IMG/VR virus record: IMGVR_UViG_3300036715_002741
Coordinates: 1 to 52,598 of that record
Origin: a virus
DNA: 52,598 nucleotides
Direction: 5' to 3' (one strand)
In this document: positions 1 to 52,598 of the stretch, piece by piece
Position numbering within the stretch: position 1 is the stretch's first letter
How the letters are laid out: every line of letters begins with the position of its first letter
Made by a program: the position numbers and the translations under genes
The notes under the pieces: model-generated
Databases searched by the model: none
Seen by the model: only the letters and a program-made list of their open reading frames with translations
What the model was told of the DNA's origin: nothing

Positions 1-73
1 AATCCAGTTTGTTTGTGATGTTTAAGTATTGTCATTATTTTATGACTCTATATCTATTCATGGACTCCACCCT
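1..73. repeat. Left copy of 73-bp near-identical terminal direct repeat
   Basis: Bases 1-73 match 52526-52598 with only two differences (T at 32 against G at 52557; A at 45 against C at 52570). The repeat spans the TAATG junction between the 71-aa gene (35-250) and the start of the O-like replication gene. This fits a circular or terminally redundant genome opened here. The mismatches suggest two sequence variants in the source population or a diverged duplication rather than a plain assembly overlap. Confidence 0.9.
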
Positions 74-250
74 AAACTGTTCATATTTCGCGTCAAAATC
101 GTATTTATCTTCATCAATTTCGTTTAACATTATCAATGCGAAAAAGAAAGGTTGAGGATTAGGGTTTGCGAATGTATCAACCAGCCTCCAATCATCCTTG
201 ATAAAACAATTTAAAATAAAAGTATTTCCTTCAATAAGCTCGTATCTCAT
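35..250 (-). CDS. Small early protein, unknown, translationally coupled to replication gene
   Basis: A 71-residue soluble protein with no recognised domain, rich in Asn, Phe and acidic residues. A strong GGAGG ribosome site sits 7 bases before the ATG. Its stop overlaps the next start as TAATG (33-37). That start belongs to the O-like gene, whose full copy lies at 51772-52560, so the two are coupled across the genome junction. It is the first gene after the structured RNA at 262-382, so it would be controlled by that RNA together with the replication genes. A role in replication initiation is inference from position only. Confidence 0.8.
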   Translation of the reverse strand: MRYELIEGNTFILNCFIKDDWRLVDTFANPNPQPFFFALIMLNEIDEDKYDFDAKYEQFRVESMNRYRVIK

Positions 251-261
251 ATTATTTCCTC

Positions 262-382
262 CAAATAAAAAAGCCCTTAACGATTGGTCGGAATTTTGGT
301 AGGACTGCGTATGCGTGCAGCTCGACCAATCGTTAAAGGCTCAATTGCATACTTTGTGCGGCTACCAAACCGCATTTTACTA
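262..382 (-). ncRNA. Structured leader or small RNA with long-range loop pairings and terminator
   Basis: In minus orientation, from a predicted start near 382, the RNA has four parts. First is a 5-bp hairpin (357-361 with 370-374) whose 8-base loop reads UUUGGUAG. Next is single-stranded GUAUGC (347-352). Next is a 14-bp stem (277-290 with 323-336) enclosing a 4-bp hairpin (305-308/317-320) whose loop contains GCAUAC, plus the segment CUACCAAA (295-302). The long stem is followed by six U (267-272). The first loop is perfectly complementary to CUACCAAA (8 bp) and GUAUGC to GCAUAC (6 bp). These contacts cross the long stem, so they form either a pseudoknot or a competing antiterminator. The layout recalls c4-type antisense RNAs and attenuators, but I cannot assign a known class. 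Confidence 0.7.
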
Positions 383-388
383 AACTAC

Positions 389-416
389 ATTATACCACTT
401 TAACGCTATGATTCAA
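389..416 (-). promoter_or_regulatory. Sigma70-like promoter for the structured RNA and replication genes
   Basis: On the minus strand a perfect TATAAT (389-394) follows TTGAAT (411-416) with a 16-base spacer, placing a start near 382. The promoter overlaps the end of the 390-722 gene and directly precedes the first hairpin of the structured RNA. Confidence 0.65.
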
Positions 417-722
417 GTTTAGATCAGGCGATATTCTCCTTCCTCTTTGCATGATATAGAACAAATTAAAACCATATAAAACAAATTTAATTCCTCTCCA
501 CCTCAGCTTCTTTTTTGTAATTTGTCCTTTTATTTTAGGAACAGCATTAAGTCGCACCCATTGTTCTATAAATTTTTCCTTAGCAGCTTCTTGATAGTAT
601 ATAAACTGGCTCATTTCCTGATGGACTCTCCGCATCTGATGACTAATGATAGCGTTAATATCGCATATTTCAAACATAAGATCATTTTCACTCATTATTT
701 CCTCATAATCATCTGTTTTCAT
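390..722 (-). CDS. Unknown early protein, basic C-terminal half
   Basis: A 110-residue protein with an acidic N-terminus and a Lys/Arg-rich second half (about residues 64-95), no recognised domain and no convincing membrane segment. GGAGGGG precedes the ATG. It is the last gene of the leftward early run before the internal promoter, and its 3' end overlaps that promoter. The basic half could bind nucleic acid, which is inference. The 80-base gap upstream (723-803) shows no supported gene. Confidence 0.75.
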   Translation of the reverse strand: MKTDDYEEIMSENDLMFEICDINAIISHQMRRVHQEMSQFIYYQEAAKEKFIEQWVRLNAVPKIKGQITKKKLRWRGIKFVLYGFNLFYIMQRGRRISPDLNLNHSVKVV

Positions 723-803
723 AACCCCTCCAATTGTAAATTAGTCACCTATAACAACTCCAAATAGCCCTCGCTATCTATCGTTACTCGCTTAAAAGAT
801 ATC

Positions 804-1010
804 CTATAAAACCCCATACTTATCAACACGAGCTTTTATGTCCAATAACGCCTGATATCTTGTTCTAGTTATAGGTATTTTTTTATATATATCGCTATTA
901 AAACTTTTTTCAGCCAAAACATGCTTGTGTAAAATAGGAAAATTATTTACTTCATAAAAAATTGACGCAGAACCTAGCAATTGCTTGTATTCTTTAGAGC
1001 TTATCCACAT
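804..1010 (-). CDS. Unknown 68-aa early protein
   Basis: A small basic protein with no recognised family. It begins one base after the end of the 1012-1221 gene, as expected for an early operon read leftward from the promoter at 2872-2900. No strong Shine-Dalgarno is visible, so its translation may depend on coupling to the upstream gene. Confidence 0.65.
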   Translation of the reverse strand: MWISSKEYKQLLGSASIFYEVNNFPILHKHVLAEKSFNSDIYKKIPITRTRYQALLDIKARVDKYGVL

Positions 1011-1011
1011 A

Positions 1012-1221
1012 TTATTTACCGCTCATTTTGCTGTGCTTTAGCAGATGCTCAACCCCAATCATTATAAGCGACGATAACTTGTTGAAAATTTCTGCATCCT
1101 TAGAAAAGGATAAAGATTTGCAATCTATGGTATAAGACCCAGAGTACATTCCATCTTTAAACTTTGGTATAACAACAATATCATCATAATTTAAATCTTT
1201 ATGTTGAGATGCATAGTTCAT
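1012..1221 (-). CDS. Unknown 69-aa early protein
   Basis: A small soluble protein with no recognised domain. Its ATG overlaps the stop of the preceding gene (ATGA near 1218-1221), and GGTGAAAA lies just upstream. Overlap on both sides supports it as a real member of the early operon. Confidence 0.65.
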   Translation of the reverse strand: MNYASQHKDLNYDDIVVIPKFKDGMYSGSYTIDCKSLSFSKDAEIFNKLSSLIMIGVEHLLKHSKMSGK

Positions 1222-1472
1222 TTTTTCACCATTACGCTAGTTGATGATGAGGAGGCGCTAGGCGCTGTAGATGGTTCTGCGGGAGCCTTACGAGCAAAAA
1301 AACCATGCCTGCTGGATATAGTTAAAGTTAAATCTATCCTGTCCAGAGAAATCGATGGGTCTTTGCTTTCTATCACTACAGATATTTTGCTTGCCGAACT
1401 TTCCTCTATAACAGTCTCTTTGGTCGACGCAACTGCTATAGTTTTAGGTTCTACAGTTTTGTTTCTTCTCAC
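1218..1472 (-). CDS. Unknown Ser/Thr-rich 84-aa protein, GTG start
   Basis: The start is a GTG at 1472, supported by AGGAG 8 bases upstream; it begins just after the TAA of the preceding gene. The protein is rich in Ser, Thr and Lys, with a low-complexity Ser/Pro/Ala tail (about residues 63-81), and has no recognised domain. A 102-aa frame on the other strand covers the same DNA but lacks operon context, so I prefer this one. Confidence 0.6.
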   Translation of the reverse strand: MRRNKTVEPKTIAVASTKETVIEESSASKISVVIESKDPSISLDRIDLTLTISSRHGFFARKAPAEPSTAPSASSSSTSVMVKK

Positions 1473-1473
1473 T

Positions 1474-1908
1474 TTATGCTCCTATTTTTGGGTTATGTTC
1501 AAATTCTAATGAAAACCTAGGCGATTCCTTCGGTTTTGGCAGCAACTCATCAATTTTGCTAGCAAATAAGCTATGGCAACTCTTGCCTATGCCTTCAAAT
1601 TTACCGGTCAATACGCAAACTATGGAATGCCACAAAATCTCTCCAAAAGAGTTATTACACATTGTATGCTTCGCCTTGTTGTTACTCATAAAATTAGCGA
1701 TATTAGAAAGCTTATGCTGAGGCTGTAAAGCATGGTCACCAGCTAGCCTCACCATATAAGTAGCGATGCTCTCGGGACTATCATAAAGTGCATCGTATGG
1801 CATGATAGAACCCATAGCCTCATCTTGTGGATTGGTGTATAAAGGATGCTCTGCCAAATATGCTTCACATAGCTCTTTTATCTTTTGTATTTTTTCAATA
1901 TCGTTCAT
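1474..1908 (-). CDS. Unknown 144-aa early protein
   Basis: A soluble, mainly helical-looking protein of unrecognised family with several Cys and His residues in its middle (about residues 75-115). The start overlaps the stop of the upstream membrane-protein gene as ATGA and is preceded by GGGAGAG. It sits in a tightly packed early operon. Confidence 0.75.
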   Translation of the reverse strand: MNDIEKIQKIKELCEAYLAEHPLYTNPQDEAMGSIMPYDALYDSPESIATYMVRLAGDHALQPQHKLSNIANFMSNNKAKHTMCNNSFGEILWHSIVCVLTGKFEGIGKSCHSLFASKIDELLPKPKESPRFSLEFEHNPKIGA

Positions 1909-2093
1909 AAAACATCTCTCCCAAAAATTGTTTTTAATACCCCAGCAAGCGAGGCCTTAATGAGATTATCTTCTGCTTTCGCGTAAAAATATAAAACAAT
2001 CCTTTCTATGCTGATAAACATTACTAGCATCCCGCATGTAAATGCTAACAAAAATACAACAATTAGCAACAACATTAAAGTCCAATCACTCAT
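1905..2093 (-). CDS. Small single-span membrane protein
   Basis: I place the start at 2093, not at the longer frame starting at 2222, because AAGAGG precedes it and it then overlaps the upstream gene by only 8 bases. The 62-residue product has a long hydrophobic stretch (about residues 5-35) followed by a short basic tail. It is probably an inner-membrane protein. Early-phage membrane peptides can act in superinfection exclusion, but nothing here shows that. Confidence 0.7.
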   Translation of the reverse strand: MSDWTLMLLLIVVFLLAFTCGMLVMFISIERIVLYFYAKAEDNLIKASLAGVLKTIFGRDVL

Positions 2094-2613
2094 TGCTAAA
2101 CCTCTTGATTGGTTCGATTTTTTTGATGGTTGCATCAGACACCAACATGACACTCGGGACAGGAAGTCCAAAGCCATATATCTGTACAAAATAAAGCTTC
2201 CCATATTGACGGACAGAATCAAGCAATCCTATAAATTCATGTCCTTCAGAATGAAAAACATGATACCAATTTCCACCGATAAGTTCTTCTTGTTTGTGGG
2301 GTTCACCAAGCTCGAGCTTATTAAGCTCATTGTAGAAGGATTGATCATCAATTATCGTTAGTTCATTTTTTATTAATGAGCTGCTATCCAATGACTTCAT
2401 TTTATCCTCTAGCCTAGCAATCCTAGCTTGTAGCTCGTCAATGTCGTAGTTTTCTTGTGCTTTAGCGTTATGAGCATCTATAAGCATATCAACTTTGTCT
2501 CCAATGAACTTTGCAATCATAGTAGGGTAGGGATAACCTCCATTCACCCGAACAGTGTCTACGCTCTCAACGTGTATCCTAAGATTTTCAATCTTTTCGA
2601 TTTTATTTGTCAT
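2086..2613 (-). CDS. Unknown early protein with coiled coil
   Basis: A 175-residue protein. Residues about 55-80 look like a short coiled coil, followed by a beta-rich C-terminal domain (about 100-170). AAAGGTG precedes the ATG, which overlaps the stop of the HTH gene as ATGA. The plus-strand gene at 35670-36407 has a similar plan (coiled coil, then a small beta domain), but I cannot show homology by eye. Confidence 0.75.
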   Translation of the reverse strand: MTNKIEKIENLRIHVESVDTVRVNGGYPYPTMIAKFIGDKVDMLIDAHNAKAQENYDIDELQARIARLEDKMKSLDSSSLIKNELTIIDDQSFYNELNKLELGEPHKQEELIGGNWYHVFHSEGHEFIGLLDSVRQYGKLYFVQIYGFGLPVPSVMLVSDATIKKIEPIKRFSNE

Positions 2614-2840
2614 TTTTTCACCTTTAGTTTTTCCAATTTCTTGATCGCCGCATTAACGATAGCAACATCTTTTATAACTTTAGCAGCAAAACTCTCTACT
2701 ACTACATTGATCTGCTTGTCGCTCACGTCTTTCGCTCTACATATAAGAGTATGTACATGCTGTCTTGAGCAACCCAACCATATAGATATTTGCTTTTCTG
2801 TCATACCTGACAACTTTTTAAACTCAAACAGTCTGTTCAT
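2610..2840 (-). CDS. Small helix-turn-helix DNA-binding regulator
   Basis: A 76-residue protein. Residues about 13-36 match a helix-turn-helix (TEKQISIWLG then SRQHVHTLI), and the C-terminus is a charged helix. It is the first gene of the leftward early operon, beginning about 25 bases after the predicted start of the promoter at 2872-2900. It lies next to a divergent region carrying repeated AACTTGCAA boxes. It is a good candidate for a Cro- or repressor-like protein that sets this switch. That it binds those boxes is inference. Confidence 0.75.
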   Translation of the reverse strand: MNRLFEFKKLSGMTEKQISIWLGCSRQHVHTLICRAKDVSDKQINVVVESFAAKVIKDVAIVNAAIKKLEKLKVKK

Positions 2841-2871
2841 TTGTTAATTCTCGATTTGTTATTATGGTTGC

Positions 2872-2963
2872 ATAGTAACACTTTATAGGTATAATGTCAA
2901 CTAACTTGCAAACTACAAAGATGCAACTTGCAACTTGACAATCTGTAATCGCTCTGTTATACT
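2872..2963. promoter_or_regulatory. Divergent promoter pair with repeated operator
   Basis: Minus promoter: TTGACA (2895-2900), 17-base spacer, TACTAT (2872-2877). Plus promoter: TTGACA (2935-2940), 17-base spacer, TATACT (2958-2963). Between the two -35 boxes the 9-mer AACTTGCAA occurs at 2903-2911 and 2925-2933, exactly 22 bp apart. ATGCAAC (2921-2927) and its inverse GTTGCAT (2867-2873) lie nearby. This is the architecture of a phage early switch. The rest of 2841-3292 holds no protein gene, only the tRNA-like gene and an inverted repeat. Confidence 0.8.
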
Positions 2964-3108
2964 TCGCTTCATGATTGATTACGTCTTGATTGCACGGGTT
3001 AATCATAAAGTAGTAGCGGTAACCAGTGAAATAGTGCTTAGAATATAAAGATGTTTCTAATGCAAAGTAGCTGCATCGTTTTACCGGTGTCGGCAAGACG
3101 ATTGTAAT

Positions 3109-3180
3109 GCGAGCTGTAGCTTAATGGTAGAGTCCAGCTTTTGGGCTGGAGGTTGGGGGTTCGATTCCTCCCGGCTCGCA
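3109..3180 (+). tRNA. tRNA-like gene, anticodon probably UUG (Gln) or UGG (Pro)
   Basis: A cloverleaf can be drawn. The acceptor GCGAGC(T) pairs with (G)GCTCGC, there is a D-arm with TAGCTTAATGGTAGAG, and a GGGGG-TTCGATT-CCTCC T-arm. The anticodon stem CCAGC/GCTGG (3134-3138 with 3145-3149) closes a six-base loop TTTTGG instead of seven, or an eight-base loop if the last C-G pair opens. The overall sequence recalls bacterial tRNA-Pro, but the loop could be read as Gln. No CCA is encoded. It lies in the leader of the rightward early transcript. Confidence 0.65.
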
Positions 3181-3186
3181 CTTAAT

Positions 3187-3266
3187 AAGCGCATTGTAGA
3201 AGGATTGGCGATAATAACTACAAATTGAATCAGAACAAAAAAAGTCGATTCTTCTATAATGCGCTT
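3187..3266. repeat. Long inverted repeat between tRNA and first rightward gene
   Basis: AAGCGCATTGTAGAAG (3187-3202) is the reverse complement of 3251-3266 at 15 of 16 positions, separated by 48 bases. An inner GAATC/GATTC pair lies inside. In RNA it would form a long hairpin about 12 bases before the ribosome site of the 3293 gene. It could be a processing or regulatory structure. It has no T-run on the plus side. Confidence 0.65.
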
Positions 3267-3292
3267 TATCAAAAAACTAACAAGAGGAAATT

Positions 3293-3595
3293 ATGAAAGA
3301 AATTATTGTAGATGGCGTATCATTTGTAGAAAAACATAGCGAAAGCCCTATAAAAATAGTTATATTGCAACGTGCATGGAATTTTGTAGGGAGATTTGAA
3401 AGAACTGGGAATGACTGCAAATTAACGAATGCGTATGTGATCAGACGCTGGGGGACTTCTGAGGGATTGGGGCAGCTCGCCAAAGAAGGAAAACTTAGTG
3501 GAACTATACTTGACTTCGCTGGGGTAGTTGAATTTGACTATCTTACCATTGTTGCAACAATAAATTGTGATGAAGAAAAATGGACACAAATATAA
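3293..3595 (+). CDS. Conserved small phage protein (DUF6948-like)
   Basis: A 100-residue protein with AGAGGA before the ATG. Its middle reads like a family I know from many phages: a strand-rich core with a motif resembling YVIRRWGTSEGLGQLA, then an acidic end near 'CDEEKW'. The assignment to DUF6948 is from memory. Function is unknown. It is the first protein gene of the rightward early transcript, and the repeat gene begins inside its last codons. Confidence 0.7.
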   Translation: MKEIIVDGVSFVEKHSESPIKIVILQRAWNFVGRFERTGNDCKLTNAYVIRRWGTSEGLGQLAKEGKLSGTILDFAGVVEFDYLTIVATINCDEEKWTQI

Positions 3596-3984
3596 AAAGA
3601 ACGATAAATTTTACAGAAAATCAAACGTCTTACGGTAACGGTAACGGTAACGGTGACGGTGACGGTGACGGTAACGGTGACGGTAACGGTGACGGTGACG
3701 GTTGCGGTGACGGTTACGGTAACGGTGACGGTTACGGTAACGGTTACGGTAACGGTTACGGTAACGGTAACGGTGACGGTTGCGGTGACGGTTACGGTAA
3801 CGGTGACGGTTACGGTAACGGTTACGGTAACGGTTACGGTAACGGTGACGGTGACCGTAACGGTGACGGTTACGGTAACGGTTACGGTGACGGTGACGGT
3901 AACGGTGACGGTTGCGGTGACGGTTACGGTGACGGTAACGGTGACGGTAACGGTGACGGTGACCGTAACGGTGACGGTTATTAA
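3580..3984 (+). CDS. Gly-X repeat protein encoded by hexanucleotide array
   Basis: A 134-residue frame: about 17 ordinary residues, then (Gly-X) to the end, where X is Asn, Asp, Tyr or Cys, with two Arg replacing Gly. It starts inside the end of the 3293 gene with no clear ribosome site, so coupling is likely. The repeat ends at this frame's stop, 18 bases before the next gene. All other frames across the repeat are also open because the unit is two codons, so openness alone proves nothing. The N-terminus and the context favour this frame. Function is unknown; it may be a flexible, acidic and possibly metal-binding chain. Confidence 0.5.
   Translation: MDTNIKRTINFTENQTSYGNGNGNGDGDGDGNGDGNGDGDGCGDGYGNGDGYGNGYGNGYGNGNGDGCGDGYGNGDGYGNGYGNGYGNGDGDRNGDGYGNGYGDGDGNGDGCGDGYGDGNGDGNGDGDRNGDGY
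3630..3983. repeat. 59-unit degenerate hexanucleotide array (GGTNRC)
   Basis: About 354 bp of uninterrupted six-base units. GGT is constant and the second triplet is AAC, GAC, TAC or TGC. Two units have CGT instead of GGT. A higher-order duplication is visible: the same run of eleven units (C D Y N D Y N Y N Y N in amino-acid terms) occurs twice with a period of 13 units (78 bp). The block ending GACCGTAACGGTGACGGTTA also occurs twice. This indicates expansion by slippage or unequal exchange. Confidence 0.95.
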
Positions 3985-4002
3985 CATTTAATAGGAGGCT
4001 TT

Positions 4003-4362
4003 ATGGGTAAAGATGCTTATTTATCAGAGTTAAGATTTTGCGCTAATTCATTAACGGAGTTTAATGAACTTTCAGCCACAGATTATTTTGATATAGGGTG
4101 TGAATATATTTCTAAAGGATATGCAGAAGATGTATTTATTGAGTGGTGTAAAGATGGTGATTTTTTAGCTTGCATGGTTCCGCTACTGACAAAAGCATCT
4201 GTTTGGCCTGGAGCTGAAAATAAGCTTGCGATAAATGAAGAATTTCGGAGGCAAGTTATAGTGTTTACCAGTAATAATTCAGACATAGAAAAAGATTACG
4301 ACGATATTTTATCGGAAATTATAAACTATCGTGAAATTAACGGAAACGAGGAAGACTTATAA
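4003..4362 (+). CDS. Unknown 119-aa early protein
   Basis: A strong TAGGAGG precedes the ATG directly after the repeat array. The product is acidic and soluble with no recognised domain. The stop overlaps the following start as TAATG, so the two genes are coupled in the rightward early operon leading to the recombination genes. Confidence 0.75.
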   Translation: MGKDAYLSELRFCANSLTEFNELSATDYFDIGCEYISKGYAEDVFIEWCKDGDFLACMVPLLTKASVWPGAENKLAINEEFRRQVIVFTSNNSDIEKDYDDILSEIINYREINGNEEDL

Positions 4363-4748
4363 TGTGTACGCTTAAAATATTTGACAAGATTGCTAATCGA
4401 GTTAGACCAATAAACATACCATCTAACATTAAAACGGATATTGCGCCGCACATCCTTAAAGCATATATCGATGAAATTATGTTTATAAAACAAGTTGATG
4501 AAGAGATCGGTGTTAGAGTTAATGCAACAGAAGAGATTGCAAGGCTTATTTGCTCGATGCCATGCTTTGGCGGCACAAGTGATGAGGTGGAAATTTTATC
4601 GGGCAAGGATGACGTTTTAAGGATGTCTACGACAGGAGAGCATTATTACCAAAAAAGGATAACCAATAAACATGAAGTGATAGGGTGGGTAAGTTGGTTT
4701 CGCAAGATGTTAAACAATAGAAAACAAAGAGAGGAAAGCAAACAATGA
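4362..4748 (+). CDS. Unknown 128-aa protein
   Basis: A soluble protein of unrecognised family, with a basic C-terminus. It is coupled at both ends: TAATG with the gene before and ATGA with the recombination protein after. It may assist the ssDNA/recombination module, but only its position suggests that. Confidence 0.7.
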   Translation: MCTLKIFDKIANRVRPINIPSNIKTDIAPHILKAYIDEIMFIKQVDEEIGVRVNATEEIARLICSMPCFGGTSDEVEILSGKDDVLRMSTTGEHYYQKRITNKHEVIGWVSWFRKMLNNRKQREESKQ

Positions 4749-5533
4749 GTAATGAAATTATAGCCATACAAGAACCACAAAAACAAATGACTATGTCACA
4801 GATAAAAGACATGGTTATCCTTGTCAACCAAGCATTAAAAGAAATAATGCAACCAAATGTACACTATGGAGTAATTCCAGGATGCGGGAGTAAACCAACT
4901 CTGTTGAAACCAGGAACTGAAAAACTTTGTTTGTTGTTTAGACTTTCACCTACATTTGAAATAATTGCTAGAAATTTAGAAGAAAATCATAGAGAGTATG
5001 AAATTATAACCACTCTTAGGCATATAAATACGGGGGAAGTATGGGCGCAGGGAGTTGGATGTTGCTCAACCAAAGAAACTAAATATGCTAAGCGCAAAGA
5101 TGGTTCGCCAAGCCCAAATCCAATAGATGTTTATAATACTGTTCTTAAGATGGCCAAGAAGAGAAGCCAAACAGATGCAGTATTAACGGCCACAGGGGCG
5201 AGCGACATATTTACGCAGGATATAAAGGATTTGGTAGACAATGGGGTTATTCAGCCAAAGCAAGAGCCGCAAAAACAAACTGTTAAACCAAAGCAAGAGC
5301 AAAAGCCGTTAGAGAAGTTTTCAGAATTGCAACCAGTTCATCAGAAGAAATTAGATGAGCTATGCGAGAAGATGGTTAAATGTGTTAATGATGTGGAACT
5401 GGATGATGTTTATGGTAAGGCTCAAGATATTTTTGAGACCAGCACAAGTCTAACCGATGGATGCATAAAAACAACTCTGGATGCTTTAAAATGCATTTAC
5501 GAAGATAGTTACAAAACACTAAACAAAAAATAG
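4745..5533 (+). CDS. Candidate ssDNA-annealing/recombination protein
   Basis: A 262-residue protein with two parts. A conserved N-terminal domain (about 15-165) contains motifs such as HYGVIPG, KPGTEKLCLLFRL and VYNTVLKMAKKRSQ. A Gln/Lys/Pro-rich linker (about 170-195) joins it to a helical C-terminus. I recognise this domain from phage operons, where it sits beside SSB-like and Holliday-junction genes as here. It may belong to the Rad52/RecT-type annealing proteins, but no catalytic motif proves it. AGAGGAAAG gives a good ribosome site, and ATGA couples it to the gene upstream. Confidence 0.7.
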   Translation: MSNEIIAIQEPQKQMTMSQIKDMVILVNQALKEIMQPNVHYGVIPGCGSKPTLLKPGTEKLCLLFRLSPTFEIIARNLEENHREYEIITTLRHINTGEVWAQGVGCCSTKETKYAKRKDGSPSPNPIDVYNTVLKMAKKRSQTDAVLTATGASDIFTQDIKDLVDNGVIQPKQEPQKQTVKPKQEQKPLEKFSELQPVHQKKLDELCEKMVKCVNDVELDDVYGKAQDIFETSTSLTDGCIKTTLDALKCIYEDSYKTLNKK

Positions 5534-5542
5534 GAGAACGAA

Positions 5543-5983
5543 ATGAGAATAGACGAATTAAAACCATATAATCCAAACTACGACGCAAGGAGTGATGAGC
5601 CAAAGGAGGAAGAAAAAAAGTTAATAGAAGGTAGATACACGGGGAAAGTTACTTTTATCAAGCACTATCCTTTGGATTTGAATGGTGATGAGTCTGAATT
5701 GTTTATTTTAACCGTTTTAGATGGTGAATTTAAGAATTCAAAGGCTTTTTTGAGAGTATATATTGCAAAAGGAACTAATCAGTGGATGATAAAAAACAGC
5801 CAAAACTTGCTATCAGGTCTTAAAGAATGCAGCGGAAATTCTGGGGCTGAAAGCAGCGATGATCTTCTAAATGCAATTGTTGATTTTGATATAGTTAATA
5901 GTAAAGATGGAAAATACCAAAATATAACTAGGTTCTATGAATCTACGCAGCAAGAATTTACTGCTGACGAAATACCATTTTAA
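5543..5983 (+). CDS. SSB-like / DUF669-type ssDNA-binding protein
   Basis: A 146-residue protein with a beta-rich core (about 30-125), where EGRYTGKVTFIKHY and later strands would form an OB-like fold. The acidic C-terminus ends in DEIPF, nearly the DDIPF tip that bacterial SSB uses to recruit partner proteins. AGGAGA precedes the start. Lying between the annealing-protein candidate and the RecU-like gene, it probably coats single strands during replication or recombination. It could also be a DUF669 member without a canonical OB fold. Confidence 0.75.
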   Translation: MRIDELKPYNPNYDARSDEPKEEEKKLIEGRYTGKVTFIKHYPLDLNGDESELFILTVLDGEFKNSKAFLRVYIAKGTNQWMIKNSQNLLSGLKECSGNSGAESSDDLLNAIVDFDIVNSKDGKYQNITRFYESTQQEFTADEIPF

Positions 5984-6001
5984 TCAAGTAGTTTAATAAC
6001 A

Positions 6002-6040
6002 GCGTACTTTAATTATTTCATCCGTTTAGTTAAAGTACGC
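6002..6040. promoter_or_regulatory. Perfect 11-bp inverted repeat upstream of csrA
   Basis: GCGTACTTTAA (6002-6012) and its exact complement (6030-6040) flank a 17-base loop, 29 bases before the csrA start. There is no T-run, so it is not a simple terminator. It may be an RNA-processing site, an mRNA stabiliser or an operator. On the opposite strand the loop contains ACGGA, a CsrA-type (ANGGA) motif presented in a hairpin loop, which may be coincidence. Confidence 0.75.
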
Positions 6041-6069
6041 ACCTAAAAATGTAATAAAGGAGAAGCAAA

Positions 6070-6273
6070 ATGTTAATACTTACAAGGCATGAAGGAGAAG
6101 AAATAATAATCGGACATAACTCAGAAGTAAAAATAGTAATAATCAGAACTGACAGAGGAGTAGTTAAAATAGGGTTGCAAGCTAATGAATCTATCCCAAT
6201 TCACCGAGGGGAAATTTACCAAAAGATACAGGAGAGCAAAGCAAAGAATAATGGGGAACCTGGTTATGGTTAA
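6070..6273 (+). CDS. csrA: CsrA/RsmA family RNA-binding regulator
   Basis: A 67-residue protein with the CsrA hallmarks: start MLILTR (Leu4, Arg6), five beta strands, and IHRGEIY (His45, Arg46) matching the VHREEIY RNA-contact motif. A two-residue insertion explains the shifted numbering. Host CsrA dimers bind GGA motifs in mRNA leaders and control translation of carbon storage, motility and virulence genes. A phage copy could redirect host translation or regulate phage mRNAs. Its own ribosome site, AAAGGAG, contains an ANGGA element, so autoregulation is plausible. It lies inside the recombination operon, preceded by the inverted repeat at 6002-6040. Confidence 0.92.
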   Translation: MLILTRHEGEEIIIGHNSEVKIVIIRTDRGVVKIGLQANESIPIHRGEIYQKIQESKAKNNGEPGYG

Positions 6274-6299
6274 AATATCAAACAAACAAGCGGGATATT

Positions 6300-6899
6300 A
6301 TGCAGACAAAAAAAACAAAGAATCAAGGTAAACAGTTCGAGCAAGACTTCAAAAACAGCGTTCCTGGAGGGGTTAACTATTATAGGCTACGTGACAGTGG
6401 CCTGTCGCTTAGGAAGGCAATTAAGTGCCCTAAATGCCGCCATATGATAACTCCAGATGTGTTGATGAAGTTGTTGGGGATAAGGTTTACCAATAGAAAC
6501 ATCGCAGATTGTATATTAATGGATGGAAAAGTCAGCTGTTTTTTGGAGCTTAAAAGTTATAGCGGGAAAAGTGTTTCAACAAAGCCTATTATTGCCGTTA
6601 AAAAAGAGGGCTCAAAAAAAGCTATTTTTGATAAACTTGCGGAACTTGTAAAAGCTTCTTTTGTTCCTAATGTCGCGGCTGGTTATATCTTTAATATGCG
6701 TGATTGCGACAACCAAACATATTATTTAACGGCTAAACAGGTTGATTATTTTATTACCTATTACACCAGGAAATCAATACCAATTTCTTTTATGCAAGAC
6801 CATGGGGTACCGATACTTAGCCAAAAGAAAAAGGTACATTATACTTACGATATACCAAGATTTTTAAAAGAAGCTCATGTTAGCACATATGGGCAATAG
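6300..6899 (+). CDS. RecU-like Holliday-junction nuclease
   Basis: A 199-residue protein. The N-terminal NQGKQFEQDFKNSVP and RLRDSG resemble RecU, and the catalytic PD-(D/E)xK core is visible as Asp70 (NIADC) and Glu83-x-Lys85 (FLELKS). An insertion around residues 40-58 carries a CxxC pair. RecU-type enzymes resolve four-way junctions made during recombination or concatemer processing. The gene follows csrA with a modest ribosome site (GCGGGA) and completes the ssDNA/recombination set. Confidence 0.8.
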   Translation: MQTKKTKNQGKQFEQDFKNSVPGGVNYYRLRDSGLSLRKAIKCPKCRHMITPDVLMKLLGIRFTNRNIADCILMDGKVSCFLELKSYSGKSVSTKPIIAVKKEGSKKAIFDKLAELVKASFVPNVAAGYIFNMRDCDNQTYYLTAKQVDYFITYYTRKSIPISFMQDHGVPILSQKKKVHYTYDIPRFLKEAHVSTYGQ

Positions 6900-6928
6900 A
6901 ATTTTAATTTTATATTTACAGGTGGGTT

Positions 6929-7201
6929 ATGGGTGATTTATTTTGCAGTTATGAACTATCTAAAACAATATTATCATTGGGTGGTACTTTTTTCCATGAA
7001 TTTTGGTTTTATGTTGATGGAGAATTAACGGCCGACATGGGAAAAATACTTGATCAAAACAATAAGATTGTCGCAAATATAGTACCAGCATATAGACTAA
7101 GAGAAATATCATCTACAATTAAATGTTTGATAGATGAAAATCTAAGCCCAGACGATGCAGCTAAATATTTGATAGAACTTTTGTTAACAATAAAAAAATA
7201 G
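6929..7201 (+). CDS. Unknown 90-aa protein
   Basis: A soluble protein with AGGTGGG before the ATG. Strands probably come first and helices follow (about 55-88). No family is recognised. It lies downstream of the RecU-like gene in the same direction, close to the next gene, and is probably co-transcribed. Confidence 0.7.
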   Translation: MGDLFCSYELSKTILSLGGTFFHEFWFYVDGELTADMGKILDQNNKIVANIVPAYRLREISSTIKCLIDENLSPDDAAKYLIELLLTIKK

Positions 7202-7212
7202 GAGGCAAACTA

Positions 7213-7524
7213 ATGCCATTTGAAACATTACCATTGCAAACGAGAATCAATATAATTGAACATAGATTATCATTGATGAATTCGAAAGAAAGGCGTCATC
7301 AACACAAAAGCGAAGCATTGCAAGTAGCAAATGCTTCTTTTTCGCTGCTTAAATACGTTATGAAAATTAATCAACAAGTAGAAAATGCAGAGGTAATACC
7401 ACTGTTTTCCACCAATATTAACATGATAAAAATTGTTGTTGAACTTGCGGAAAAACAAGTTAATTGTTTTGAAATTGGTAGAAATTTACCTAATGTACCC
7501 AAGGGTGGCTCTTATGGAAGATAA
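7213..7524 (+). CDS. Unknown 103-aa protein
   Basis: A mainly helical, His- and Asn-rich protein with a good TAGGAGG site. Its last codons overlap the start of the next gene (7514), which supports a shared transcript. No domain is recognised. Confidence 0.7.
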   Translation: MPFETLPLQTRINIIEHRLSLMNSKERRHQHKSEALQVANASFSLLKYVMKINQQVENAEVIPLFSTNINMIKIVVELAEKQVNCFEIGRNLPNVPKGGSYGR

Positions 7525-7933
7525 TCCATGTATAGCGTCGAAATTATGCATTTCCGCCTTGTTACAAATAAAGGATGAACTAAGAAATCACCTAATAATA
7601 GAGCCTCAAAGCTCCAATATAATCAACCCTTTTGACGCATCGATAGAAGGAGATGCAGTTGCTAGATTCGAAAATACAGTGTTCGAAGTGTTACAATACG
7701 ATGTGAGCAAAGAGATGGATGCACAAACCAATAAGTACAACTTTAAATACAATGACTTAGAGTTCTCATGGTATTATTCCCTGTGCTCTATCAGCAATAT
7801 TTGCTGGTGTAATAAAAAACTTCACAACGATGAAATTGAAACAATGCTTGAGGAATGCGTGGAATCACTTGCAACGCGTGTAACCACTTGCCATGTAGCT
7901 CATGTTATCAATTTTTCTTGCTGCCTAGGATAA
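7514..7933 (+). CDS. Unknown protein, last gene of rightward early operon
   Basis: I place the start at the ATG at 7514, preceded by AAGGGTGG, rather than at the longer frame from 7433. The 139-residue product has several Cys and Trp residues (SWYYSLCSISNICWC) and an acidic helix after them. No family is recognised. Its 3' end overlaps the convergent gene 7908-8282 by 26 bases. This is where early rightward and late leftward transcription meet. Confidence 0.65.
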   Translation: MEDNPCIASKLCISALLQIKDELRNHLIIEPQSSNIINPFDASIEGDAVARFENTVFEVLQYDVSKEMDAQTNKYNFKYNDLEFSWYYSLCSISNICWCNKKLHNDEIETMLEECVESLATRVTTCHVAHVINFSCCLG

Positions 7934-8282
7934 CGTCTTTCAATTCTTGGTTTATCAAACAAACGGCTGTTATATGCGACTTTAATTCGTGCATTGATTC
8001 CCTGTTGTGGTCTATTTTTTTGTCTATACTACCAAGCATTTTTTCAAAAACAGAGTGGTCTACTTTGTGGTCTTCTATCCATTTATCAAATATCTTGTTA
8101 TGATTTTCCACCCATTGATCGAAGTTTTTATTATGATCATCTGTCCATTGCTTGAAATGTATTGCGTCAACTTTTTTTCGCTCAACTTCTCTAACCAGAT
8201 TAAACATCCATTTTAGAGCACCAACAAATGTACCTGCGGTGGCTATATCCAAACCTATAGATATGTTTTCCATGGTAATCAT
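7908..8282 (-). CDS. Unknown protein with N-terminal membrane-like helix and His/Asp-rich repeats
   Basis: A 124-residue protein. Residues about 8-30 are moderately hydrophobic. Next come short imperfect repeats of the kind HNK(N/I)FDQW / HNKIFDKW (about 45-75), probably an amphipathic helix or coiled coil. The start overlaps the upstream stop as ATGA. It is the last gene of the lysis-proximal operon. A lysis accessory or membrane-tethered role is possible, but nothing specific supports either. Confidence 0.65.
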   Translation of the reverse strand: MITMENISIGLDIATAGTFVGALKWMFNLVREVERKKVDAIHFKQWTDDHNKNFDQWVENHNKIFDKWIEDHKVDHSVFEKMLGSIDKKIDHNRESMHELKSHITAVCLINQELKDVILGSKKN

Positions 8283-8686
8283 TTGTTTATTTTCTCGATA
8301 TATATAAGCAATAAAGCAACAAAAAGCCCAATCGTGCCAGCATTAAAAAAAGATGCTGTTTGTGAATGGATTGAAAGATAATAATATAAATTAGATGGGG
8401 TTATTTTAAATCCCAGATATAGGCAATAACAAATGGATATGCCGAAACAGTAACCACTGATAGCAGCTCTGGTTATGTTGCTTAATTGCCGAGCTTTAAA
8501 CGCAAAAAAATATGCACATAATATAGATGCGATCATGGCTATTAAACTGCTGATGTGCGCTACTTGTTCTTTTTGGGCATCACTTAGGAAAACACAGATA
8601 AACGTAGATGTGGCGAATAGCGCAGTAAACCTTAAAAGCATCTTTTTTATTGGGAATTCTTTTATTACAGTGTCTATTGCGCGCAT
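8279..8686 (-). CDS. Four-span membrane protein
   Basis: A 135-residue protein with about four hydrophobic segments (about 16-35, 45-65, 75-95 and 112-130). It overlaps the phosphatase gene by 13 bases and the next gene by ATGA. Its place beside the lysis genes allows an antiholin or second holin role. A membrane partner of the phosphatase is the alternative. Neither can be shown here. Confidence 0.7.
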   Translation of the reverse strand: MRAIDTVIKEFPIKKMLLRFTALFATSTFICVFLSDAQKEQVAHISSLIAMIASILCAYFFAFKARQLSNITRAAISGYCFGISICYCLYLGFKITPSNLYYYLSIHSQTASFFNAGTIGLFVALLLIYIEKINK

Positions 8687-9288
8687 TTACTTCTGCCCAT
8701 CTCTACCATGTCTTGAGTTATCTCGTACCAATCATTAGGAAACTTTTTCTCATGGTCTGCATATCCCCCCACTAAATCTGAGTCCTGGTCACCAATATTA
8801 ATCAAGATATGCTCTCCTTTTTCTACAAGAGCCTTTCTTTGCATAATTTTGTAATTTTGAATTGTACCGTGATCGTCATCATCGCGTAACAATAAATCCG
8901 TGTATTGAGCATATCCAGCGTTAGCAAGTAACTCTTTCGCATATTGAGTATATTTCTTCCTTCTGCTGCTCAGGACGTAAACCTTAATGTTTCTAGCCAT
9001 GCACAAGTTAACAAAATCTATAACACATGGAAAAGCCGGATAGTTGGTAGTAACCATTATTTCAGCTAAACTCTCATCAAACCATCCATCGTCGAATTTA
9101 TTAATCGTTCGCTGTAGAGAAATCATGGTTTCATCGATATCAATAACTACAGAGACGTTTGGGATTTTATTTTCTATCACAATTTCAACTGCTTCTGCTA
9201 CTTTGGCTGAAATATCGGCATAATATTGTCCAGATTTGACATATTCTGCAAGTTGTCTTTTTAATCTATCTATATTCATTTCATGCAC
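8674..9288 (-). CDS. HAD-superfamily phosphatase (class B acid phosphatase-like)
   Basis: A 204-residue protein with all HAD motifs visible: DIDET (residues 50-54) carrying the nucleophile and acid/base Asp, VLSSRR (motif II) and GDQDSD (motif IV). The fold resembles HAD family IIIB acid phosphatases, but no signal peptide is present, so it should act in the cytoplasm. Possible substrates are nucleotides or sugar phosphates. It lies directly after the Rz1-like gene with a 13-base overlap and is probably expressed late with lysis genes, an unusual position for this enzyme. Confidence 0.85.
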   Translation of the reverse strand: MHEMNIDRLKRQLAEYVKSGQYYADISAKVAEAVEIVIENKIPNVSVVIDIDETMISLQRTINKFDDGWFDESLAEIMVTTNYPAFPCVIDFVNLCMARNIKVYVLSSRRKKYTQYAKELLANAGYAQYTDLLLRDDDDHGTIQNYKIMQRKALVEKGEHILINIGDQDSDLVGGYADHEKKFPNDWYEITQDMVEMGRSKCAQ

Positions 9289-9491
9289 CTTTGCTCGTAA
9301 GCTTTATTTATTCCGGCTATTTGTATTTTGGATTCCTTGGACAACATGTTTATTTCTTGATGGGTAAGCCTGATTTTATATCCCCAAATGCAGAAAGGGT
9401 CAATCCCTTGCGTCTTTGCGCAAGAACTCATCAATAGACATAGGCTCAACATTATGCAGTTTATCAATAGTTTTTTTAGTCTCGATCCCAC
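9276..9491 (-). CDS. Rz1-like outer-membrane spanin lipoprotein
   Basis: A 71-residue protein with a GTG start at 9491 and AGAGG six bases before it. A hydrophobic signal ends in a lipobox-like LMSSC (Cys24), followed by the usual two-cysteine spanin end (FCIWGYKIRLT near the middle and QRC at the C-terminus). The start is nested within the Rz-like gene, a typical Rz/Rz1 arrangement. Spanins fuse inner and outer membranes in the last step of lysis, so the host should have an outer membrane. Confidence 0.85.
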   Translation of the reverse strand: MGSRLKKLLINCIMLSLCLLMSSCAKTQGIDPFCIWGYKIRLTHQEINMLSKESKIQIAGINKAYEQRCMK

Positions 9492-9621
9492 TTTTAACCT
9501 CTTCTTTTATCTGTTCGCTTTGCTCTTCCTTTTTCCCTTCTTTTTTCCCATAAAAAAATAAGGTAATAAAACCTAAAACTACCGCTCCAATATAACCGCA
9601 TATTTCAAGTATTTTTTTCAT
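9400..9621 (-). CDS. Rz-like inner-membrane spanin
   Basis: The start is taken at 9621 (MKKILE), just past the holin stop, with AAGGAAAG upstream. The 73-residue product has one N-terminal transmembrane segment (about 6-24) and then a long, highly charged Lys/Glu helix. This is the i-spanin plan, though shorter than lambda Rz. It overlaps the Rz1-like gene in another frame. Confidence 0.8.
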   Translation of the reverse strand: MKKILEICGYIGAVVLGFITLFFYGKKEGKKEEQSEQIKEEVKSGIETKKTIDKLHNVEPMSIDEFLRKDARD

Positions 9622-9623
9622 GA

Positions 9624-9869
9624 TTAATCTTTCCTTTTGTTTTCCCATATAGTAGCAACCAACGTTAGAAATGGTGCTCCTACTATGGAAATAAGGACTT
9701 CACTGACTACACTTGGGCTAGCTATAACATGCTGTAATCCATAGACAATCACTACCATAGCAAGTAGATAGCCAATTATAGACCCAATTAAAGCAACAAG
9801 CCTTTTAGAGCTTTTATTGCCCCATCTATCACGCATGAAACCAACGCCGCCGATTTGTTCTGTTTTCAT
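9624..9869 (-). CDS. Holin-like small membrane protein
   Basis: An 81-residue protein with two transmembrane segments (about 23-44 and 57-73) and a short charged tail (ENKRKD). The start overlaps the endolysin stop as ATGA, and the spanin genes follow. Size, topology and order all fit a class II-type holin that releases the endolysin. An alternative start at residue 12 is possible. Confidence 0.8.
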   Translation of the reverse strand: MKTEQIGGVGFMRDRWGNKSSKRLVALIGSIIGYLLAMVVIVYGLQHVIASPSVVSEVLISIVGAPFLTLVATIWENKRKD

Positions 9870-10363
9870 AAATAAGGAGCCACTAATTCATCATACGATT
9901 CAACAAACCCTTCAACCGTTCCCTTGCCTTTTTCTGTGTTATAATATTTTTTCCAATAGTGAGCCATCCCTTCAACGTCGTCCTCATCTGGTAATGGTGA
10001 TTGTATGCTGTAATAAAGGCATCTAGCAATGGCACAATTATATTGATGGTTGTGCTCTAACGCAACCAAATTGATATCGGTTGATACTATTCCTGTGTTA
10101 ATGTGTGTTCTTCCCCTTATTCGCTTAACAGCTTGATACATATCAGGCTTATGCGCCATTAACCAACTTAGAACAAGATTGTTAGTGGGTGGTTCTACCT
10201 GTCCTAACCCTAGCGCAGGACCACCGCCAATTTGTACTAAATACGTACCTAACCTAGATTCATGAGCGAAAGTACCAAGAAGTAGATTTTTACCCGTAGA
10301 CAACCCCAGCTCATGTAGAGTTGGGGTTATTATCTTGGTGGTTATATATTCAATACTTAACAT
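9866..10363 (-). CDS. Endolysin, transglycosylase/lysozyme-like
   Basis: A 165-residue protein. The catalytic Glu is probably in HESRLG (about residues 34-39), followed by a Gly-rich segment and LGLGQVEP, in the manner of soluble lytic transglycosylases or lysozyme-fold endolysins. No signal peptide is seen, so it should need the adjoining holin to reach peptidoglycan. It begins 14 bases after the tail-fibre gene and overlaps the holin. Confidence 0.75.
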   Translation of the reverse strand: MLSIEYITTKIITPTLHELGLSTGKNLLLGTFAHESRLGTYLVQIGGGPALGLGQVEPPTNNLVLSWLMAHKPDMYQAVKRIRGRTHINTGIVSTDINLVALEHNHQYNCAIARCLYYSIQSPLPDEDDVEGMAHYWKKYYNTEKGKGTVEGFVESYDELVAPYL

Positions 10364-10376
10364 TTAATGTCTCATT

Positions 10377-11975
10377 TTACGATGTGCTATAACTAAAGCT
10401 TACTTTTCTGCCAAGAAATAATAGTCCAGTACCGGTGACGGCTGGGAAAGCACTTGACTCTAAATAAAATATTTTCAGAAAGCCAACGGTATTAATTTCA
10501 ACAACTCCTAAGCCAAGCCATGTTGGCGCCATCGTGAAGGCATACTTGTTTGTCCCTGTTGGTCTCCATGTGGCTGGTATTGCGGTAGTACTTACAATAG
10601 AGGCCGATGTGTTATTACCAACTACGGTAATGCTCGGTATTTCAACAAAAACTATATCTCCTATTTTTTTAAAATACAAAGTTACCGACACATTGTTGAT
10701 AGGTCCTCCAATGGTGAGAGCAACAGATGTCCAAGAGCCAATCCCAGTGCTAGGGACGTAATAATCAGTCCCTGCCACTGCCGCCAATAAAATTCCCGAG
10801 ACGTCTGCCTTTACTACACCAGCATTACTTAATGATGGTATTGTAACTGATCCATCATTATTTACTGAAACCCTATTTGTTAGAGTATCTGGTGAAGAAT
10901 TAGCTACAAAATTAACCGCAAAAGCCATGCCATCATAATTACTGTTAGCAAAACTATATGAAATAGTTGTTGTGGGTGATGATGCTGCTTTACTACTTCC
11001 TGCCGCATATATTGTGCCGGCAGTACCTGTCCAAATCGCTGTTTGACCACCAGTAATAGTTAATGCGCCCGATGAACTTGTCATTAAATCTATCACTAAT
11101 TGATTGGTGGTTGACACTGGAGAAATTGAAGCGGAAGTTCCAAAACTATTAACAGTAGAAACAGCGCCAAATGGTGTTGATTGATTAGCTCCTGTAATAT
11201 TAATTGCTCGCGCACATATGGCGGCAGTTGAAGATAAATTTACAATAACATTGCTTGTTCCAACTGCTGGCGCAATCAAATACCATGTTTCAATGCGGGA
11301 AGATGCCCCAGTAACCCCAGACAAAAGAGTCGCAGAAACACCGCCATAAGTTACCGAAGATGCACTAACTCCACTATAAGATAACGCTAATTGTATTATT
11401 AATATGCGGTTAGACCCAACTGGGACAGTATGCGAAAATGTCAATGCAGCTGTACTAGCACTATTTCCTGCTGTTGAAGTACCAACTACTGGCGATGAAC
11501 TAATTGGAGCAGCAGTTCTAAGTATTATTTTACCGCTTCCTCCGGAGCCAGTGCCGTTGCTTGCGTCTATATATAAATCATTACCTGCTATGCTATCTCC
11601 AGTAGCAGCGGCTCCTCTTATTTTGCCGACTCCAACAGTTCCAGTACCATCTCCGCTACCAAGAATAGTTTCAGCAGTGGCGGTTAAAGTTGGATTAACA
11701 ACATTAATAGGCAAACTTAACGTGACCGCACCAGTTGAAGCGGACGCGGTTATTTGATCGGCTGTTCCAGTTAGGCTAGTCACCCCTACGCTTCCTGTTG
11801 ATGCTGATATTGTTTGCTGTCCTGTTACTGGGTTTTGCAAAAGAGTAATGTTAGTGCCGGCAGCAATAGGAATAATTGGCTTTAGTACCCCTAAACTATC
11901 AGCAACCAACGATTGACCGATAGCATATCCATTTGTTATTGCTTGAAGTTGATTTTTGTCGATTATGTTTGTCAT
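10377..11975 (-). CDS. Tail fibre / receptor-binding protein
   Basis: A 532-residue Ser/Thr/Ala/Gly-rich protein with repeated short strands, typical of trimeric fibres. The N-terminus (NIIDKNQLQAITNGYAIG) resembles that of the 11992-13194 product (VNKNQLSALDYAGIAS), so both may attach to the same baseplate site. The phrase AGTDYYVPS near residue 405 also occurs in a similar form (AGTDYLAP) in the 13216-16332 fibre. It is the last virion gene before lysis. The receptor is unknown. Confidence 0.8.
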   Translation of the reverse strand: MTNIIDKNQLQAITNGYAIGQSLVADSLGVLKPIIPIAAGTNITLLQNPVTGQQTISASTGSVGVTSLTGTADQITASASTGAVTLSLPINVVNPTLTATAETILGSGDGTGTVGVGKIRGAAATGDSIAGNDLYIDASNGTGSGGSGKIILRTAAPISSSPVVGTSTAGNSASTAALTFSHTVPVGSNRILIIQLALSYSGVSASSVTYGGVSATLLSGVTGASSRIETWYLIAPAVGTSNVIVNLSSTAAICARAINITGANQSTPFGAVSTVNSFGTSASISPVSTTNQLVIDLMTSSSGALTITGGQTAIWTGTAGTIYAAGSSKAASSPTTTISYSFANSNYDGMAFAVNFVANSSPDTLTNRVSVNNDGSVTIPSLSNAGVVKADVSGILLAAVAGTDYYVPSTGIGSWTSVALTIGGPINNVSVTLYFKKIGDIVFVEIPSITVVGNNTSASIVSTTAIPATWRPTGTNKYAFTMAPTWLGLGVVEINTVGFLKIFYLESSAFPAVTGTGLLFLGRKVSFSYSTS

Positions 11976-11991
11976 GATATTTTCCTATCTG

Positions 11992-13194
11992 TTAAGGTGC
12001 TGTGGTAGTTGGATATACACAACTAAAACCTATTACTCCTACAGTTCCAGACGCAGGAAACACTGTCCCGCCAGGCCCTGCTGAAAATGTAAATGCTCCA
12101 GCAGCCGAAACCCCAAATGTGCCAATCGCATACGTAGCCGCAGCTGTTTGCACATACAGAGGGCCATTAATGCTATTTGGCGGTCGATATTCTACAGGCA
12201 ATGCTGATGATGAGGCGAAATTTGCTGCAGCAGTAGAGGTTCCTGAGAACCCTGTCTTCATAGTTAGCAATACAAGATCGTTGATTATCTGCGCATAAAA
12301 AATAACGCCATTTATTGTTGATGGCCCAGTAAAATTTGTTGTAAATTTAAGTAACCCGGTGTTTTTTGTGGCTGATTTAATATTACCATTTATATCGGAC
12401 GTTAAAAGTCCTTGTTGGTAGATATATCCGTATGGAGTATATGTTGCCGTGCGTTGCACTGCGTTAAATAATTGGAAGTTCGCGAACGATCCATTACTTG
12501 GGAATGACGCGAAAGCATTACACCATCCTACCTGTATAACGTCAGCAGTAGAGTTTCTTGTCCCCGTTTGAGTAAGTGTAGAACCAAATTGAACTCCATT
12601 TATAAACAATCTAGTAGCACCACTAGTTACATTAAGGTTCACGGAAAATTTATAGTCAACCCCAGATGTAGGGTTCCATGCCCCAAGATTGCCGGTGACA
12701 TTGCTAATTATTGCCGTTCCAGACGAATCATTAACATATAGCACCAAACTTCCGTTGTTCAAATGTTGCAGTGTAATTAAATTAGCATTTGTTCCGCTCT
12801 TATTTATGCCGAAAAGAATTGTGGCAGCACCGGAAGGAGCAGAATTATAATTAGGCTTATATGTAAATTCTATAGTTCCAACCTGCTGAATTGGGGAAGC
12901 TGTTATTGTATAAGTTACATAACGATTGCTATTATTAGCACAATCTAAATATCCATTGAAAATAAATGCTCCTCCAGTTGCTGTTCCAGTTGTGCTCATC
13001 CCCGCAATGGCGTAATCAGCGTTTATTGTTGATGAATAAATGGCTGCGAACGCTGAATTAGGAGCTGGGAAAAGTGCGCCATTTACAAACGTTGCTTGCG
13101 CATTAAATGTATTAATACCAGTAAAATTATTAGTTGATGCGATACCGGCATAATCCAATGCTGAAAGCTGGTTTTTATTTACTAAACTTGTCAT
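11992..13194 (-). CDS. Virion fibre protein with LamG/ConA-like domain
   Basis: A 400-residue protein. An attachment-like N-terminus is followed by a region (about 80-250) with the alternating strands of a laminin-G/concanavalin-like fold (GTIEFTYKP, ATILFGIN, TRLFINGVQFG), then a C-terminal beta domain. LamG domains often bind sugars, so surface-glycan recognition is plausible. It lies between two other fibre genes. Confidence 0.75.
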   Translation of the reverse strand: MTSLVNKNQLSALDYAGIASTNNFTGINTFNAQATFVNGALFPAPNSAFAAIYSSTINADYAIAGMSTTGTATGGAFIFNGYLDCANNSNRYVTYTITASPIQQVGTIEFTYKPNYNSAPSGAATILFGINKSGTNANLITLQHLNNGSLVLYVNDSSGTAIISNVTGNLGAWNPTSGVDYKFSVNLNVTSGATRLFINGVQFGSTLTQTGTRNSTADVIQVGWCNAFASFPSNGSFANFQLFNAVQRTATYTPYGYIYQQGLLTSDINGNIKSATKNTGLLKFTTNFTGPSTINGVIFYAQIINDLVLLTMKTGFSGTSTAAANFASSSALPVEYRPPNSINGPLYVQTAAATYAIGTFGVSAAGAFTFSAGPGGTVFPASGTVGVIGFSCVYPTTTAP

Positions 13195-13215
13195 GGAAAT
13201 CTCCCAAAATTAATT

Positions 13216-16200
13216 TCACCCAAAATATCTAACTAATAACGTGTCGGTGGTAGCGGTTGTAACTCCAGCTGGATTTAGCCATGTTAAAGTTGTTCCTGAC
13301 ACAGAAAAATCAACGCCATTTTGCGCGTACACAATCCCATTTCTAACAACGTCAACTACTATTAACGGAGTTACGGAATAAGCATTTGCAAATGAGGTTT
13401 GCCCATTAGAGCTGACAGTAACAACATTTGCTCTAAAAGAAGATGGCGAATATGCGGTGCCACCAGCGTTACCAATCATTAATTGCCCTACTGTTGGCAC
13501 CGTGTTAGGGACAATAGAAGCTTTAGTTTGCACGTCGTTAGTGACGTTACCTAAGCCAACTTGTGTTTTTGTTAATCCTGTTAAACCTGAACCATTCCCA
13601 GTAGGAGCTAAATAATCAGTTCCTGCCGAAGCTGGCGAAACATTTCCTAATCCATCAGCTTTTAATATACCGTTTATCGCACCAGCTCCTCCCTTCGATG
13701 ATGAAATCACATCTGCATCCCATGTGCCAGTTGTAATTATTCCTAATGTGGTTAGATTAGTGCTACCAGTCCATACAGATAAAGTAGCCATAACATCGGC
13801 ATTATCTACCTTGTCCCATCCAGTACCATTATAAACCATCCAGTCGCCAACCAAATATGCAGTGCCGCTAATTGTGCCGGCAACATTTGTTATCCAGTAT
13901 TGAGCAGCCACAGCCCCGGTAGGATATACACCAGTGCTAGCGTCCCAAACTCCTTGGTAAGAAAAATCACCAGTAAATCCAGGCGGAAGTTGTGAGGTAG
14001 GTATTCTGATGGTAGCATCTAAGGTGGCTAATCCGTTAGCAACTCCCTTTTGCCCAGTTAAAAATGCCGTGCTAGCTAATTTAGTAGTGTTATCTCCTAA
14101 TGCTTGGGTTGTGCATGTAGTGCCATTTCTTAATGATACTGACGTAACAATAGCGCCACTATATGTGGTTGCGCTCATTTGAGACAAAGAGCCAATATCC
14201 GCCGTTAATGTTGCGTTAGCTCCAGTCACTACTGCGGTAGGAATCAATGAGCCATTTACAGTTGTTAATGCCGTGGCGAATGTATCGTCCATCAATAATG
14301 AACCACCAATAGCATTGCAGTTGGTTATAGTAACTGTTGAGCCTTTTGTAGTAATATCGCCAGTAGTTGTTGATGAGTTAATAGCAAATCTATCCCGGCC
14401 GTCTCTCGGCGTAAAAGTCACCAAGCCATTACAATAAGAATTAAACACCTCAACTATTGTAAATGCTGCCCCACCAAGAGTATTGAAATCTAAGCTCAAA
14501 TGACTGCCAGCGATAGATATATTAGATAGGCTAATACGCCCATCTATAGTCATACAATCAGCGCCAAGACCTATATAGCCGTCTTGAGAGGTTATGCGCG
14601 TGGCATATTTTGAAGCGCCGCATATATGAATATTAGGCTGCAACAATATTGTTGGCTCTGAATGTGCTCCTGCCGAATAATAAGCCACAAATGGATTGCT
14701 TGATGATGGCTGGCTTGGAATAGGCAATAAATTTATTGCTGAAACCATCCCATTATAAGTCGCGAATGGTTTTGCTCTGTCCCCAACTATTCCAGTGGTA
14801 TCGCTCCCGTAAATTTGGTCGACAATACTAATATTCGCTTCCTTGATATCAGGTGATGATGATTTTAGGGTATTAAGTGCATCGGTTACATCATTACCAC
14901 TTACCGAGCTTAAGTTTTTTGTGTTTGTTGATGTGTTTAAATAAACTATTTGGCTTATTGTAGCTCCTCCAGAAAGAATAATCCCTCCCGTAGGATAAGA
15001 TGCTGCATCGATTTTTAACGTTACAGTGGTTCCTGATATGGTTATTGACCCTGGAATTGTAGTGCCAATAACGGTTACATTATTTGTTACTCCAGAGACT
15101 GAGCCTCTTAACATCATAGATTGTATAGAGCAATCTTTAATGGTCGATACTGTATTCGCAACTGTTGCCTCAATGGTTACATAACCTGCTTTTTCAGGGC
15201 AACTTAACATGTTAAAATGTCCGCCATCTACAGTTATATCTCCAGTTATTGGAGTATTGAAAAAATTAAATGTATCTAGTGAATCATTGCCAACCCCAGC
15301 GTTTGTACGTCCAGTTAAATATACCAATCCATTCACGTATGCAGCATTAAAGTTAAACTCTGCGCCAGCCGTACCGCCAACATCTCTCATATCCAATGAC
15401 AAAGACATTCCAGCAAGCATCACTTTTTCTATAGCTATGCGGCATGAATTAGTGTCAAACGTTGACCCAACTAATAGACTCGCGGAGGAAACTACTCTAC
15501 TGGCGACATAACTAGCCCCAGAAATAGAAATGTACGGTTTCAGAACAACATTTGCTTCGTTGTGTTCCCCAGCCGTGTAATAGATTAAAAACGGATTACT
15601 AGTAGACGGCGCCGGGTCTAATAGCCCAATTGTTGCCGCTGAATTATTATAAGTCAAAAACGGTTTACTTAAATCACCTACAACTCCAGTGGCATCATTA
15701 CCCGTTAACTGGTCGATAATAGCCTTATTAGCTTCTGTAATGCTAGTAGCTACACTCGTGGAATCTATTGTTTTTGCCCCCGTGCTAGGATCAGTAGTTA
15801 TTGATATATTAGAACCAGCTATTAAAGCATCTAACATTATAACATCTCCTGTGCTATTAGCCACTGGAATATGTCCTAAAGTTGCACCAGTCTTTGATAA
15901 AAAATGGCCGTCAGCATAACTTTCTGCGGCACTTTGAGCACCCGATGCAGCAGTATCAACGTATTGTTTGTCTGTAAATGGGTTAGTTGCAGTGGCCGTA
16001 TTAGGTGCGTTGTCCATGGCTTTTTTTTGATCGACAGAAGGGAATCTAGCATCATTAGAGCTAGCTTTTGTTGCCAACGCTGTGATAGCTGTGTTGGTGT
16101 CATACACTGGATTAGAATTAGATAATGCGATTGCGGCAGCGGTTAGAGCATCTTTTTCTTCCGAGGTTGGGAATCTAGCATCGCTAGACTGCGCTAATCC

Positions 16201-16332
16201 AGCGGTAAAATAAGATTTCTCTTGGGCTCTGGTTGTATATCTGGTGCCAACGCCAACTTGAGAGGTTTCTTGTGCGTCATCATCATTAACTAAAGAAGCT
16301 TGCTTATCTCTTATCTTTTTGTAATCAGTCAT
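13216..16332 (-). CDS. Large tail fibre with internal duplication
   Basis: A 1038-residue protein. A charged N-terminus of about 75 residues precedes two homologous blocks beginning near residues 200 and 500. Both carry a DQ(L/I).G.D.TG.VGD motif, then KPF.TYN, and later runs of short strands like a right-handed beta-helix. The C-terminal part resembles other fibre shaft or tip modules (GSTNLTTLGIITTGTWDA). It is probably the main trimeric side-fibre subunit. Beta-helix domains can degrade polysaccharide, but no catalytic residues can be named. Confidence 0.85.
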   Translation of the reverse strand: MTDYKKIRDKQASLVNDDDAQETSQVGVGTRYTTRAQEKSYFTAGLAQSSDARFPTSEEKDALTAAAIALSNSNPVYDTNTAITALATKASSNDARFPSVDQKKAMDNAPNTATATNPFTDKQYVDTAASGAQSAAESYADGHFLSKTGATLGHIPVANSTGDVIMLDALIAGSNISITTDPSTGAKTIDSTSVATSITEANKAIIDQLTGNDATGVVGDLSKPFLTYNNSAATIGLLDPAPSTSNPFLIYYTAGEHNEANVVLKPYISISGASYVASRVVSSASLLVGSTFDTNSCRIAIEKVMLAGMSLSLDMRDVGGTAGAEFNFNAAYVNGLVYLTGRTNAGVGNDSLDTFNFFNTPITGDITVDGGHFNMLSCPEKAGYVTIEATVANTVSTIKDCSIQSMMLRGSVSGVTNNVTVIGTTIPGSITISGTTVTLKIDAASYPTGGIILSGGATISQIVYLNTSTNTKNLSSVSGNDVTDALNTLKSSSPDIKEANISIVDQIYGSDTTGIVGDRAKPFATYNGMVSAINLLPIPSQPSSSNPFVAYYSAGAHSEPTILLQPNIHICGASKYATRITSQDGYIGLGADCMTIDGRISLSNISIAGSHLSLDFNTLGGAAFTIVEVFNSYCNGLVTFTPRDGRDRFAINSSTTTGDITTKGSTVTITNCNAIGGSLLMDDTFATALTTVNGSLIPTAVVTGANATLTADIGSLSQMSATTYSGAIVTSVSLRNGTTCTTQALGDNTTKLASTAFLTGQKGVANGLATLDATIRIPTSQLPPGFTGDFSYQGVWDASTGVYPTGAVAAQYWITNVAGTISGTAYLVGDWMVYNGTGWDKVDNADVMATLSVWTGSTNLTTLGIITTGTWDADVISSSKGGAGAINGILKADGLGNVSPASAGTDYLAPTGNGSGLTGLTKTQVGLGNVTNDVQTKASIVPNTVPTVGQLMIGNAGGTAYSPSSFRANVVTVSSNGQTSFANAYSVTPLIVVDVVRNGIVYAQNGVDFSVSGTTLTWLNPAGVTTATTDTLLVRYFG

Positions 16333-16364
16333 TTTTATACCTTTTATATAATTTTATAAATAAA

Positions 16365-16529
16365 TCAATCTGTTATTCTTGTTTCGCCTTCATCGGTTAT
16401 TCTGATCTCATCCTCATCGGTTATTCTGACGCTCACGTCTACGGGAGGCGGAGGAATATTATCTGAAGAGATAACGCTATAAACCAAGGACTTAACAACA
16501 TGTTTTATTGTTTTAGAAAAACAACTCAT
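16365..16529 (-). CDS. Small 54-aa protein with RITDE repeats
   Basis: The second half reads as three copies of a seven-residue unit (RITDEDE, RITDEGE, RITD), preceded by a Pro run (about 26-29). The start is at 16529 with a weak TTAGAGAT. It sits between a small virion-type gene and the large fibre in a packed late operon. I recall similar RIT-repeat peptides near fibre genes of other phages, which I cannot check here. Function is unknown. Confidence 0.6.
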   Translation of the reverse strand: MSCFSKTIKHVVKSLVYSVISSDNIPPPPVDVSVRITDEDEIRITDEGETRITD

Positions 16530-16539
16530 TATATGATCT

Positions 16540-16842
16540 CTAACTTAGACAAACATTTACTTTGGATGCGCCAGTTGAGCCATTGAGTCTAGCTCTCACA
16601 TAATAACCAGCCCCAGCATAATCAAATTTTTCTAAAGAATTTTGCAAAAAAGCAGTTGGAGTTCCATCTGTTTTTGTTGGCACAACCCATTGTCCTCCAT
16701 CTCTTTTAACTTCTATCGTTACAGTGCCTCCACCAAATCCTACTGCGTCAATTAACAAACTTTTACAAGCTCCATCTGACTTCCATGCATCTCCAATCGT
16801 ATCAATATTTACTTCGCTCAATAATGTAATCATATTTTTCAC
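16540..16842 (-). CDS. Small beta-rich virion protein
   Basis: A 100-residue protein with a strand-rich sequence (TVTIEVKRDGGQWVVPT, YYVRARLNGS), probably a small beta-sandwich. Its position between baseplate-side genes and fibres suggests a structural or decorating role. GGTGAAAA precedes the start. It begins just downstream of a strong terminator (16868-16909), so it may need its own promoter or readthrough. Confidence 0.65.
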   Translation of the reverse strand: MKNMITLLSEVNIDTIGDAWKSDGACKSLLIDAVGFGGGTVTIEVKRDGGQWVVPTKTDGTPTAFLQNSLEKFDYAGAGYYVRARLNGSTGASKVNVCLS

Positions 16843-16867
16843 CTATTTTTTATACCTGTTTTTCCCC

Positions 16868-16909
16868 AAAAAAAAGCCAACCCACAATCAAATGATTATG
16901 AATTGGCTT
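16868..16909 (-). terminator. Intrinsic terminator in late operon
   Basis: Minus orientation: AAGCCAA and TTGGCTT (16903-16909 with 16874-16880) enclose a second 7-bp arm with one wobble (CATAATC/GATTGTG), followed by a run of T. This is the clearest terminator of the window. It separates the tail genes upstream from the fibre and lysis genes downstream. Confidence 0.85.
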
Positions 16910-16937
16910 GCTTGCTATTTTTAATTTTGCTTGCTTG

Positions 16938-17096
16938 CTATTCTTTTTTGTTCAATAATAAAACGCTTTGCGGATCACTCCCTTTGAGATTAGTTTTTAA
17001 CACATATTCCTTTATTATACCTTTTTTTGTTACAAAATATATAATAATTGGTAATTGATCGGCATTGAGCTTCAATTGATTTGGTTTAATCGACAC
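16938..17096 (-). CDS. Small 52-aa protein, GTG start
   Basis: A GTG at 17096 lies 8 bases after the stop of the 17105-17746 gene and opens a 52-codon frame ending just before the terminator. The product has a beta-type N-half and a basic C-half, with no recognised domain. TAGG upstream could serve as a weak ribosome site. Good spacing and an uninterrupted frame argue it is real. Confidence 0.55.
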   Translation of the reverse strand: MSIKPNQLKLNADQLPIIIYFVTKKGIIKEYVLKTNLKGSDPQSVLLLNKKE

Positions 17097-17104
17097 AATA
17101 AAGC

Positions 17105-17746
17105 CTAAGCTGGATCATAAGGAACAGTTTGCCATCCAACATTTACATTAAATGCCATTACATCTTCGATAGTATCTAATGCCGCAAGATTGGTTGCTAG
17201 AATTTCTTTATTTATACGAGACAAATATTGCAACATCTGCATTAAAGAAATAATGTCTTTTAATTGAGCTAATGTTAAAGAAATTGGTGTATTAAAATTA
17301 TTTCTCACGGTATATCCGGTAGGAACTTCTCCGACATTAGTAAACAAATATAGATCATCAAACAAAATATTATACATTGATGAATCATAAATATTTGCTC
17401 CATAAACCACACCCCCTCTAACCGTTGCATTATATTTGTTTTCTAGTTCTGTTTGTTTTATTAACTTTGCTGAAGAAACGTCTTGCGGAGTAGAAATATA
17501 TAGCTCATAAGCTGCGATATAAATATCTTTGTTTGATATGTACGATTCAATAATTTCATTGGGCATTTCAAATCTCTTTTCCGTGATGCCATCAGTCGCG
17601 ACATATAAACTACCTTGGACATACCATTGCTGATTCATCCCGCTCGGGAGAGAATATTCTGGTTCTTGCGTAATAAAAAATGATAACGGAATTCTATAAT
17701 TATCAAAATAAATATCATTATCGGGACTATGTCTAAATTCACTCAT
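17105..17746 (-). CDS. Tail-fibre associated protein, unknown family
   Basis: A 213-residue protein. The first half is strand-rich (YFDNYRIPLSFFI, QQWYVQGSLYVAT). A helical middle (about 70-110) contains KLIKQTELENKYNA, which recalls the helical segment of DUF4376-type fibre-assembly proteins. It lies between the collar-type fibre gene and a terminator, so a fibre chaperone or small baseplate component is plausible. Confidence 0.6.
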   Translation of the reverse strand: MSEFRHSPDNDIYFDNYRIPLSFFITQEPEYSLPSGMNQQWYVQGSLYVATDGITEKRFEMPNEIIESYISNKDIYIAAYELYISTPQDVSSAKLIKQTELENKYNATVRGGVVYGANIYDSSMYNILFDDLYLFTNVGEVPTGYTVRNNFNTPISLTLAQLKDIISLMQMLQYLSRINKEILATNLAALDTIEDVMAFNVNVGWQTVPYDPA

Positions 17747-17761
17747 TTGTTCACCTCTTTG

Positions 17762-18742
17762 TTAAAGTTTCATCATTATATTCATGTATAACGTTTTTTG
17801 TCTCATGTCTATTGCCACTCCTTCTCCAGTTGATCCAGATTGCACTTCAGTTAAAGAGAAGCCACTACCCCCTTGAATCCCAGTAGACGAACCTACTGTT
17901 GCCTGGGCCGTATGAGTATGGGCTGGTACGTTATTTATGCTTAATTGCAGCTTTTCGTTTCCTGCACTTGTTCCTAGATCATATCCATTTGGAACCGCCG
18001 TAGCAAAAACTTTCCAAGCGTTAGGAAGTAATCCTATTTTTTTATGAGCGTCCCAATCTGCTTGTGCGCTAACCCCTCTCCCACCAGGCAACACAGGACA
18101 ACTTCCGTTCCACATATTATTCCAATGCATTTTAAATAATTGCTCACAATCTGCATTTGCTCTAACGTTTGCCCCAGATAAAGCGTCTCCAATATAATAA
18201 TCACCATAATTTCCTGCGGCAAACATAATCCATCCCGTTGGTGGAGCGTTTTTTATTGTCCAGCACCAATCTCCAGTGGTAAAAACATTATCTTGGTATT
18301 TATGCGAATAAAGCTCAAAAGCATTTATATTTGCATTAAATATTAACTCTCCATGCTCTCCTAACACTAAATCGCCAGCCCCTAAAGGAGTAATTCCGTC
18401 CTCTTTAACTATGTTTTTAATCCCTAAAGAATTTACATTGATTGTTGCTGATCCGGTATTAGTATGCCCAATTCTAAATCTCACTCTAAAACCATCCATA
18501 TATTGCGTTGGCGCCTGCAAAGGGGAAACGGCGGTTAAAATATAATCGTTTGCGCTCCCAGAATCAACATAAAAATCACCAACAGCCGCATACATAGCTA
18601 CAGCTTTCGCAATTTGATATAAATCTCCGGCAGTCAATGTTTGTCCTGTTGACGTTATAAGGTTTTCTTCTTCTGTTGGAATATCGTTAAATTCATCGGC
18701 TGTTAAATCGTCGCCAGTTATTTTATGTGGTATGTTTCTCAT
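17762..18742 (-). CDS. Tail-collar-type fibre protein
   Basis: A 326-residue protein. The N-terminal part resembles fibre shafts. A C-terminal domain (about 165-326) has the features of phage tail-collar/tip proteins: a Gly/Trp-rich start, then NVPAHTHT and the final strand LYMNIMMKL. HxH motifs in such tips can bind metal. It follows directly on the gp48-like gene, as fibre genes do in Mu-like phages. Confidence 0.8.
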   Translation of the reverse strand: MRNIPHKITGDDLTADEFNDIPTEEENLITSTGQTLTAGDLYQIAKAVAMYAAVGDFYVDSGSANDYILTAVSPLQAPTQYMDGFRVRFRIGHTNTGSATINVNSLGIKNIVKEDGITPLGAGDLVLGEHGELIFNANINAFELYSHKYQDNVFTTGDWCWTIKNAPPTGWIMFAAGNYGDYYIGDALSGANVRANADCEQLFKMHWNNMWNGSCPVLPGGRGVSAQADWDAHKKIGLLPNAWKVFATAVPNGYDLGTSAGNEKLQLSINNVPAHTHTAQATVGSSTGIQGGSGFSLTEVQSGSTGEGVAIDMRQKTLYMNIMMKL

Positions 18743-18761
18743 GTATTTTCGCCTCTGTTGT

Positions 18762-19376
18762 TTATGGCTCCCAACGAAAATGTAAATTAACGTTGGCAGG
18801 TTTAAGTTTTTTAAATAAACACATCATGAAGTTTGTGTTTTTTTCAAAAGTGATTGGGAATTGTGCAGTAAAAATGTTACGCGGCTTTTCTATCCCTAAA
18901 AATGTTATAATCATCGTAAATTTAGCGGCTTTTGTTGACCCGGCCAAATAAATAGGAAATTTCATTGTAAATACGTTATATGTAGTTCCATATTCTATAC
19001 GTACTCTGAAACCAAAAAACAACGCTAAGTTCAGCCAGTCTTGCTCAGTGACAATATTCATAAGCGCAAATTTAGCCACAACTTGTTTTCTTCGCTGCTC
19101 TATAGACACATCTACATTTGTTAAACATGTATCTGGTATTTGTAATGCACTTTCCCATTCATCGATCAAATTTGTAGTATTAGCAAGATCATATTCATAA
19201 TTAACTTCATAAATTTTATTATGCAATCTCCCAAACTCTTTAGCATAAGCGGTAAAAAGATTTCTTAAGTTAGAGCCTTCGATATTTTTTGCCGCAAATA
19301 ATCTACCGTTTGGCAAATAAGCAACGAGACAGTTAGTATTTTCTATTAACGTATTTGGCTTAAATGAATCGCTCAT
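18762..19376 (-). CDS. Baseplate protein, Mu gp48/YmfQ-like
   Basis: A 204-residue protein beginning with the 'LPNGRLFAAKNIEGSNLRNL' type of pattern seen in DUF2313 (YmfQ) proteins, with a helical middle and a beta C-terminus. The order gp46-gp47-gp48 is the same as in phage Mu. It probably sits at the baseplate periphery and connects fibres. It overlaps the gpJ-like gene by ATGA. Confidence 0.8.
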   Translation of the reverse strand: MSDSFKPNTLIENTNCLVAYLPNGRLFAAKNIEGSNLRNLFTAYAKEFGRLHNKIYEVNYEYDLANTTNLIDEWESALQIPDTCLTNVDVSIEQRRKQVVAKFALMNIVTEQDWLNLALFFGFRVRIEYGTTYNVFTMKFPIYLAGSTKAAKFTMIITFLGIEKPRNIFTAQFPITFEKNTNFMMCLFKKLKPANVNLHFRWEP

Positions 19377-20680
19377 GTGTCTATTCCACCAAAGGTTGCT
19401 ATTTCTCCATCGTTAATTAATATGTCGCCTAATGGATAGGCTAGCACAAAATTATGTACGAAACTTCCAGTAGTAGGGTCTACAGTGTAATAAATCGCTG
19501 AAGCATAGGAGTTTTTAGAAAGATTTTGGCTAACGACGGGCACTTCACTAAAAAATGCTTGCAAACTAGCTTGTATTGCTGTCTTCATTGCATCAGTATT
19601 TGGGTCTAATACGCTGAACTTAAAATGTATAGGTTTAGGTGTGGGTGCTTTTACTATTATGTCATTAGGGTCAACATGGGCCGGTTTTATGGTCAATATT
19701 TTATCTTTTACAGCGTCAACTTGCGACCCAGATGGAATTGGGTTGTTGTCGTTATCTCTCATAAAATAAACAGTTACTTGACCAACATCTGGCGTGCATT
19801 GCTCTACAAATACTCTTGTTACCCCGTTAAGTTCTTGGCACTTTGTAGTTATTTCCGCCTCACTAAAAAAAGAAATAGGGTGTTGATATGCATATAAAAC
19901 CCTTTTTCTAAAATTATCGTCACTTTCTGCGTCTATCCCGCCTGTAATCCCTTCGTACTGAACAATCGCAGAAGTAGCCACGCCAGCTATATTTGATGCA
20001 AAAAACAATTCGCTCCCGTTTGCAAAATTAGCAGACAAGCCATAACTTGAAGATTTAACATCAAGGCTCACAAATGTGGCTGTTGCAATTATTGTGCCTG
20101 TCGCAGGAGTTGCAGGAGTATTTAAAATTTCATAAGTAAAAGATACACCAGAAGTAACGACGATTTGAAACGAACCGTTATACCCAATTTCATTAGCTCC
20201 GCTTAAAGTAATGGTGTTGCCATTTGCGAAATAATGATCACTAACTGTTGTTGCCGTTACAGTATTACCACTTCTTGTTAAAGATATCACCGAAATATTT
20301 TGCGTTTGTATGGTTTTTTCTTGCTGAGTAATAAAAATAACTCCACTGCTTGATTGTAATTGAGTGTTAATTGGTATTACCGAGCCAGCAGAACCGATAG
20401 CTGTTATTTTTCCTGATGACTGAGTAGCAGGAAGTCTAAATACATTTTTATACGAACCCCACCGATCTAAATAATCACCCGTAGCCGTATCAGGAAACAT
20501 TTGTTTTTCTAGTTCTTGAATCTTTTTATAAGAATCGTAAATACCAGCGGCGTAACCAATTGACAATGCGCGCAAATAAGCATTTCTCAGCCAGGGATCA
20601 CTTTGAGGTAATTCGGAGGCAACGTCAGTATCAACCTTGTCAACAATTTCTTGTCTATCATTTGGATATATTATAGGCAT
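19373..20680 (-). CDS. Baseplate J-like protein (Mu gp47) with inserted Ig-like domain
   Basis: A 435-residue protein. The N-terminus (WLRNAYLRALSIGYAAGIYD, then LDRWGS) and the C-terminal half (GIDAESDDNFRKRVLYAYQ) mark a baseplate wedge protein of the Mu gp47/P2 J family. Residues about 115-205 are an extra beta domain containing a YNG and ATPATG pattern, which also occurs in the 28299-29393 protein. It assembles the six wedges around the hub. It is coupled to the gp48-like gene. Confidence 0.88.
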   Translation of the reverse strand: MPIIYPNDRQEIVDKVDTDVASELPQSDPWLRNAYLRALSIGYAAGIYDSYKKIQELEKQMFPDTATGDYLDRWGSYKNVFRLPATQSSGKITAIGSAGSVIPINTQLQSSSGVIFITQQEKTIQTQNISVISLTRSGNTVTATTVSDHYFANGNTITLSGANEIGYNGSFQIVVTSGVSFTYEILNTPATPATGTIIATATFVSLDVKSSSYGLSANFANGSELFFASNIAGVATSAIVQYEGITGGIDAESDDNFRKRVLYAYQHPISFFSEAEITTKCQELNGVTRVFVEQCTPDVGQVTVYFMRDNDNNPIPSGSQVDAVKDKILTIKPAHVDPNDIIVKAPTPKPIHFKFSVLDPNTDAMKTAIQASLQAFFSEVPVVSQNLSKNSYASAIYYTVDPTTGSFVHNFVLAYPLGDILINDGEIATFGGIDT

Positions 20681-20691
20681 TTTTTATCTCT

Positions 20692-21135
20692 TTAAAATAA
20701 ATTTGTATTTTGCCAAAATTGGAAAGAATTACTAATTGTTTTGTTTTGACTTATCGCTATATCAATTTGTATTTCAATACCATCAACAATAAAGCTCGTG
20801 TTTATAGTAATATTTTTTGCGTAATTATCTTCCAGCAACCATTGCAATCCGTCTGCTACATATGTTTTTGATAGTCCCAAAACAATATTATCTTTGCGAG
20901 CCTGCTCTAATAACCAAAGCTTTGACCCTATTTCATAATTACCATAACCTAACACTGTATTGCCCCACCATCCACGCCTTGTTTCTGGGGCGGGCATCTC
21001 ACTTGGGGCGGCTCTTTTCTCACAAAATATAGACATGAACAACGCTGTTTCGAGCCCATTTGTTAGTTTAAAATCGCCGTTCTCTAGGCTAAAATCATAA
21101 TACCCTTTGTCGTTATTAAGTAAAGCATCTGCCAT
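20692..21135 (-). CDS. Baseplate protein, Mu gp46-like
   Basis: A 147-residue protein with the family pattern 'F.LTNGLETALFMSIF' near the start and a Trp-rich segment RRGWWGNTVLG around residue 53, as in Mu gp46 and related GpW/Gp25-fold proteins. It lies between the spike and the J-like gene, the Mu order. It probably forms the inner ring of the baseplate. Confidence 0.85.
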   Translation of the reverse strand: MADALLNNDKGYYDFSLENGDFKLTNGLETALFMSIFCEKRAAPSEMPAPETRRGWWGNTVLGYGNYEIGSKLWLLEQARKDNIVLGLSKTYVADGLQWLLEDNYAKNITINTSFIVDGIEIQIDIAISQNKTISNSFQFWQNTNLF

Positions 21136-21147
21136 GGTTTAAACCTA

Positions 21148-21771
21148 TTAATTGCTTGTATTATTAGTGCTTCCGCTTGTAATCGTTCCGGTTGTTCCTC
21201 CGACCGTAACTTGATCGCCAACTCGGGCCACTGCCGCACCACCTTCGCCAAAGTTAAATTTACCATTACCCTGGAAAACTCCGCTTGAGCCGAATCCAAA
21301 AGAAAAACTACCGCTAGCAAAAGTCATTGCTGGAGAGGTTAGTTTAAAATCTTGCGTTTCTATGTTTATTTTATTTGCTTTTATATTGAACTCATCAGCC
21401 ACATTTATTATAAGTTTACCTTTTGACTCTATCTGTATATCTCCATTAGCTAAAAATTTAACGTAACTCCCCGACGAAGGACTACCAACAACAACCTCAC
21501 CATCTTTTAAACCTTTAAATCTTTCTTGTTGTGAATATTGTATTCCAGCCAAATTAGCTTCATTTCCTCCAACGGCAAACAAAAGAGTCATTGTCCCAGC
21601 AGGAGCTTTGGCAGCAAACCCATATGGATAAACATTTTCAGCCGGTGAAACTTTTCCATTTATATGTTTGACCTGACAGTTAGAAATCGAACCATTATCT
21701 TGCCCGGGCAATGTTACTATTCCTCTTTTTGTCGAGTTAGTTATTTGATTTTGTAAATGTTTCATTTTCAA
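21148..21771 (-). CDS. Baseplate spike, Mu gp45/GpV-like
   Basis: A 207-residue protein: an OB-fold N-terminal region (about 15-110), then a beta-helical rod (about 115-165), and a Gly/Asn/Thr-rich end. This is the trimeric cell-puncturing spike of Mu-like tails. It is coupled to the hub gene upstream by ATGA. Confidence 0.85.
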   Translation of the reverse strand: MKMKHLQNQITNSTKRGIVTLPGQDNGSISNCQVKHINGKVSPAENVYPYGFAAKAPAGTMTLLFAVGGNEANLAGIQYSQQERFKGLKDGEVVVGSPSSGSYVKFLANGDIQIESKGKLIINVADEFNIKANKINIETQDFKLTSPAMTFASGSFSFGFGSSGVFQGNGKFNFGEGGAAVARVGDQVTVGGTTGTITSGSTNNTSN

Positions 21772-23063
21772 GCCTTTTGATAAGGGGTTAAGTCAGAAAC
21801 AACACCACCATCAATATTTTTACCAGCTGCAGTCTTCTTTTTGTTTTTATATTTAACTCCTTGCATAATATCAACTGAATATCCGTCTTTATCAATTAAT
21901 TCTAACGTTGTCGTACTACCGCTATCTATTCCATAAGTAAATTTTACAGATTTTATTAAGAGTAATTGCGAGTCTATATCGCAATATTCATCTTTCACAG
22001 TAACTAACATGTTTGGCTGCCAAATTATTTTAGGATCGTTTATTGGCGAAAAACCTTGTACGGTTACAGTGTAATTAAACCCAGTAGCTCTTCTATAGTT
22101 AGCCTCCCATTCTGCCTTATCTTGCAACGATTGACTGTCGTTTTCCGAATCGCAATGCTGCATCATGTTATAAATTCTCGTATGGCGGATATCTTTGTCA
22201 TAAGATATCGCCTTCATGGAGATCATTTTTTCGTTATCTATTTCAGAATCACTAGAGTTATCCTCTTCTTCTGATGCTCCTAAATTTCCACCATTCTGTT
22301 GATAAGGAGCTAAATTTGTAACAACTCCTCCAGTAGCCGAGCTAACAGGGTTCTGCTGTGATAGCATAATGTATTTGTAAAACCTCTTAACATCATTATA
22401 TGTAACACTTGCGGTTAAAATAGTGCTTTGTTTCTTTGCGCTAGAAGTTAAAACAGTTTTTATTTTGTCTTTCTCTTCTGGAACTCGCGTTAAAACAATG
22501 TTCCCATCGCCATCGGACATTATTAATACTTGTCTTTTTTTTGCATATTTTTCAATGAAATCAAAAGCCGTCTGTCCTATTTGTGGTGAAATATTCCCAA
22601 GATCAGACACGCCAAAAACCGCCAAGTCTTTTACATTATTCTTAACTTTAATATCCGCATCTAATCCCAACGAACCTAAAACTTTTGTTATTATTTCTGG
22701 CAAACTTACTCCTGCTGAAAACGATAAATCAGAACCGACAGTATCGTCTACAATATCGCATGTTTTGTCTCTACCTGAGATTGATATTTGATGCCCAGTG
22801 GAATCATAACTAATGTTAATTTGCTCAACAAATCCCGTTATAAAAGGTTTTTTATTCACCAACACTCTACATTTACTTTTGTTTTTTATCGGGAATTTTT
22901 GCAATGATTTTAAAGATGAAATAGTAAACTCATAAATCCCACTAATGTGATCCATTGCTTTGCTTGCTGTGGCGCTAGTAAAACCAGTATAAGGTTTTCC
23001 ATTTATTTCAAGCACGATTTCGTTTTTAACCGCTTTACTATCGTTTATTCCGGGGATTTTCAT
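21768..23063 (-). CDS. Baseplate hub, Mu gp44 (gpP)-like
   Basis: A 431-residue protein. An N-terminal domain (about 1-110) contains ISGIYEFTISS and GFVEQINISYD patterns, followed by the extended beta domains of the Mu gp44/T4 gp27 hub fold. It forms the trimeric ring that holds the spike. ATGA overlaps lie on both sides (gpN-like before, gp45-like after). Confidence 0.85.
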   Translation of the reverse strand: MKIPGINDSKAVKNEIVLEINGKPYTGFTSATASKAMDHISGIYEFTISSLKSLQKFPIKNKSKCRVLVNKKPFITGFVEQINISYDSTGHQISISGRDKTCDIVDDTVGSDLSFSAGVSLPEIITKVLGSLGLDADIKVKNNVKDLAVFGVSDLGNISPQIGQTAFDFIEKYAKKRQVLIMSDGDGNIVLTRVPEEKDKIKTVLTSSAKKQSTILTASVTYNDVKRFYKYIMLSQQNPVSSATGGVVTNLAPYQQNGGNLGASEEEDNSSDSEIDNEKMISMKAISYDKDIRHTRIYNMMQHCDSENDSQSLQDKAEWEANYRRATGFNYTVTVQGFSPINDPKIIWQPNMLVTVKDEYCDIDSQLLLIKSVKFTYGIDSGSTTTLELIDKDGYSVDIMQGVKYKNKKKTAAGKNIDGGVVSDLTPYQKA

Positions 23064-24250
23064 TGAGCATCTCCGGTTAATATTTTGATATCTCCGCTTA
23101 TTTGTGTGACATCAATGATGTTGTTTAGCGCTATGATTTCGTCTTCATTGTCAAACCCTGCGTAATATTGATAAAGCAAAACAGACAAGGGGATTTTTGG
23201 CGTATTAATGTTTATTACTTTGCTAACGTTTACGTTCAAATCGTTAAAATATTTTTTCACAGAATTACGCAAAACTTCTAGTCTACGTAAAACATCAGCA
23301 GTTAAAACATTATTTTTCATTAAATATTGATATTTTTCTTCAAGATCAATTTGTTTCTGCTCTATTTGCTGATCGTCTAAATATTCCATTTCAACGGCAT
23401 TTAGATACATAGCCATCAATAATTTAGTATTAACATAACTGTTATACACTTTTCTATTTGTAACCCTTTCCACCCTCTCTGCCGTGGTTTGCTTAACTGG
23501 AATGTCGTTTGAGCCAAAATAATAAGCAGAAGCGTTTAACAAATAACTAGCATTTGCAGTTTGTCCAAGGTTGTTATAAGAATCAAGCAAATCTGAAACA
23601 GCAACTTCAAAATTCACATTGTTTTGCAATAATAAATATTTGTTTTCTCTAAAATCTTTACTTTTTACAGAAAAATCATTCCATGCGTTATCGGCTAATA
23701 CCACGGGCTTAGTCGGCTGCAGAGAATTATTTAAAGCGTCACATTTTTTCCCAGTGTCTACAATATTATGTTTGAAACTATTTGAAAGCCCTGTTGCTAA
23801 AAATCCTGCGGCATAGGGTGCAATTTCATTAGCGATGCTTGCTATCGTCCCCAGGCTTCCTTCTGCTGAGACAGGGAAGATGTCTAATTGAGATTCCTCA
23901 AAAGTTATTTTGAAAGAGCACTCCCCAAGCGAAGTTAAATTTTCGCTTACGGTATAATCTTTAACTGTAACCGGCACCATCCCATAAAACGGATGGGTTA
24001 AAATTCCCTTGCCTTCCATTTGTAATACTAAAACTAAAGCTTCCCTTCGAATAAGATAATCGTCATCACCGGTTATTATCGCTTCAATATCAAAAGTTCT
24101 TAAATTTTCTCCCAAATCCTCAACAAATCTATATTTTTTATTTGGGTATTCGAACGTGTGCGTTTTTCTTCCTTGCTTCATTTCGCTCGAATCTACATAG
24201 AATGGGACTCCGTTATACGTTGCCACAAATAATTGGTTAAGTAATGACAT
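23060..24250 (-). CDS. Mu gpN-like tail/DNA circularisation protein
   Basis: A 396-residue protein. The N-terminal 110 residues carry the conserved pattern of the DNA_circ_N family (RKTHTFEYPNKKYRFVEDLG, then GILTHPFYG). In Mu-like phages this gene, gp43, lies between the tape measure and the hub, as here, and belongs to the tail. The helical C-terminal region is less conserved. The name reflects an old Mu phenotype, not a proven enzyme. Confidence 0.82.
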   Translation of the reverse strand: MSLLNQLFVATYNGVPFYVDSSEMKQGRKTHTFEYPNKKYRFVEDLGENLRTFDIEAIITGDDDYLIRREALVLVLQMEGKGILTHPFYGMVPVTVKDYTVSENLTSLGECSFKITFEESQLDIFPVSAEGSLGTIASIANEIAPYAAGFLATGLSNSFKHNIVDTGKKCDALNNSLQPTKPVVLADNAWNDFSVKSKDFRENKYLLLQNNVNFEVAVSDLLDSYNNLGQTANASYLLNASAYYFGSNDIPVKQTTAERVERVTNRKVYNSYVNTKLLMAMYLNAVEMEYLDDQQIEQKQIDLEEKYQYLMKNNVLTADVLRRLEVLRNSVKKYFNDLNVNVSKVININTPKIPLSVLLYQYYAGFDNEDEIIALNNIIDVTQISGDIKILTGDAQ

Positions 24251-24251
24251 G

Positions 24252-25586
24252 TTAAGCCCCCACCGTAGAAGCGCCTAAATTTGCGCTAAATGTAGACTTG
24301 CCAATGTATTGCTTACCATCCCCTAAATCAGCACGCAAATCAATGCTACTAGGAGCGCCAATCTCTATATAATGCGTGTGTGATGTGCTTCCTCCACCCA
24401 AAATAGTATTTGCAACATTATTTATTTTCAAGTCCTCAAGTCCGCTTTGCATTCCGTTCCTCACCATTCCTTGAGCTTCTTTCCATCTCCCAGAAGTAGC
24501 CATGTGAGCATATTCTTTAGCTTCTCCAGGAATAGATGCCCAGGGAACATTTTTTACAGCTGTGTATGCTTGCGCTGCAAGAACAAGAGCTGTTAACGTT
24601 GCTATTGCTGCTGGATTTTGTGTTATCGCGGCCAAAGCAAGATCACAAGCCCCAATTGCTTTCGCTGCTACGGATAATGCAGCACCAATTGCAACTATAT
24701 AGCCTCCCATTTTCAAAAGGCCATCATTAGCAGCCAACCAATTCTCGAATTTCGGTTCCAACTCATCCATGTTATCGGATAAATCTTTTAATTTATCATT
24801 AACTTTGAAAACCTTCATAAATGCTTCGCCAAAATCAGCAGAAAGCACCCTTGTCGCGTTATGGATTCTCTCCATTGAAGTCCCGGAAGTAAGAAGCATT
24901 TTTTGATATGCATTATAAAAATCACTTCCTTTTTTTGTCATGCTCTCTAATACAGGCTCCATCAATTTAAAGTCAATTTTTTTACCAGCTAATTTATTCC
25001 ATCCAGCATCGCTTAAATTGTAAAACTTTTTGAATGAATCAATCAAAGGGATTCCTTCTTTAGCCATTTTCCCTAAAATACGAGTTTGAGCATATCCAAG
25101 AGACCTCATGCGTATAAAAGCCCCAGATATTTCATTTACGTCTTTCCCTGAAACTACTGCAAACATAGACATTTGTTGTAGTTTTTCATTTATTTTGTCC
25201 ATTCCATATCCGGCAGCCATTAACCCTGTAGCTGTAGAGGTTAAATCTTCAGGAGATAAACCAGTGGTCATGGACATCTGCTTAACCATGGAAAAAACTT
25301 TCGCAGCATTTGAGGCAGAACCAGCCACCGCTTCAAGCTTTATTTGCATTTTTTGAAATTCATCAGCATTTTTTGCAGCATAAAAAGCGACTCCCGCAAG
25401 AGGGGCAACGAAATATTTTAACATCCCCGTTCCTATTTTCGAGGCTGTTTTGCTAAATTTAGAGAGTTTAGAATTAACTTTTTCTGTTTTTTTCTCGAAT
25501 TTTTCCAAAGAATCAACCATTTTCTTTACTGCTGGCGAAAATTGGTCGATTGCCTTGAAAATATATGCTATGTCGTAATTGCTCAT
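24252..25586 (-). CDS. Tail tape measure protein
   Basis: A 444-residue, helix-rich protein. It has an N-terminal coiled region (about 1-55), a hydrophobic segment (about 55-75) and the 'FAVVSGKDVNEISGAFIRMRSLG' kind of conserved block (about 145-170), then Ala-rich helices that may span membrane (about 290-350). Its short length predicts a short tail. The start overlaps the end of the frameshifted chaperone reading frame (ATGA). Confidence 0.85.
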   Translation of the reverse strand: MSNYDIAYIFKAIDQFSPAVKKMVDSLEKFEKKTEKVNSKLSKFSKTASKIGTGMLKYFVAPLAGVAFYAAKNADEFQKMQIKLEAVAGSASNAAKVFSMVKQMSMTTGLSPEDLTSTATGLMAAGYGMDKINEKLQQMSMFAVVSGKDVNEISGAFIRMRSLGYAQTRILGKMAKEGIPLIDSFKKFYNLSDAGWNKLAGKKIDFKLMEPVLESMTKKGSDFYNAYQKMLLTSGTSMERIHNATRVLSADFGEAFMKVFKVNDKLKDLSDNMDELEPKFENWLAANDGLLKMGGYIVAIGAALSVAAKAIGACDLALAAITQNPAAIATLTALVLAAQAYTAVKNVPWASIPGEAKEYAHMATSGRWKEAQGMVRNGMQSGLEDLKINNVANTILGGGSTSHTHYIEIGAPSSIDLRADLGDGKQYIGKSTFSANLGASTVGA

Positions 25587-26250
25587 TTTTTAGAGGTTTT
25601 GTTATGCTGTTTGTTTAATGCTTTATTTATTTTTTCTGCACTATTTTTAAGGTTTAATATTTCGGGAATAGGCATTGTTTCTTTTTGATTATGCTGCACG
25701 CCGCCTTTATAAAAAACCATTAAATTGTCAAACGTAAAATTTATTTCTTCTTCGCTGAGGAGATCGTATCGGACGGTAACAAAAAATTTGTCACGTAATC
25801 TCCTATCAGACGTGAAGCTTCGCGAGAATCCAACATTTCAAACAAACTTGAGGTCAATGGTTCTTTGCCATCAATCAAACAAATTCCATCTGACAATATT
25901 AATTCTTGAAATTTATCCACGAAAATATCAATTTGCTCTTGGCTACAAGCCCCCGAAATTAGCATGAAAAAGCTTTGTCCATCTTGCGCATCACTTTCTT
26001 TCTTGCCTTCTTTGGCTTCTTTTTTTTCCTTTTCTAGTCTGGCTTTTTTTTCTTCTTCGGCTTCAGGTTTCTTTTCATTGTTAATTTTTATGAATGCAGC
26101 CATCACAATGGAGCTTAATTTGCTTGCTAAAGATAGTAAGCGGGTATTAGGCGCACGCAATAACAATCGTTTAGCAGTGATTCCAGCTTTGTTTTCGCTA
26201 GAATAAATTAATTGATCTTGCAGTATAAAATCAAACTCTTTCTTTAGCAT
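25583..26250 (-). CDS. Tail assembly chaperone with -1 frameshift extension (Mu gp41 position)
   Basis: The zero frame (25741-26250) gives a 169-residue protein ending SSAKKK. A T TTT TTG heptamer in that frame at 25780-25786 allows a -1 shift. The new frame then continues as YDLLSEEEINFTFDNLMVF and runs to a stop overlapping the tape-measure start. Two products in the right proportion, short and extended, are a conserved feature of tailed phages, where they chaperone the tape measure. The sequence before the shift contains a long Lys/Glu-rich helix (about 60-95). Confidence 0.88.
25780..25786 (-). other. Slippery site T TTT TTG for -1 frameshift
   Basis: In the minus-strand zero frame, AAT TTT TTG contains the heptamer T TTT TTG, matching the X XXY YYZ rule. 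Shifting back one base opens the frame GTT ACC GTC, which leads without stops to the tape-measure start. I looked for no downstream stimulator beyond noting that the original stop lies 13 codons later. Confidence 0.85.
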
Positions 26251-26298
26251 TTTAAGCCCCTTGTTTATGTTGGATAAATAAATTTATTAACTTAGTTA

Positions 26299-26685
26299 TT
26301 AGCTTAGCGAATCACACTGAAATTCAATGTCAATTTTTCCGTCAACACCAGTTGTAACTTCATATTTGTTAGTTATTCCAGCATTTGATCCGTACCTAGT
26401 AAAACCCTTGTCCGTTATGCTTAATGCATTGTCAAAGTCATTTTTAGTCCATGATAAAGCCATTTCGATGTTATAAGCTGTATCTAATAGCTGAAATTTA
26501 ACGTCTGAAAATTGCGTAGTAACGTCAATAGATGAAACGCGTTCTATGGAACCTCCACCACCAGTTTGTGTTCTAACTTTTTTTTCTGGCGTTCCTTCTG
26601 TGAATGTAAGCGTTCCAGCCACATAACCAATGACAACGTTATTAACCATTAGTGTAGGTGTTGACAAACTTTGTTGTATAGCCAT
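26299..26685 (-). CDS. Tail tube protein
   Basis: A 128-residue, beta-rich protein between sheath and chaperone genes, the tube position in Mu (gpM). The sequence starts with a hydrophobic strand and continues with the alternating strands of tube folds (VVIGYVAGTLTFTEG, KYEVTTGVDGKIDIEF). It stacks in rings around the tape measure. Confidence 0.85.
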   Translation of the reverse strand: MAIQQSLSTPTLMVNNVVIGYVAGTLTFTEGTPEKKVRTQTGGGGSIERVSSIDVTTQFSDVKFQLLDTAYNIEMALSWTKNDFDNALSITDKGFTRYGSNAGITNKYEVTTGVDGKIDIEFQCDSLS

Positions 26686-26706
26686 TTTTTAAACCCTCGA
26701 AATATA

Positions 26707-28284
26707 TTAATTGTTTGCGGAAAACGAAACTTGCATTGTCATTCTTATAGCGCGCAATTGCGTTACAATTGGCAACAACATGCTAACACTTGCTAAACCT
26801 TGCTCTAAGTCGAGCTCGACCACCAAATTGTTTTTAAAGTATGTTAACCAATCAATCCCAGTCTGTGGGTCTTTACCAATGCGCACTAAAGCAACATTAC
26901 TAAGGTCAACATATAATCCAGTTAAGAACGCCGCTATTATTTGTTCGTTGGCCATGCTGTATCCTGGCTTGACATCCCCAGAAGTTAAACGGCTTTGGTC
27001 AAATCTTGCTCTTAGATTCACATAAAAATATTCACGGCAAGTAACCTCGGTATCTACGTATTCCAGATACTTAAAGCTTACGTCCTCATCTCCTGCGTGG
27101 TCTGTTTTATAAGTGGTAAGAGTTGTGCCCAACACTATTTGAGTGTTAGCAATGTTATTGCCAAGGACAGTTGCGCCAGCGGTGGTTAAGTCTGATAATT
27201 CATCATCGGTAAAGTTTTTACCAGTCTCTTCTAGCGGTAAAGTTGGAATTACAGTATTGAAATACGGCAAACTTGCAATATGCATTCCACCAAAAGCGTC
27301 TTTTGAGCCATAAGTAGCAGACACATATTGAGATATATTAGCGCCATCAGTTAAACGTAGTGCGCGAATTGCTGCAAATTGCGCGGCAACGATAGTGTCA
27401 ATCTCAAATATTCCAGGGGCAACATAAAAAGATGAAGGAGTATTTATTTTCTTTTCAGAAATTACAGCTAAGCATTGTGAGTTATCGGCATCAACATCTG
27501 ATTCGATATTAGCCGCAGAATCAACGATGCAACAAACACCAACGCCGTCAAGTATCTTTTTATTTACGTTAAATCTTGAATCAAGAAATGTTTTAACGAT
27601 TTCTTTAGCGTACGAAGGAAACACTATTGTTTGATATCTAGTGTCTCCTACTACATCAAACAAGGTTGTTAATATTGGGTTAGTTACACCACCAGCCATT
27701 CCGGTTAATACATAAGTTAACCCAGTAATTTCACCAGATATTGAAATACCAATGCTGTCTCCCCATGTCCCACCATGCACAGATGTTATCGCCACCGAAC
27801 CAGTAGTGTTTACTGCGGTAACTGGAGATGTTGCATCAGCTGTTATTGCTGAGACTAAAGCATTTCCAATTGTCGTAGCGGTTGAGGCAGAAGTTACACC
27901 TATTTCATAAACATGGTTTAATTTTGGCAAATTACCTTTTGAGCCTATTGTAACAACAATTGTTCCTGTAGCCGTTGGTGTACCAGAAAACACAATGCTC
28001 CCAGCGGCTTTAACACTAGCTTCTGCATCATCAAGCGGTATAGCATCAAATCTGGAAATTTTATTATGATACTTGGCGGCTCTAATCATTGTTGCAAGCA
28101 TGGAATTTTTGCCGAACAATGAATCTTGTTCGTTAGCATTTCCTATTTTCTCATATAACAACCCTGATGTTGCGCTTCCTGTGGACAGCATTTGCCCAAT
28201 AAATAATAATTTTTGTTGTTCGTTTTGCGCGCGATGAGTAGCTGGCAATAAACTGATTGATATATCTGGAACTCTAATTGTCAT
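26707..28284 (-). CDS. Contractile tail sheath (Mu gpL-like)
   Basis: A 525-residue protein. It has family features at both ends: an N-terminal strand with TIRVPDISISLLPATHRA, the protease-resistant middle domain (about 100-200), and a C-terminal domain with the LAVISEKKINTP and VELDLEQGLASVSM type of strands that lock neighbouring subunits. Presence of a sheath makes this a myovirus. It is the largest tail gene upstream of the tube. Confidence 0.92.
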   Translation of the reverse strand: MTIRVPDISISLLPATHRAQNEQQKLLFIGQMLSTGSATSGLLYEKIGNANEQDSLFGKNSMLATMIRAAKYHNKISRFDAIPLDDAEASVKAAGSIVFSGTPTATGTIVVTIGSKGNLPKLNHVYEIGVTSASTATTIGNALVSAITADATSPVTAVNTTGSVAITSVHGGTWGDSIGISISGEITGLTYVLTGMAGGVTNPILTTLFDVVGDTRYQTIVFPSYAKEIVKTFLDSRFNVNKKILDGVGVCCIVDSAANIESDVDADNSQCLAVISEKKINTPSSFYVAPGIFEIDTIVAAQFAAIRALRLTDGANISQYVSATYGSKDAFGGMHIASLPYFNTVIPTLPLEETGKNFTDDELSDLTTAGATVLGNNIANTQIVLGTTLTTYKTDHAGDEDVSFKYLEYVDTEVTCREYFYVNLRARFDQSRLTSGDVKPGYSMANEQIIAAFLTGLYVDLSNVALVRIGKDPQTGIDWLTYFKNNLVVELDLEQGLASVSMLLPIVTQLRAIRMTMQVSFSANN

Positions 28285-28298
28285 AATATGCCTCTTTT

Positions 28299-29393
28299 TT
28301 AAGGTAAAGGTTGTTCGTCTAAATCTACTAATGTGTGCATCAATTCATTATTTTTAGAATTCAAATAACTATTGAAATGCAAATCTATGTCTCTAAATGC
28401 CACGCTCTCATCGTCATAGGCGCCATCATCTTTAGACAAATCGTAAACCGATTGATATCTAAATTCGTGCACATAACGCGCTACATCGTATGCATACATA
28501 CTATGAGATTCAAAAGCTACTCCCGTAACAGACTGCATAGAAGAATCGCTCGGAAACTTGTAAAATAAAATACTTTTATTTATTGCGCTAAATACAGCCT
28601 CCATCCCATCCCTAATAGTCATCGCTGTTAAATATTCCGATGCTGGAGCAACCACAAAAATACTAAATGGGTCTATAACCCGAATTCTCGAATCATTTAC
28701 GGCTGCTGTGCTTGTTGAAATAGCATCAGACATTGTGAACCTATCTTTGCTTGCGCTAGCGCCACCCATAATCACTACCATGTAAAACTTATTAGGATTT
28801 TGCTTAGAGTATGAATCAAAAAACCTTTCCATCGTTACATCACCAGTGATGGAAATTTCTTTGCGCAACTTTACGCTTCCTAGCGCTGGGCTTTCTGGCG
28901 CGCTTTTAATCTTAAAAGTAAAACTATAATCATCAATGATTGAATCGACTATATGCAATCCGTTATAGCCATGAGTTATATCTTCAATCATTTTTATATC
29001 GCCGGTAGCTGGCGTAATTGGATTGCCGGAAACCTCGAAAATAAAGCTACGTCTATTTGGCACACCTTTTAATTTGTGCGCCCCGTTATATGCGTTTTGC
29101 ACGGCGCCATTTAACGTAATGGTCTCCTGCCAACCCAATGTTAAGTCATGGTTGCTCATGGTCGTAGCAAGAGCTAAGTTACCGTCTCTATTAATTGACT
29201 CAATCGTTATTGGAGTTAAAGCCCCACTTATAAAAACATCTACACCAATTTTCAAATTATGTTTAGTAGCGCAAACACATGTAACCACTCCATTAACGCA
29301 AGTCAAAGAAGTAACATTAAGTTCATCACAAAACAAACTTGTGTGTCTTGGTATTACTTGCCGTAATCTGTTAATTACATCAGTTGCTTTCAT
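28299..29393 (-). CDS. Tail terminator-like protein with tandem Ig-like insertions
   Basis: A 364-residue protein. A short N-terminal helix-strand (about 1-35) and the C-terminal part (about 195-364) look like a Mu gp37-type tail terminator, which fits a position just before the sheath. Residues about 35-185 are extra beta domains with two similar YNG...ATG-type units (AYNGAHKLKG...ITPATG; GYNGLHIVDS...SPALG), related to the insert in the J-like baseplate protein. It starts as ATGA on the preceding gene. Confidence 0.7.
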   Translation of the reverse strand: MKATDVINRLRQVIPRHTSLFCDELNVTSLTCVNGVVTCVCATKHNLKIGVDVFISGALTPITIESINRDGNLALATTMSNHDLTLGWQETITLNGAVQNAYNGAHKLKGVPNRRSFIFEVSGNPITPATGDIKMIEDITHGYNGLHIVDSIIDDYSFTFKIKSAPESPALGSVKLRKEISITGDVTMERFFDSYSKQNPNKFYMVVIMGGASASKDRFTMSDAISTSTAAVNDSRIRVIDPFSIFVVAPASEYLTAMTIRDGMEAVFSAINKSILFYKFPSDSSMQSVTGVAFESHSMYAYDVARYVHEFRYQSVYDLSKDDGAYDDESVAFRDIDLHFNSYLNSKNNELMHTLVDLDEQPLP

Positions 29394-29893
29394 TTTTTAA
29401 TCGCCTGATTAATCGCATTCTCAAATTTACGCTGAATGTCCATTTGATTCTTTTTGTATGCTGCACTCAAAAAGGGTCTGGGTTTAATATTTTTTGATCC
29501 TTGACCAGTCATTGAGCCTAAATCGCCATATTCCAAATATTTTGCATAACTTGCATCAGCTCTTGATAAATCAATTCCGAACGACATTTGATCACCACCG
29601 CTAACTGTAAAATTTATACTCTTTCTTAGTTTTCCCGTTACAACCGCTGGAGCCTCACCAGGGGCAGAAGCTGTATAATATTTAGGCTTTTTAAGCCTTC
29701 CACTTGCTCCAGAATACTTTTTATATTGCCTGCCACTCTTTGGCTGTTTATTTATCTCGTCCTTAGCATCCTTAACTAAGGTTTTCCCGATCTCGTAAAA
29801 TGTTTTTCTTACCGCCTGTTTTTCAACATTAGCCAAATTTTTTATATTTAACACTATATGTGCAACATTAGCTTTTGGTGTTAATGAAAACAT
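29390..29893 (-). CDS. HK97 gp10-like head-tail connector/tail completion protein
   Basis: A 167-residue basic protein with the GEAPAVVTGKLRKSI and KYLEYG...RPFL patterns of the HK97 gp10 family. These proteins complete the neck or tail end before joining. It overlaps the terminator-like gene by ATGA and follows the head-closure gene by 3 bases. Confidence 0.85.
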   Translation of the reverse strand: MFSLTPKANVAHIVLNIKNLANVEKQAVRKTFYEIGKTLVKDAKDEINKQPKSGRQYKKYSGASGRLKKPKYYTASAPGEAPAVVTGKLRKSINFTVSGGDQMSFGIDLSRADASYAKYLEYGDLGSMTGQGSKNIKPRPFLSAAYKKNQMDIQRKFENAINQAIKK

Positions 29894-29896
29894 ATT

Positions 29897-30250
29897 TTAT
29901 GCCTCATTAGCTGGCATTAACTGAGAACCCCTTAAATTACAATGCAAAATCTGAAATCTTTTTTCCTCGTTTAAATCTTCCACTTTTACTATGTCGTAAT
30001 AATTATTTTTATATGAAACCCAGTATTCTTGCGTTACAAATGGTAAATATCTAATCAACAACTTGTGAGTTATCGTCTTGTCCATGTTTACGGAGTCGAA
30101 AATAACTACCCCGACAACTGTTTCAATCGACGCCCACACAACAATTTTTTTCTTAAAGTCTAAACTATAATTACCAGTATCATCCGTTGGTGCCTTTATC
30201 GATCTATCATAAATCGCCACACGATGGGTCATGTCCCCAATATTAGGCAT
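29897..30250 (-). CDS. Head closure protein (SPP1 gp16-like)
   Basis: I place the start at 30250 (MPNIGDMTHRV), where the family usually begins. The longer frame from 30286 would overlap the upstream gene by 20 bases. The product, about 117 residues, has the small beta-barrel pattern of head-tail joining proteins (THRVAIYDRS, YWVSYKNNYYDIVKVEDL). It closes the portal channel after packaging. Confidence 0.8.
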   Translation of the reverse strand: MPNIGDMTHRVAIYDRSIKAPTDDTGNYSLDFKKKIVVWASIETVVGVVIFDSVNMDKTITHKLLIRYLPFVTQEYWVSYKNNYYDIVKVEDLNEEKRFQILHCNLRGSQLMPANEA

Positions 30251-30266
30251 TACGTACTTTCTATGC

Positions 30267-30911
30267 TTATAAATAAGTTGCGGCATTTAGAGACACCACT
30301 TTAAAGTGTTTAAAATAGCCATCCTTAACCATAGACGGTATTTCATCAACTGGACAATTACCTTTGTTCTCAAATAACCAGCTAACATGCTGACACAATA
30401 ACAATCTTAACGCTGCAGGAACACTGTTTTTTGTTTCTCCGTAACCTGCAGTAAATTCAATTTGTATGCAATTTTGCTGATCAATTACATCGTCCGGAAA
30501 CTGCTGGTCATTCTTGATAATAATTTTACTGTATGGATCGCTTACTTTTACGTAATAGCATTCCATGGGAACGTCAACCAATACATTGTCAAAATTCATA
30601 TACTTGAAAGAATTAACCACAGCATTAGTGCCGCGCTTTAATTCAAAAAATTCTAGCGGTGAATCTCTGAACGTTCTCCACTTCTGATTAATAAAACTTC
30701 TATTTGTAAATCTTTCGGCCGCATCAACCGCTGCATCAATGAGTAAATTAATATAATTTTCTTGGCATTCGTCCATAAAATCTATTTTCAAGTGCGATTT
30801 CAAATCAGCCACATCTATTGGACGTACAGTCCTAGCCAAAATAGGCAAATATGTATAAGCCCTTGCTTTATACATCGTTTGATTATAGTTGGATGTGAAG
30901 CCCAAGCTCAT
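30267..30911 (-). CDS. Head-tail connector (HK97 gp6-like)
   Basis: A 214-residue protein with the family signature LKSHLKIDFMDECQENYINLLIDAAVDAAERFTNR (spanning residues about 42-75), followed by a beta domain. It forms the adaptor ring below the portal. The start overlaps the upstream gene as ATGA. HK97 gp6 itself is shorter, and the C-terminal extension here is common in related phages. Confidence 0.85.
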   Translation of the reverse strand: MSLGFTSNYNQTMYKARAYTYLPILARTVRPIDVADLKSHLKIDFMDECQENYINLLIDAAVDAAERFTNRSFINQKWRTFRDSPLEFFELKRGTNAVVNSFKYMNFDNVLVDVPMECYYVKVSDPYSKIIIKNDQQFPDDVIDQQNCIQIEFTAGYGETKNSVPAALRLLLCQHVSWLFENKGNCPVDEIPSMVKDGYFKHFKVVSLNAATYL

Positions 30912-31273
30912 CGTATTATGTCCTGCACTATGTTTATTGTGTTGGTCTCAACCACCATATCAAACGTTTCTTTTATAACCACCTCTTGCACTACAGCGCC
31001 CCATTCAATCTGTAAAGCCATATAATAAATTCCCGCCAATAAAGTCGTATTTAAAGCGGTTAACGCCACCCTTATATTCCCCGTGGCAGGCTCATTAACT
31101 GTTACGCCATTACCCAAGCTCTTAGAGATTTTAGCCGCCGTATCAGCGTCTGTTTCATTAACTTTAACCATAAACTTAATGGCGGTTGCCTCGGCTAAAT
31201 TACTAATGAGTGAACCATTAGTGTCTTGCACCGTAAACAACAAATTAATAGAGTTTGCAGCTTTGATTTTCAT
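30908..31273 (-). CDS. Ig-like small virion protein
   Basis: A 121-residue protein that reads as a single beta-sandwich (INLLFTVQDTNGSL, GNIRVALTALNTTLL, GIYYMALQIEWG). It resembles phage domains that form Ig-like or baseplate-upper (BppU) folds. It is coupled on both sides (34-aa peptide before, connector after) and is probably a capsid- or neck-associated decoration. Confidence 0.7.
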   Translation of the reverse strand: MKIKAANSINLLFTVQDTNGSLISNLAEATAIKFMVKVNETDADTAAKISKSLGNGVTVNEPATGNIRVALTALNTTLLAGIYYMALQIEWGAVVQEVVIKETFDMVVETNTINIVQDIIR

Positions 31274-31374
31274 TGCGCAGCTACCGCTTTAACTTCCGCA
31301 ATTAACGGATAAACCACAAGCACAACCACAGCGTTAGATTGAACCCCACCAGTCATTAAAGACAATGGATTCAT
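31270..31374 (-). CDS. Tiny 34-aa hydrophobic peptide
   Basis: A frame of 34 residues whose ATG overlaps the stop of the 31371-31811 gene and whose stop overlaps the start of the 30908-31273 gene, both as ATGA. Residues about 13-26 are hydrophobic. The double coupling in an otherwise gap-free operon is the main argument that it is translated. Function is unknown. Confidence 0.55.
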   Translation of the reverse strand: MNPLSLMTGGVQSNAVVVLVVYPLIAEVKAVAAQ

Positions 31375-31811
31375 AGCTTCACCGTTTTATAAGTGGTGAC
31401 TTTCCCAAGAACTTCGGTAGACGTCATCAAGTAAGTTTCTAATACGTTTTGATCGGTGCCAACGCTTGCAGAATCTGAATAAATTCTAATCCTGCTGGAT
31501 ATCAAAACGTTATTAGCGGAATAAACAGGCTGATCTATATAAACATTACTATACATAGACTTAGTAACGTCCAATAATTCAGCCATATTTATATTTGCCT
31601 CTATAGGGTCTGCCGCAACTGTTATACTCTCAACCTTACCTCTATAACCAGCAACTTCCACCGTTGGATAAAAAGTCCCAGTCGCATAACTGTGTGTAAA
31701 TGGGCTATTTTCCAACGATGAAGCGTCGCCATTCGCTGGATTAAAAACTATAGAACACAAATGATCGCCAGTTATAATGTCTTTGATATTAAATGTAACA
31801 GTTACGCTCAT
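31371..31811 (-). CDS. Virion-associated beta protein
   Basis: A 146-residue protein. The first half forms an Ig- or carboxypeptidase-regulatory-like domain (VTVTFNIKDIITGDHLCSIV, YPTVEVAGYRG). The second half is a strand-helix region with SRIRIYSDSAS, reminiscent of small head-protein domains. It lies among head genes. Confidence 0.65.
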   Translation of the reverse strand: MSVTVTFNIKDIITGDHLCSIVFNPANGDASSLENSPFTHSYATGTFYPTVEVAGYRGKVESITVAADPIEANINMAELLDVTKSMYSNVYIDQPVYSANNVLISSRIRIYSDSASVGTDQNVLETYLMTSTEVLGKVTTYKTVKL

Positions 31812-31813
31812 GT

Positions 31814-32047
31814 TTATGTCTCTTTTTTAGGACGACCACGTTGCTTTTGCTTATACGATATTTCAAGCATTTTGTGTTCAGCATCGAAGATTTTTGCATC
31901 TTTGGGCTTGGATATTTCTTCAGCCAAACCCAAATCAATTAATTTCAAAGCATCTTCATCGCTTAAATCAGTAATTTGATTAATATGAAATGATGCCATG
32001 TTGCCTTCTATTTTTTCCACAAAATATGTTAAGCATTTAATCTTCAT
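31814..32047 (-). CDS. Small conserved head-region protein
   Basis: A 77-residue protein with an acidic middle (QITDLSDEDALKLIDLGLAEE) and a basic tail RGRPKK. Proteins of this plan often occur just downstream of capsid genes; the middle reads like a short helical 'location' motif. Function is unknown. It begins 15 bases after the decoration-like gene. Confidence 0.65.
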   Translation of the reverse strand: MKIKCLTYFVEKIEGNMASFHINQITDLSDEDALKLIDLGLAEEISKPKDAKIFDAEHKMLEISYKQKQRGRPKKET

Positions 32048-32061
32048 AAAATAGTATTACC

Positions 32062-32478
32062 TTAAGTTAAAGAATCAACTCCAACGCTTACTGGTCTACC
32101 TAATATAGCAGCAGCATATAATTCGCCAGTTGCTCCGCCAGTAGTAACTATGCTTAATTTGACATAACGCTTTTTACCGTTATATCCAATTTTTTTAAAT
32201 ACCCCATTTTGCGGAGCGACCAGAATAGCATCAGCTATTGACCCCAAAATAAAATCTGTGGGTACCGCCTCGGCATCAGCCAAAAGAGCGTCATCGCCAT
32301 GCTGAAGCATTGGAGTAAATGTACCAGCAGATAGGGTGTCAGCGTGGATAACATATTCTAAGCCCTCAAATCCATTAGTATCATTAATTACACCATGGAT
32401 AGTAGTGTCACTCGTTACATTTTGAGGAGCAATTGATTGTTGTGGGGCTAAAAGTGTGTGTAAATCTATTTGTGCCAT
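32062..32478 (-). CDS. Head decoration/minor capsid-like protein
   Basis: A 138-residue beta-rich protein immediately after the major capsid gene, the usual decoration-protein position. Patterns such as GLEYVIHADTLSAGTFTPML and KKRYVKLSIVT recur in this family of phage head proteins. The assignment rests on position and fold-like pattern only. Confidence 0.65.
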   Translation of the reverse strand: MAQIDLHTLLAPQQSIAPQNVTSDTTIHGVINDTNGFEGLEYVIHADTLSAGTFTPMLQHGDDALLADAEAVPTDFILGSIADAILVAPQNGVFKKIGYNGKKRYVKLSIVTTGGATGELYAAAILGRPVSVGVDSLT

Positions 32479-32513
32479 TTTTAATTACCTCTATTATTTT
32501 AAATTAAATCAAA

Positions 32514-32535
32514 CCCCACCATTTTTCAGGTGGGG
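32514..32535 (-). terminator. Hairpin between capsid and decoration genes
   Basis: CCCCACC and GGTGGGG form a 7-bp GC-rich stem with an 8-base loop. On the transcript it is followed by a T-rich but interrupted tail (TTTGATTT). It may be a partial terminator or an mRNA 3'-end stabiliser that raises capsid expression over downstream genes. Confidence 0.6.
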
Positions 32536-32555
32536 ATGTTTTCCTGTTATCTATA

Positions 32556-33797
32556 TTAAGCGTGACATTGCAATTTTTTGATTGCTTCTGCTTTAACGAC
32601 ATTGCCGCCCATATATTTATGGAAGAAGAACTTAATTATTCTCCCACTTGCAGCTGTAACTTCATCGCGGATTAAATACATGCCAAAACGGTCAACGATT
32701 CTATAGGCTTCTTTGAAATCTCCAAGAGCTACAGGAAATTTATTAGCCCCAATATCGTCCATATCGATTACGCTAACATATGGGAGACCACATAATTTTG
32801 ACGGAACTCCTTCGCCCACCGAACCTTCTTGCCACAAATATTGTCCAATAGTGTTTTTAAGGGTAGATAAGTAAGCAATTGTGCGACGATTCAAAATAAA
32901 CGTAGGGTTATATCCGACTTTCAATTCTCCAACCAACTTTTTAATAGAGTTGAAAGTAATACCTGTGGCATCTCCGGTATAAGTTATACCTACGTCGCTA
33001 TTAAGCATTAAGCCATGAGGAGATTTAACGCCAGTTCCTTGCAATACGGCCAAACCTTCTGCTCTAGCATATTGTAAAGCAGTATCGCTAGTAATTTCGG
33101 CCTCCATGTCATAATAACCATTATTTAGCATTTCATATGTTATGTGATGTTCGGCGGTCAATGCGTTAGTGAAAATCTCGATATTACCGTATTTGGAGTT
33201 ACTTTCTACGCTTGCTTGTGCTTCGCCTTCAAAATAAGCTGTTCCCAAAGAATTACGTACTGGGATATTGATAGACTTACTACCAATAGTAGTAACGCGA
33301 CATAGTTGACGCATTGGGCTAACTTCAACGATTTTCTTAGCAATCATGCTGTCCCATTCAGGTGGGCATAAAAAACCACCGTCTACATTACTATCAGTGC
33401 GGTAATATTTACGTTCTGCATCATTAGCCATAAAACCAGCTTTAATCATGTCATTAGCCTCAGCAAACTTAAGTGATGCCTGTAATTTATCTTGAGTCAT
33501 AATTGCGTCCATGAAAGACTTGTAACCATCCGACTTTACAACGGTGCCATTACCATTTGGACGATAAAATTTGGTTTCCATTTCTTCGATCTTTTTGCCC
33601 AATTCTTTCTCGGCGTTTTGCTGAGCGACAAGTTTAGTCGCTAATTCATTTTGTTTGACTTCGGCCGCGGCAAAATCACCAGACAATTTTTCGAATTTTT
33701 CTTTGTATTCTGCGCTATCTTTAGACTTTGTTTCTACGAGGGCTCGTAATTCCTCAACAACTTTGCCTACTTCTTCGTGTGTTTTAACTTCTGACAT
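32556..33797 (-). CDS. Major capsid protein, HK97 fold
   Basis: A 413-residue protein. The first 80-90 residues form a charged coiled coil, the delta/scaffold domain removed by the protease. The capsid domain follows, with family patterns VDGGFLCPPEW, VSPMRQLCRVTTIGS, the E-loop near GTAYFEGEAQ and the P-domain later. It assembles the head shell. It lies directly downstream of the prohead protease, the HK97 order. Confidence 0.92.
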   Translation of the reverse strand: MSEVKTHEEVGKVVEELRALVETKSKDSAEYKEKFEKLSGDFAAAEVKQNELATKLVAQQNAEKELGKKIEEMETKFYRPNGNGTVVKSDGYKSFMDAIMTQDKLQASLKFAEANDMIKAGFMANDAERKYYRTDSNVDGGFLCPPEWDSMIAKKIVEVSPMRQLCRVTTIGSKSINIPVRNSLGTAYFEGEAQASVESNSKYGNIEIFTNALTAEHHITYEMLNNGYYDMEAEITSDTALQYARAEGLAVLQGTGVKSPHGLMLNSDVGITYTGDATGITFNSIKKLVGELKVGYNPTFILNRRTIAYLSTLKNTIGQYLWQEGSVGEGVPSKLCGLPYVSVIDMDDIGANKFPVALGDFKEAYRIVDRFGMYLIRDEVTAASGRIIKFFFHKYMGGNVVKAEAIKKLQCHA

Positions 33798-33808
33798 TTT
33801 TAATACCT

Positions 33809-34567
33809 CTATAATTGGTTTAATAGTTGCGTTAACTCTGTTAAATGAGTTAAGCCGTTATGTTTGTTGTCGATACTTTCGGACTCACTCCGAGCTTTTT
33901 CGACGAATCTTGCTGCTAAGAAAGTAGCCGCCTCTTTTGAAAACGCGCCTGACTCTCTCAGGATGTTTTCGTAATCTTTTTTAGTAATGATGTTTTGTAA
34001 ATCTGTAACGCTGTAAAATTTATGCTTTCTAACGCCTTTTACTTCTGTTATTTGCGCGCTGCTATTAGCAGGCTCTCCCACAATAGAGGTTTCCCACAAC
34101 CCCAGGTCTTTTAAGCATCTAACCCCGTCTGATTGATAGTCGTAATCATTGGTTGAAAATCCTATTGACATATCACTCAATACGCCTTGTTTGGCTAACT
34201 CATAAACTTCACTGCCGCGCTGTACCTTAGTGTTAACGTCCATAGTCACAAACAATCCCTTTTGATCACTCTCAATATTTTCCGGTCTAATGCCACCAAT
34301 GGGTAGTTCTGATGTGTTGTGTTGGTAATAAACTTTAACTTGTCTATTCTTGTTTTTGTAATCCTGTATCGATTTATCGAATGCCCCAGCAAGGATTACA
34401 TCACCTACCCTATCTACATTCCCGTAAGTAGATGCGTAACCTTTGATAACACCGAAAGGATTGCCGTTAGATAAAACACTTTTAGTTTCGCAAATTTCAA
34501 ATGAAAATGTTTTATATTCAATCTTATTCTCGCTCTTCTTCGCGATCTGTTCGCTCTTTTCAGACAT
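33809..34567 (-). CDS. Prohead protease (HK97/U35 family)
   Basis: A 252-residue protein with the catalytic His83 (YYQHN) and Ser134 (SDMSIGF), the GYASTYGNVD start pattern and RVGDVILAGAF. It cleaves the capsid delta domain during head maturation. The C-terminal 70 residues are helical and probably removed. It is the first head gene after the plus-strand cassette 34785-37609, which separates it from the portal and MuF genes. Confidence 0.92.
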   Translation of the reverse strand: MSEKSEQIAKKSENKIEYKTFSFEICETKSVLSNGNPFGVIKGYASTYGNVDRVGDVILAGAFDKSIQDYKNKNRQVKVYYQHNTSELPIGGIRPENIESDQKGLFVTMDVNTKVQRGSEVYELAKQGVLSDMSIGFSTNDYDYQSDGVRCLKDLGLWETSIVGEPANSSAQITEVKGVRKHKFYSVTDLQNIITKKDYENILRESGAFSKEAATFLAARFVEKARSESESIDNKHNGLTHLTELTQLLNQL

Positions 34568-34676
34568 AGATTAGCCCTAACGGTTAATTAAATTAATGTC
34601 ATCATTTTAGAACACTTATTAATCAAATGAAAGCATTTTAACTTATAAAAACAATATATTTTGCATTATTATATTT

Positions 34677-34717
34677 TTAGTTTATATTAGTTTATATATG
34701 GCTTTATTAGTTTATGC
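34677..34717. promoter_or_regulatory. Three phased direct repeats upstream of plus cassette
   Basis: TTAGTTTATAT occurs at 34677-34687 and 34687-34697, and TTAGTTTATGC at 34707-34717, with starts 10 and 20 bp apart. All three therefore face the same side of the helix. They lie in an AT-rich divergent region (34568-34784) that also has TTGACT near 34732 on the plus strand. A binding site for the cassette's AlpA-like regulator is a natural hypothesis. Confidence 0.65.
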
Positions 34718-34784
34718 TGGTTTTTATTGATTGACTTTTGACGGGAAATGCTGTTAAATGAAGGTATGAATAAAATTCAATTTT

Positions 34785-35048
34785 ATGCAAACTAATGAGA
34801 AAAAACATATGACCAGTTTATATCGTAAAATTTTATCGTTTATTATTTCTTTGCCTGCCAATAAGCAAAAACATACGTCTCCACTTTGCGCAACAGGAAA
34901 ATACCTTGATAACTGGGCTTGTTATTATGGATTATCGAGGAAGACAGAAAGTGATAGCGACTTAAGAGCAAGATTAATGCAAAAAATCATAAATCCCTTA
35001 AATCATTCTTTAGAAACAAAAAACAAAAATATGGAAAACAACAAATGA
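34785..35048 (+). CDS. Small protein with LDNWACYYGL-type motif
   Basis: An 87-residue frame (79 if it starts at MTSLYRK). Residues about 40-70 resemble a short helical motif common in phage proteins, KYLDNWACYYGLSRKTESD followed by LRARLMQKI, also found at the N-terminus of baseplate proteins. Neither start has a strong ribosome site. Its stop overlaps the AlpA-like gene (ATGA). It is the first gene of a plus-strand cassette inside the late operon. Confidence 0.65.
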   Translation: MQTNEKKHMTSLYRKILSFIISLPANKQKHTSPLCATGKYLDNWACYYGLSRKTESDSDLRARLMQKIINPLNHSLETKNKNMENNK

Positions 35049-35227
35049 CCAATGAGAAAACCCGCTTCATCCGCATAGGTGAAGTTAAGCGCCTAACCAC
35101 CCTTAGTATAACTACAATTAGACGCCTAGAACTACAGGGTAAATTCCCCAAGCGTCGCAAACTAGCTGAGAAAGTGGCTGCTTGGGATTATCAAGAGGTG
35201 GTGAACTGGATGGAGAGCAAGAAATAA
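35045..35227 (+). CDS. AlpA-family DNA-binding regulator
   Basis: A 60-residue protein with the AlpA/MerR-like winged helix: FIRIGEVKRLTTLSITTIRRLE, GKFPKRRKLAEKVAAWD and final EVVNWMESKK. AlpA proteins are excisionase-like or transcriptional regulators of mobile cassettes. No integrase is visible, so a transcriptional role is more likely, perhaps at the repeats 34677-34717. It is coupled to both neighbours by overlapping stop and start codons. Confidence 0.9.
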   Translation: MTNEKTRFIRIGEVKRLTTLSITTIRRLELQGKFPKRRKLAEKVAAWDYQEVVNWMESKK

Positions 35228-35334
35228 TGCCTCGTTTAATTCAAAAAACGCATGATATATTCTTATCAAACAGAATAAGAAAAATAGAACTATCCAATTT
35301 AAAAAATACTAAAACAAATGAAATAACCGGGTAA
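35227..35334 (+). CDS. Tiny 35-aa basic protein
   Basis: The start overlaps the alpA-like stop as TAATG and the frame runs 35 codons. The product is Lys/Asn/Ile-rich with no recognised domain. Coupling supports translation, but shortness keeps confidence low. Confidence 0.45.
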   Translation: MPRLIQKTHDIFLSNRIRKIELSNLKNTKTNEITG

Positions 35335-35351
35335 ATGCGCGGAGAAAAACA

Positions 35352-35447
35352 ATGCCAAGCAATAAACTTAGTAATCCTCCTGAGAGACTACCCTTAAATA
35401 GTATAAATAAAATTAAGACGAATGTCTGTGGATACAATAAAAGTTAA
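35352..35447 (+). CDS. Tiny 31-aa protein
   Basis: An ATG preceded by GCGGAG at good distance opens a 31-codon frame rich in Asn, Pro and Lys. An overlapping 20-codon frame starting at 35335 is less convincing. There is no recognised function. Confidence 0.4.
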   Translation: MPSNKLSNPPERLPLNSINKIKTNVCGYNKS

Positions 35448-35482
35448 CTGTAAGCTTTCTTTTAATAACGAGGACAAATAAT

Positions 35483-35680
35483 ATGAATTATAGTAATAAA
35501 ACAGAAATACAAATAGGCGGAGAAGTGGTTAAATCAGTGTCGGGAGACATATCATTTTCTTCCCCTATCTCAGAAGAAAAACCTTTTCTTGTAATAGAAA
35601 TACCCTTGAAAAGAAAAGAACTTATTAAGCACTTAAATCTGACCAAACAAGAACTTGAGGAGTTACTAAATGAAAAATAA
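35483..35680 (+). CDS. Unknown 65-aa protein
   Basis: Good ribosome site CGAGGAC. A short beta-type N-half (IQIGGEVVKSVSGDISFSS) is followed by a charged C-terminal helix. Its end overlaps the start of the 35670 gene. Unknown family; member of the plus cassette. Confidence 0.65.
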   Translation: MNYSNKTEIQIGGEVVKSVSGDISFSSPISEEKPFLVIEIPLKRKELIKHLNLTKQELEELLNEK

Positions 35681-36407
35681 GATTGAAAAGCTTAACGCTA
35701 AAATATTTAAAGCAGCTATTCATCCAAATGATTATGTTGACATAATTCTTGTTGACGGCTGCGAGGAAGAATTAACTTGCTTAAAAAAAATCTGCGATAC
35801 TGTTGATAAACTGATCATAGCACATGAATATTCGCAAATGGACATTTCAGAACTAGGAAATAGAAACGTGGAAAACGCATATGAGCACTCCGACATGAAT
35901 AGACGATTCAATAAACTTCAAGAGAGCATTGATATACATAGAGAGCGTTTAAGAAAGCTTGAAAAGAAAAATTTAGTTAAAGAAGAGCAAGAACAACCTG
36001 ACAAAACAACTGGGCGAAAAGGTTGCTCAATTATCATGGATGACCCATTGCAGTACAAAGAGATTCTTGAAATTGCAGAAAAAAAGAGCGTGGAGAACTT
36101 AGAATTAAAAGAAAAAATATCTTTTTTCGAGGCAGAAAATGCTTTGTTAAGATCTGGACTTATATCATATCATTTATCGAGCTTGTTTTTAAAGAAAGTT
36201 AATTTTGAAGACACTGAGGAACAGAAATGGTATTTGATTAAAACAAAATCAGGTTATTTCGCAGGGCAATCTCTCTTCCCTGCCCTCCCAGGAGATATTT
36301 TAGTTTTGGATTACAAAGATGAAAATGATGAAGAAAATGTTTTTGAAGGAGTTTTTTATAATGAAGATATAATTTCTATATGGGAACTTCCAAATGACCA
36401 CGATTAA
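35670..36407 (+). CDS. Coiled-coil protein with small C-terminal beta domain
   Basis: A 245-residue protein. Residues about 75-105 and 135-160 look like coiled coils, followed by a beta domain (about 180-240) with KWYLIKTKSGYFAGQS and GDILVLDYKDENDEE. AGTTACT-spaced GGAG precedes the start. The plan resembles the early gene 2086-2613, but similarity is weak by eye. Unknown function. Confidence 0.65.
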   Translation: MKNKIEKLNAKIFKAAIHPNDYVDIILVDGCEEELTCLKKICDTVDKLIIAHEYSQMDISELGNRNVENAYEHSDMNRRFNKLQESIDIHRERLRKLEKKNLVKEEQEQPDKTTGRKGCSIIMDDPLQYKEILEIAEKKSVENLELKEKISFFEAENALLRSGLISYHLSSLFLKKVNFEDTEEQKWYLIKTKSGYFAGQSLFPALPGDILVLDYKDENDEENVFEGVFYNEDIISIWELPNDHD

Positions 36408-36786
36408 AGATGTAAAACACGATTTGCACCGGTTTTGCAATAATAAATTCTACGAAACACCTAATCTTAATTTTACGGAATTATCGCGCATTTTATTTGA
36501 TATTTGCGATCAAATAGAAGTAACGCAAGACAAATTGTTGTTGTCTGAAAAAGAAAAAGATCAATCTGTTAATCCATCCCCAAGAAAAGAACCATTAGCT
36601 TTCGCATATAAATCAAATAAATATCAACCTACGGATCACGAGCAACATATTGAAAATTTACAAAAAGAGATAGTTAAATTATACAATCAAATGGAATCTA
36701 TAAGTTACAAAGATATAGTTACCATGAATTTAAGATCATGGGGTTTTTTTGAGGCAATCAAACATTGGTTGAAAGTTAAAAAATGA
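36394..36786 (+). CDS. Unknown 130-aa helical protein
   Basis: A mostly helical protein, overlapping the previous gene by 14 bases and the next by ATGA. A helix near residues 85-100 (HIENLQKEIVKLYNQ) could be a short coiled coil. No family is recognised. Confidence 0.65.
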   Translation: MTTIKDVKHDLHRFCNNKFYETPNLNFTELSRILFDICDQIEVTQDKLLLSEKEKDQSVNPSPRKEPLAFAYKSNKYQPTDHEQHIENLQKEIVKLYNQMESISYKDIVTMNLRSWGFFEAIKHWLKVKK

Positions 36787-36947
36787 AAATTATAATTACA
36801 ATCTCATTATTAGCATCAATATTCGCGTTTATTTTCATCTCATCTTATACCAATTGTTACTTTTCTCCCCGTTTGACTAATGGGTATACCTCAAGATGTT
36901 ATCCTTCCGCAATAACCAAAATCAAAATAGATCAATACGCATTATGA
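36783..36947 (+). CDS. Small secreted or membrane-anchored peptide
   Basis: A 54-residue frame whose start overlaps the upstream stop (ATGA). Residues 2-21 are hydrophobic, like a signal anchor; the rest has two Cys (25 and 39) and is polar. It would lie in the inner membrane or periplasm. Function is unknown; possibly an entry-exclusion peptide, which is speculation. Confidence 0.6.
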   Translation: MKIIITISLLASIFAFIFISSYTNCYFSPRLTNGYTSRCYPSAITKIKIDQYAL

Positions 36948-36957
36948 TGGGGAGCAA

Positions 36958-37149
36958 ATGAAAAAATATTATTACGTTTTATGCGACGAATTTGGTACTT
37001 ATAGAATATTTTTCTCAGAAGAAAAGGCAAGAGAAGCCAAAACAAAGTTAAAACTAGAGGATTGCGCAGTATATCAACTTGAATTAAATAAAATTTATTA
37101 TGACATCAACGCAATTCATTATGGGTACAGAGAAAAGGTGAGCGAATGA
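36958..37149 (+). CDS. Unknown 63-aa protein
   Basis: Strong GGGGAG site. The sequence starts with a strand (KKYYYVLCDEFGTYRIFFS), then a short helix and further strands, a compact alpha/beta fold. It overlaps the next gene by ATGA. No recognised family. Confidence 0.65.
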   Translation: MKKYYYVLCDEFGTYRIFFSEEKAREAKTKLKLEDCAVYQLELNKIYYDINAIHYGYREKVSE

Positions 37150-37331
37150 CCGACAAAATCAAATCCTTGGAAATAATACAGCGCACATCTTATTCATTTG
37201 ATGTGTTCAATGAAGCAACAGGAGATTTTTGCAAAAACTCAAATGAAGCATTGCTTGTTATAGCAAGGAAAATTAATGAAATGATTCAAAAATCAGAGGA
37301 TAGAAGCAGAACAGGACAACGTGAGAGATAA
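37146..37331 (+). CDS. Unknown 61-aa protein
   Basis: A small alpha/beta protein with AGGTGAG just upstream, translationally coupled to the gene before. No recognised domain. Confidence 0.6.
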   Translation: MTDKIKSLEIIQRTSYSFDVFNEATGDFCKNSNEALLVIARKINEMIQKSEDRSRTGQRER

Positions 37332-37375
37332 TTTGACTAATGTATTTACATTCATAAAAGAGAGAAAATAAACAA

Positions 37376-37609
37376 ATGAAAGATATTGCTTTTTGGAAGG
37401 AATATTGGAAAGAAAATTCTATTGGAAAAAGTATCCATAATGTAGATGATGCTGAAAACAGTTTAAAACTTATGAACTCAAAATCCTCAAAAGAGATATT
37501 GGAAAAAGTTCAAATGATGCTAACCAATATTGAAAACTTAAAAGCAGAACTGGATAGAACCAATAAATTACTTATGAGCAAAGAAAGCATTTGGAAATCT
37601 TATGCTTAA
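37376..37609 (+). CDS. Unknown 77-aa protein, last of plus cassette
   Basis: A charged helical protein with a possible coiled coil in its C-half (LEKVQMMLTNIENLKAELDR). It ends 10 bases before the convergent MuF gene, so the cassette fills the gap between head genes exactly. Unknown function. Confidence 0.6.
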   Translation: MKDIAFWKEYWKENSIGKSIHNVDDAENSLKLMNSKSSKEILEKVQMMLTNIENLKAELDRTNKLLMSKESIWKSYA

Positions 37610-37619
37610 TATTTGTTTA

Positions 37620-38450
37620 TTATTCCAAGCTCTCCACTGATTCGCACCTACAATTCATGATGTTTTCATCGCTGGCGCCTAAATCATCATCTCTGGGTTC
37701 CATTAACTCCTCGCCATCCACAACAAAAGGCTCATCATAATTCACTTCTTGCCCGTCGGCGTCCGCATGAGCTGGTCTTGTATGCTCGTCTAATATTGCA
37801 ATCCACGTTTTAGTCATTTTATAATCAGCTATTGTTGTTCCGTCCTCAAACTCCGCATCCGTATCTTGTAGCGCGTCTATTTCGCTCGATTTTCCATCAT
37901 CAGCCGCAATCCCTGTTTCCATAGCTGAAATCAAATCAAGTCTTCCTTCGCTTGTTTCCTCAAATTTATTAGAGATATTCTCGGCTATATCGCTATGAGA
38001 CAATACAATCCCTGTCAGAGCTGCACCTACTATTGCTTCTTTGATGTAGTCGGAAAAGTTATTGCTAGTAGTATCTGCTATCGAATCAGCTGCAAAGTCG
38101 CTTCTTTCATCCGCATCGTTTTCAATATCGTCGGCGATTATCGCATCAAGCTTGTAATCGTTTTTAACGGGCTTAAATCCATCGCGAAGGTTGGTTGAGG
38201 TCTGCGTTGCGGTGTCAATATAATGGTCGTTTATTATGCCTTTTACGGCCTCCCTGTGCTTATTAAAACTAGGTAGCTTCCCAGTGTTGGAGTATGCTTT
38301 TTTAACTTGCGCTCCTACCTGCTTAAAGTGAGGTTTGAGGGTTTTTTTTAACTTTTGTTCTTGCGCTAACTTAAAAGCAAGCATTGACGCAGCAGCTAAG
38401 TGCTTGTCCTTTTTGGTGACATTATGACTATCTTTTGCATCATTTGCCAT
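37620..38450 (-). CDS. MuF-like minor head protein
   Basis: A 276-residue protein. The C-terminal domain has the Mu protein F signature: TKTWIAILDEHTRPAHADAD, then DGEELMEPRDDD and a final NCRCE Cys pair. It is injected or portal-associated in related phages. It follows the portal gene by four bases. The N-terminal 150 residues are helical. Confidence 0.88.
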   Translation of the reverse strand: MANDAKDSHNVTKKDKHLAAASMLAFKLAQEQKLKKTLKPHFKQVGAQVKKAYSNTGKLPSFNKHREAVKGIINDHYIDTATQTSTNLRDGFKPVKNDYKLDAIIADDIENDADERSDFAADSIADTTSNNFSDYIKEAIVGAALTGIVLSHSDIAENISNKFEETSEGRLDLISAMETGIAADDGKSSEIDALQDTDAEFEDGTTIADYKMTKTWIAILDEHTRPAHADADGQEVNYDEPFVVDGEELMEPRDDDLGASDENIMNCRCESVESLE

Positions 38451-38454
38451 ACGC

Positions 38455-39918
38455 TTATGTAAGCTTACGCTTATCTGCTATCTTGTTTATTTCTTCGTCC
38501 GTGAAAACCCTATTACCATCAGCGTCGACTTTGGCTTGTAATACGCTAACAAATCTAGCCCTAGATGTTTTATTACTAGATCCTAGTTTTTCATCATTTC
38601 CACCAACATTATCTAACGCCGGCAGATCATCATAATTAGGCAATATACTTTCGTCGTCTGGATCGGTAGCCATAGGAATCTGCGAAGATTGACCATAGAT
38701 AGCATTACCTCCAACTAGCGGATCAGCCCCAACCTTAGCGCGTAATTGATTAATGGTGAATATTCCCATATCTTTAAGCACCTTCAGTTGCTCGTTCCGT
38801 CTTGGTTCGAGCGCAATAATATCTCCCTCATCGTAAGTCAAAATCAAATTATCATTATTCCCATAACGAGGCAAAAGAAAGTTCGAAAGCTCATTAAAAA
38901 TTCTATTAGCGATAGGCAATACGGCGTTATCATAAAACATAAGCATAGAGCGCGTAACGTTATCAAGAGTCATGGTTTCGGTATTTACCAAAGCCAATGG
39001 TATCTTGAGATTTTTGTAAATGGCATTAGCAACCTCCTTTTTAAGCTCCAAGAAATCCATGTCCTTATTGCTCATTGATTGATTATCGTATTTAAAGCCT
39101 CCATTTAAAAACATCACCCTCCCTGCATTGCTAGAGCCGCTATGTGCTCTCTCTATCTGTTCTTGTATCTTCGCAGCAATATCATCATCAACCGGTGGAT
39201 CAAGCGTTAAAATACCGCTAGTAGTGGCGCCACGTTCTAGCACTGATAGATTATGCCTGTTAGCACTTTGGTGTTGGTTGATCTCGTAATAAATAGGATT
39301 TAACGGCGACATGCCGTAGATGTTGCCTTGTATGGTGGTAGGGTTGTAATGCTTAATATGCCATATTTCAGAAGTTTTAGCAGGGTTATAATATCGAAAT
39401 CTATTATTCACTTCATTGCGATTATAAGTGTACGTGCCCCAATACAACGTGGTCATCATGGTTTGCACAAAACCATCTGACCCGGGAATAAGACTAACTG
39501 CTTGTGAAGGATAACAATACAATTCTTTGGGTGGGGCTCCAGGCTTGCCAGAAGCCACACAATACGCATCTCCTGTGACCAAAAAAAAACTAACCATAGC
39601 GTAAATGAATTCTTCCCAGGAAATATCAGCATTTGGAAGCTTTAACAAATCAAGGAGTGGGTGTTTTTTAACCCAAATTTCTTGTTCTTTATCATAAATC
39701 TTTGGCGGCATTGCTGATATTGCCGTAGCTATCATATCAATAGCATTATAAAGCGGGGAGCATTTGCTATAATAACTTACTGCCAAAACCTTGGTTATGA
39801 GATAGTTTTGTGAATTGGAATAGTAATCATATAAATTGCCAAAATCCCATGCTGTATCTAAAGGTGAGGCGCTCTTTTTTTCTTGTTTTTTGCTGAAAAA
39901 CTTATTTAGTAGTTTCAT
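38455..39918 (-). CDS. Portal protein (HK97-type)
   Basis: A 487-residue protein with portal features: a start FSKKQEKKSASPLD, the SPLYNAIDMIATAISAMPPKIYD pattern, and a conserved C-terminal region containing IPLALVNTETMTLDN. Twelve subunits form the channel through which DNA is packaged and ejected. It lies between terminase and MuF genes. Confidence 0.92.
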   Translation of the reverse strand: MKLLNKFFSKKQEKKSASPLDTAWDFGNLYDYYSNSQNYLITKVLAVSYYSKCSPLYNAIDMIATAISAMPPKIYDKEQEIWVKKHPLLDLLKLPNADISWEEFIYAMVSFFLVTGDAYCVASGKPGAPPKELYCYPSQAVSLIPGSDGFVQTMMTTLYWGTYTYNRNEVNNRFRYYNPAKTSEIWHIKHYNPTTIQGNIYGMSPLNPIYYEINQHQSANRHNLSVLERGATTSGILTLDPPVDDDIAAKIQEQIERAHSGSSNAGRVMFLNGGFKYDNQSMSNKDMDFLELKKEVANAIYKNLKIPLALVNTETMTLDNVTRSMLMFYDNAVLPIANRIFNELSNFLLPRYGNNDNLILTYDEGDIIALEPRRNEQLKVLKDMGIFTINQLRAKVGADPLVGGNAIYGQSSQIPMATDPDDESILPNYDDLPALDNVGGNDEKLGSSNKTSRARFVSVLQAKVDADGNRVFTDEEINKIADKRKLT

Positions 39919-39928
39919 GTTTTGATTG

Positions 39929-42415
39929 TCACATTCTTATAAAAGAAACTGAAGGGGTTATATTTTGTCGTTCATTATTAAGTATTATAGCTAATGCGTC
40001 ACAATTTGAAACGAGAAATTTATTTGCATAATATACACCATCTTTGTCAACAGTTATATTATAAACTTTTTGCTTTTCTATTTTGCCAGTTAAGCTTTCC
40101 CGCACAAACTCTTCCACAAGTGTTGCCGCCTTTGTTTCCTCCAAAAATCTTTTTTTCAAAAGATCGAGAGCAAATACAACATTTTGCTTGTATGATTTTA
40201 TTTTTAAACTTATAGCACCACTTTTGATAGCATGATGACGAACAAAATCTTCTTTCGAGATTCTTTGCCTTACGCTTACTTTGAAAACTTTTTTTACAAA
40301 ACTCACAAAAGTATTCTTGCTTTTTAAGCCCACCAAACACCTTTTTAGCATGTTCTCTATGCCAAGCTTTCCCCTCGTCACTTCCATGCCACAATGCGGC
40401 TTTTCCTCTAATTTTTGCGAGATGCTTAAGGTGCTCTTTTGTTGTTTCTTGTCCTTTTCTCTTTTCAGCATGTAACGCCAAATGTTCGCTCCTTGAAATA
40501 CGCTCCAAGTTGCTGTAGTCGTTATTAAAACAATCACCATCTTTATGATGAATAATATCATTTTTTTGTACTTTTTTGCCGCTATAAAATTCCCAAATTG
40601 CAACATGCAATCCTTTGGGACGCTTTCTGCCATCATTGGTTGTAGATTGGCTGAGATAATACCTTCCCGTCCCCATAAGTCTATATTGTTTTCCATCAAA
40701 TACAATAATTTTTTGTATCGCCATAATATCAATCCCCCTAAAGACATGATATCAGCATTCGAGTTCATCATCAACGCATCAGCTCGAACAAAACCTGTTT
40801 CTCTTATGAAAAATGGGTGATTATACGTAACAATTGTGTTTTTATAATCCATCACTTCTCTAATTCCAGTGCACTCAGCTTTCAAAACTTTTCTAACGCC
40901 AAAAGGAGTGATTACGAAATCATTGCAATTTACATTTTCTATGTTTTTCATTCCCCATAATGTTGAAATTTTTGTTCCTGCGGCAAAACACACATCATCA
41001 TGCTCACCGTTTGGGAAGTTCGAGCATTCTTCAATAAAAATATCCAACCAAGGGGCTCCCTCAGGCAATAGCACGTTCCCCGCCTCAATAATTGGGGTGA
41101 CAGGCAATACTTTAGCTACCTTATCTTTACCGTGCGCACTAATAGGGATTACACGATTTTGATATCTGGCTATGCTTTTCATTTCGCTGATTAGCGGTGT
41201 GCCATTGGATGCATCCTCAATATACATTTTAAAAGGATTATATTTGTCTGTTTGCTCTATAAAATCACGCTTTGCTTGTGGAAATTCAACGCGTTTGCGA
41301 TACATATCTAAGATGTAAAGTTTATTCCCAACTTTCTTGCCCGTAATCCCTACCGTGAAATCGTTGCTGCTTTTTATTTTAGCCGCAAAATCCCAACCGC
41401 TTACAACTTTACCTTGTGTTGGCAAATCCTCTTTGCGGTAAAATTTCCAATATTCTCGCTTTAAAATTTCTCCTTCTTGCACGCTTGGACGTTGCAAATA
41501 TTGTGTAGCATATCCACGCGCACCCATCATTTCCTTAAGCTGCCTCAATGATTCCCCCTGAAACTTTGGGATATCCCAGAGTATCTGCCCTTTTTCTGCG
41601 CGAGGATCGGCATATAAATCGCTTTTGAATGCGTCCGCAGGATCATATTCGTGGGATAAGTTTATATGTACGCAGTTTTTTAATGGCAAGAATATTGTGT
41701 GATAATCATTGTGCCCTAAACGCTGTCCAATAATGGCCATTCGCATTTTAGACATCACGTCTTGTCGATTATATAGAGTTTGGCGTAAATAATCATTAAC
41801 CCGCAAAAGATCAGCTGCTGAATTAGCTTGCGATACGCTCATAGCGTCATCAAATAGGATTATATCGCCTCTATGCCCTGTGGTTCCGCTACCAGTTGAT
41901 ATTGCTATACGATAACCTTTTTTGTTGTTTAAATAGTTTCCTTTGGTGTTCTGGTCGGACGTTAGAATAAAGTTATTGCCCCAAAAATCTTGGAACCAGT
42001 TACTTTGGATAAGATATCGACTTTTAAGAGTGTCCCTAATCGCCAAGCCTATCTCATGAGAACCAGTAAGAAATCTAACCGAGGGATCTTTAATCCAAAC
42101 CCAAGCAGGAAATAGAACTGATACTACAAGGCTTTTGGCGTGGGCAGGAGGGATTGTAATGTCGAGAAGCTCTAGCTTAAACTCAAACAATGCTTGCAAA
42201 TGGACGCACAAACATTCTATGTGCCAATTGTCTTGATAGGGGGTGGAATCTATTACATGCCAAGCAGCCTTTACAAATTCATAAAAAGAATTCTCATAGA
42301 TCAGCTTTTCAGCGTCTCTACTCCTCTTCCTCAACTCCAAGACTGCTAAGGCTCTGTCCTGCAACGATGGCGCGCAATTCATCGTCTGTAAGTTTTGTAA
42401 AATCGACTTTTGCAT
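39929..42415 (-). CDS. Terminase large subunit precursor interrupted by an intein
   Basis: An 828-residue frame. The N-terminal ATPase has a Walker-A-like PPAHAKS (89-95) and Walker B IILFDD (185-190). The nuclease domain has VSGWDFAAK (338-346) and HDDV (472-475). The intein fills residues 476-804 and is followed by CDALAI, so after splicing the motif becomes HDDVCDALAI and the mature enzyme is about 499 residues. It cuts and pumps DNA into proheads. The frame also stays open through a nested HNH gene. It overlaps the small-terminase gene by 98 bases, and DNA packaging would depend on splicing. Confidence 0.93.
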   Translation of the reverse strand: MQKSILQNLQTMNCAPSLQDRALAVLELRKRSRDAEKLIYENSFYEFVKAAWHVIDSTPYQDNWHIECLCVHLQALFEFKLELLDITIPPAHAKSLVVSVLFPAWVWIKDPSVRFLTGSHEIGLAIRDTLKSRYLIQSNWFQDFWGNNFILTSDQNTKGNYLNNKKGYRIAISTGSGTTGHRGDIILFDDAMSVSQANSAADLLRVNDYLRQTLYNRQDVMSKMRMAIIGQRLGHNDYHTIFLPLKNCVHINLSHEYDPADAFKSDLYADPRAEKGQILWDIPKFQGESLRQLKEMMGARGYATQYLQRPSVQEGEILKREYWKFYRKEDLPTQGKVVSGWDFAAKIKSSNDFTVGITGKKVGNKLYILDMYRKRVEFPQAKRDFIEQTDKYNPFKMYIEDASNGTPLISEMKSIARYQNRVIPISAHGKDKVAKVLPVTPIIEAGNVLLPEGAPWLDIFIEECSNFPNGEHDDVCFAAGTKISTLWGMKNIENVNCNDFVITPFGVRKVLKAECTGIREVMDYKNTIVTYNHPFFIRETGFVRADALMMNSNADIMSLGGLILWRYKKLLYLMENNIDLWGREGIISANLQPMMAESVPKDCMLQFGNFIAAKKYKKMILFIIKMVIVLITTTATWSVFQGANIWRYMLKREKDKKQQKSTLSISQKLEEKPHCGMEVTRGKLGIENMLKRCLVGLKSKNTFVSFVKKVFKVSVRQRISKEDFVRHHAIKSGAISLKIKSYKQNVVFALDLLKKRFLEETKAATLVEEFVRESLTGKIEKQKVYNITVDKDGVYYANKFLVSNCDALAIILNNERQNITPSVSFIRM
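40004..40990 (-). mobile_element. Intein in terminase, inserted in the nuclease active-site motif
   Basis: Residues 476-804 of the precursor. The first block begins CFAAGTKI with nucleophile Cys476, and the Hint-type block B is TIVTYNHPFFI. The last block ends YYANKFLVSN before Cys805 of the host protein. The usual penultimate His is Ser here, a known but uncommon variation that can slow C-terminal cleavage. Between the splicing blocks the terminase frame translates the DNA of an out-of-frame HNH gene (40059-40724) into about 222 residues of no evident fold, which are removed on splicing. Confidence 0.88.
40059..40724 (-). CDS. HNH homing endonuclease nested out of frame inside the intein
   Basis: A 221-residue protein in a different frame from the terminase. 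The N-half is the plan of free-standing phage HNH enzymes: KGLHVAIWEFY, then IIHHKDGDCFNNDYSNLE (catalytic His cluster and Asn) and EHLALH. The C-half has two Cys clusters that look like zinc ribbons (CEFCKKSF...FCSSSC, CCICSRSF...CGRVC). An own ribosome site, AGGGGG, lies 9 bases before the ATG. It probably mobilises the intein by cutting intein-less terminase genes. In most inteins the endonuclease is in frame. Confidence 0.88.
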   Translation of the reverse strand: MAIQKIIVFDGKQYRLMGTGRYYLSQSTTNDGRKRPKGLHVAIWEFYSGKKVQKNDIIHHKDGDCFNNDYSNLERISRSEHLALHAEKRKGQETTKEHLKHLAKIRGKAALWHGSDEGKAWHREHAKKVFGGLKKQEYFCEFCKKSFQSKRKAKNLERRFCSSSCYQKWCYKFKNKIIQAKCCICSRSFEKKIFGGNKGGNTCGRVCAGKLNWQNRKAKSL

Positions 42416-42791
42416 TGATGTTTAATTGCCCAGAATGCTCAATTTGTGATTTTTCATAGTATCCGCGTTTTTTCCCTCGACATTTGAGATGAAATATTAT
42501 AGCGGCAGGGTTTTTGTCTTGTATGAGTTCGTAAAGTTTTCCCTCAACAAAATCTACTGCTATGTTTTCTACATCGTCAATGGCCGCTTTAAATTCTGCG
42601 TCTTCCGCGTACCAGCGATAAAAAGTACATCTTTCTATATTGGCTATACGACAAGCCTTGGTAACAATCCCCATTTGGCTTTTCATCGCCTCAATCACTG
42701 CTTTTTTCCGCATAGCATTTTGATTGCCTAAAAGTTTAGCCTTTGAGATTTTTTCACCCGTTTTATTTTTGTATGTCTTATCGCGCTTCAT
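42318..42791 (-). CDS. Terminase small subunit
   Basis: A protein of 157 residues if it starts at the ATG at 42791; a TTG three codons earlier also opens the frame. An N-terminal basic segment precedes a helix-turn-helix (GIVTKACRIANIERCTFYRWYAE). Then comes the central 'GKLYELIQDKNPAAIIFHLK' helix pair of phage TerS, and an acidic tail. It recognises the packaging site. CATAAT (-10-like) lies only 9 bases before the ATG and no Shine-Dalgarno is seen, so the message could be leaderless. It overlaps the large-subunit gene. Confidence 0.88.
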   Translation of the reverse strand: MKRDKTYKNKTGEKISKAKLLGNQNAMRKKAVIEAMKSQMGIVTKACRIANIERCTFYRWYAEDAEFKAAIDDVENIAVDFVEGKLYELIQDKNPAAIIFHLKCRGKKRGYYEKSQIEHSGQLNINAKVDFTKLTDDELRAIVAGQSLSSLGVEEEE

Positions 42792-42923
42792 AATTATCAA
42801 ATTATGACAGTTTTTAATTAAAAATACAAATATTATTGTGGAATAACCTTAATTTTGGAATAAAGTTTTACTTATCTTAGGGGTATCTTATAGTTAATTT
42901 TTTATATAATATTAAAACATTGC

Positions 42924-42952
42924 TTGACTCGATAACGTATCAGTGTTATTAT
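42924..42952 (+). promoter_or_regulatory. Sigma70-like promoter for ASCH-gene cluster
   Basis: TTGACT (42924-42929), a 17-base spacer and TATTAT (42947-42952) read rightward in the AT-rich region between the small terminase and the 42995 gene. The start would fall near 42959. Confidence 0.65.
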
Positions 42953-42994
42953 GTATCTATCTTAAATACATTAATTAATCACGAGGATTAAACC

Positions 42995-43426
42995 ATGAAA
43001 ATATCAGTTAAAACTTTAAACAAGAATCTTATAATTGTTGACACAGATAATCATAAAGTAAATATTCCCCATTTACAAATAACAAATTTCAATATTGGCG
43101 TCCCATCGATATCACCCGATTATTATCAATTTTGCGCTTTTGCCCCCAACAAACCGTTAATCTATATACGATTAAACGTTGACGCAGGAGCGTCATTAAC
43201 AAAACAATTATTTCCTCGTCAATTTCCCTTGCGCAATCACATCAAAACTATTAAGGATTTAAATAAAAATCAATTAATCCAAATGCATTTAGATTTTTTA
43301 GAAAATGAAGGCTATATCGATGGAGAAGAATATAACACATTTGAAAAATACGCCAAAGCTAAGTTGAATTTTAAAATTAAACTTTCCCAAACCCCATTCC
43401 AAAAAGGTGATGAATATGCAGATTAA
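42995..43426 (+). CDS. Unknown 143-aa protein
   Basis: A protein with a beta-type N-half (KISVKTLNKNLIIVDTDNHK) and a helical C-half (LIQMHLDFLENEGYIDGEEY). CGAGGAT gives a good ribosome site, and the promoter at 42924-42952 is close upstream. No family is recognised. It leads a three-gene plus run that ends in the ASCH gene. Confidence 0.7.
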   Translation: MKISVKTLNKNLIIVDTDNHKVNIPHLQITNFNIGVPSISPDYYQFCAFAPNKPLIYIRLNVDAGASLTKQLFPRQFPLRNHIKTIKDLNKNQLIQMHLDFLENEGYIDGEEYNTFEKYAKAKLNFKIKLSQTPFQKGDEYAD

Positions 43427-43601
43427 TTCAGAAATAGGGCGAACATTACAAAACGCTAGAATACGCAAACAAAAAACATGCCCAATTTGTAAAAAGATTT
43501 TTATAGGAATAACCATTTCCAAAACTTGCAGCAACGCTTGTAAATGTAAATTATATAGATTTAATAAAATTAAGACAAAAAAGGAGAAAATGAAAGCATG
43601 A
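43416..43601 (+). CDS. Small zinc-finger-like protein
   Basis: I place the start at 43416 because AAAAAGG then has a normal spacing. The 61-residue basic protein has CPICKKIF and later CSNACKC, a four-Cys zinc ribbon of the kind found in small nucleic-acid-binding proteins. Its stop overlaps the ASCH start (ATGA). Confidence 0.65.
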   Translation: MQINSEIGRTLQNARIRKQKTCPICKKIFIGITISKTCSNACKCKLYRFNKIKTKKEKMKA

Positions 43602-43942
43602 AATGTTTATCAATACAACAACCTTACGCGGATTTAATTGCTAATGGAATTAAAACAATAGAATGCCGATCTTGGCAAACTTCCTATCGAGGTGATATTT
43701 TGATTTGTTCCACCAAAAAACCATTTGAAGATTATTTATTGGGACATGCAATTTGTATCGTAACTATTTGTGATATCGTTGAAATGCAACGAGAACATTA
43801 TAAACAAGCTTGTATAAGTAAATTATTTCCATATGCTTGGAAATTAATTAATCCGAAAAAAATAAATCCCTTCCCAATAAAAGGTCAACAAGGTTTTTTT
43901 GAATTGCCTATAAATTTAAAAGATGCTGTAATTCTATTGTAG
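43598..43942 (+). CDS. ASCH-domain protein
   Basis: A 114-residue protein with the ASCH signature: CLSIQQPYADLIANGIKTIECRSW, the strand 'YRGDILICSTKK' and a conserved C-terminal GFFEL. ASCH domains share the PUA/EVE-like fold and are thought to bind RNA or modified nucleotides; some hydrolyse N4-acetylcytidine. Its 3' end overlaps the convergent ABC-GNAT gene by 58 bases, so the two may interfere in expression. A reader or editor of modified bases is the hypothesis. Confidence 0.85.
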   Translation: MKCLSIQQPYADLIANGIKTIECRSWQTSYRGDILICSTKKPFEDYLLGHAICIVTICDIVEMQREHYKQACISKLFPYAWKLINPKKINPFPIKGQQGFFELPINLKDAVILL

Positions 43943-44979
43943 GCAGATTGAAATTTATTTTTATAATTATTGTTACATTTCCCTAAAATTTTAGGAGCAC
44001 TATACATTATCCAATTTGGGCTTTTCATTCTGTGAAAAATCATGGCGGGATGACTTGTTACACTTTGATAACCAAAGCCTTGATCTAAACAATATTGCCC
44101 AACAAAATTTGACAAGATATTCCCTATCCCTATTCCTTGATAATCTGGCAAAACAACTGTTCTATGCTCTCTTTTTGTGTTTTTTAAATGTGGATGTTGA
44201 AAATGAATATAACTAGAAAAAGCGCATGGATTGTCATTTATTAAAGCCACAAAACATTGCGCAGAATTAGATAATACACCACTCAAATAGTGATGGCTTT
44301 TAAACATTTGCCAGAGAGAACGTGAGCATTTATAGATTTCCAGTTGAATTTGAGGTCGCTGAAGACACCCCCGAAAATATTGATTGGAGCCTACATCATA
44401 ATACCAATCTGGCTGAAGCCATTCGATAATATCATAATGACAACTAACCGCTACAATCTTCTTTTTATTTTTACGAATATTTTTTTGAATAGCTGCGCAT
44501 CCAATTTGCGCTACATTTCTGTCTACCACTGAAGTAAATTCGTCAACAATAGTTAATTGGTTTTTCGACATTAAAATTCTAGCCATTTCAGCTCTAAATT
44601 TTTGCCCATTAGAAAGTTTATCAAAAGGCAATAACCAAGATGGAGGCGATGAAAATCCAACGTGCGACAAAGCATTTACAATATCGTTAATATCTAATTC
44701 TTTTGGGAAATCATCGAGAAAAGAAGTTTTTCCCCATTGAAATCCATTATGATAATTTTCTTCTCCAAATATTTTTTTAGATAAAATTGTTTTCCCTGCC
44801 CCAGATGCCCCAACAATCAACCCAATATTCCAATCGTCATTTAATTCCTCAATAGGTAAATCAACATTCCATTCTTTATAAAGTTTTTCTTGAGGAGGTA
44901 AATCAAACAATCCAGCTATTTTAGCTGAACGAAAAGATTCAATATAAGGAGTTTCTATTTTATAATTAAATTTTGGCAT
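43885..44979 (-). CDS. Soluble ABC-ATPase fused to GNAT acetyltransferase
   Basis: A 364-residue fusion. Residues 1-205 form a complete ABC ATPase: Walker A GASGAGKT (57-64), signature LSNGQ (122-126), Walker B TIVDE (143-147), switch His181. No membrane segment follows, so it is not a transporter. Residues about 215-345 form a GNAT domain with acetyl-CoA loop QGIGIG (281-286). Phage GNATs of this kind include Mu Mom, which modifies adenine in DNA. An ATP-driven, DNA-acting modifier is therefore a reasonable guess. It begins 3 bases after the ParB-like gene ends. Confidence 0.85.
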   Translation of the reverse strand: MPKFNYKIETPYIESFRSAKIAGLFDLPPQEKLYKEWNVDLPIEELNDDWNIGLIVGASGAGKTILSKKIFGEENYHNGFQWGKTSFLDDFPKELDINDIVNALSHVGFSSPPSWLLPFDKLSNGQKFRAEMARILMSKNQLTIVDEFTSVVDRNVAQIGCAAIQKNIRKNKKKIVAVSCHYDIIEWLQPDWYYDVGSNQYFRGCLQRPQIQLEIYKCSRSLWQMFKSHHYLSGVLSNSAQCFVALINDNPCAFSSYIHFQHPHLKNTKREHRTVVLPDYQGIGIGNILSNFVGQYCLDQGFGYQSVTSHPAMIFHRMKSPNWIMYSAPKILGKCNNNYKNKFQSAYNRITASFKFIGNSKKPC

Positions 44980-44982
44980 TGT

Positions 44983-45528
44983 TTATATTGATAAAATTTT
45001 AAGTTTTGTATATCCCATTTCCTGTAATTGCGAATAAAGTTCTTGCTGTTGTTGCTCATTTTCAACGTCAACAATAATTGCATATTTTTCATGATACGCT
45101 TCTTCAGTATCTTTTGGATCGATTTTTTCTCTAATTACTTCTAATTTCAAATCCGAATCTTTAAAGCCCACGTCTTGCAGTAAATCAATATCAAACGTAG
45201 ACAACAAATCCATGTCCCATTCGCCAGTATTTTTATTACTTCTAAGCATATATTCACTGGCTTCTTCCTTGGTTAGTTCCCTGCTGGGTACGCGCACATC
45301 AATAACTTCTTCCTGTCTCCCTAACTGCCTCATAATATTCAAACGCATGTGACCGGCAAGAATGGTTTGATCGGTGTTAATTGCTGGTATTTCAGCAAGA
45401 TCAAATTTAGATATTGATTTTTTTAATTCTTTGGCTTGCTTGTCTGTTAGTTGTCGAGGGTTGTTTTCGAAAGGGATTAAATCTGAAATCTTGCGTTGTT
45501 GCGTTGACCAAGTTATTTTTTTTGACAT
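44983..45528 (-). CDS. ParB/sulfiredoxin-fold protein
   Basis: A 181-residue protein. The N-terminal domain has ENNPRQLTDKQ (NPR at 23-25) and GHMRLN (59-64), the nucleotide-binding motifs of the ParB/Srx fold, and lacks a ParB HTH. Phage ParB-like domains can act as nucleases, CTPases or, in base hypermodification, as nucleotide-activating enzymes. It is the upstream partner of the ABC-GNAT gene. No Shine-Dalgarno is visible before the ATG, which follows a 400-base control region. Confidence 0.85.
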   Translation of the reverse strand: MSKKITWSTQQRKISDLIPFENNPRQLTDKQAKELKKSISKFDLAEIPAINTDQTILAGHMRLNIMRQLGRQEEVIDVRVPSRELTKEEASEYMLRSNKNTGEWDMDLLSTFDIDLLQDVGFKDSDLKLEVIREKIDPKDTEEAYHEKYAIIVDVENEQQQQELYSQLQEMGYTKLKILSI

Positions 45529-45603
45529 GTTAGTTTATCACGTTATTAGTATTGATAATAAATAATTTGCGTTTTTTGCGAATATAGCTCTACCCTAAAA
45601 CCA

Positions 45604-45621
45604 AACACTTTATTAAGTGTT
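45604..45621 (-). terminator. Hairpin, possible terminator
   Basis: AACACTT and AAGTGTT flank TATT (7-bp stem, 4-base loop); on the minus strand TGGTTTT follows. It could end transcripts from the ferritin/nuclease genes before the ParB gene. The surrounding gap 45529-45934 holds no protein gene; its other content is listed at 45841-45916. Confidence 0.5.
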
Positions 45622-45840
45622 CTTTTAATTCGCTCGCTTCGCTCACTGCCGAAAAGAACCAAACGGCGTTTATTTCAAACCTATTATTTTTTTAATAAAT
45701 TTCAAAATCAAGATTCAAAACAAGCTTTTGTTCTTCCCGCTAGATCAACTACATTTTTTAATTGTGTTTCCTGACTCCTGTCAATAAACCTTTTTTTTGA
45801 GAAAGTAAATAGAAACGATAAATATATTTTTGGAGTTGTG

Positions 45841-45916
45841 CAAAGTTTATACAAATTGATCAAACTTTATACAATTGTATAAAAAATGTACAGATGATTG
45901 CGCAAATTTTGTACAA
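45841..45916. promoter_or_regulatory. Cluster of repeats and palindromes, operator or origin candidate
   Basis: CAAAGTTTATACAA (45841-45854) and CAAACTTTATACAA (45861-45874) are direct repeats 20 bp apart. A perfect 16-bp palindrome TTATACAATTGTATAA covers 45867-45882. TGTACA (45887-45892) and the palindrome TTGTACAA (45909-45916) follow. All share the half-site TTGTA(T/C)A. This looks like a multi-site protein-binding region in front of the ParB/ABC-GNAT genes. Confidence 0.7.
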
Positions 45917-45934
45917 CTACTCGTTCGTGAAAAA

Positions 45935-46321
45935 TTATTTCAAAACCGAGAAAAGCACCTTTTTTAATTCATCAATTGTTATTAATTCGGCTTTTTCGTT
46001 AGTCAAACGTAAAACATTAAACTTGCGAAGATTTTTCAAGTACCAATCTTTTTTGTTATCTTTAATTTTTTGCTCAAAAGAATCGTGCACATCTCCGTCT
46101 ATTTCTATACATAATTTATATGGTTTTGGCAAATAAAAATCTATAATATAGAAGCTATAATCATTAAAAAACCCCTTTTGTTCAAAAAATTTTATTCCAA
46201 GTTCAAGAAGTTTATTTTTAAAAATAGACTCTGATTTAGTTGGATTGTTTTTTAATTTTGTTCTAAATTTTGACAATAATATTTGTTGATTCCCTGGAAC
46301 CTTTCTTTTCAATCTTGCCAT
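45935..46321 (-). CDS. Vsr/DUF559-like endonuclease
   Basis: A 128-residue basic protein with the core of the Vsr/DUF559 restriction-like fold: YIIDFYLP, then IEIDGDVHDSFEQKIKDNKK with Asp, Asp and His placed as in Vsr-type sites. Free-standing nucleases of this type in phages act as homing enzymes or cut competing DNA; mismatch repair is the host use. It lies below the ferritin gene with a weak ribosome site. Confidence 0.8.
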   Translation of the reverse strand: MARLKRKVPGNQQILLSKFRTKLKNNPTKSESIFKNKLLELGIKFFEQKGFFNDYSFYIIDFYLPKPYKLCIEIDGDVHDSFEQKIKDNKKDWYLKNLRKFNVLRLTNEKAELITIDELKKVLFSVLK

Positions 46322-46330
46322 ATTTTTTAT

Positions 46331-46819
46331 TTATTCACTTTCCCCCAGTTCATGATCCATCGCTAACAGCGCTCCCGCATCATCGCCGATTATAATAAGC
46401 TTTTGCAACATATCGTTAGCTTCAAACTCCGACCTTACTTGCTCGTCTACAAACCATTGCAAAAAGGTTTGAGTAGCAAAGTCGTTGTCACTAACAGCTT
46501 GATACATGATCGCGGATATTTTATCTGTTACGCTACGCTCTAGTTCAAGTACATAGCTAGCAACACTAATACAACTATCCCACTCTTTAACCGGAGCATT
46601 GATTGGCAATATTTGAACCTTACAAAAATGTTGTAAAACATAATCAATAAGCTTTTGCGAATGACTAGCTTCATCAGACGCTTGGTCCATAAAATATTTA
46701 CAAAATCCTTGTAAGCCCTTGCTTGAAAACCAGCAGGCTATTTGTTGGTATGAATTAGAGGCAAATTTCTCTACAGTTATTTGCTCGTTTATGTCGTTTA
46801 AAATTGATAGATTTAACAT
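46331..46819 (-). CDS. Ferritin (non-haem, FtnA-like)
   Basis: A 162-residue four-helix ferritin of normal length. Ferroxidase ligands are visible: Glu17, Glu50, His53, Glu94 and Gln127, with the conserved TFLQWFVDEQV helix and C-terminal GDDAGALLAMDHELG. Positions matching Glu129 and Glu130 of E. coli FtnA are Arg and Ser, so one of the iron sites may be altered. It would store or detoxify iron in the host cytoplasm. GGAGAG precedes the ATG. A phage ferritin is unusual; benefit during infection of iron-stressed or intracellular hosts is speculation. Confidence 0.9.
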   Translation of the reverse strand: MLNLSILNDINEQITVEKFASNSYQQIACWFSSKGLQGFCKYFMDQASDEASHSQKLIDYVLQHFCKVQILPINAPVKEWDSCISVASYVLELERSVTDKISAIMYQAVSDNDFATQTFLQWFVDEQVRSEFEANDMLQKLIIIGDDAGALLAMDHELGESE

Positions 46820-46886
46820 TGATTCTCTCCGGATATTTTAAACCGACATATTAACATAAAAAGAAATTTGCCCCTATTTTTGATAT

Positions 46887-47459
46887 TTAATGCATAGTGA
46901 TTGATTTACAAGCGATGTTTAGTTCGCCTAAAACTGTGTCATCTACACACTCTGAGTCGTGATATGAGCATCCGCTTGACATCACCATGACCGGAGGGGG
47001 CTGTCTGCATTCAGATGTGTTGTAAGGTAGCAGCTTGATGACCATGTCCGATGATGACCTTGTGAGCCCATCTACTTGTGATGATGCAGAGGTGCAAGTA
47101 GGATCTTTTGCAACATCGCAAACTTTGGCGCCATCGTACCCGCGCCCGCAGCTCTCACGACTGACAAAAAAAGATGCCCCGCGTTGCCCTCGATATGATG
47201 TATGTATACGACACTCGCTAGCTATGGTCATCATGTCTTGCTCTGCTATCATCAGCCGGACATTAAGCATTGCGCCACTTGATGATTTGGACATCACAGG
47301 CAACTGGCATTCGATTGGCAACTGCTGCAAGCCGATGCCTGGGCATCTATCAGCTTTAGCTAATGACGCTAAGCTACTAAATGCTAGCAGCTTCACTAGG
47401 TTTTTTAGTGATAGCGAATTATATACTTGTTTTAAAGTGTTTTTTATCATGTTTAGCAT
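46887..47459 (-). CDS. Secreted cysteine-rich protein, unknown
   Basis: A 190-residue protein with a signal peptide (basic start, hydrophobic core about 20-34, Ala-Lys-Ala cleavage site at 34-36). The mature part has ten Cys, an even number suiting five disulphides in the periplasm or outside. No recognised family. Base composition is clearly more GC-rich than its neighbours, a sign of separate acquisition. AGAGGAT gives the ribosome site, and a hairpin lies just upstream. It behaves like a moron gene that changes the host surface or surroundings. Confidence 0.75.
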   Translation of the reverse strand: MLNMIKNTLKQVYNSLSLKNLVKLLAFSSLASLAKADRCPGIGLQQLPIECQLPVMSKSSSGAMLNVRLMIAEQDMMTIASECRIHTSYRGQRGASFFVSRESCGRGYDGAKVCDVAKDPTCTSASSQVDGLTRSSSDMVIKLLPYNTSECRQPPPVMVMSSGCSYHDSECVDDTVLGELNIACKSITMH

Positions 47460-47492
47460 GTTTTTATCCTCTTGATTTAGTTAGTTAATTAA

Positions 47493-47516
47493 TCACGGTT
47501 TTTTTAGAATCCGTGA
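47493..47516. promoter_or_regulatory. Hairpin upstream of secreted-protein gene
   Basis: TCACGG and CCGTGA form a 6-bp stem around a 12-base loop, 34 bases before the 47459 start. Between the divergent genes, 47460-47828 holds this hairpin, the rightward promoter at 47640 and a long untranslated leader, with no protein gene. Confidence 0.5.
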
Positions 47517-47639
47517 GAAAACTATAACACACCCAGGTTAAAGCAATATGAACGTGGATAAAAAATATTTGTTAAAAGTATAAATATCTAGCAAGGGAAT
47601 ATTAATAAAGAGTGCAAAAAGATTAAATAGTAAAAATAG

Positions 47640-47668
47640 TTGACAAAGTGCAAAAGATGTTATATCAT
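47640..47668 (+). promoter_or_regulatory. Strong sigma70-like promoter for small-gene run
   Basis: A perfect TTGACA (47640-47645), 17-base spacer and TATCAT (47663-47668). Transcription would start near 47675 and give an untranslated leader of about 150 bases before the first small gene. Confidence 0.8.
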
Positions 47669-47790
47669 TTGCTCATAGTGTGATTGTATTGATGTAGGGC
47701 AGCAAAGGTTGATAAATTGTAAGCGCAGTATCTTACAGACTCAGAGACCACTTCGAGAATAAACGCCAAGATACAAAACCACTATAAAAC

Positions 47791-47831
47791 AAGAGGTTTT
47801 TAACAATATTATCACTGAGGGTAAGATTATG
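47791..47831 (+). repeat. Leader element, copy 1
   Basis: AAGAGGTTTTTAACAATATT and the following CACTGAGGGTAA run to the start of the 47829 gene. Copy 2 (48024-48059) has nearly the same bases before the next gene. The shared GAGGGTAA is the ribosome site, and the repeat extends 25 bases further, so it may carry common control. Confidence 0.75.
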
Positions 47832-48014
47832 ACAAATAACGCACAAGCAACAAAAACTTTTTCAGGAATTTTCGAAGCTCAGGCTAGCGACGCGACGCAA
47901 CTTTTTTCAGCGGCTGAACTACACCTAGAAAAAGATAAAAGATACTCGGCGGAAGAAGTGCTTGCAGCAATGAACGCCGCTGGATATAACACTACAGACG
48001 TAGAGATCGTATAA
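47829..48014 (+). CDS. Small acidic protein, first of promoter-driven run
   Basis: A 61-residue protein, acidic, Ala-rich, with a helical C-half (SAEEVLAAMNAAGYNTTDVEIV). No recognised family. It follows a strong promoter and a long leader with a repeated control element, so it should be expressed early and highly. Small acidic phage proteins in this position are often inhibitors of host enzymes or defences, but nothing here identifies a target. Confidence 0.75.
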   Translation: MTNNAQATKTFSGIFEAQASDATQLFSAAELHLEKDKRYSAEEVLAAMNAAGYNTTDVEIV

Positions 48015-48023
48015 TATAAGCAA

Positions 48024-48059
48024 AAGAGGTTTTTTATTAATATCAATGAGGGTAAAACA
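48024..48059 (+). repeat. Leader element, copy 2
   Basis: AAGAGGTTTTTTATTAATAT followed by CAATGAGGGTAAAACA matches copy 1 (47791-47831) except for a few substitutions and a two-base gap. The element has been duplicated with its gene or acquired as a control module. Confidence 0.75.
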
Positions 48060-48305
48060 ATGAACAAATATAAATATGCTTTGAAAGAAATGCCAAAATT
48101 AGCAGAGGCTTATAACTCCTTGCCGGAAAAAATGAGTTATGAGAGTTATTGCAAAATAAAAGATAAACTAGCCTTGATGCCTGATTATTTATTACTGGCT
48201 ATATGCAATAGCAAAAGCATACAGTATGTGAGCCATTCAGCTTGGTTTGAGCTAAGGAGCCGTCAAAAATCATCAAGAAACGCATTTTTTGCTAAAGGAG
48301 GATAA
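48060..48305 (+). CDS. Unknown 81-aa basic protein
   Basis: A helical, basic protein with Tyr-rich first half and a C-terminal RSRQKSSRNAFFAKGG tail. Preceded by the second leader element with GAGGGTAA. No recognised domain. Part of the small-gene run. Confidence 0.65.
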   Translation: MNKYKYALKEMPKLAEAYNSLPEKMSYESYCKIKDKLALMPDYLLLAICNSKSIQYVSHSAWFELRSRQKSSRNAFFAKGG

Positions 48306-48310
48306 ATAAA

Positions 48311-48535
48311 ATGGAAATACAAAAAAAGAATTACAGCGGTATGTTAGAGCGTGCTCAAAATGTTAAAAAGGGTTTTTTTGCTAAACTCTTTTACAATAAG
48401 GTTAGGGCGTCTTACCTAACACAGCTAATCGATGCGGGAGAGACCAGAGATACAAGCCTTATGTGGATTTCTGAGCGAGACTACCAAAAATTGATGGTTA
48501 TGGCTAGTTATGGATTGGTGGGCAGTCATGGATAA
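48311..48535 (+). CDS. Unknown 74-aa protein
   Basis: A basic helical protein with AGGAGG before the ATG, 5 bases after the previous stop. Its end overlaps the next start (48528). No recognised domain. Confidence 0.65.
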   Translation: MEIQKKNYSGMLERAQNVKKGFFAKLFYNKVRASYLTQLIDAGETRDTSLMWISERDYQKLMVMASYGLVGSHG

Positions 48536-48716
48536 TAATAAAATAATATTTAAATTGGACGTCGCACAATTGCAAAATGCGTGTTTAAACATGAAAGGTA
48601 GATTTTTGACTACAAAAGAGCTTAAGGAGGCTAAACGCATTGCGAAAATTTTGCTAAAAGATAAGGAGGACGAAATAATATTGTTTGCGGTACTGGAGGC
48701 GTGCAGTGATAGATAA
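48528..48716 (+). CDS. Unknown 62-aa helical protein
   Basis: I take the ATG at 48528, inside the end of the previous gene, rather than 48510. The product is helical and charged, with a long Lys/Glu-rich helix (LTTKELKEAKRIAKILLK). Unknown function. It overlaps the GTG-started small gene. Confidence 0.6.
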   Translation: MDNNKIIFKLDVAQLQNACLNMKGRFLTTKELKEAKRIAKILLKDKEDEIILFAVLEACSDR

Positions 48717-48897
48717 GTATCTACAACCATGCGAAAAAGAACAAATAGAGCAATCAGATGAAGATAGTTATGCTTTTTTTGTATAGATAGAGAGTGAAAA
48801 CCCTACGCTCACAAGCAAGAAAAAGTTATTAGATATGCTTGATTTTTTTGATATCAAAGATGTTAAAAACTGGAGGACAAACAATGACAGAACTTGA
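48706..48897 (+). pseudogene. Small gene split by an in-frame amber codon
   Basis: A GTG at 48706 with GGAGG six bases before it starts a 26-residue frame that ends at TAG (48784-48786). The same frame then continues for 36 more codons and reads like real protein (LLDMLDFFDIKDVKNWR) before a TGA inside the next gene. Either the gene was broken by a nonsense mutation, or the amber codon is read through. Confirmed amber readthrough would make a 63-residue protein. Confidence 0.5.
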
Positions 48898-49129
48898 CTA
48901 TACAACCACAAAATACGCAAACGTGGAATATCTAAACGAGACGCAGGCAGCCCAATATTTAGGCATGGTACGCACTACACTTAGATATCGTCGCAAACCA
49001 AGATACATACCAGCTAACCAGCGAGCTTTCCCACTCTGCAGGACTTATAAAATCCCTGGCAGCTGTAAAATTTGGTATAAATTGGCTGATCTTAAGTTGT
49101 TAAAAGCAAAAAAAGTCCAAGAGGCGTAA
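48884..49129 (+). CDS. AlpA/excisionase-like HTH protein A
   Basis: The start at 48884 has GGAGG at good distance; a longer frame from 48839 lacks one. The 81-residue protein contains VEYLNETQAAQYLGMVRTTLRYRRK, then a basic loop and IWYKLADL, a winged-helix plan like AlpA/MerR-type excisionases. The gene at 49337 is a paralogue (NETQA..YLG, IWYKLDD). With no integrase seen, both are more likely transcriptional regulators. Confidence 0.75.
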   Translation: MTELDYTTTKYANVEYLNETQAAQYLGMVRTTLRYRRKPRYIPANQRAFPLCRTYKIPGSCKIWYKLADLKLLKAKKVQEA

Positions 49130-49131
49130 AT

Positions 49132-49329
49132 ATGAAAACACTGGCGCAATTATGTATATGTGCTATATGCAAAAATTTGGGGTTTTTTAAAAATGGCGAA
49201 TTGGAGTCATCAAAAGAAACCCCTATTTTGCCGTCAGAACTTATTGAAAAGATAAATAATGCACTAAATCCACCAAAAATAGTTTATTCTTTGGATGATA
49301 CGAGCTCCCCAGAATGGTTTAATTGTTGA
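49132..49329 (+). CDS. Unknown 65-aa protein
   Basis: A protein with an N-terminal Cys-containing strand (LCICAICKNLGFF) and a polar C-half. AAGAGGCG precedes it, two bases after the HTH gene. Unknown function, between the two paralogous HTH genes. Confidence 0.55.
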   Translation: MKTLAQLCICAICKNLGFFKNGELESSKETPILPSELIEKINNALNPPKIVYSLDDTSSPEWFNC

Positions 49330-49336
49330 GGATTTT

Positions 49337-49552
49337 ATGCCCGACGAGATAAAATTTAAAGAGCATCAAGGGATTAAGTACGTAAACGAGACCCAAGCCG
49401 GGGATTACCTAGGTATATCAAGGGGAATGCTCCCGTATATGCGCAAGATACAGGGAAAAAAGATAGGAAGGGTATACTCGTTGCCTTTTAGCCGCAACAT
49501 ATGGTATAAATTAGATGACGTAGAAAAAGTTAAAATCTCTGGTAAATTATGA
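49337..49552 (+). CDS. AlpA/excisionase-like HTH protein B
   Basis: The start at 49337 has TTGAGGA upstream. The 71-residue protein is a paralogue of the 48884 product: IKYVNETQAGDYLGISRGML, then a basic loop and NIWYKLDDV. The two may form heterodimers or bind related sites. It overlaps the tiny membrane gene. Confidence 0.75.
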   Translation: MPDEIKFKEHQGIKYVNETQAGDYLGISRGMLPYMRKIQGKKIGRVYSLPFSRNIWYKLDDVEKVKISGKL

Positions 49553-49632
49553 ACAAAGACACTTGGATATTACAGCTAATTATTATTATAACCATTGGCT
49601 GCATAGCATTAATATTGTTTAACGCAATGTGA
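49549..49632 (+). CDS. 27-aa single-span membrane peptide
   Basis: An ATG overlapping the HTH-B stop (ATGA) begins a 27-residue peptide made almost entirely of a transmembrane helix (IIIITIGCIALILF). Its last codons overlap the next start. Peptides of this type can be toxins or membrane modulators. Its size keeps confidence moderate. Confidence 0.55.
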   Translation: MNKDTWILQLIIIITIGCIALILFNAM

Positions 49633-49874
49633 GAAAAAAATGTGATTTTATGCATATATGCAAATATAGCGACGCTCAAGATGGAGACGACACCAAAAAG
49701 CAAAGAGAGTTAGAAGCAAATTATTTTGCAGCTTGCCTGTTGGTTCCAGAACATAAATTGCGTCAATTATACAATGCAACAAAAGATATTTCATTGATAG
49801 CCAATTATTTCGGCGTTTCTCGCCCTGTAATTTTACTTAGAATCAACTATTTAAAAATTAAAGCTAATGGATGA
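49629..49874 (+). pseudogene. Truncated ImmA/IrrE-type metalloprotease fragment
   Basis: An 81-residue frame that matches only the C-terminal part of ImmA/IrrE proteins: ELEANYFAACLLVPEHKLRQL, then IANYFGVSRPVILLRI. The HExxH zinc site that should lie upstream is absent from this frame and from the DNA before it. It is either a remnant of a lysogeny-control gene or a shortened protein that still binds a repressor. Confidence 0.65.
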
Positions 49875-50287
49875 TCGAAATGAAAAAATTCAATGGTTTG
49901 ATGACTAGCCTAAGTCCGCATTGGGGAACTCCAAAAGCATTATATGATCAATTAAACCAAGAGTTTAATTTTAACTTTGATCCTTGCCCGCTTAATTGCT
50001 TGGATTTTGACGGTTTAAGTTGCGAATGGGGTAGCTCTACGTTTTGCAATCCACCTTATGGCAGAGAAATAACAAAATGGATAGAGAAAGCGTATAACGA
50101 AAGCCTGATTTTAGGAAAAACAGTTGTATTGTTAATACCAGCCAGAACAGATACTAAATGGTGGCATAATTACATCATGAAAGCGTATGAAATAAGATTT
50201 ATTAAGGGACGTCTTAAATTTGGGGATGCTAAAAATAACGCTCCTTTTCCCTCGGTAGTTGTAATATTTAAACCCTGCTATTTTTAA
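49871..50287 (+). CDS. DNA N6-adenine methyltransferase (phage Dam family)
   Basis: A 138-residue protein of the compact phage Dam family: WGTPKALYDQLN, DPCPLNC, CNPPYG (catalytic NPPY at 60-63) and the conserved VVLLIPARTDTKWWH and RFIKGRLKFG blocks. It transfers a methyl group from AdoMet to adenine N6, protecting phage DNA from restriction or marking it. It is the last gene of the plus run, coupled by ATGA to the ImmA fragment. Confidence 0.92.
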   Translation: MIEMKKFNGLMTSLSPHWGTPKALYDQLNQEFNFNFDPCPLNCLDFDGLSCEWGSSTFCNPPYGREITKWIEKAYNESLILGKTVVLLIPARTDTKWWHNYIMKAYEIRFIKGRLKFGDAKNNAPFPSVVVIFKPCYF

Positions 50288-50372
50288 ATAATCATAACGC
50301 CGCTATAGCGTCACGCTAGCCATCGACCCCAAAGCGATTTGCGAAGGCTTAAAACTTCTGGCGGCTCCATTT

Positions 50373-51149
50373 CTAATCAGCACCATTATTATAATATAAA
50401 ATGGTTGGATTGTTTTTATGGACATCAACCATAGAATACTTTTCTTTGAATTTCTGCAAATTGAATGGATGAGTTATTAAATGCACACCAAATGGGGTTG
50501 GAATTTTACAGATAACAACCGGAAAATTAGAGTCTCGATTGTTTAGTTCTATAAGATTAATGTAATTTTCTACCTCTGAGACATTTAATTTATCTTTATC
50601 GTCAATATCAACTACCCACCTTTTAGGATTGCCCATTAATTCGCCGCAGGAAGAGTTATATGTTTTTTTGCAGCTCTTGTATTCTTTATTCGACAAGTTT
50701 TTAGCAATTTTCTCTAGCGACAAAAATGCCGCTTTGTTATAGCTTTTTCGAGACACATTTATATAAGCTCTGGCATTAAATAAATTGCAGACGTCTGCAA
50801 TCTCTTTTTTGTTTTTGAGTAACCAATCTTGAGTGTCTACCCAGTAGGACTTAATAATAATATTATCTGCGCCTATATCGTTATTATCTTTTTTACGCAA
50901 AATTATCTGCATAAAATAAAAATCGTCTTGAGATTCAAATTTTAGCATCTTGTTTATTAGATCAAAATTATCAATCATTTTCTCTACATCTTTTTTATAG
51001 TTGTAGTTAGTTAAAGAATCGTCTCGCTTGTTTTCATTACTGTTTTTACAAAAATTATCGAATCCAATTAAATTGAACATAAGCAAAAAAGCAATCAATA
51101 TAAAAAAAATACCCATAACTGCATCAAATGAAATGCAATACATAATCAA
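50373..51149 (-). CDS. Phage protein with primase-like features and N-terminal membrane helix
   Basis: A 258-residue protein. Residues 10-29 form a membrane helix. The main domain (about 57-255) matches a family I recall from phage genomes, with RAYINVSRKS, RWVVDIDDKD (an Asp-x-Asp pair), a TPFGVHLIT block and DVHKNNPTILYY near the end. The Asp-x-Asp and later His resemble archaeo-eukaryotic primase motifs. A replication role fits its place at the end of the O/P operon. A start at MIDNFDLINK would remove the membrane helix. Confidence 0.6.
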   Translation of the reverse strand: MIMYCISFDAVMGIFFILIAFLLMFNLIGFDNFCKNSNENKRDDSLTNYNYKKDVEKMIDNFDLINKMLKFESQDDFYFMQIILRKKDNNDIGADNIIIKSYWVDTQDWLLKNKKEIADVCNLFNARAYINVSRKSYNKAAFLSLEKIAKNLSNKEYKSCKKTYNSSCGELMGNPKRWVVDIDDKDKLNVSEVENYINLIELNNRDSNFPVVICKIPTPFGVHLITHPFNLQKFKEKYSMVDVHKNNPTILYYNNGAD

Positions 51150-51296
51150 CCCCAGTATTTAACCTGTAAAATATTAATTTCAAGCCTCTACAACTCCAAC
51201 CTGCCACAACCATATTGCTTTGCGCGCTTACCATCCTAAAACGCAAAATTCTAGGCCTTCTTTGTTTGCCATGCAGCCTCCGCTAGTTAAAATTAA

Positions 51297-51842
51297 TCAA
51301 CCCTGATCATCTTCCCAGTTGTCCACAAGTTCTAAAACATCGTCTACTACGCAATTATAGTTGCTGATATACGTTTCTTCGATTTCTTTGGTGCTCATGT
51401 GCGACAAATCCCAGCTGGTAAAACAATCTCCGGCAACGCCGATTAATCCTTCACGATCCTTTCCAGCCCATCTCCTGTAAGCCTGCCTAGCTGGTATAAT
51501 CCCAAACGCTGCTTTTCTAAATTGCGCAAGGGTAGGAGCGAACTCACAGGTTGTTGATAATTTGTTGACAGCTTTGCGTATTTGCTCGTCCGTCAAGTCT
51601 ATTAGCCCTTTAGACCACATTTTAGTCGCCATAGCACGCTGTTCTGGTTCTACCAGGTGGGCGCACCACCTATCGCCCCAAACGCTCCTAATTACCGCAA
51701 AAACCTTGCTAACGGGTATACTCCTATCTTCATCAAATACCGTTACGTCATACGATGGTTTTTTATCCTGTTTACATATCTCGGAAAGCTTCTGTGATTG
51801 CTGCTGATAATCCAGCGGCTGTAGTTGGTTGTTTACGCTCAT
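51297..51842 (-). CDS. Lambda P-like helicase loader
   Basis: I choose the start at 51842 (MSVNNQ) because GAGG precedes it; a start four codons earlier is possible. The 181-residue protein has the P-type core: KVFAVIRSVWGDRWCAHL, then a helix with KMWSKGLIDLTDEQIRKAV and FAPTLAQFRKAA. Such proteins bring the host DnaB helicase to the phage origin. It overlaps the O-like gene by about 70 bases. Confidence 0.82.
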   Translation of the reverse strand: MSVNNQLQPLDYQQQSQKLSEICKQDKKPSYDVTVFDEDRSIPVSKVFAVIRSVWGDRWCAHLVEPEQRAMATKMWSKGLIDLTDEQIRKAVNKLSTTCEFAPTLAQFRKAAFGIIPARQAYRRWAGKDREGLIGVAGDCFTSWDLSHMSTKEIEETYISNYNCVVDDVLELVDNWEDDQG

Positions 51843-52560
51843 TGTTAACCTCATTGTTAAGTTGTGATAAATTTAAAGCTTGGAAATTTTCAAAATATCT
51901 AGCCTCCCCATAAAAATTAGAAGCTTTATACACGGCAGTTATACGCTTATTCCTAACTACCGTTCTGTAGTTGCTGGCTGCGCTTACAAGCTCGTCCTCG
52001 CTCAACCCCTCTTTGAGCAAGTTACACCAGTTTTTATATGTGCGTGGTTTAGATCCTCTGTCTATTGTGTGAGGGTAGACGTTGTCCCAAATCTCTGTGA
52101 ATTTATCTGAATATTGAATTTCTGAAACACGCTCTTTATTTGTATAAGGTTTTTCTTTGTTTGTATTATTCTTTCTTTGTAGTACTTGGTTATCCACAGT
52201 TGAGGTTTCCTCAAGTTGAGGTTTCCCACCGTTGGGGTAATCAAGTGTTTTTGATACTTTGCCGCTTGATAGCATTGGTTCGTCAGATACAATCCAGGCT
52301 CTTTCAACTATCTTGCCATTTTCCCTTTCTTCCTCTAACTTAAGATATCCGGCGGCCTTTAATTCTTTGAATATTCGGTTAAGCATTACCTCTCCGCAGT
52401 GCTCATTCCTGAGCGTGGTTTTATGCACCACCCAATCATCAGGGCGAGATAGCAAATGTACCAATACCCCCAATGCTTCGTATGATAGACCAGTGTTTTG
52501 AGCGAGAATGTTAGGTATTTGGACAAATCCAGTTTGTTTGTGATGTTTAAGTATTGGCAT
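51772..52560 (-). CDS. Lambda O-like replication initiator
   Basis: A 262-residue protein. The N-terminal 95 residues form a winged helix of the O/DnaD type: VQIPNILAQNTGLSYEALGVLVHLL, NEHCGEVMLNRIFKELKAAGYL and a strand pair. A polar linker (about 100-145) joins it to a second helical domain (about 145-225). It should bind the origin and recruit the P-like loader. Its start lies in the terminal repeat, and the gene continues from the 35-250 gene across the circle. Confidence 0.85.
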   Translation of the reverse strand: MPILKHHKQTGFVQIPNILAQNTGLSYEALGVLVHLLSRPDDWVVHKTTLRNEHCGEVMLNRIFKELKAAGYLKLEEERENGKIVERAWIVSDEPMLSSGKVSKTLDYPNGGKPQLEETSTVDNQVLQRKNNTNKEKPYTNKERVSEIQYSDKFTEIWDNVYPHTIDRGSKPRTYKNWCNLLKEGLSEDELVSAASNYRTVVRNKRITAVYKASNFYGEARYFENFQALNLSQLNNEVNNERKQPTTAAGLSAAITEAFRDM

Positions 52561-52598
52561 TATTTTATGCCTCTATATCTATTCATGGACTCCACCCT
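52526..52598. repeat. Right copy of 73-bp near-identical terminal repeat
   Basis: Matches 1-73 except at 52557 and 52570. In this copy the O-like gene reads MPILKHH; in the left copy the matching codon would give MTILKHH, and the end of the 71-aa gene would change from RVIK to RGIK. Both variants are open reading frames. Confidence 0.9.

Follow-up and report, generated by a model that had tools for sequence, protein, structure and literature searches.

The terminase and an HNH gene on the same DNA

The locus described here raises the question of how the gene for a terminase large subunit (TerL) can stay open from end to end while a complete HNH endonuclease gene occupies part of the same DNA in another frame. 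It lies in IMG/VR virus record IMGVR_UViG_3300036715_002741, whose 52,598 nucleotides were analysed in full and are called the window below. We assign a probability of roughly 0.85 to the reading that the insert in TerL is a mobile intein whose homing endonuclease is translated separately, with the frame that runs through the nuclease gene being spliced out.

The TerL frame (39929-42415, on the minus strand, as are all features of this locus) is a single open frame of 828 amino acids across the entire insert, and matches Terminase_6C (E=6e-17) and TIGR01630. The N-extein, TerL residues 1-475 (40991-42415), ends with ...GEHDDV in a nuclease-domain motif. It is followed by the N-terminal splicing module of the intein (residues 476-565; 40721-40990), with C1 and the TxxH block B (TYNH), by about 220 spacer residues of the TerL frame that show no recognisable fold (40062-40720) and are predicted to exit with the intein, and by the C-terminal splicing module (residues 780-804; 40004-40078), VYNITV...YYANKFLVSN. 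The C-extein (residues 805-828; 39932-40003) begins with CDALAIIL. The intein extends from Cys476 (C1; codon 40990-40988), which opens block A (CFAAGTKIST), to Asn804, which is followed by Cys805.

An earlier reading of the sequence alone had placed intein blocks in the 828-residue frame, and these terminal residues, together with profile searches, support it. TIGR01443 (intein_Cterm, NCBIfam) scores 19.9 bits on the window TerL, with a cut-off of 15.6, and a PDB search with a profile of the window and 62 related inteins recovered solved inteins, the best being gp41-1 (E=4.9e-20, two stretches). Among the 63 aligned inteins, C1, T28, G31, H58 and N329 are invariant and C+1 is nearly so, and PF14890 matches all 63 (E up to 0.1). 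The window itself has the N-terminal Cys, the TxxH of block B and the C-terminal Asn followed by Cys. The penultimate and block-F histidines usually help the final splicing step; both are substituted in the window lineage (SN/C; DGVYYAN), and splicing may therefore be slow there.

The HNH gene (40059-40724) is of the homing-endonuclease type, encodes 221 amino acids with an HNH_3 domain and two C-terminal zinc-finger motifs, and is read in register 2 relative to TerL. It matches HNH_3 (E=1.3e-9) and phrog_15471 (E=3e-26), and has the invariant HNH core residues H59, H60, N67, N68 and H81. AGGGGG (40734-40739), 9 nt before the ATG, is its likely ribosome-binding site, and its stop codon TAA (40061-40059) is built from the intein codons TAT-AAT of VYN. 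The claim of a complete gene with its own ribosome site, in a frame other than that of TerL, is confirmed.

Structures of the two translations were predicted with AlphaFold from alignments of the window and viral-contig loci only. In the host-frame intein, pLDDT is 91-98 over the first 90 residues, about 95 over roughly the last 20, and mostly 46-75 in the middle, over the HNH gene, where one helix block reaches 86. Foldseek with this model matched the inteins 2lwy, 6riz and 6qaz, consistent with a Hint fold. For the HNH-frame protein the mean pLDDT is 90; the fold search placed I-HmuI (1u3e) at the top with a weak match (E=0.16; sequence-profile match E=5e-5) and returned no strong structural relative. 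In the models, the HNH-frame product looks like a protein and the TerL-frame reading of the same DNA does not.

Distribution of the nested layout

A tblastn search against phages located the same HNH family out of frame within terL of Acinetobacter phage Highwayman, Tetrasphaera phage TJE1 and Rhodobacteraceae phage MD07, in all three in the register of the window; their records annotate terL alone. HNH-based scans of IMG/VR yielded at least about 80 loci. Together, 98 loci from the scan, the phages and the window were classed as nested in register +1 (69), nested in register +2 (5), split inteins with the HNH gene between the halves (6) and others (18). The N-exteins of nested loci match terminase large-subunit families. 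A scan of genome contigs with a narrow alignment located the nested layout also in loci that resemble prophages, from Nitrospiraceae, Thermoplasmatales, Nitrosotalea, Gammaproteobacteria, Patescibacteria and others.

In a blind scan, inteins were picked by their splicing blocks alone and the insert was ignored. Among the matches listed, 69 of 80 inteins had an out-of-frame HNH match (67 in +1, three of these being remnants only, and two weak ones in +2) and 11 were mini-inteins; none of the 80 listed had an HNH in frame or a stop in the host frame. After deduplication, the pooled set of TerL-type inteins whose HNH match spans 100 amino acids or more, drawn from IMG/VR, from isolate phages and from bacterial and archaeal prophages, comprises at least 166 distinct inteins in 152 clusters at 70% nucleotide identity, counts that describe the sampled inteins and not all inteins because the search profiles were built from nested members. 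Among them, 162 have the HNH in +1, the register of the window, and four in +2, with a stop-free host frame. An in-frame HNH, sought with the same profile in the three forward frames, was found in 0 of 166 among the matches listed. The overlap that the sequence-only reading had suggested looking for in other terminase inteins is thus common there, and its premise that most inteins carry an in-frame endonuclease fails in the TerL-type group.

Signals for translation of the nested gene were compared across loci. At 43% of loci the nested HNH start is preceded by a Shine-Dalgarno match of at least 5 nt, compared with 11% of control start codons; before the HNH of the five loci first classed as +2 there is no such signal. 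The HNH gene stops on the block F codon pairs VE, YD or YN in 29 of 63 cases.

Some inteins lie at other insertion sites. The five loci first classed as +2 are L036, L051, L062, L073 and L079. In Brevundimonas phage Poludnitsa (L006 2950-3525), an HNH relative begins at the extreme end of terL, and no intein blocks were detected there.

Selection on the two frames

With the HNH protein of the window held fixed and its own codons shuffled at synonymous sites, the TerL frame was stop-free in 85 of 50,000 shuffles (mean 4.0 stops), and with codons drawn from the usage of the phage it was open in 1 of 20,000 draws (mean 7.9 stops). From the window alone, chance is therefore unlikely, in agreement with the earlier remark on the open TerL frame. 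Across loci, with expected stops taken from synonymous shuffles, the 69 nested +1 loci have 0 host-frame stops where 126 are expected, and the five nested +2 loci have 0 where 52 are expected. The observed numbers in free-standing relatives, partly more distant ones (107, with 104 expected), and in split-intein relatives (34, with 30.5 expected) are close to expectation, and the corresponding frame has at least one stop in 18 of 18 free-standing and 6 of 6 split relatives. Stop removal is thus confined to loci where the frame must be read through. Free-standing members have 3.5 expected stops per 100 codons in +1 and about 10 in +2, and the dominance of +1 may follow from this stop-poorer register of the HNH family.

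In nested pairs, changes that are synonymous for HNH and nonsynonymous for the host occur at a rate of 0.416 and the reverse at 0.170, a 2.4-fold excess of HNH-silent, host-altering changes, in counts that are not independent because pairs share sequences. The substitutions pile up where an HNH third position coincides with a host second position, and the free-standing controls show a similar pattern (0.372 and 0.179). The HNH protein is under purifying selection, while the host-frame residues look free and just stops are forbidden. The proposal that both frames are selected, and the comparison of rates suggested with it, hold for the HNH protein; in the TerL frame, selection amounts to the removal of stops. 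The description of the TerL-frame stretch as throw-away sequence agrees with its apparently free residues and with the low pLDDT of the middle.

Evolution and mobility

On the HNH tree, nested loci are dispersed, and well-supported branches force several changes; the nested architecture may have changed in both directions across the deep tree. From about 0.5 kb ahead of the intein and through the sequence that follows, L018 and L019 share 82-98% identity; upstream they share 40-70%. The HNH proteins of the window and L020 are 49% identical and their exteins barely align, in a comparison of extein and HNH identity that is limited to few clear pairs and in which short local extein matches inflate identity.

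A pair of near-identical viruses differs in the middle of the intein. In L068 and vir335 (host group Methanomassiliicoccales), the N-extein DNA is 99.4% identical and both intein ends are identical or nearly so; the TerL intein of L068 (L068 3603-4640) has the nested HNH gene, and the mini-intein of vir335 (L334 1501-1899) has an unrelated short middle and no HNH. Three further mini-inteins (L263, L271 and L283; 148-157 amino acids) keep just the last HNH zinc finger, out of frame, and these remnants, to judge from their sequence, are cases of HNH loss. Mosaic flanks, module swap and remnants fit a cycle of gain, decay and exchange. An origin of the window copy by invasion of a mini-intein by a free-standing HNH gene, as had been suggested, is not established: the nested state is spread over the deep tree, changes in both directions are possible, and there are remnants and a module swap. 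Among the loci compared, no clean case was found of an intein-free allele beside an intein-bearing near-identical virus.

Proposed mechanism and alternatives

We propose that a mobile intein has settled in the nuclease-domain motif of TerL and makes up the insert, and that, rather than being a domain of the intein protein, its homing endonuclease is encoded by a gene of its own, placed in another frame between the two splicing modules. Ribosomes on the TerL frame would translate through the HNH gene out of register, producing a precursor with about 220 junk residues, after which the splicing modules would fold together and excise themselves with the junk, leaving intact TerL. Translation of the HNH nuclease would be begun by other ribosomes, at AGGGGG/ATG within the intein, and would end on codons of the conserved VYN motif. 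The nuclease would cut intein-free terL, upon which the element would copy itself; the mosaic flanks and the module swap bear on such homing indirectly. Selection preserves the HNH protein and purges stops from the TerL frame, as the statistics above show.

Paired indels from assembly or sequencing could make a conventional in-frame HNH domain look displaced from the intein frame, and such errors may occur in a single contig. Here this is extremely unlikely: the same register recurs in at least 162 distinct inteins, from many assemblies and isolate genomes, and the HNH gene has its own start region and stop whereas the host frame has no stops. The idea that the HNH family leaves the alternative frame open by chance, in the absence of selection, draws on the stop-poorer +1 register, but it is very unlikely in view of the stops in every free-standing and split relative, their absence from the 69 nested loci and the rarity of open shuffles and codon-usage draws. 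Removal of the insert from RNA as a group I or II intron, where HNH genes of this type also reside (I-HmuI), has next to no probability, since the host frame crosses the insert without a stop and intein splicing blocks are present; an Rfam search of 39900-42450 gave no match even at E up to 1. On the independent copies, the stop counts and shuffles, and the Rfam result with the splicing blocks, respectively, we rejected assembly error, chance overlap and an intron.

The position of the gene in terL, and the finding that HNH proteins are part of packaging machines (Kala et al. 2014, as cited in PMC4422536), would suit a role of the HNH protein in DNA packaging, like that of terminase-adjacent HNH proteins, rather than in homing. 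We regard such a role as unlikely, because vir335, so close to L068, has a mini-intein without HNH, and because of the three remnants, the patchy distribution and the inteins at other sites. It is also quite improbable that the HNH protein arises by ribosomal frameshifting off the intein frame, as an intein-HNH fusion and not from its own start. In the window, 27 nt ahead of the ATG are also open in the HNH frame, and the 5-nt Shine-Dalgarno match is absent in some loci and in all five first classed as +2, but its enrichment at nested starts argues against frameshifting and for a start of its own.

Relation to known systems

The closest description concerns the brucellaphages, where a putatively intein-encoded HNH gene was reported in 2015 out of frame in the middle of terL in all annotated members (PMC4422536). 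As in the window, the HNH gene overlaps terL out of frame, a likeness by description only; in the accessible part of that report it is a passing mention that covers one closely related group, with no splicing blocks, selection test or survey described (PMC4422536). The ShiLan domain, reported in 2025, is an out-of-frame HNH insert without splicing domains (PMC11855218). It resembles the window in that the HNH lies in a stop-free insert of a phage gene, in the third frame relative to the host; however, its host gene is a non-essential methylase and intein motifs are missing, whereas the window HNH is flanked by both splicing modules (PMC11855218).

Canonical in-frame inteins likewise have a homing-type endonuclease between Hint modules, as in the CL131 dCTP deaminase intein, which has HintN and HNH_3 in one ORF and whose excision was shown in E. 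coli (PMC6293099). In such an intein the spliced-out protein includes the endonuclease, whereas in the window, which has no in-frame endonuclease, it is a different protein in a different frame (PMC6293099). Fractured genes with split inteins also have a free-standing endonuclease gene between the intein halves (Dassa et al. 2009, as cited in PMC10448857). By that account the host gene is broken, into two ORFs with an intein half each, but in the window TerL is unbroken and open for 828 codons; since one frame spans both intein halves, splicing would be in cis. The gp41-1 intein (6qaz, 6riz), the best PDB profile match and among the best fold matches to the window intein, is a split mini-intein without endonuclease, unlike the window intein with its nested HNH. 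I-HmuI, a phage-intron HNH homing endonuclease, has the HNH core in common with the window HNH by profile, but is intron-encoded and only a weak fold match.

A literature search that covered neither most subscription journals nor bioRxiv returned no description of out-of-frame nucleases as a common intein architecture, and the general pattern apparently has not been described before. New here are the prevalence, the evidence for selection on two frames, the decay to mini-inteins, the module swap in near-identical viruses and other nucleases nested likewise. We think it probable that terminase inteins in tailed viruses of bacteria and archaea are as a rule built with a separate endonuclease gene in another frame, and that inteins are general shelters for independently translated nucleases from several families, in various frames and on both strands, the in-frame intein being one outcome among several. 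Inteins could act as such shelters because splicing renders any stop-free filler harmless. The out-of-frame layout would change the textbook view of intein and homing endonuclease, in that the nuclease can be a second gene in the spliced-out stretch, and it is a widespread and under-noticed build of selfish elements. The loci also provide many naturally occurring long overlaps on one strand, with one frame coding for a selected protein and the other just free of stops, so that the evolution of overlaps becomes directly testable. Where an annotation pipeline admits a single ORF at each locus, either the nuclease or the intein goes unseen.

Further observations

In Lactobacillus phage CL2 (L012 1670-2693), a member of the same HNH family separates the two halves of a split TerL intein, a fractured-gene layout that also occurs in L035, L038, L059, L082, L103 and L116.

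Three nested nucleases of other kinds are single cases. In Xanthomonas phage FoX3 (NC_055837; L333 1611-2369, plus strand), a LAGLIDADG_2 ORF of 252 amino acids (Pfam E=9e-22) is out of frame (+1) in an intein, whose host gene one record labels head morphogenesis and another putative DNA helicase. Vibrio phage 1.265.O (MG592630; L336 1639-2379, minus strand) has a DUF559-type nuclease (E=7e-13) antisense in an intein with an open sense frame, and Gordonia phage Lennon (NC_042045; L331 1612-2322, minus strand) has an endonuclease-like gene (phrog_5046, E=3.6e-15) antisense in the intein of a head morphogenesis protein. The record of the Mycobacterium phage Gizmo portal (L332 1501-2900) notes an intein with an HNH domain; the in-frame insert is LAGLIDADG-like and gave no match to the HNH profile. 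Elsewhere in the window, a tRNA gene at 3110-3179 on the plus strand (47.3 bits) is the sole Rfam match.

Follow-up and report, generated by a model that had tools for sequence, protein, structure and literature searches.

What does a phage gain from a soluble ABC ATPase fused to a GNAT acyltransferase, encoded directly behind a ParB-like gene and facing an ASCH gene? This arrangement occurs in the window, by which we mean the whole stretch of DNA analyzed here, a 52.6-kb virus record, and a preliminary description had proposed that the genes make up a DNA-modification module. The main idea is a re-derivation, because the prediction has already been published: section 3.4.7 of Iyer et al. 2021 (PMC7824862) names phage pT24 as an example of a GNAT coupled to an ABC ATPase, predicts that such a pair places an acyl group, as yet uncharacterised, on a base in DNA, and credits the prediction to earlier work of the same authors (Iyer, Aravind and colleagues). 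The window gene belongs to this predicted family (PHROG 11143; COG2401/MK0520-type annotation) and matches the pT24 gene with 38% identity over 85%. In its section on ABC-GNAT proteins, the 2021 paper makes no mention of ParB, Com, an exchange with Mom, PanD and CoA-transferase, formyltransferase or ASCH, although the earlier source may contain some of these. The publications examined on LE3/LE4 and Porphyromonas phages contain no DNA-modification data for the module genes. The natural exchange with Mom, the link to Com and the acyl-CoA supply operon described below were not found in the literature examined and appear to be new.

A compact gene set next to the terminase genes

The three ORFs lie where the preliminary description had placed them, and their domain matches agree with its assignments. 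On the minus strand, a 181-residue ParB/Srx-like protein (44983-45528; PHROG 620, E = 7.1e-22) is followed by the 364-residue ABC-GNAT fusion (43885-44979; PHROG 11143, E = 7e-99, with ABC_tran and Acetyltransf matches), with a gap of 3 nt between the ParB-like stop codon and the ABC-GNAT ATG. A 114-residue ASCH-domain protein, which we treat as an optional accessory, is encoded on the plus strand (43598-43942; PF04266, E = 1.3e-10), and its ORF and that of ABC-GNAT converge with a 58-nt overlap. The ABC-GNAT gene does therefore directly follow the ParB-like gene and face the ASCH gene, as had been described.

Located 3' of the module are the minus-strand genes for the terminase small subunit (42318-42800; PHROG 309, E = 5e-11) and the terminase large subunit, which has an intein-like insert (39929-42415; PF17289, E = 6.3e-17). 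Terminase gene clusters lie downstream of ABC-GNAT in more than 100 loci, and the terminase genes are the usual genomic position marker and context for the module, with no part in its chemistry. Many phage genes are found next to the terminase, which counts against reading the module as a DNA writer. The large-subunit insert spans residues 476-804 (~329 residues; window 40004-40990, minus strand), begins with CFAAGTKIS and ends with VSN before a cysteine; its Hint match is weak.

The ABC-GNAT protein keeps its ATPase and acyl-CoA motifs

The window protein divides into an ABC-type ATPase (residues ~1-205) and a GNAT acyltransferase (residues ~210-357). Its Walker A motif (GASGAGKT, 57-64), signature (LSNGQ, 122-126), Walker B and catalytic glutamate (D146-E147), D-loop (SVVDR) and H-loop (H181) bear out the proposal of a soluble ABC ATPase with intact catalytic motifs fused to a GNAT. 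The GNAT part has a QGxGxG acyl-CoA loop (Q281-G-I-G-I-G286), and the ABC and GNAT motifs are nearly all invariant among 71 diverse homologues. AlphaFold2 models are confident for both the full-length protein (pLDDT 92.5) and the GNAT domain alone (pLDDT 90.0).

The PHROG 11143 match covers the whole length of the protein, and relatives are widespread: we found them in 66 phage records, at least 595 IMG/VR stretches and 425 bacterial and archaeal genome stretches. The IMG/VR relatives were found with an alignment query; the window ABC-GNAT as a single-protein query gave no viral-contig matches. In P335, Oenococcus, MismyG and 9184, the ABC and GNAT parts are two adjacent genes instead of a fusion. 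An ABC-GNAT-PanD fusion in locus L135 was only apparent, the long ORF running in another reading frame.

A ParB-like gene accompanies ABC-GNAT

Directly upstream of ABC-GNAT there is a ParB-like gene in 91 of 98 loci, the start usually being overlapped by 22 nt. Three samples of ABC-GNAT relatives gave a nearby ParB-like gene in 79/81, 76/80 and 76/80 cases, and the adjacent gene is missing in some jumbo and T4-like members, which weighs against the pair as a DNA writer. Among control loci sharing one terminase family, a ParB-like gene was upstream in all four with ABC-GNAT, compared to 7 of 46 without it.

The window ParB-like protein has no match to Pfam ParB_N, a family that its homologue in phage Jace does reach, with E = 1.4e-5, just under the cut-off; the homology of its N-terminal domain to ParB was recovered through PHROG 620. 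Its C-terminal domain of ~40 residues (IIVDVENEQQQQELYSQLQEMGYTKLKIL) is common to the family. In the clade that carries a formyltransferase, the upstream gene encodes fewer than 90 residues, approximately the C-terminal ParB domain only, in 41 of 75 loci, and we therefore regard this domain as the conserved part of the partner.

ABC-GNAT and Mom share a locus and neighbors but not a family

Two Porphyromonas gingivalis Mu-like prophages are 91.5% identical over the 2.8 kb to the left of their right-end cassette and 83% identical across the last 93 bp to its right. Between these matching flanks, one prophage has Mom (PF25680, E = 5.9e-56), and at the Mom position its sibling has a ParB C-terminal domain, ABC-GNAT and a formyltransferase. 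In Porphyromonas Mu-like phages, enzymes of the Mom and ABC-GNAT types replace one another at the mom locus.

The two also share upstream genes. In 17 Mu-like ABC-GNAT loci, the gene immediately upstream encodes a Com-family zinc ribbon and overlaps the one that follows it, as com and mom do in Mu; one tested member matched PF10122 with E = 2.7e-13, and Mu Com itself scored 2.7e-9. Com is the translational activator of mom and recognizes the RNA motif CC(N)2-3GAG (PMC6483171). This motif occurs just upstream in 17/17 of the Com-bearing loci, compared to 5.4 expected from shuffles, which ignore that the region is partly Com-coding. Of 76 viral Mom loci (L347-L426, one Mom clade), 75 in turn have a ParB-like gene immediately before Mom. 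The Mom partners that we read as examples end in a zinc ribbon instead of the C-terminal domain of the ABC-GNAT type. Pairing with a ParB-like protein thus seems to be a general feature of these modifiers.

A specific tie between the window GNAT and Mom, which the preliminary description had drawn, was not supported. Pfam and PHROG scans gave no Mom-family match for the window GNAT, and hhalign against the Mom profile (PF25680) gave E = 0.094 with a probability of 0.6%, over only a stretch in which HHYLS and KHYS are aligned. The closest structures in a fold search were ordinary GNATs, protein N-terminal and small-molecule acetyltransferases, with Z scores of 13-15; Mom (8bv8) was absent from the PDB matches listed, and a Mom model ranked 46th in a viral library. 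Grouping with such acetylases had been named beforehand as evidence against DNA modification, and it is formally what we see, but all GNATs share this fold, so the comparison cannot discriminate between substrates. Mom of phage Mu (PF25680; PDB 8bv8, 'Methylcarbamoylase mom') and ABC-GNAT are therefore alike in being phage-encoded members of the GNAT superfamily that follow a ParB-like gene (for Mom, in one clade), come after Com in Mu-like phages and take up the same slot in Porphyromonas phages. They differ in that ABC-GNAT forms a separate GNAT family with no detectable profile homology to Mom, a fused ABC ATPase and a different ParB C-terminal domain. We conclude that ABC-GNAT is Mom-like by context yet outside the Mom family.

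Because the GNAT domain resembles protein N-terminal and small-molecule acetyltransferases and lacks a Mom match, protein and RNA substrates have to be weighed as well. ABC-GNAT might acylate a protein of the host or of the phage, in the manner of phiKMV Rac, whose target is RNA polymerase, or of RimI/Nat enzymes, whose targets are N-termini; the ABC domain would then regulate it by means of ATP, and ParB would direct it to the nucleoid. Phage GNATs that act on RNA polymerase are known (PMC7824862) and the fold matches fit protein N-alpha and small-molecule acetylases, but generic similarity of this kind is expected of any GNAT, and protein acylation leaves the exchange at the mom locus, the upstream Com and the ParB-Mom pairing unexplained; we consider it unlikely. 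Still less probable, in our judgment, is an ATP-driven acylation of RNA bases that would protect phage translation, in the manner of TmcA/NAT10 acetylation of cytidine in tRNA and rRNA. TmcA/NAT10 enzymes likewise join an ATPase and a GNAT in one protein that acts on a base, and RNA cytidine acetyltransferase chains are among the weak profile matches (E = 0.2). However, those matches are not significant, the TmcA helicase module differs from an ABC ATPase, and ParB, Com and the exchange with Mom all indicate DNA.

Candidate acyl-CoA supply genes follow ABC-GNAT in relatives

In some relatives, ABC-GNAT is followed by an aspartate decarboxylase, PanD (PF02261), and then by a class III CoA-transferase-like gene (PF02515). 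Searching IMG/VR with PanD returned 23 loci, 22 of which have ABC-GNAT adjoining (15 of 16 without near-copies). The corresponding search with CoA-transferase returned 26 loci, and ABC-GNAT adjoins PanD/CoA-transferase in 25 of them (19 of 20 without near-copies). One of the two loci that lack ABC-GNAT in these searches, L471, ends at a contig edge. ABC-GNAT is nearly always directly upstream, mostly with 4-nt overlaps. Both enzymes retain catalytic residues: PanD keeps K8, G23-S24, T56 and Y57, which we take to be the equivalents of the E. coli catalytic residues, and the CoA-transferase keeps the invariant aspartate in GDT and a SFDxxAQA motif. The operon of ParB, ABC-GNAT, PanD and CoA-transferase suggests a supply of beta-alanyl-CoA. 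Some of the 20 distinct CoA-transferase loci (L453, L457, L461 and L470) lack PanD, and host beta-alanine could therefore suffice. The isolated Gordonia/Rhodococcus phage Jace (L003/L446) has the full set of ParB, ABC-GNAT, PanD, CoA-transferase and convergent ASCH. Among other cultured phages, Leptospira phage LE4 and Lactococcus phage P335 carry just the core, whereas Gordonia phage BiggityBass and Pseudomonas phage Komp_PAO1_1 have the variant with a formyltransferase.

In another subclade, the gene immediately after ABC-GNAT encodes a formyltransferase (PHROG 9240) in 63 of 80 loci. The usual catalytic set of formyltransferases is Asn-His-Asp, of which the histidine and aspartate are kept and the asparagine position is glycine. 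The window has no PanD, CoA-transferase or formyltransferase.

The ASCH gene is an optional accessory

The preliminary description had also counted the ASCH gene among the module genes. Using ASCH profiles built from separate seeds and from the neighbor cluster, we found that most ABC-GNAT relatives have no ASCH gene nearby, so it is not a core component. Where it does occur, its placement is regular. Of 25 ASCH genes found in ABC-GNAT loci, 15 start no more than 600 nt from the 3' end of ABC-GNAT, every one of them convergent, and the density of convergent ASCH genes just 3' of ABC-GNAT is ~14 times the background of the same loci. Given this density and the frequent adjacency of ParB, the arrangement of the module exceeds chance. 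Convergent placement recurs across phyla and on separate branches, and the ASCH label changes at least seven times on the ABC-GNAT tree, indicating repeated gain or loss; within its own clade of 20 rows, none but the window carries ASCH. A convergent ASCH gene also ends 8 of the 20 distinct CoA-transferase loci. In the terminase family used as a control, all four loci that carry ABC-GNAT also have ASCH, compared to none of the 46 others; the four are close relatives, so the p-value makes them look more independent than they are.

The ASCH gene could instead be an unrelated neighbor that came with the plus-strand ORFs at 42995-43601, leaving ParB and ABC-GNAT as the whole module. We give this reading a substantial, if minority, share of the probability: besides its absence near most ABC-GNAT relatives, 84 phage records have an ASCH gene, and the majority of these are not ABC-GNAT records. 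Against it stand the uniform orientation and density of the 15 near genes, the repeated label changes, the distribution within the one terminase family and the closure of CoA-transferase loci. ASCH is plausibly an accessory of ParB/ABC-GNAT that would serve as a reader, a deacylase or a nucleotide clean-up enzyme.

ASCH enzymes of the YqfB type hydrolyze N4-acyl groups of cytidine and deoxycytidine nucleosides (PMC9599836), and the window protein shares the ASCH domain with these amidohydrolases. It differs in belonging to a GxKxxE(N/C)R subfamily: the conserved motif is GxKxxENR, and the window reads GIKTIECRSW, with K19, E22 and R24 conserved. The YqfB Lys-Thr-Glu triad (K21, T24, E74) was not found in the window ASCH, which keeps Lys19 and Arg24 and has Glu22 at the position of the nucleophilic Thr24. 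YqfB activity thus cannot be assumed for the window protein. Our guess, held at somewhat short of even confidence, is that the convergent ASCH protein handles the product of the module, either by binding it or by cleaving the acyl amide from stray bases or nucleotides through hydrolysis.

A predicted DNA-base acyl writer

Taken together, the exchange with Mom, the Com genes, the ParB-Mom pairing and the supply genes uphold the proposed role of ParB/ABC-GNAT in DNA modification, while its supposed ties to Mom by homology and to a Dam methylase are not supported. We consider it likely that ParB/ABC-GNAT is a phage DNA-base acyl writer that hides phage DNA from host restriction. We infer the substrate, the acyl group, the role of ATP and the protection from restriction as follows. 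The GNAT domain would take an acyl group from acyl-CoA and place it on an exocyclic amine of a phage DNA base, and the fused ABC ATPase and DNA-bound ParB-like subunit may spend ATP either in loading the enzyme onto DNA or in exposing the base. The modified phage DNA would then resist host restriction, much as Mu DNA does through Mom. In one sublineage, beta-alanyl-CoA would come from PanD and the class III CoA-transferase; in another, the formyltransferase may tailor or supply the transferred group, and the window phage presumably draws on host acyl-CoA.

A more specific version, which we put forward tentatively and regard as rather doubtful as a whole, is that the family writes an amino-acyl group on DNA bases by an ATP-coupled, Mom-independent route. 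L-Aspartate would be converted to beta-alanine by PanD, then to beta-alanyl-CoA by the CoA-transferase, and the group passed to the base; formyltransferase would act elsewhere in the family, and ASCH would remove or recognize the adduct. If the DNA-writer reading is true, there is a second, widespread family of DNA-acylating phage enzymes outside Mom, whose members number in the hundreds among viral contigs and bacterial genomes. It would come with named candidate pathways, give a reason for the aspartate decarboxylase, CoA-transferase and formyltransferase genes in phages, point to possible new hypermodified DNA bases and means of counter-restriction, and make ASCH proteins possible readers or erasers.

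Neighboring genes in the window

A short N6-adenine methylase of the Dam family is encoded at 49871-50287 on the plus strand (PF05869, E = 3.7e-19, with an NPPY motif). The preliminary description had joined it to the module; it lies 4.3 kb away on the opposite strand, with co-occurrence as the one thing connecting them, and we do not count it as a member.

A DUF559 Vsr-like nuclease gene (45935-46321, minus strand) lies upstream of the ParB-like gene on the same strand. Together with the Mom-nuclease domain fusions of jumbo phages (PMC7824862), its position would fit a superinfection-exclusion or defense module in which self-DNA is modified and the nuclease cuts competitors. We regard this as highly improbable, as DUF559 does not recur near other ABC-GNAT genes in ~260 loci and a PADLOC scan gave only partial, domain-level matches. 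For the same reason, that a cognate nuclease is not conserved with the modifier across these loci, DUF559 was rejected as a restriction partner.

Two further genes were noted in the window. A ferritin/Dps-like phage gene (46331-46819, minus strand; PF00210, E = 1.6e-27) lies upstream of the ParB-like gene, and a tRNA-like gene at 3109-3181 on the plus strand has an odd, two-base anticodon call.
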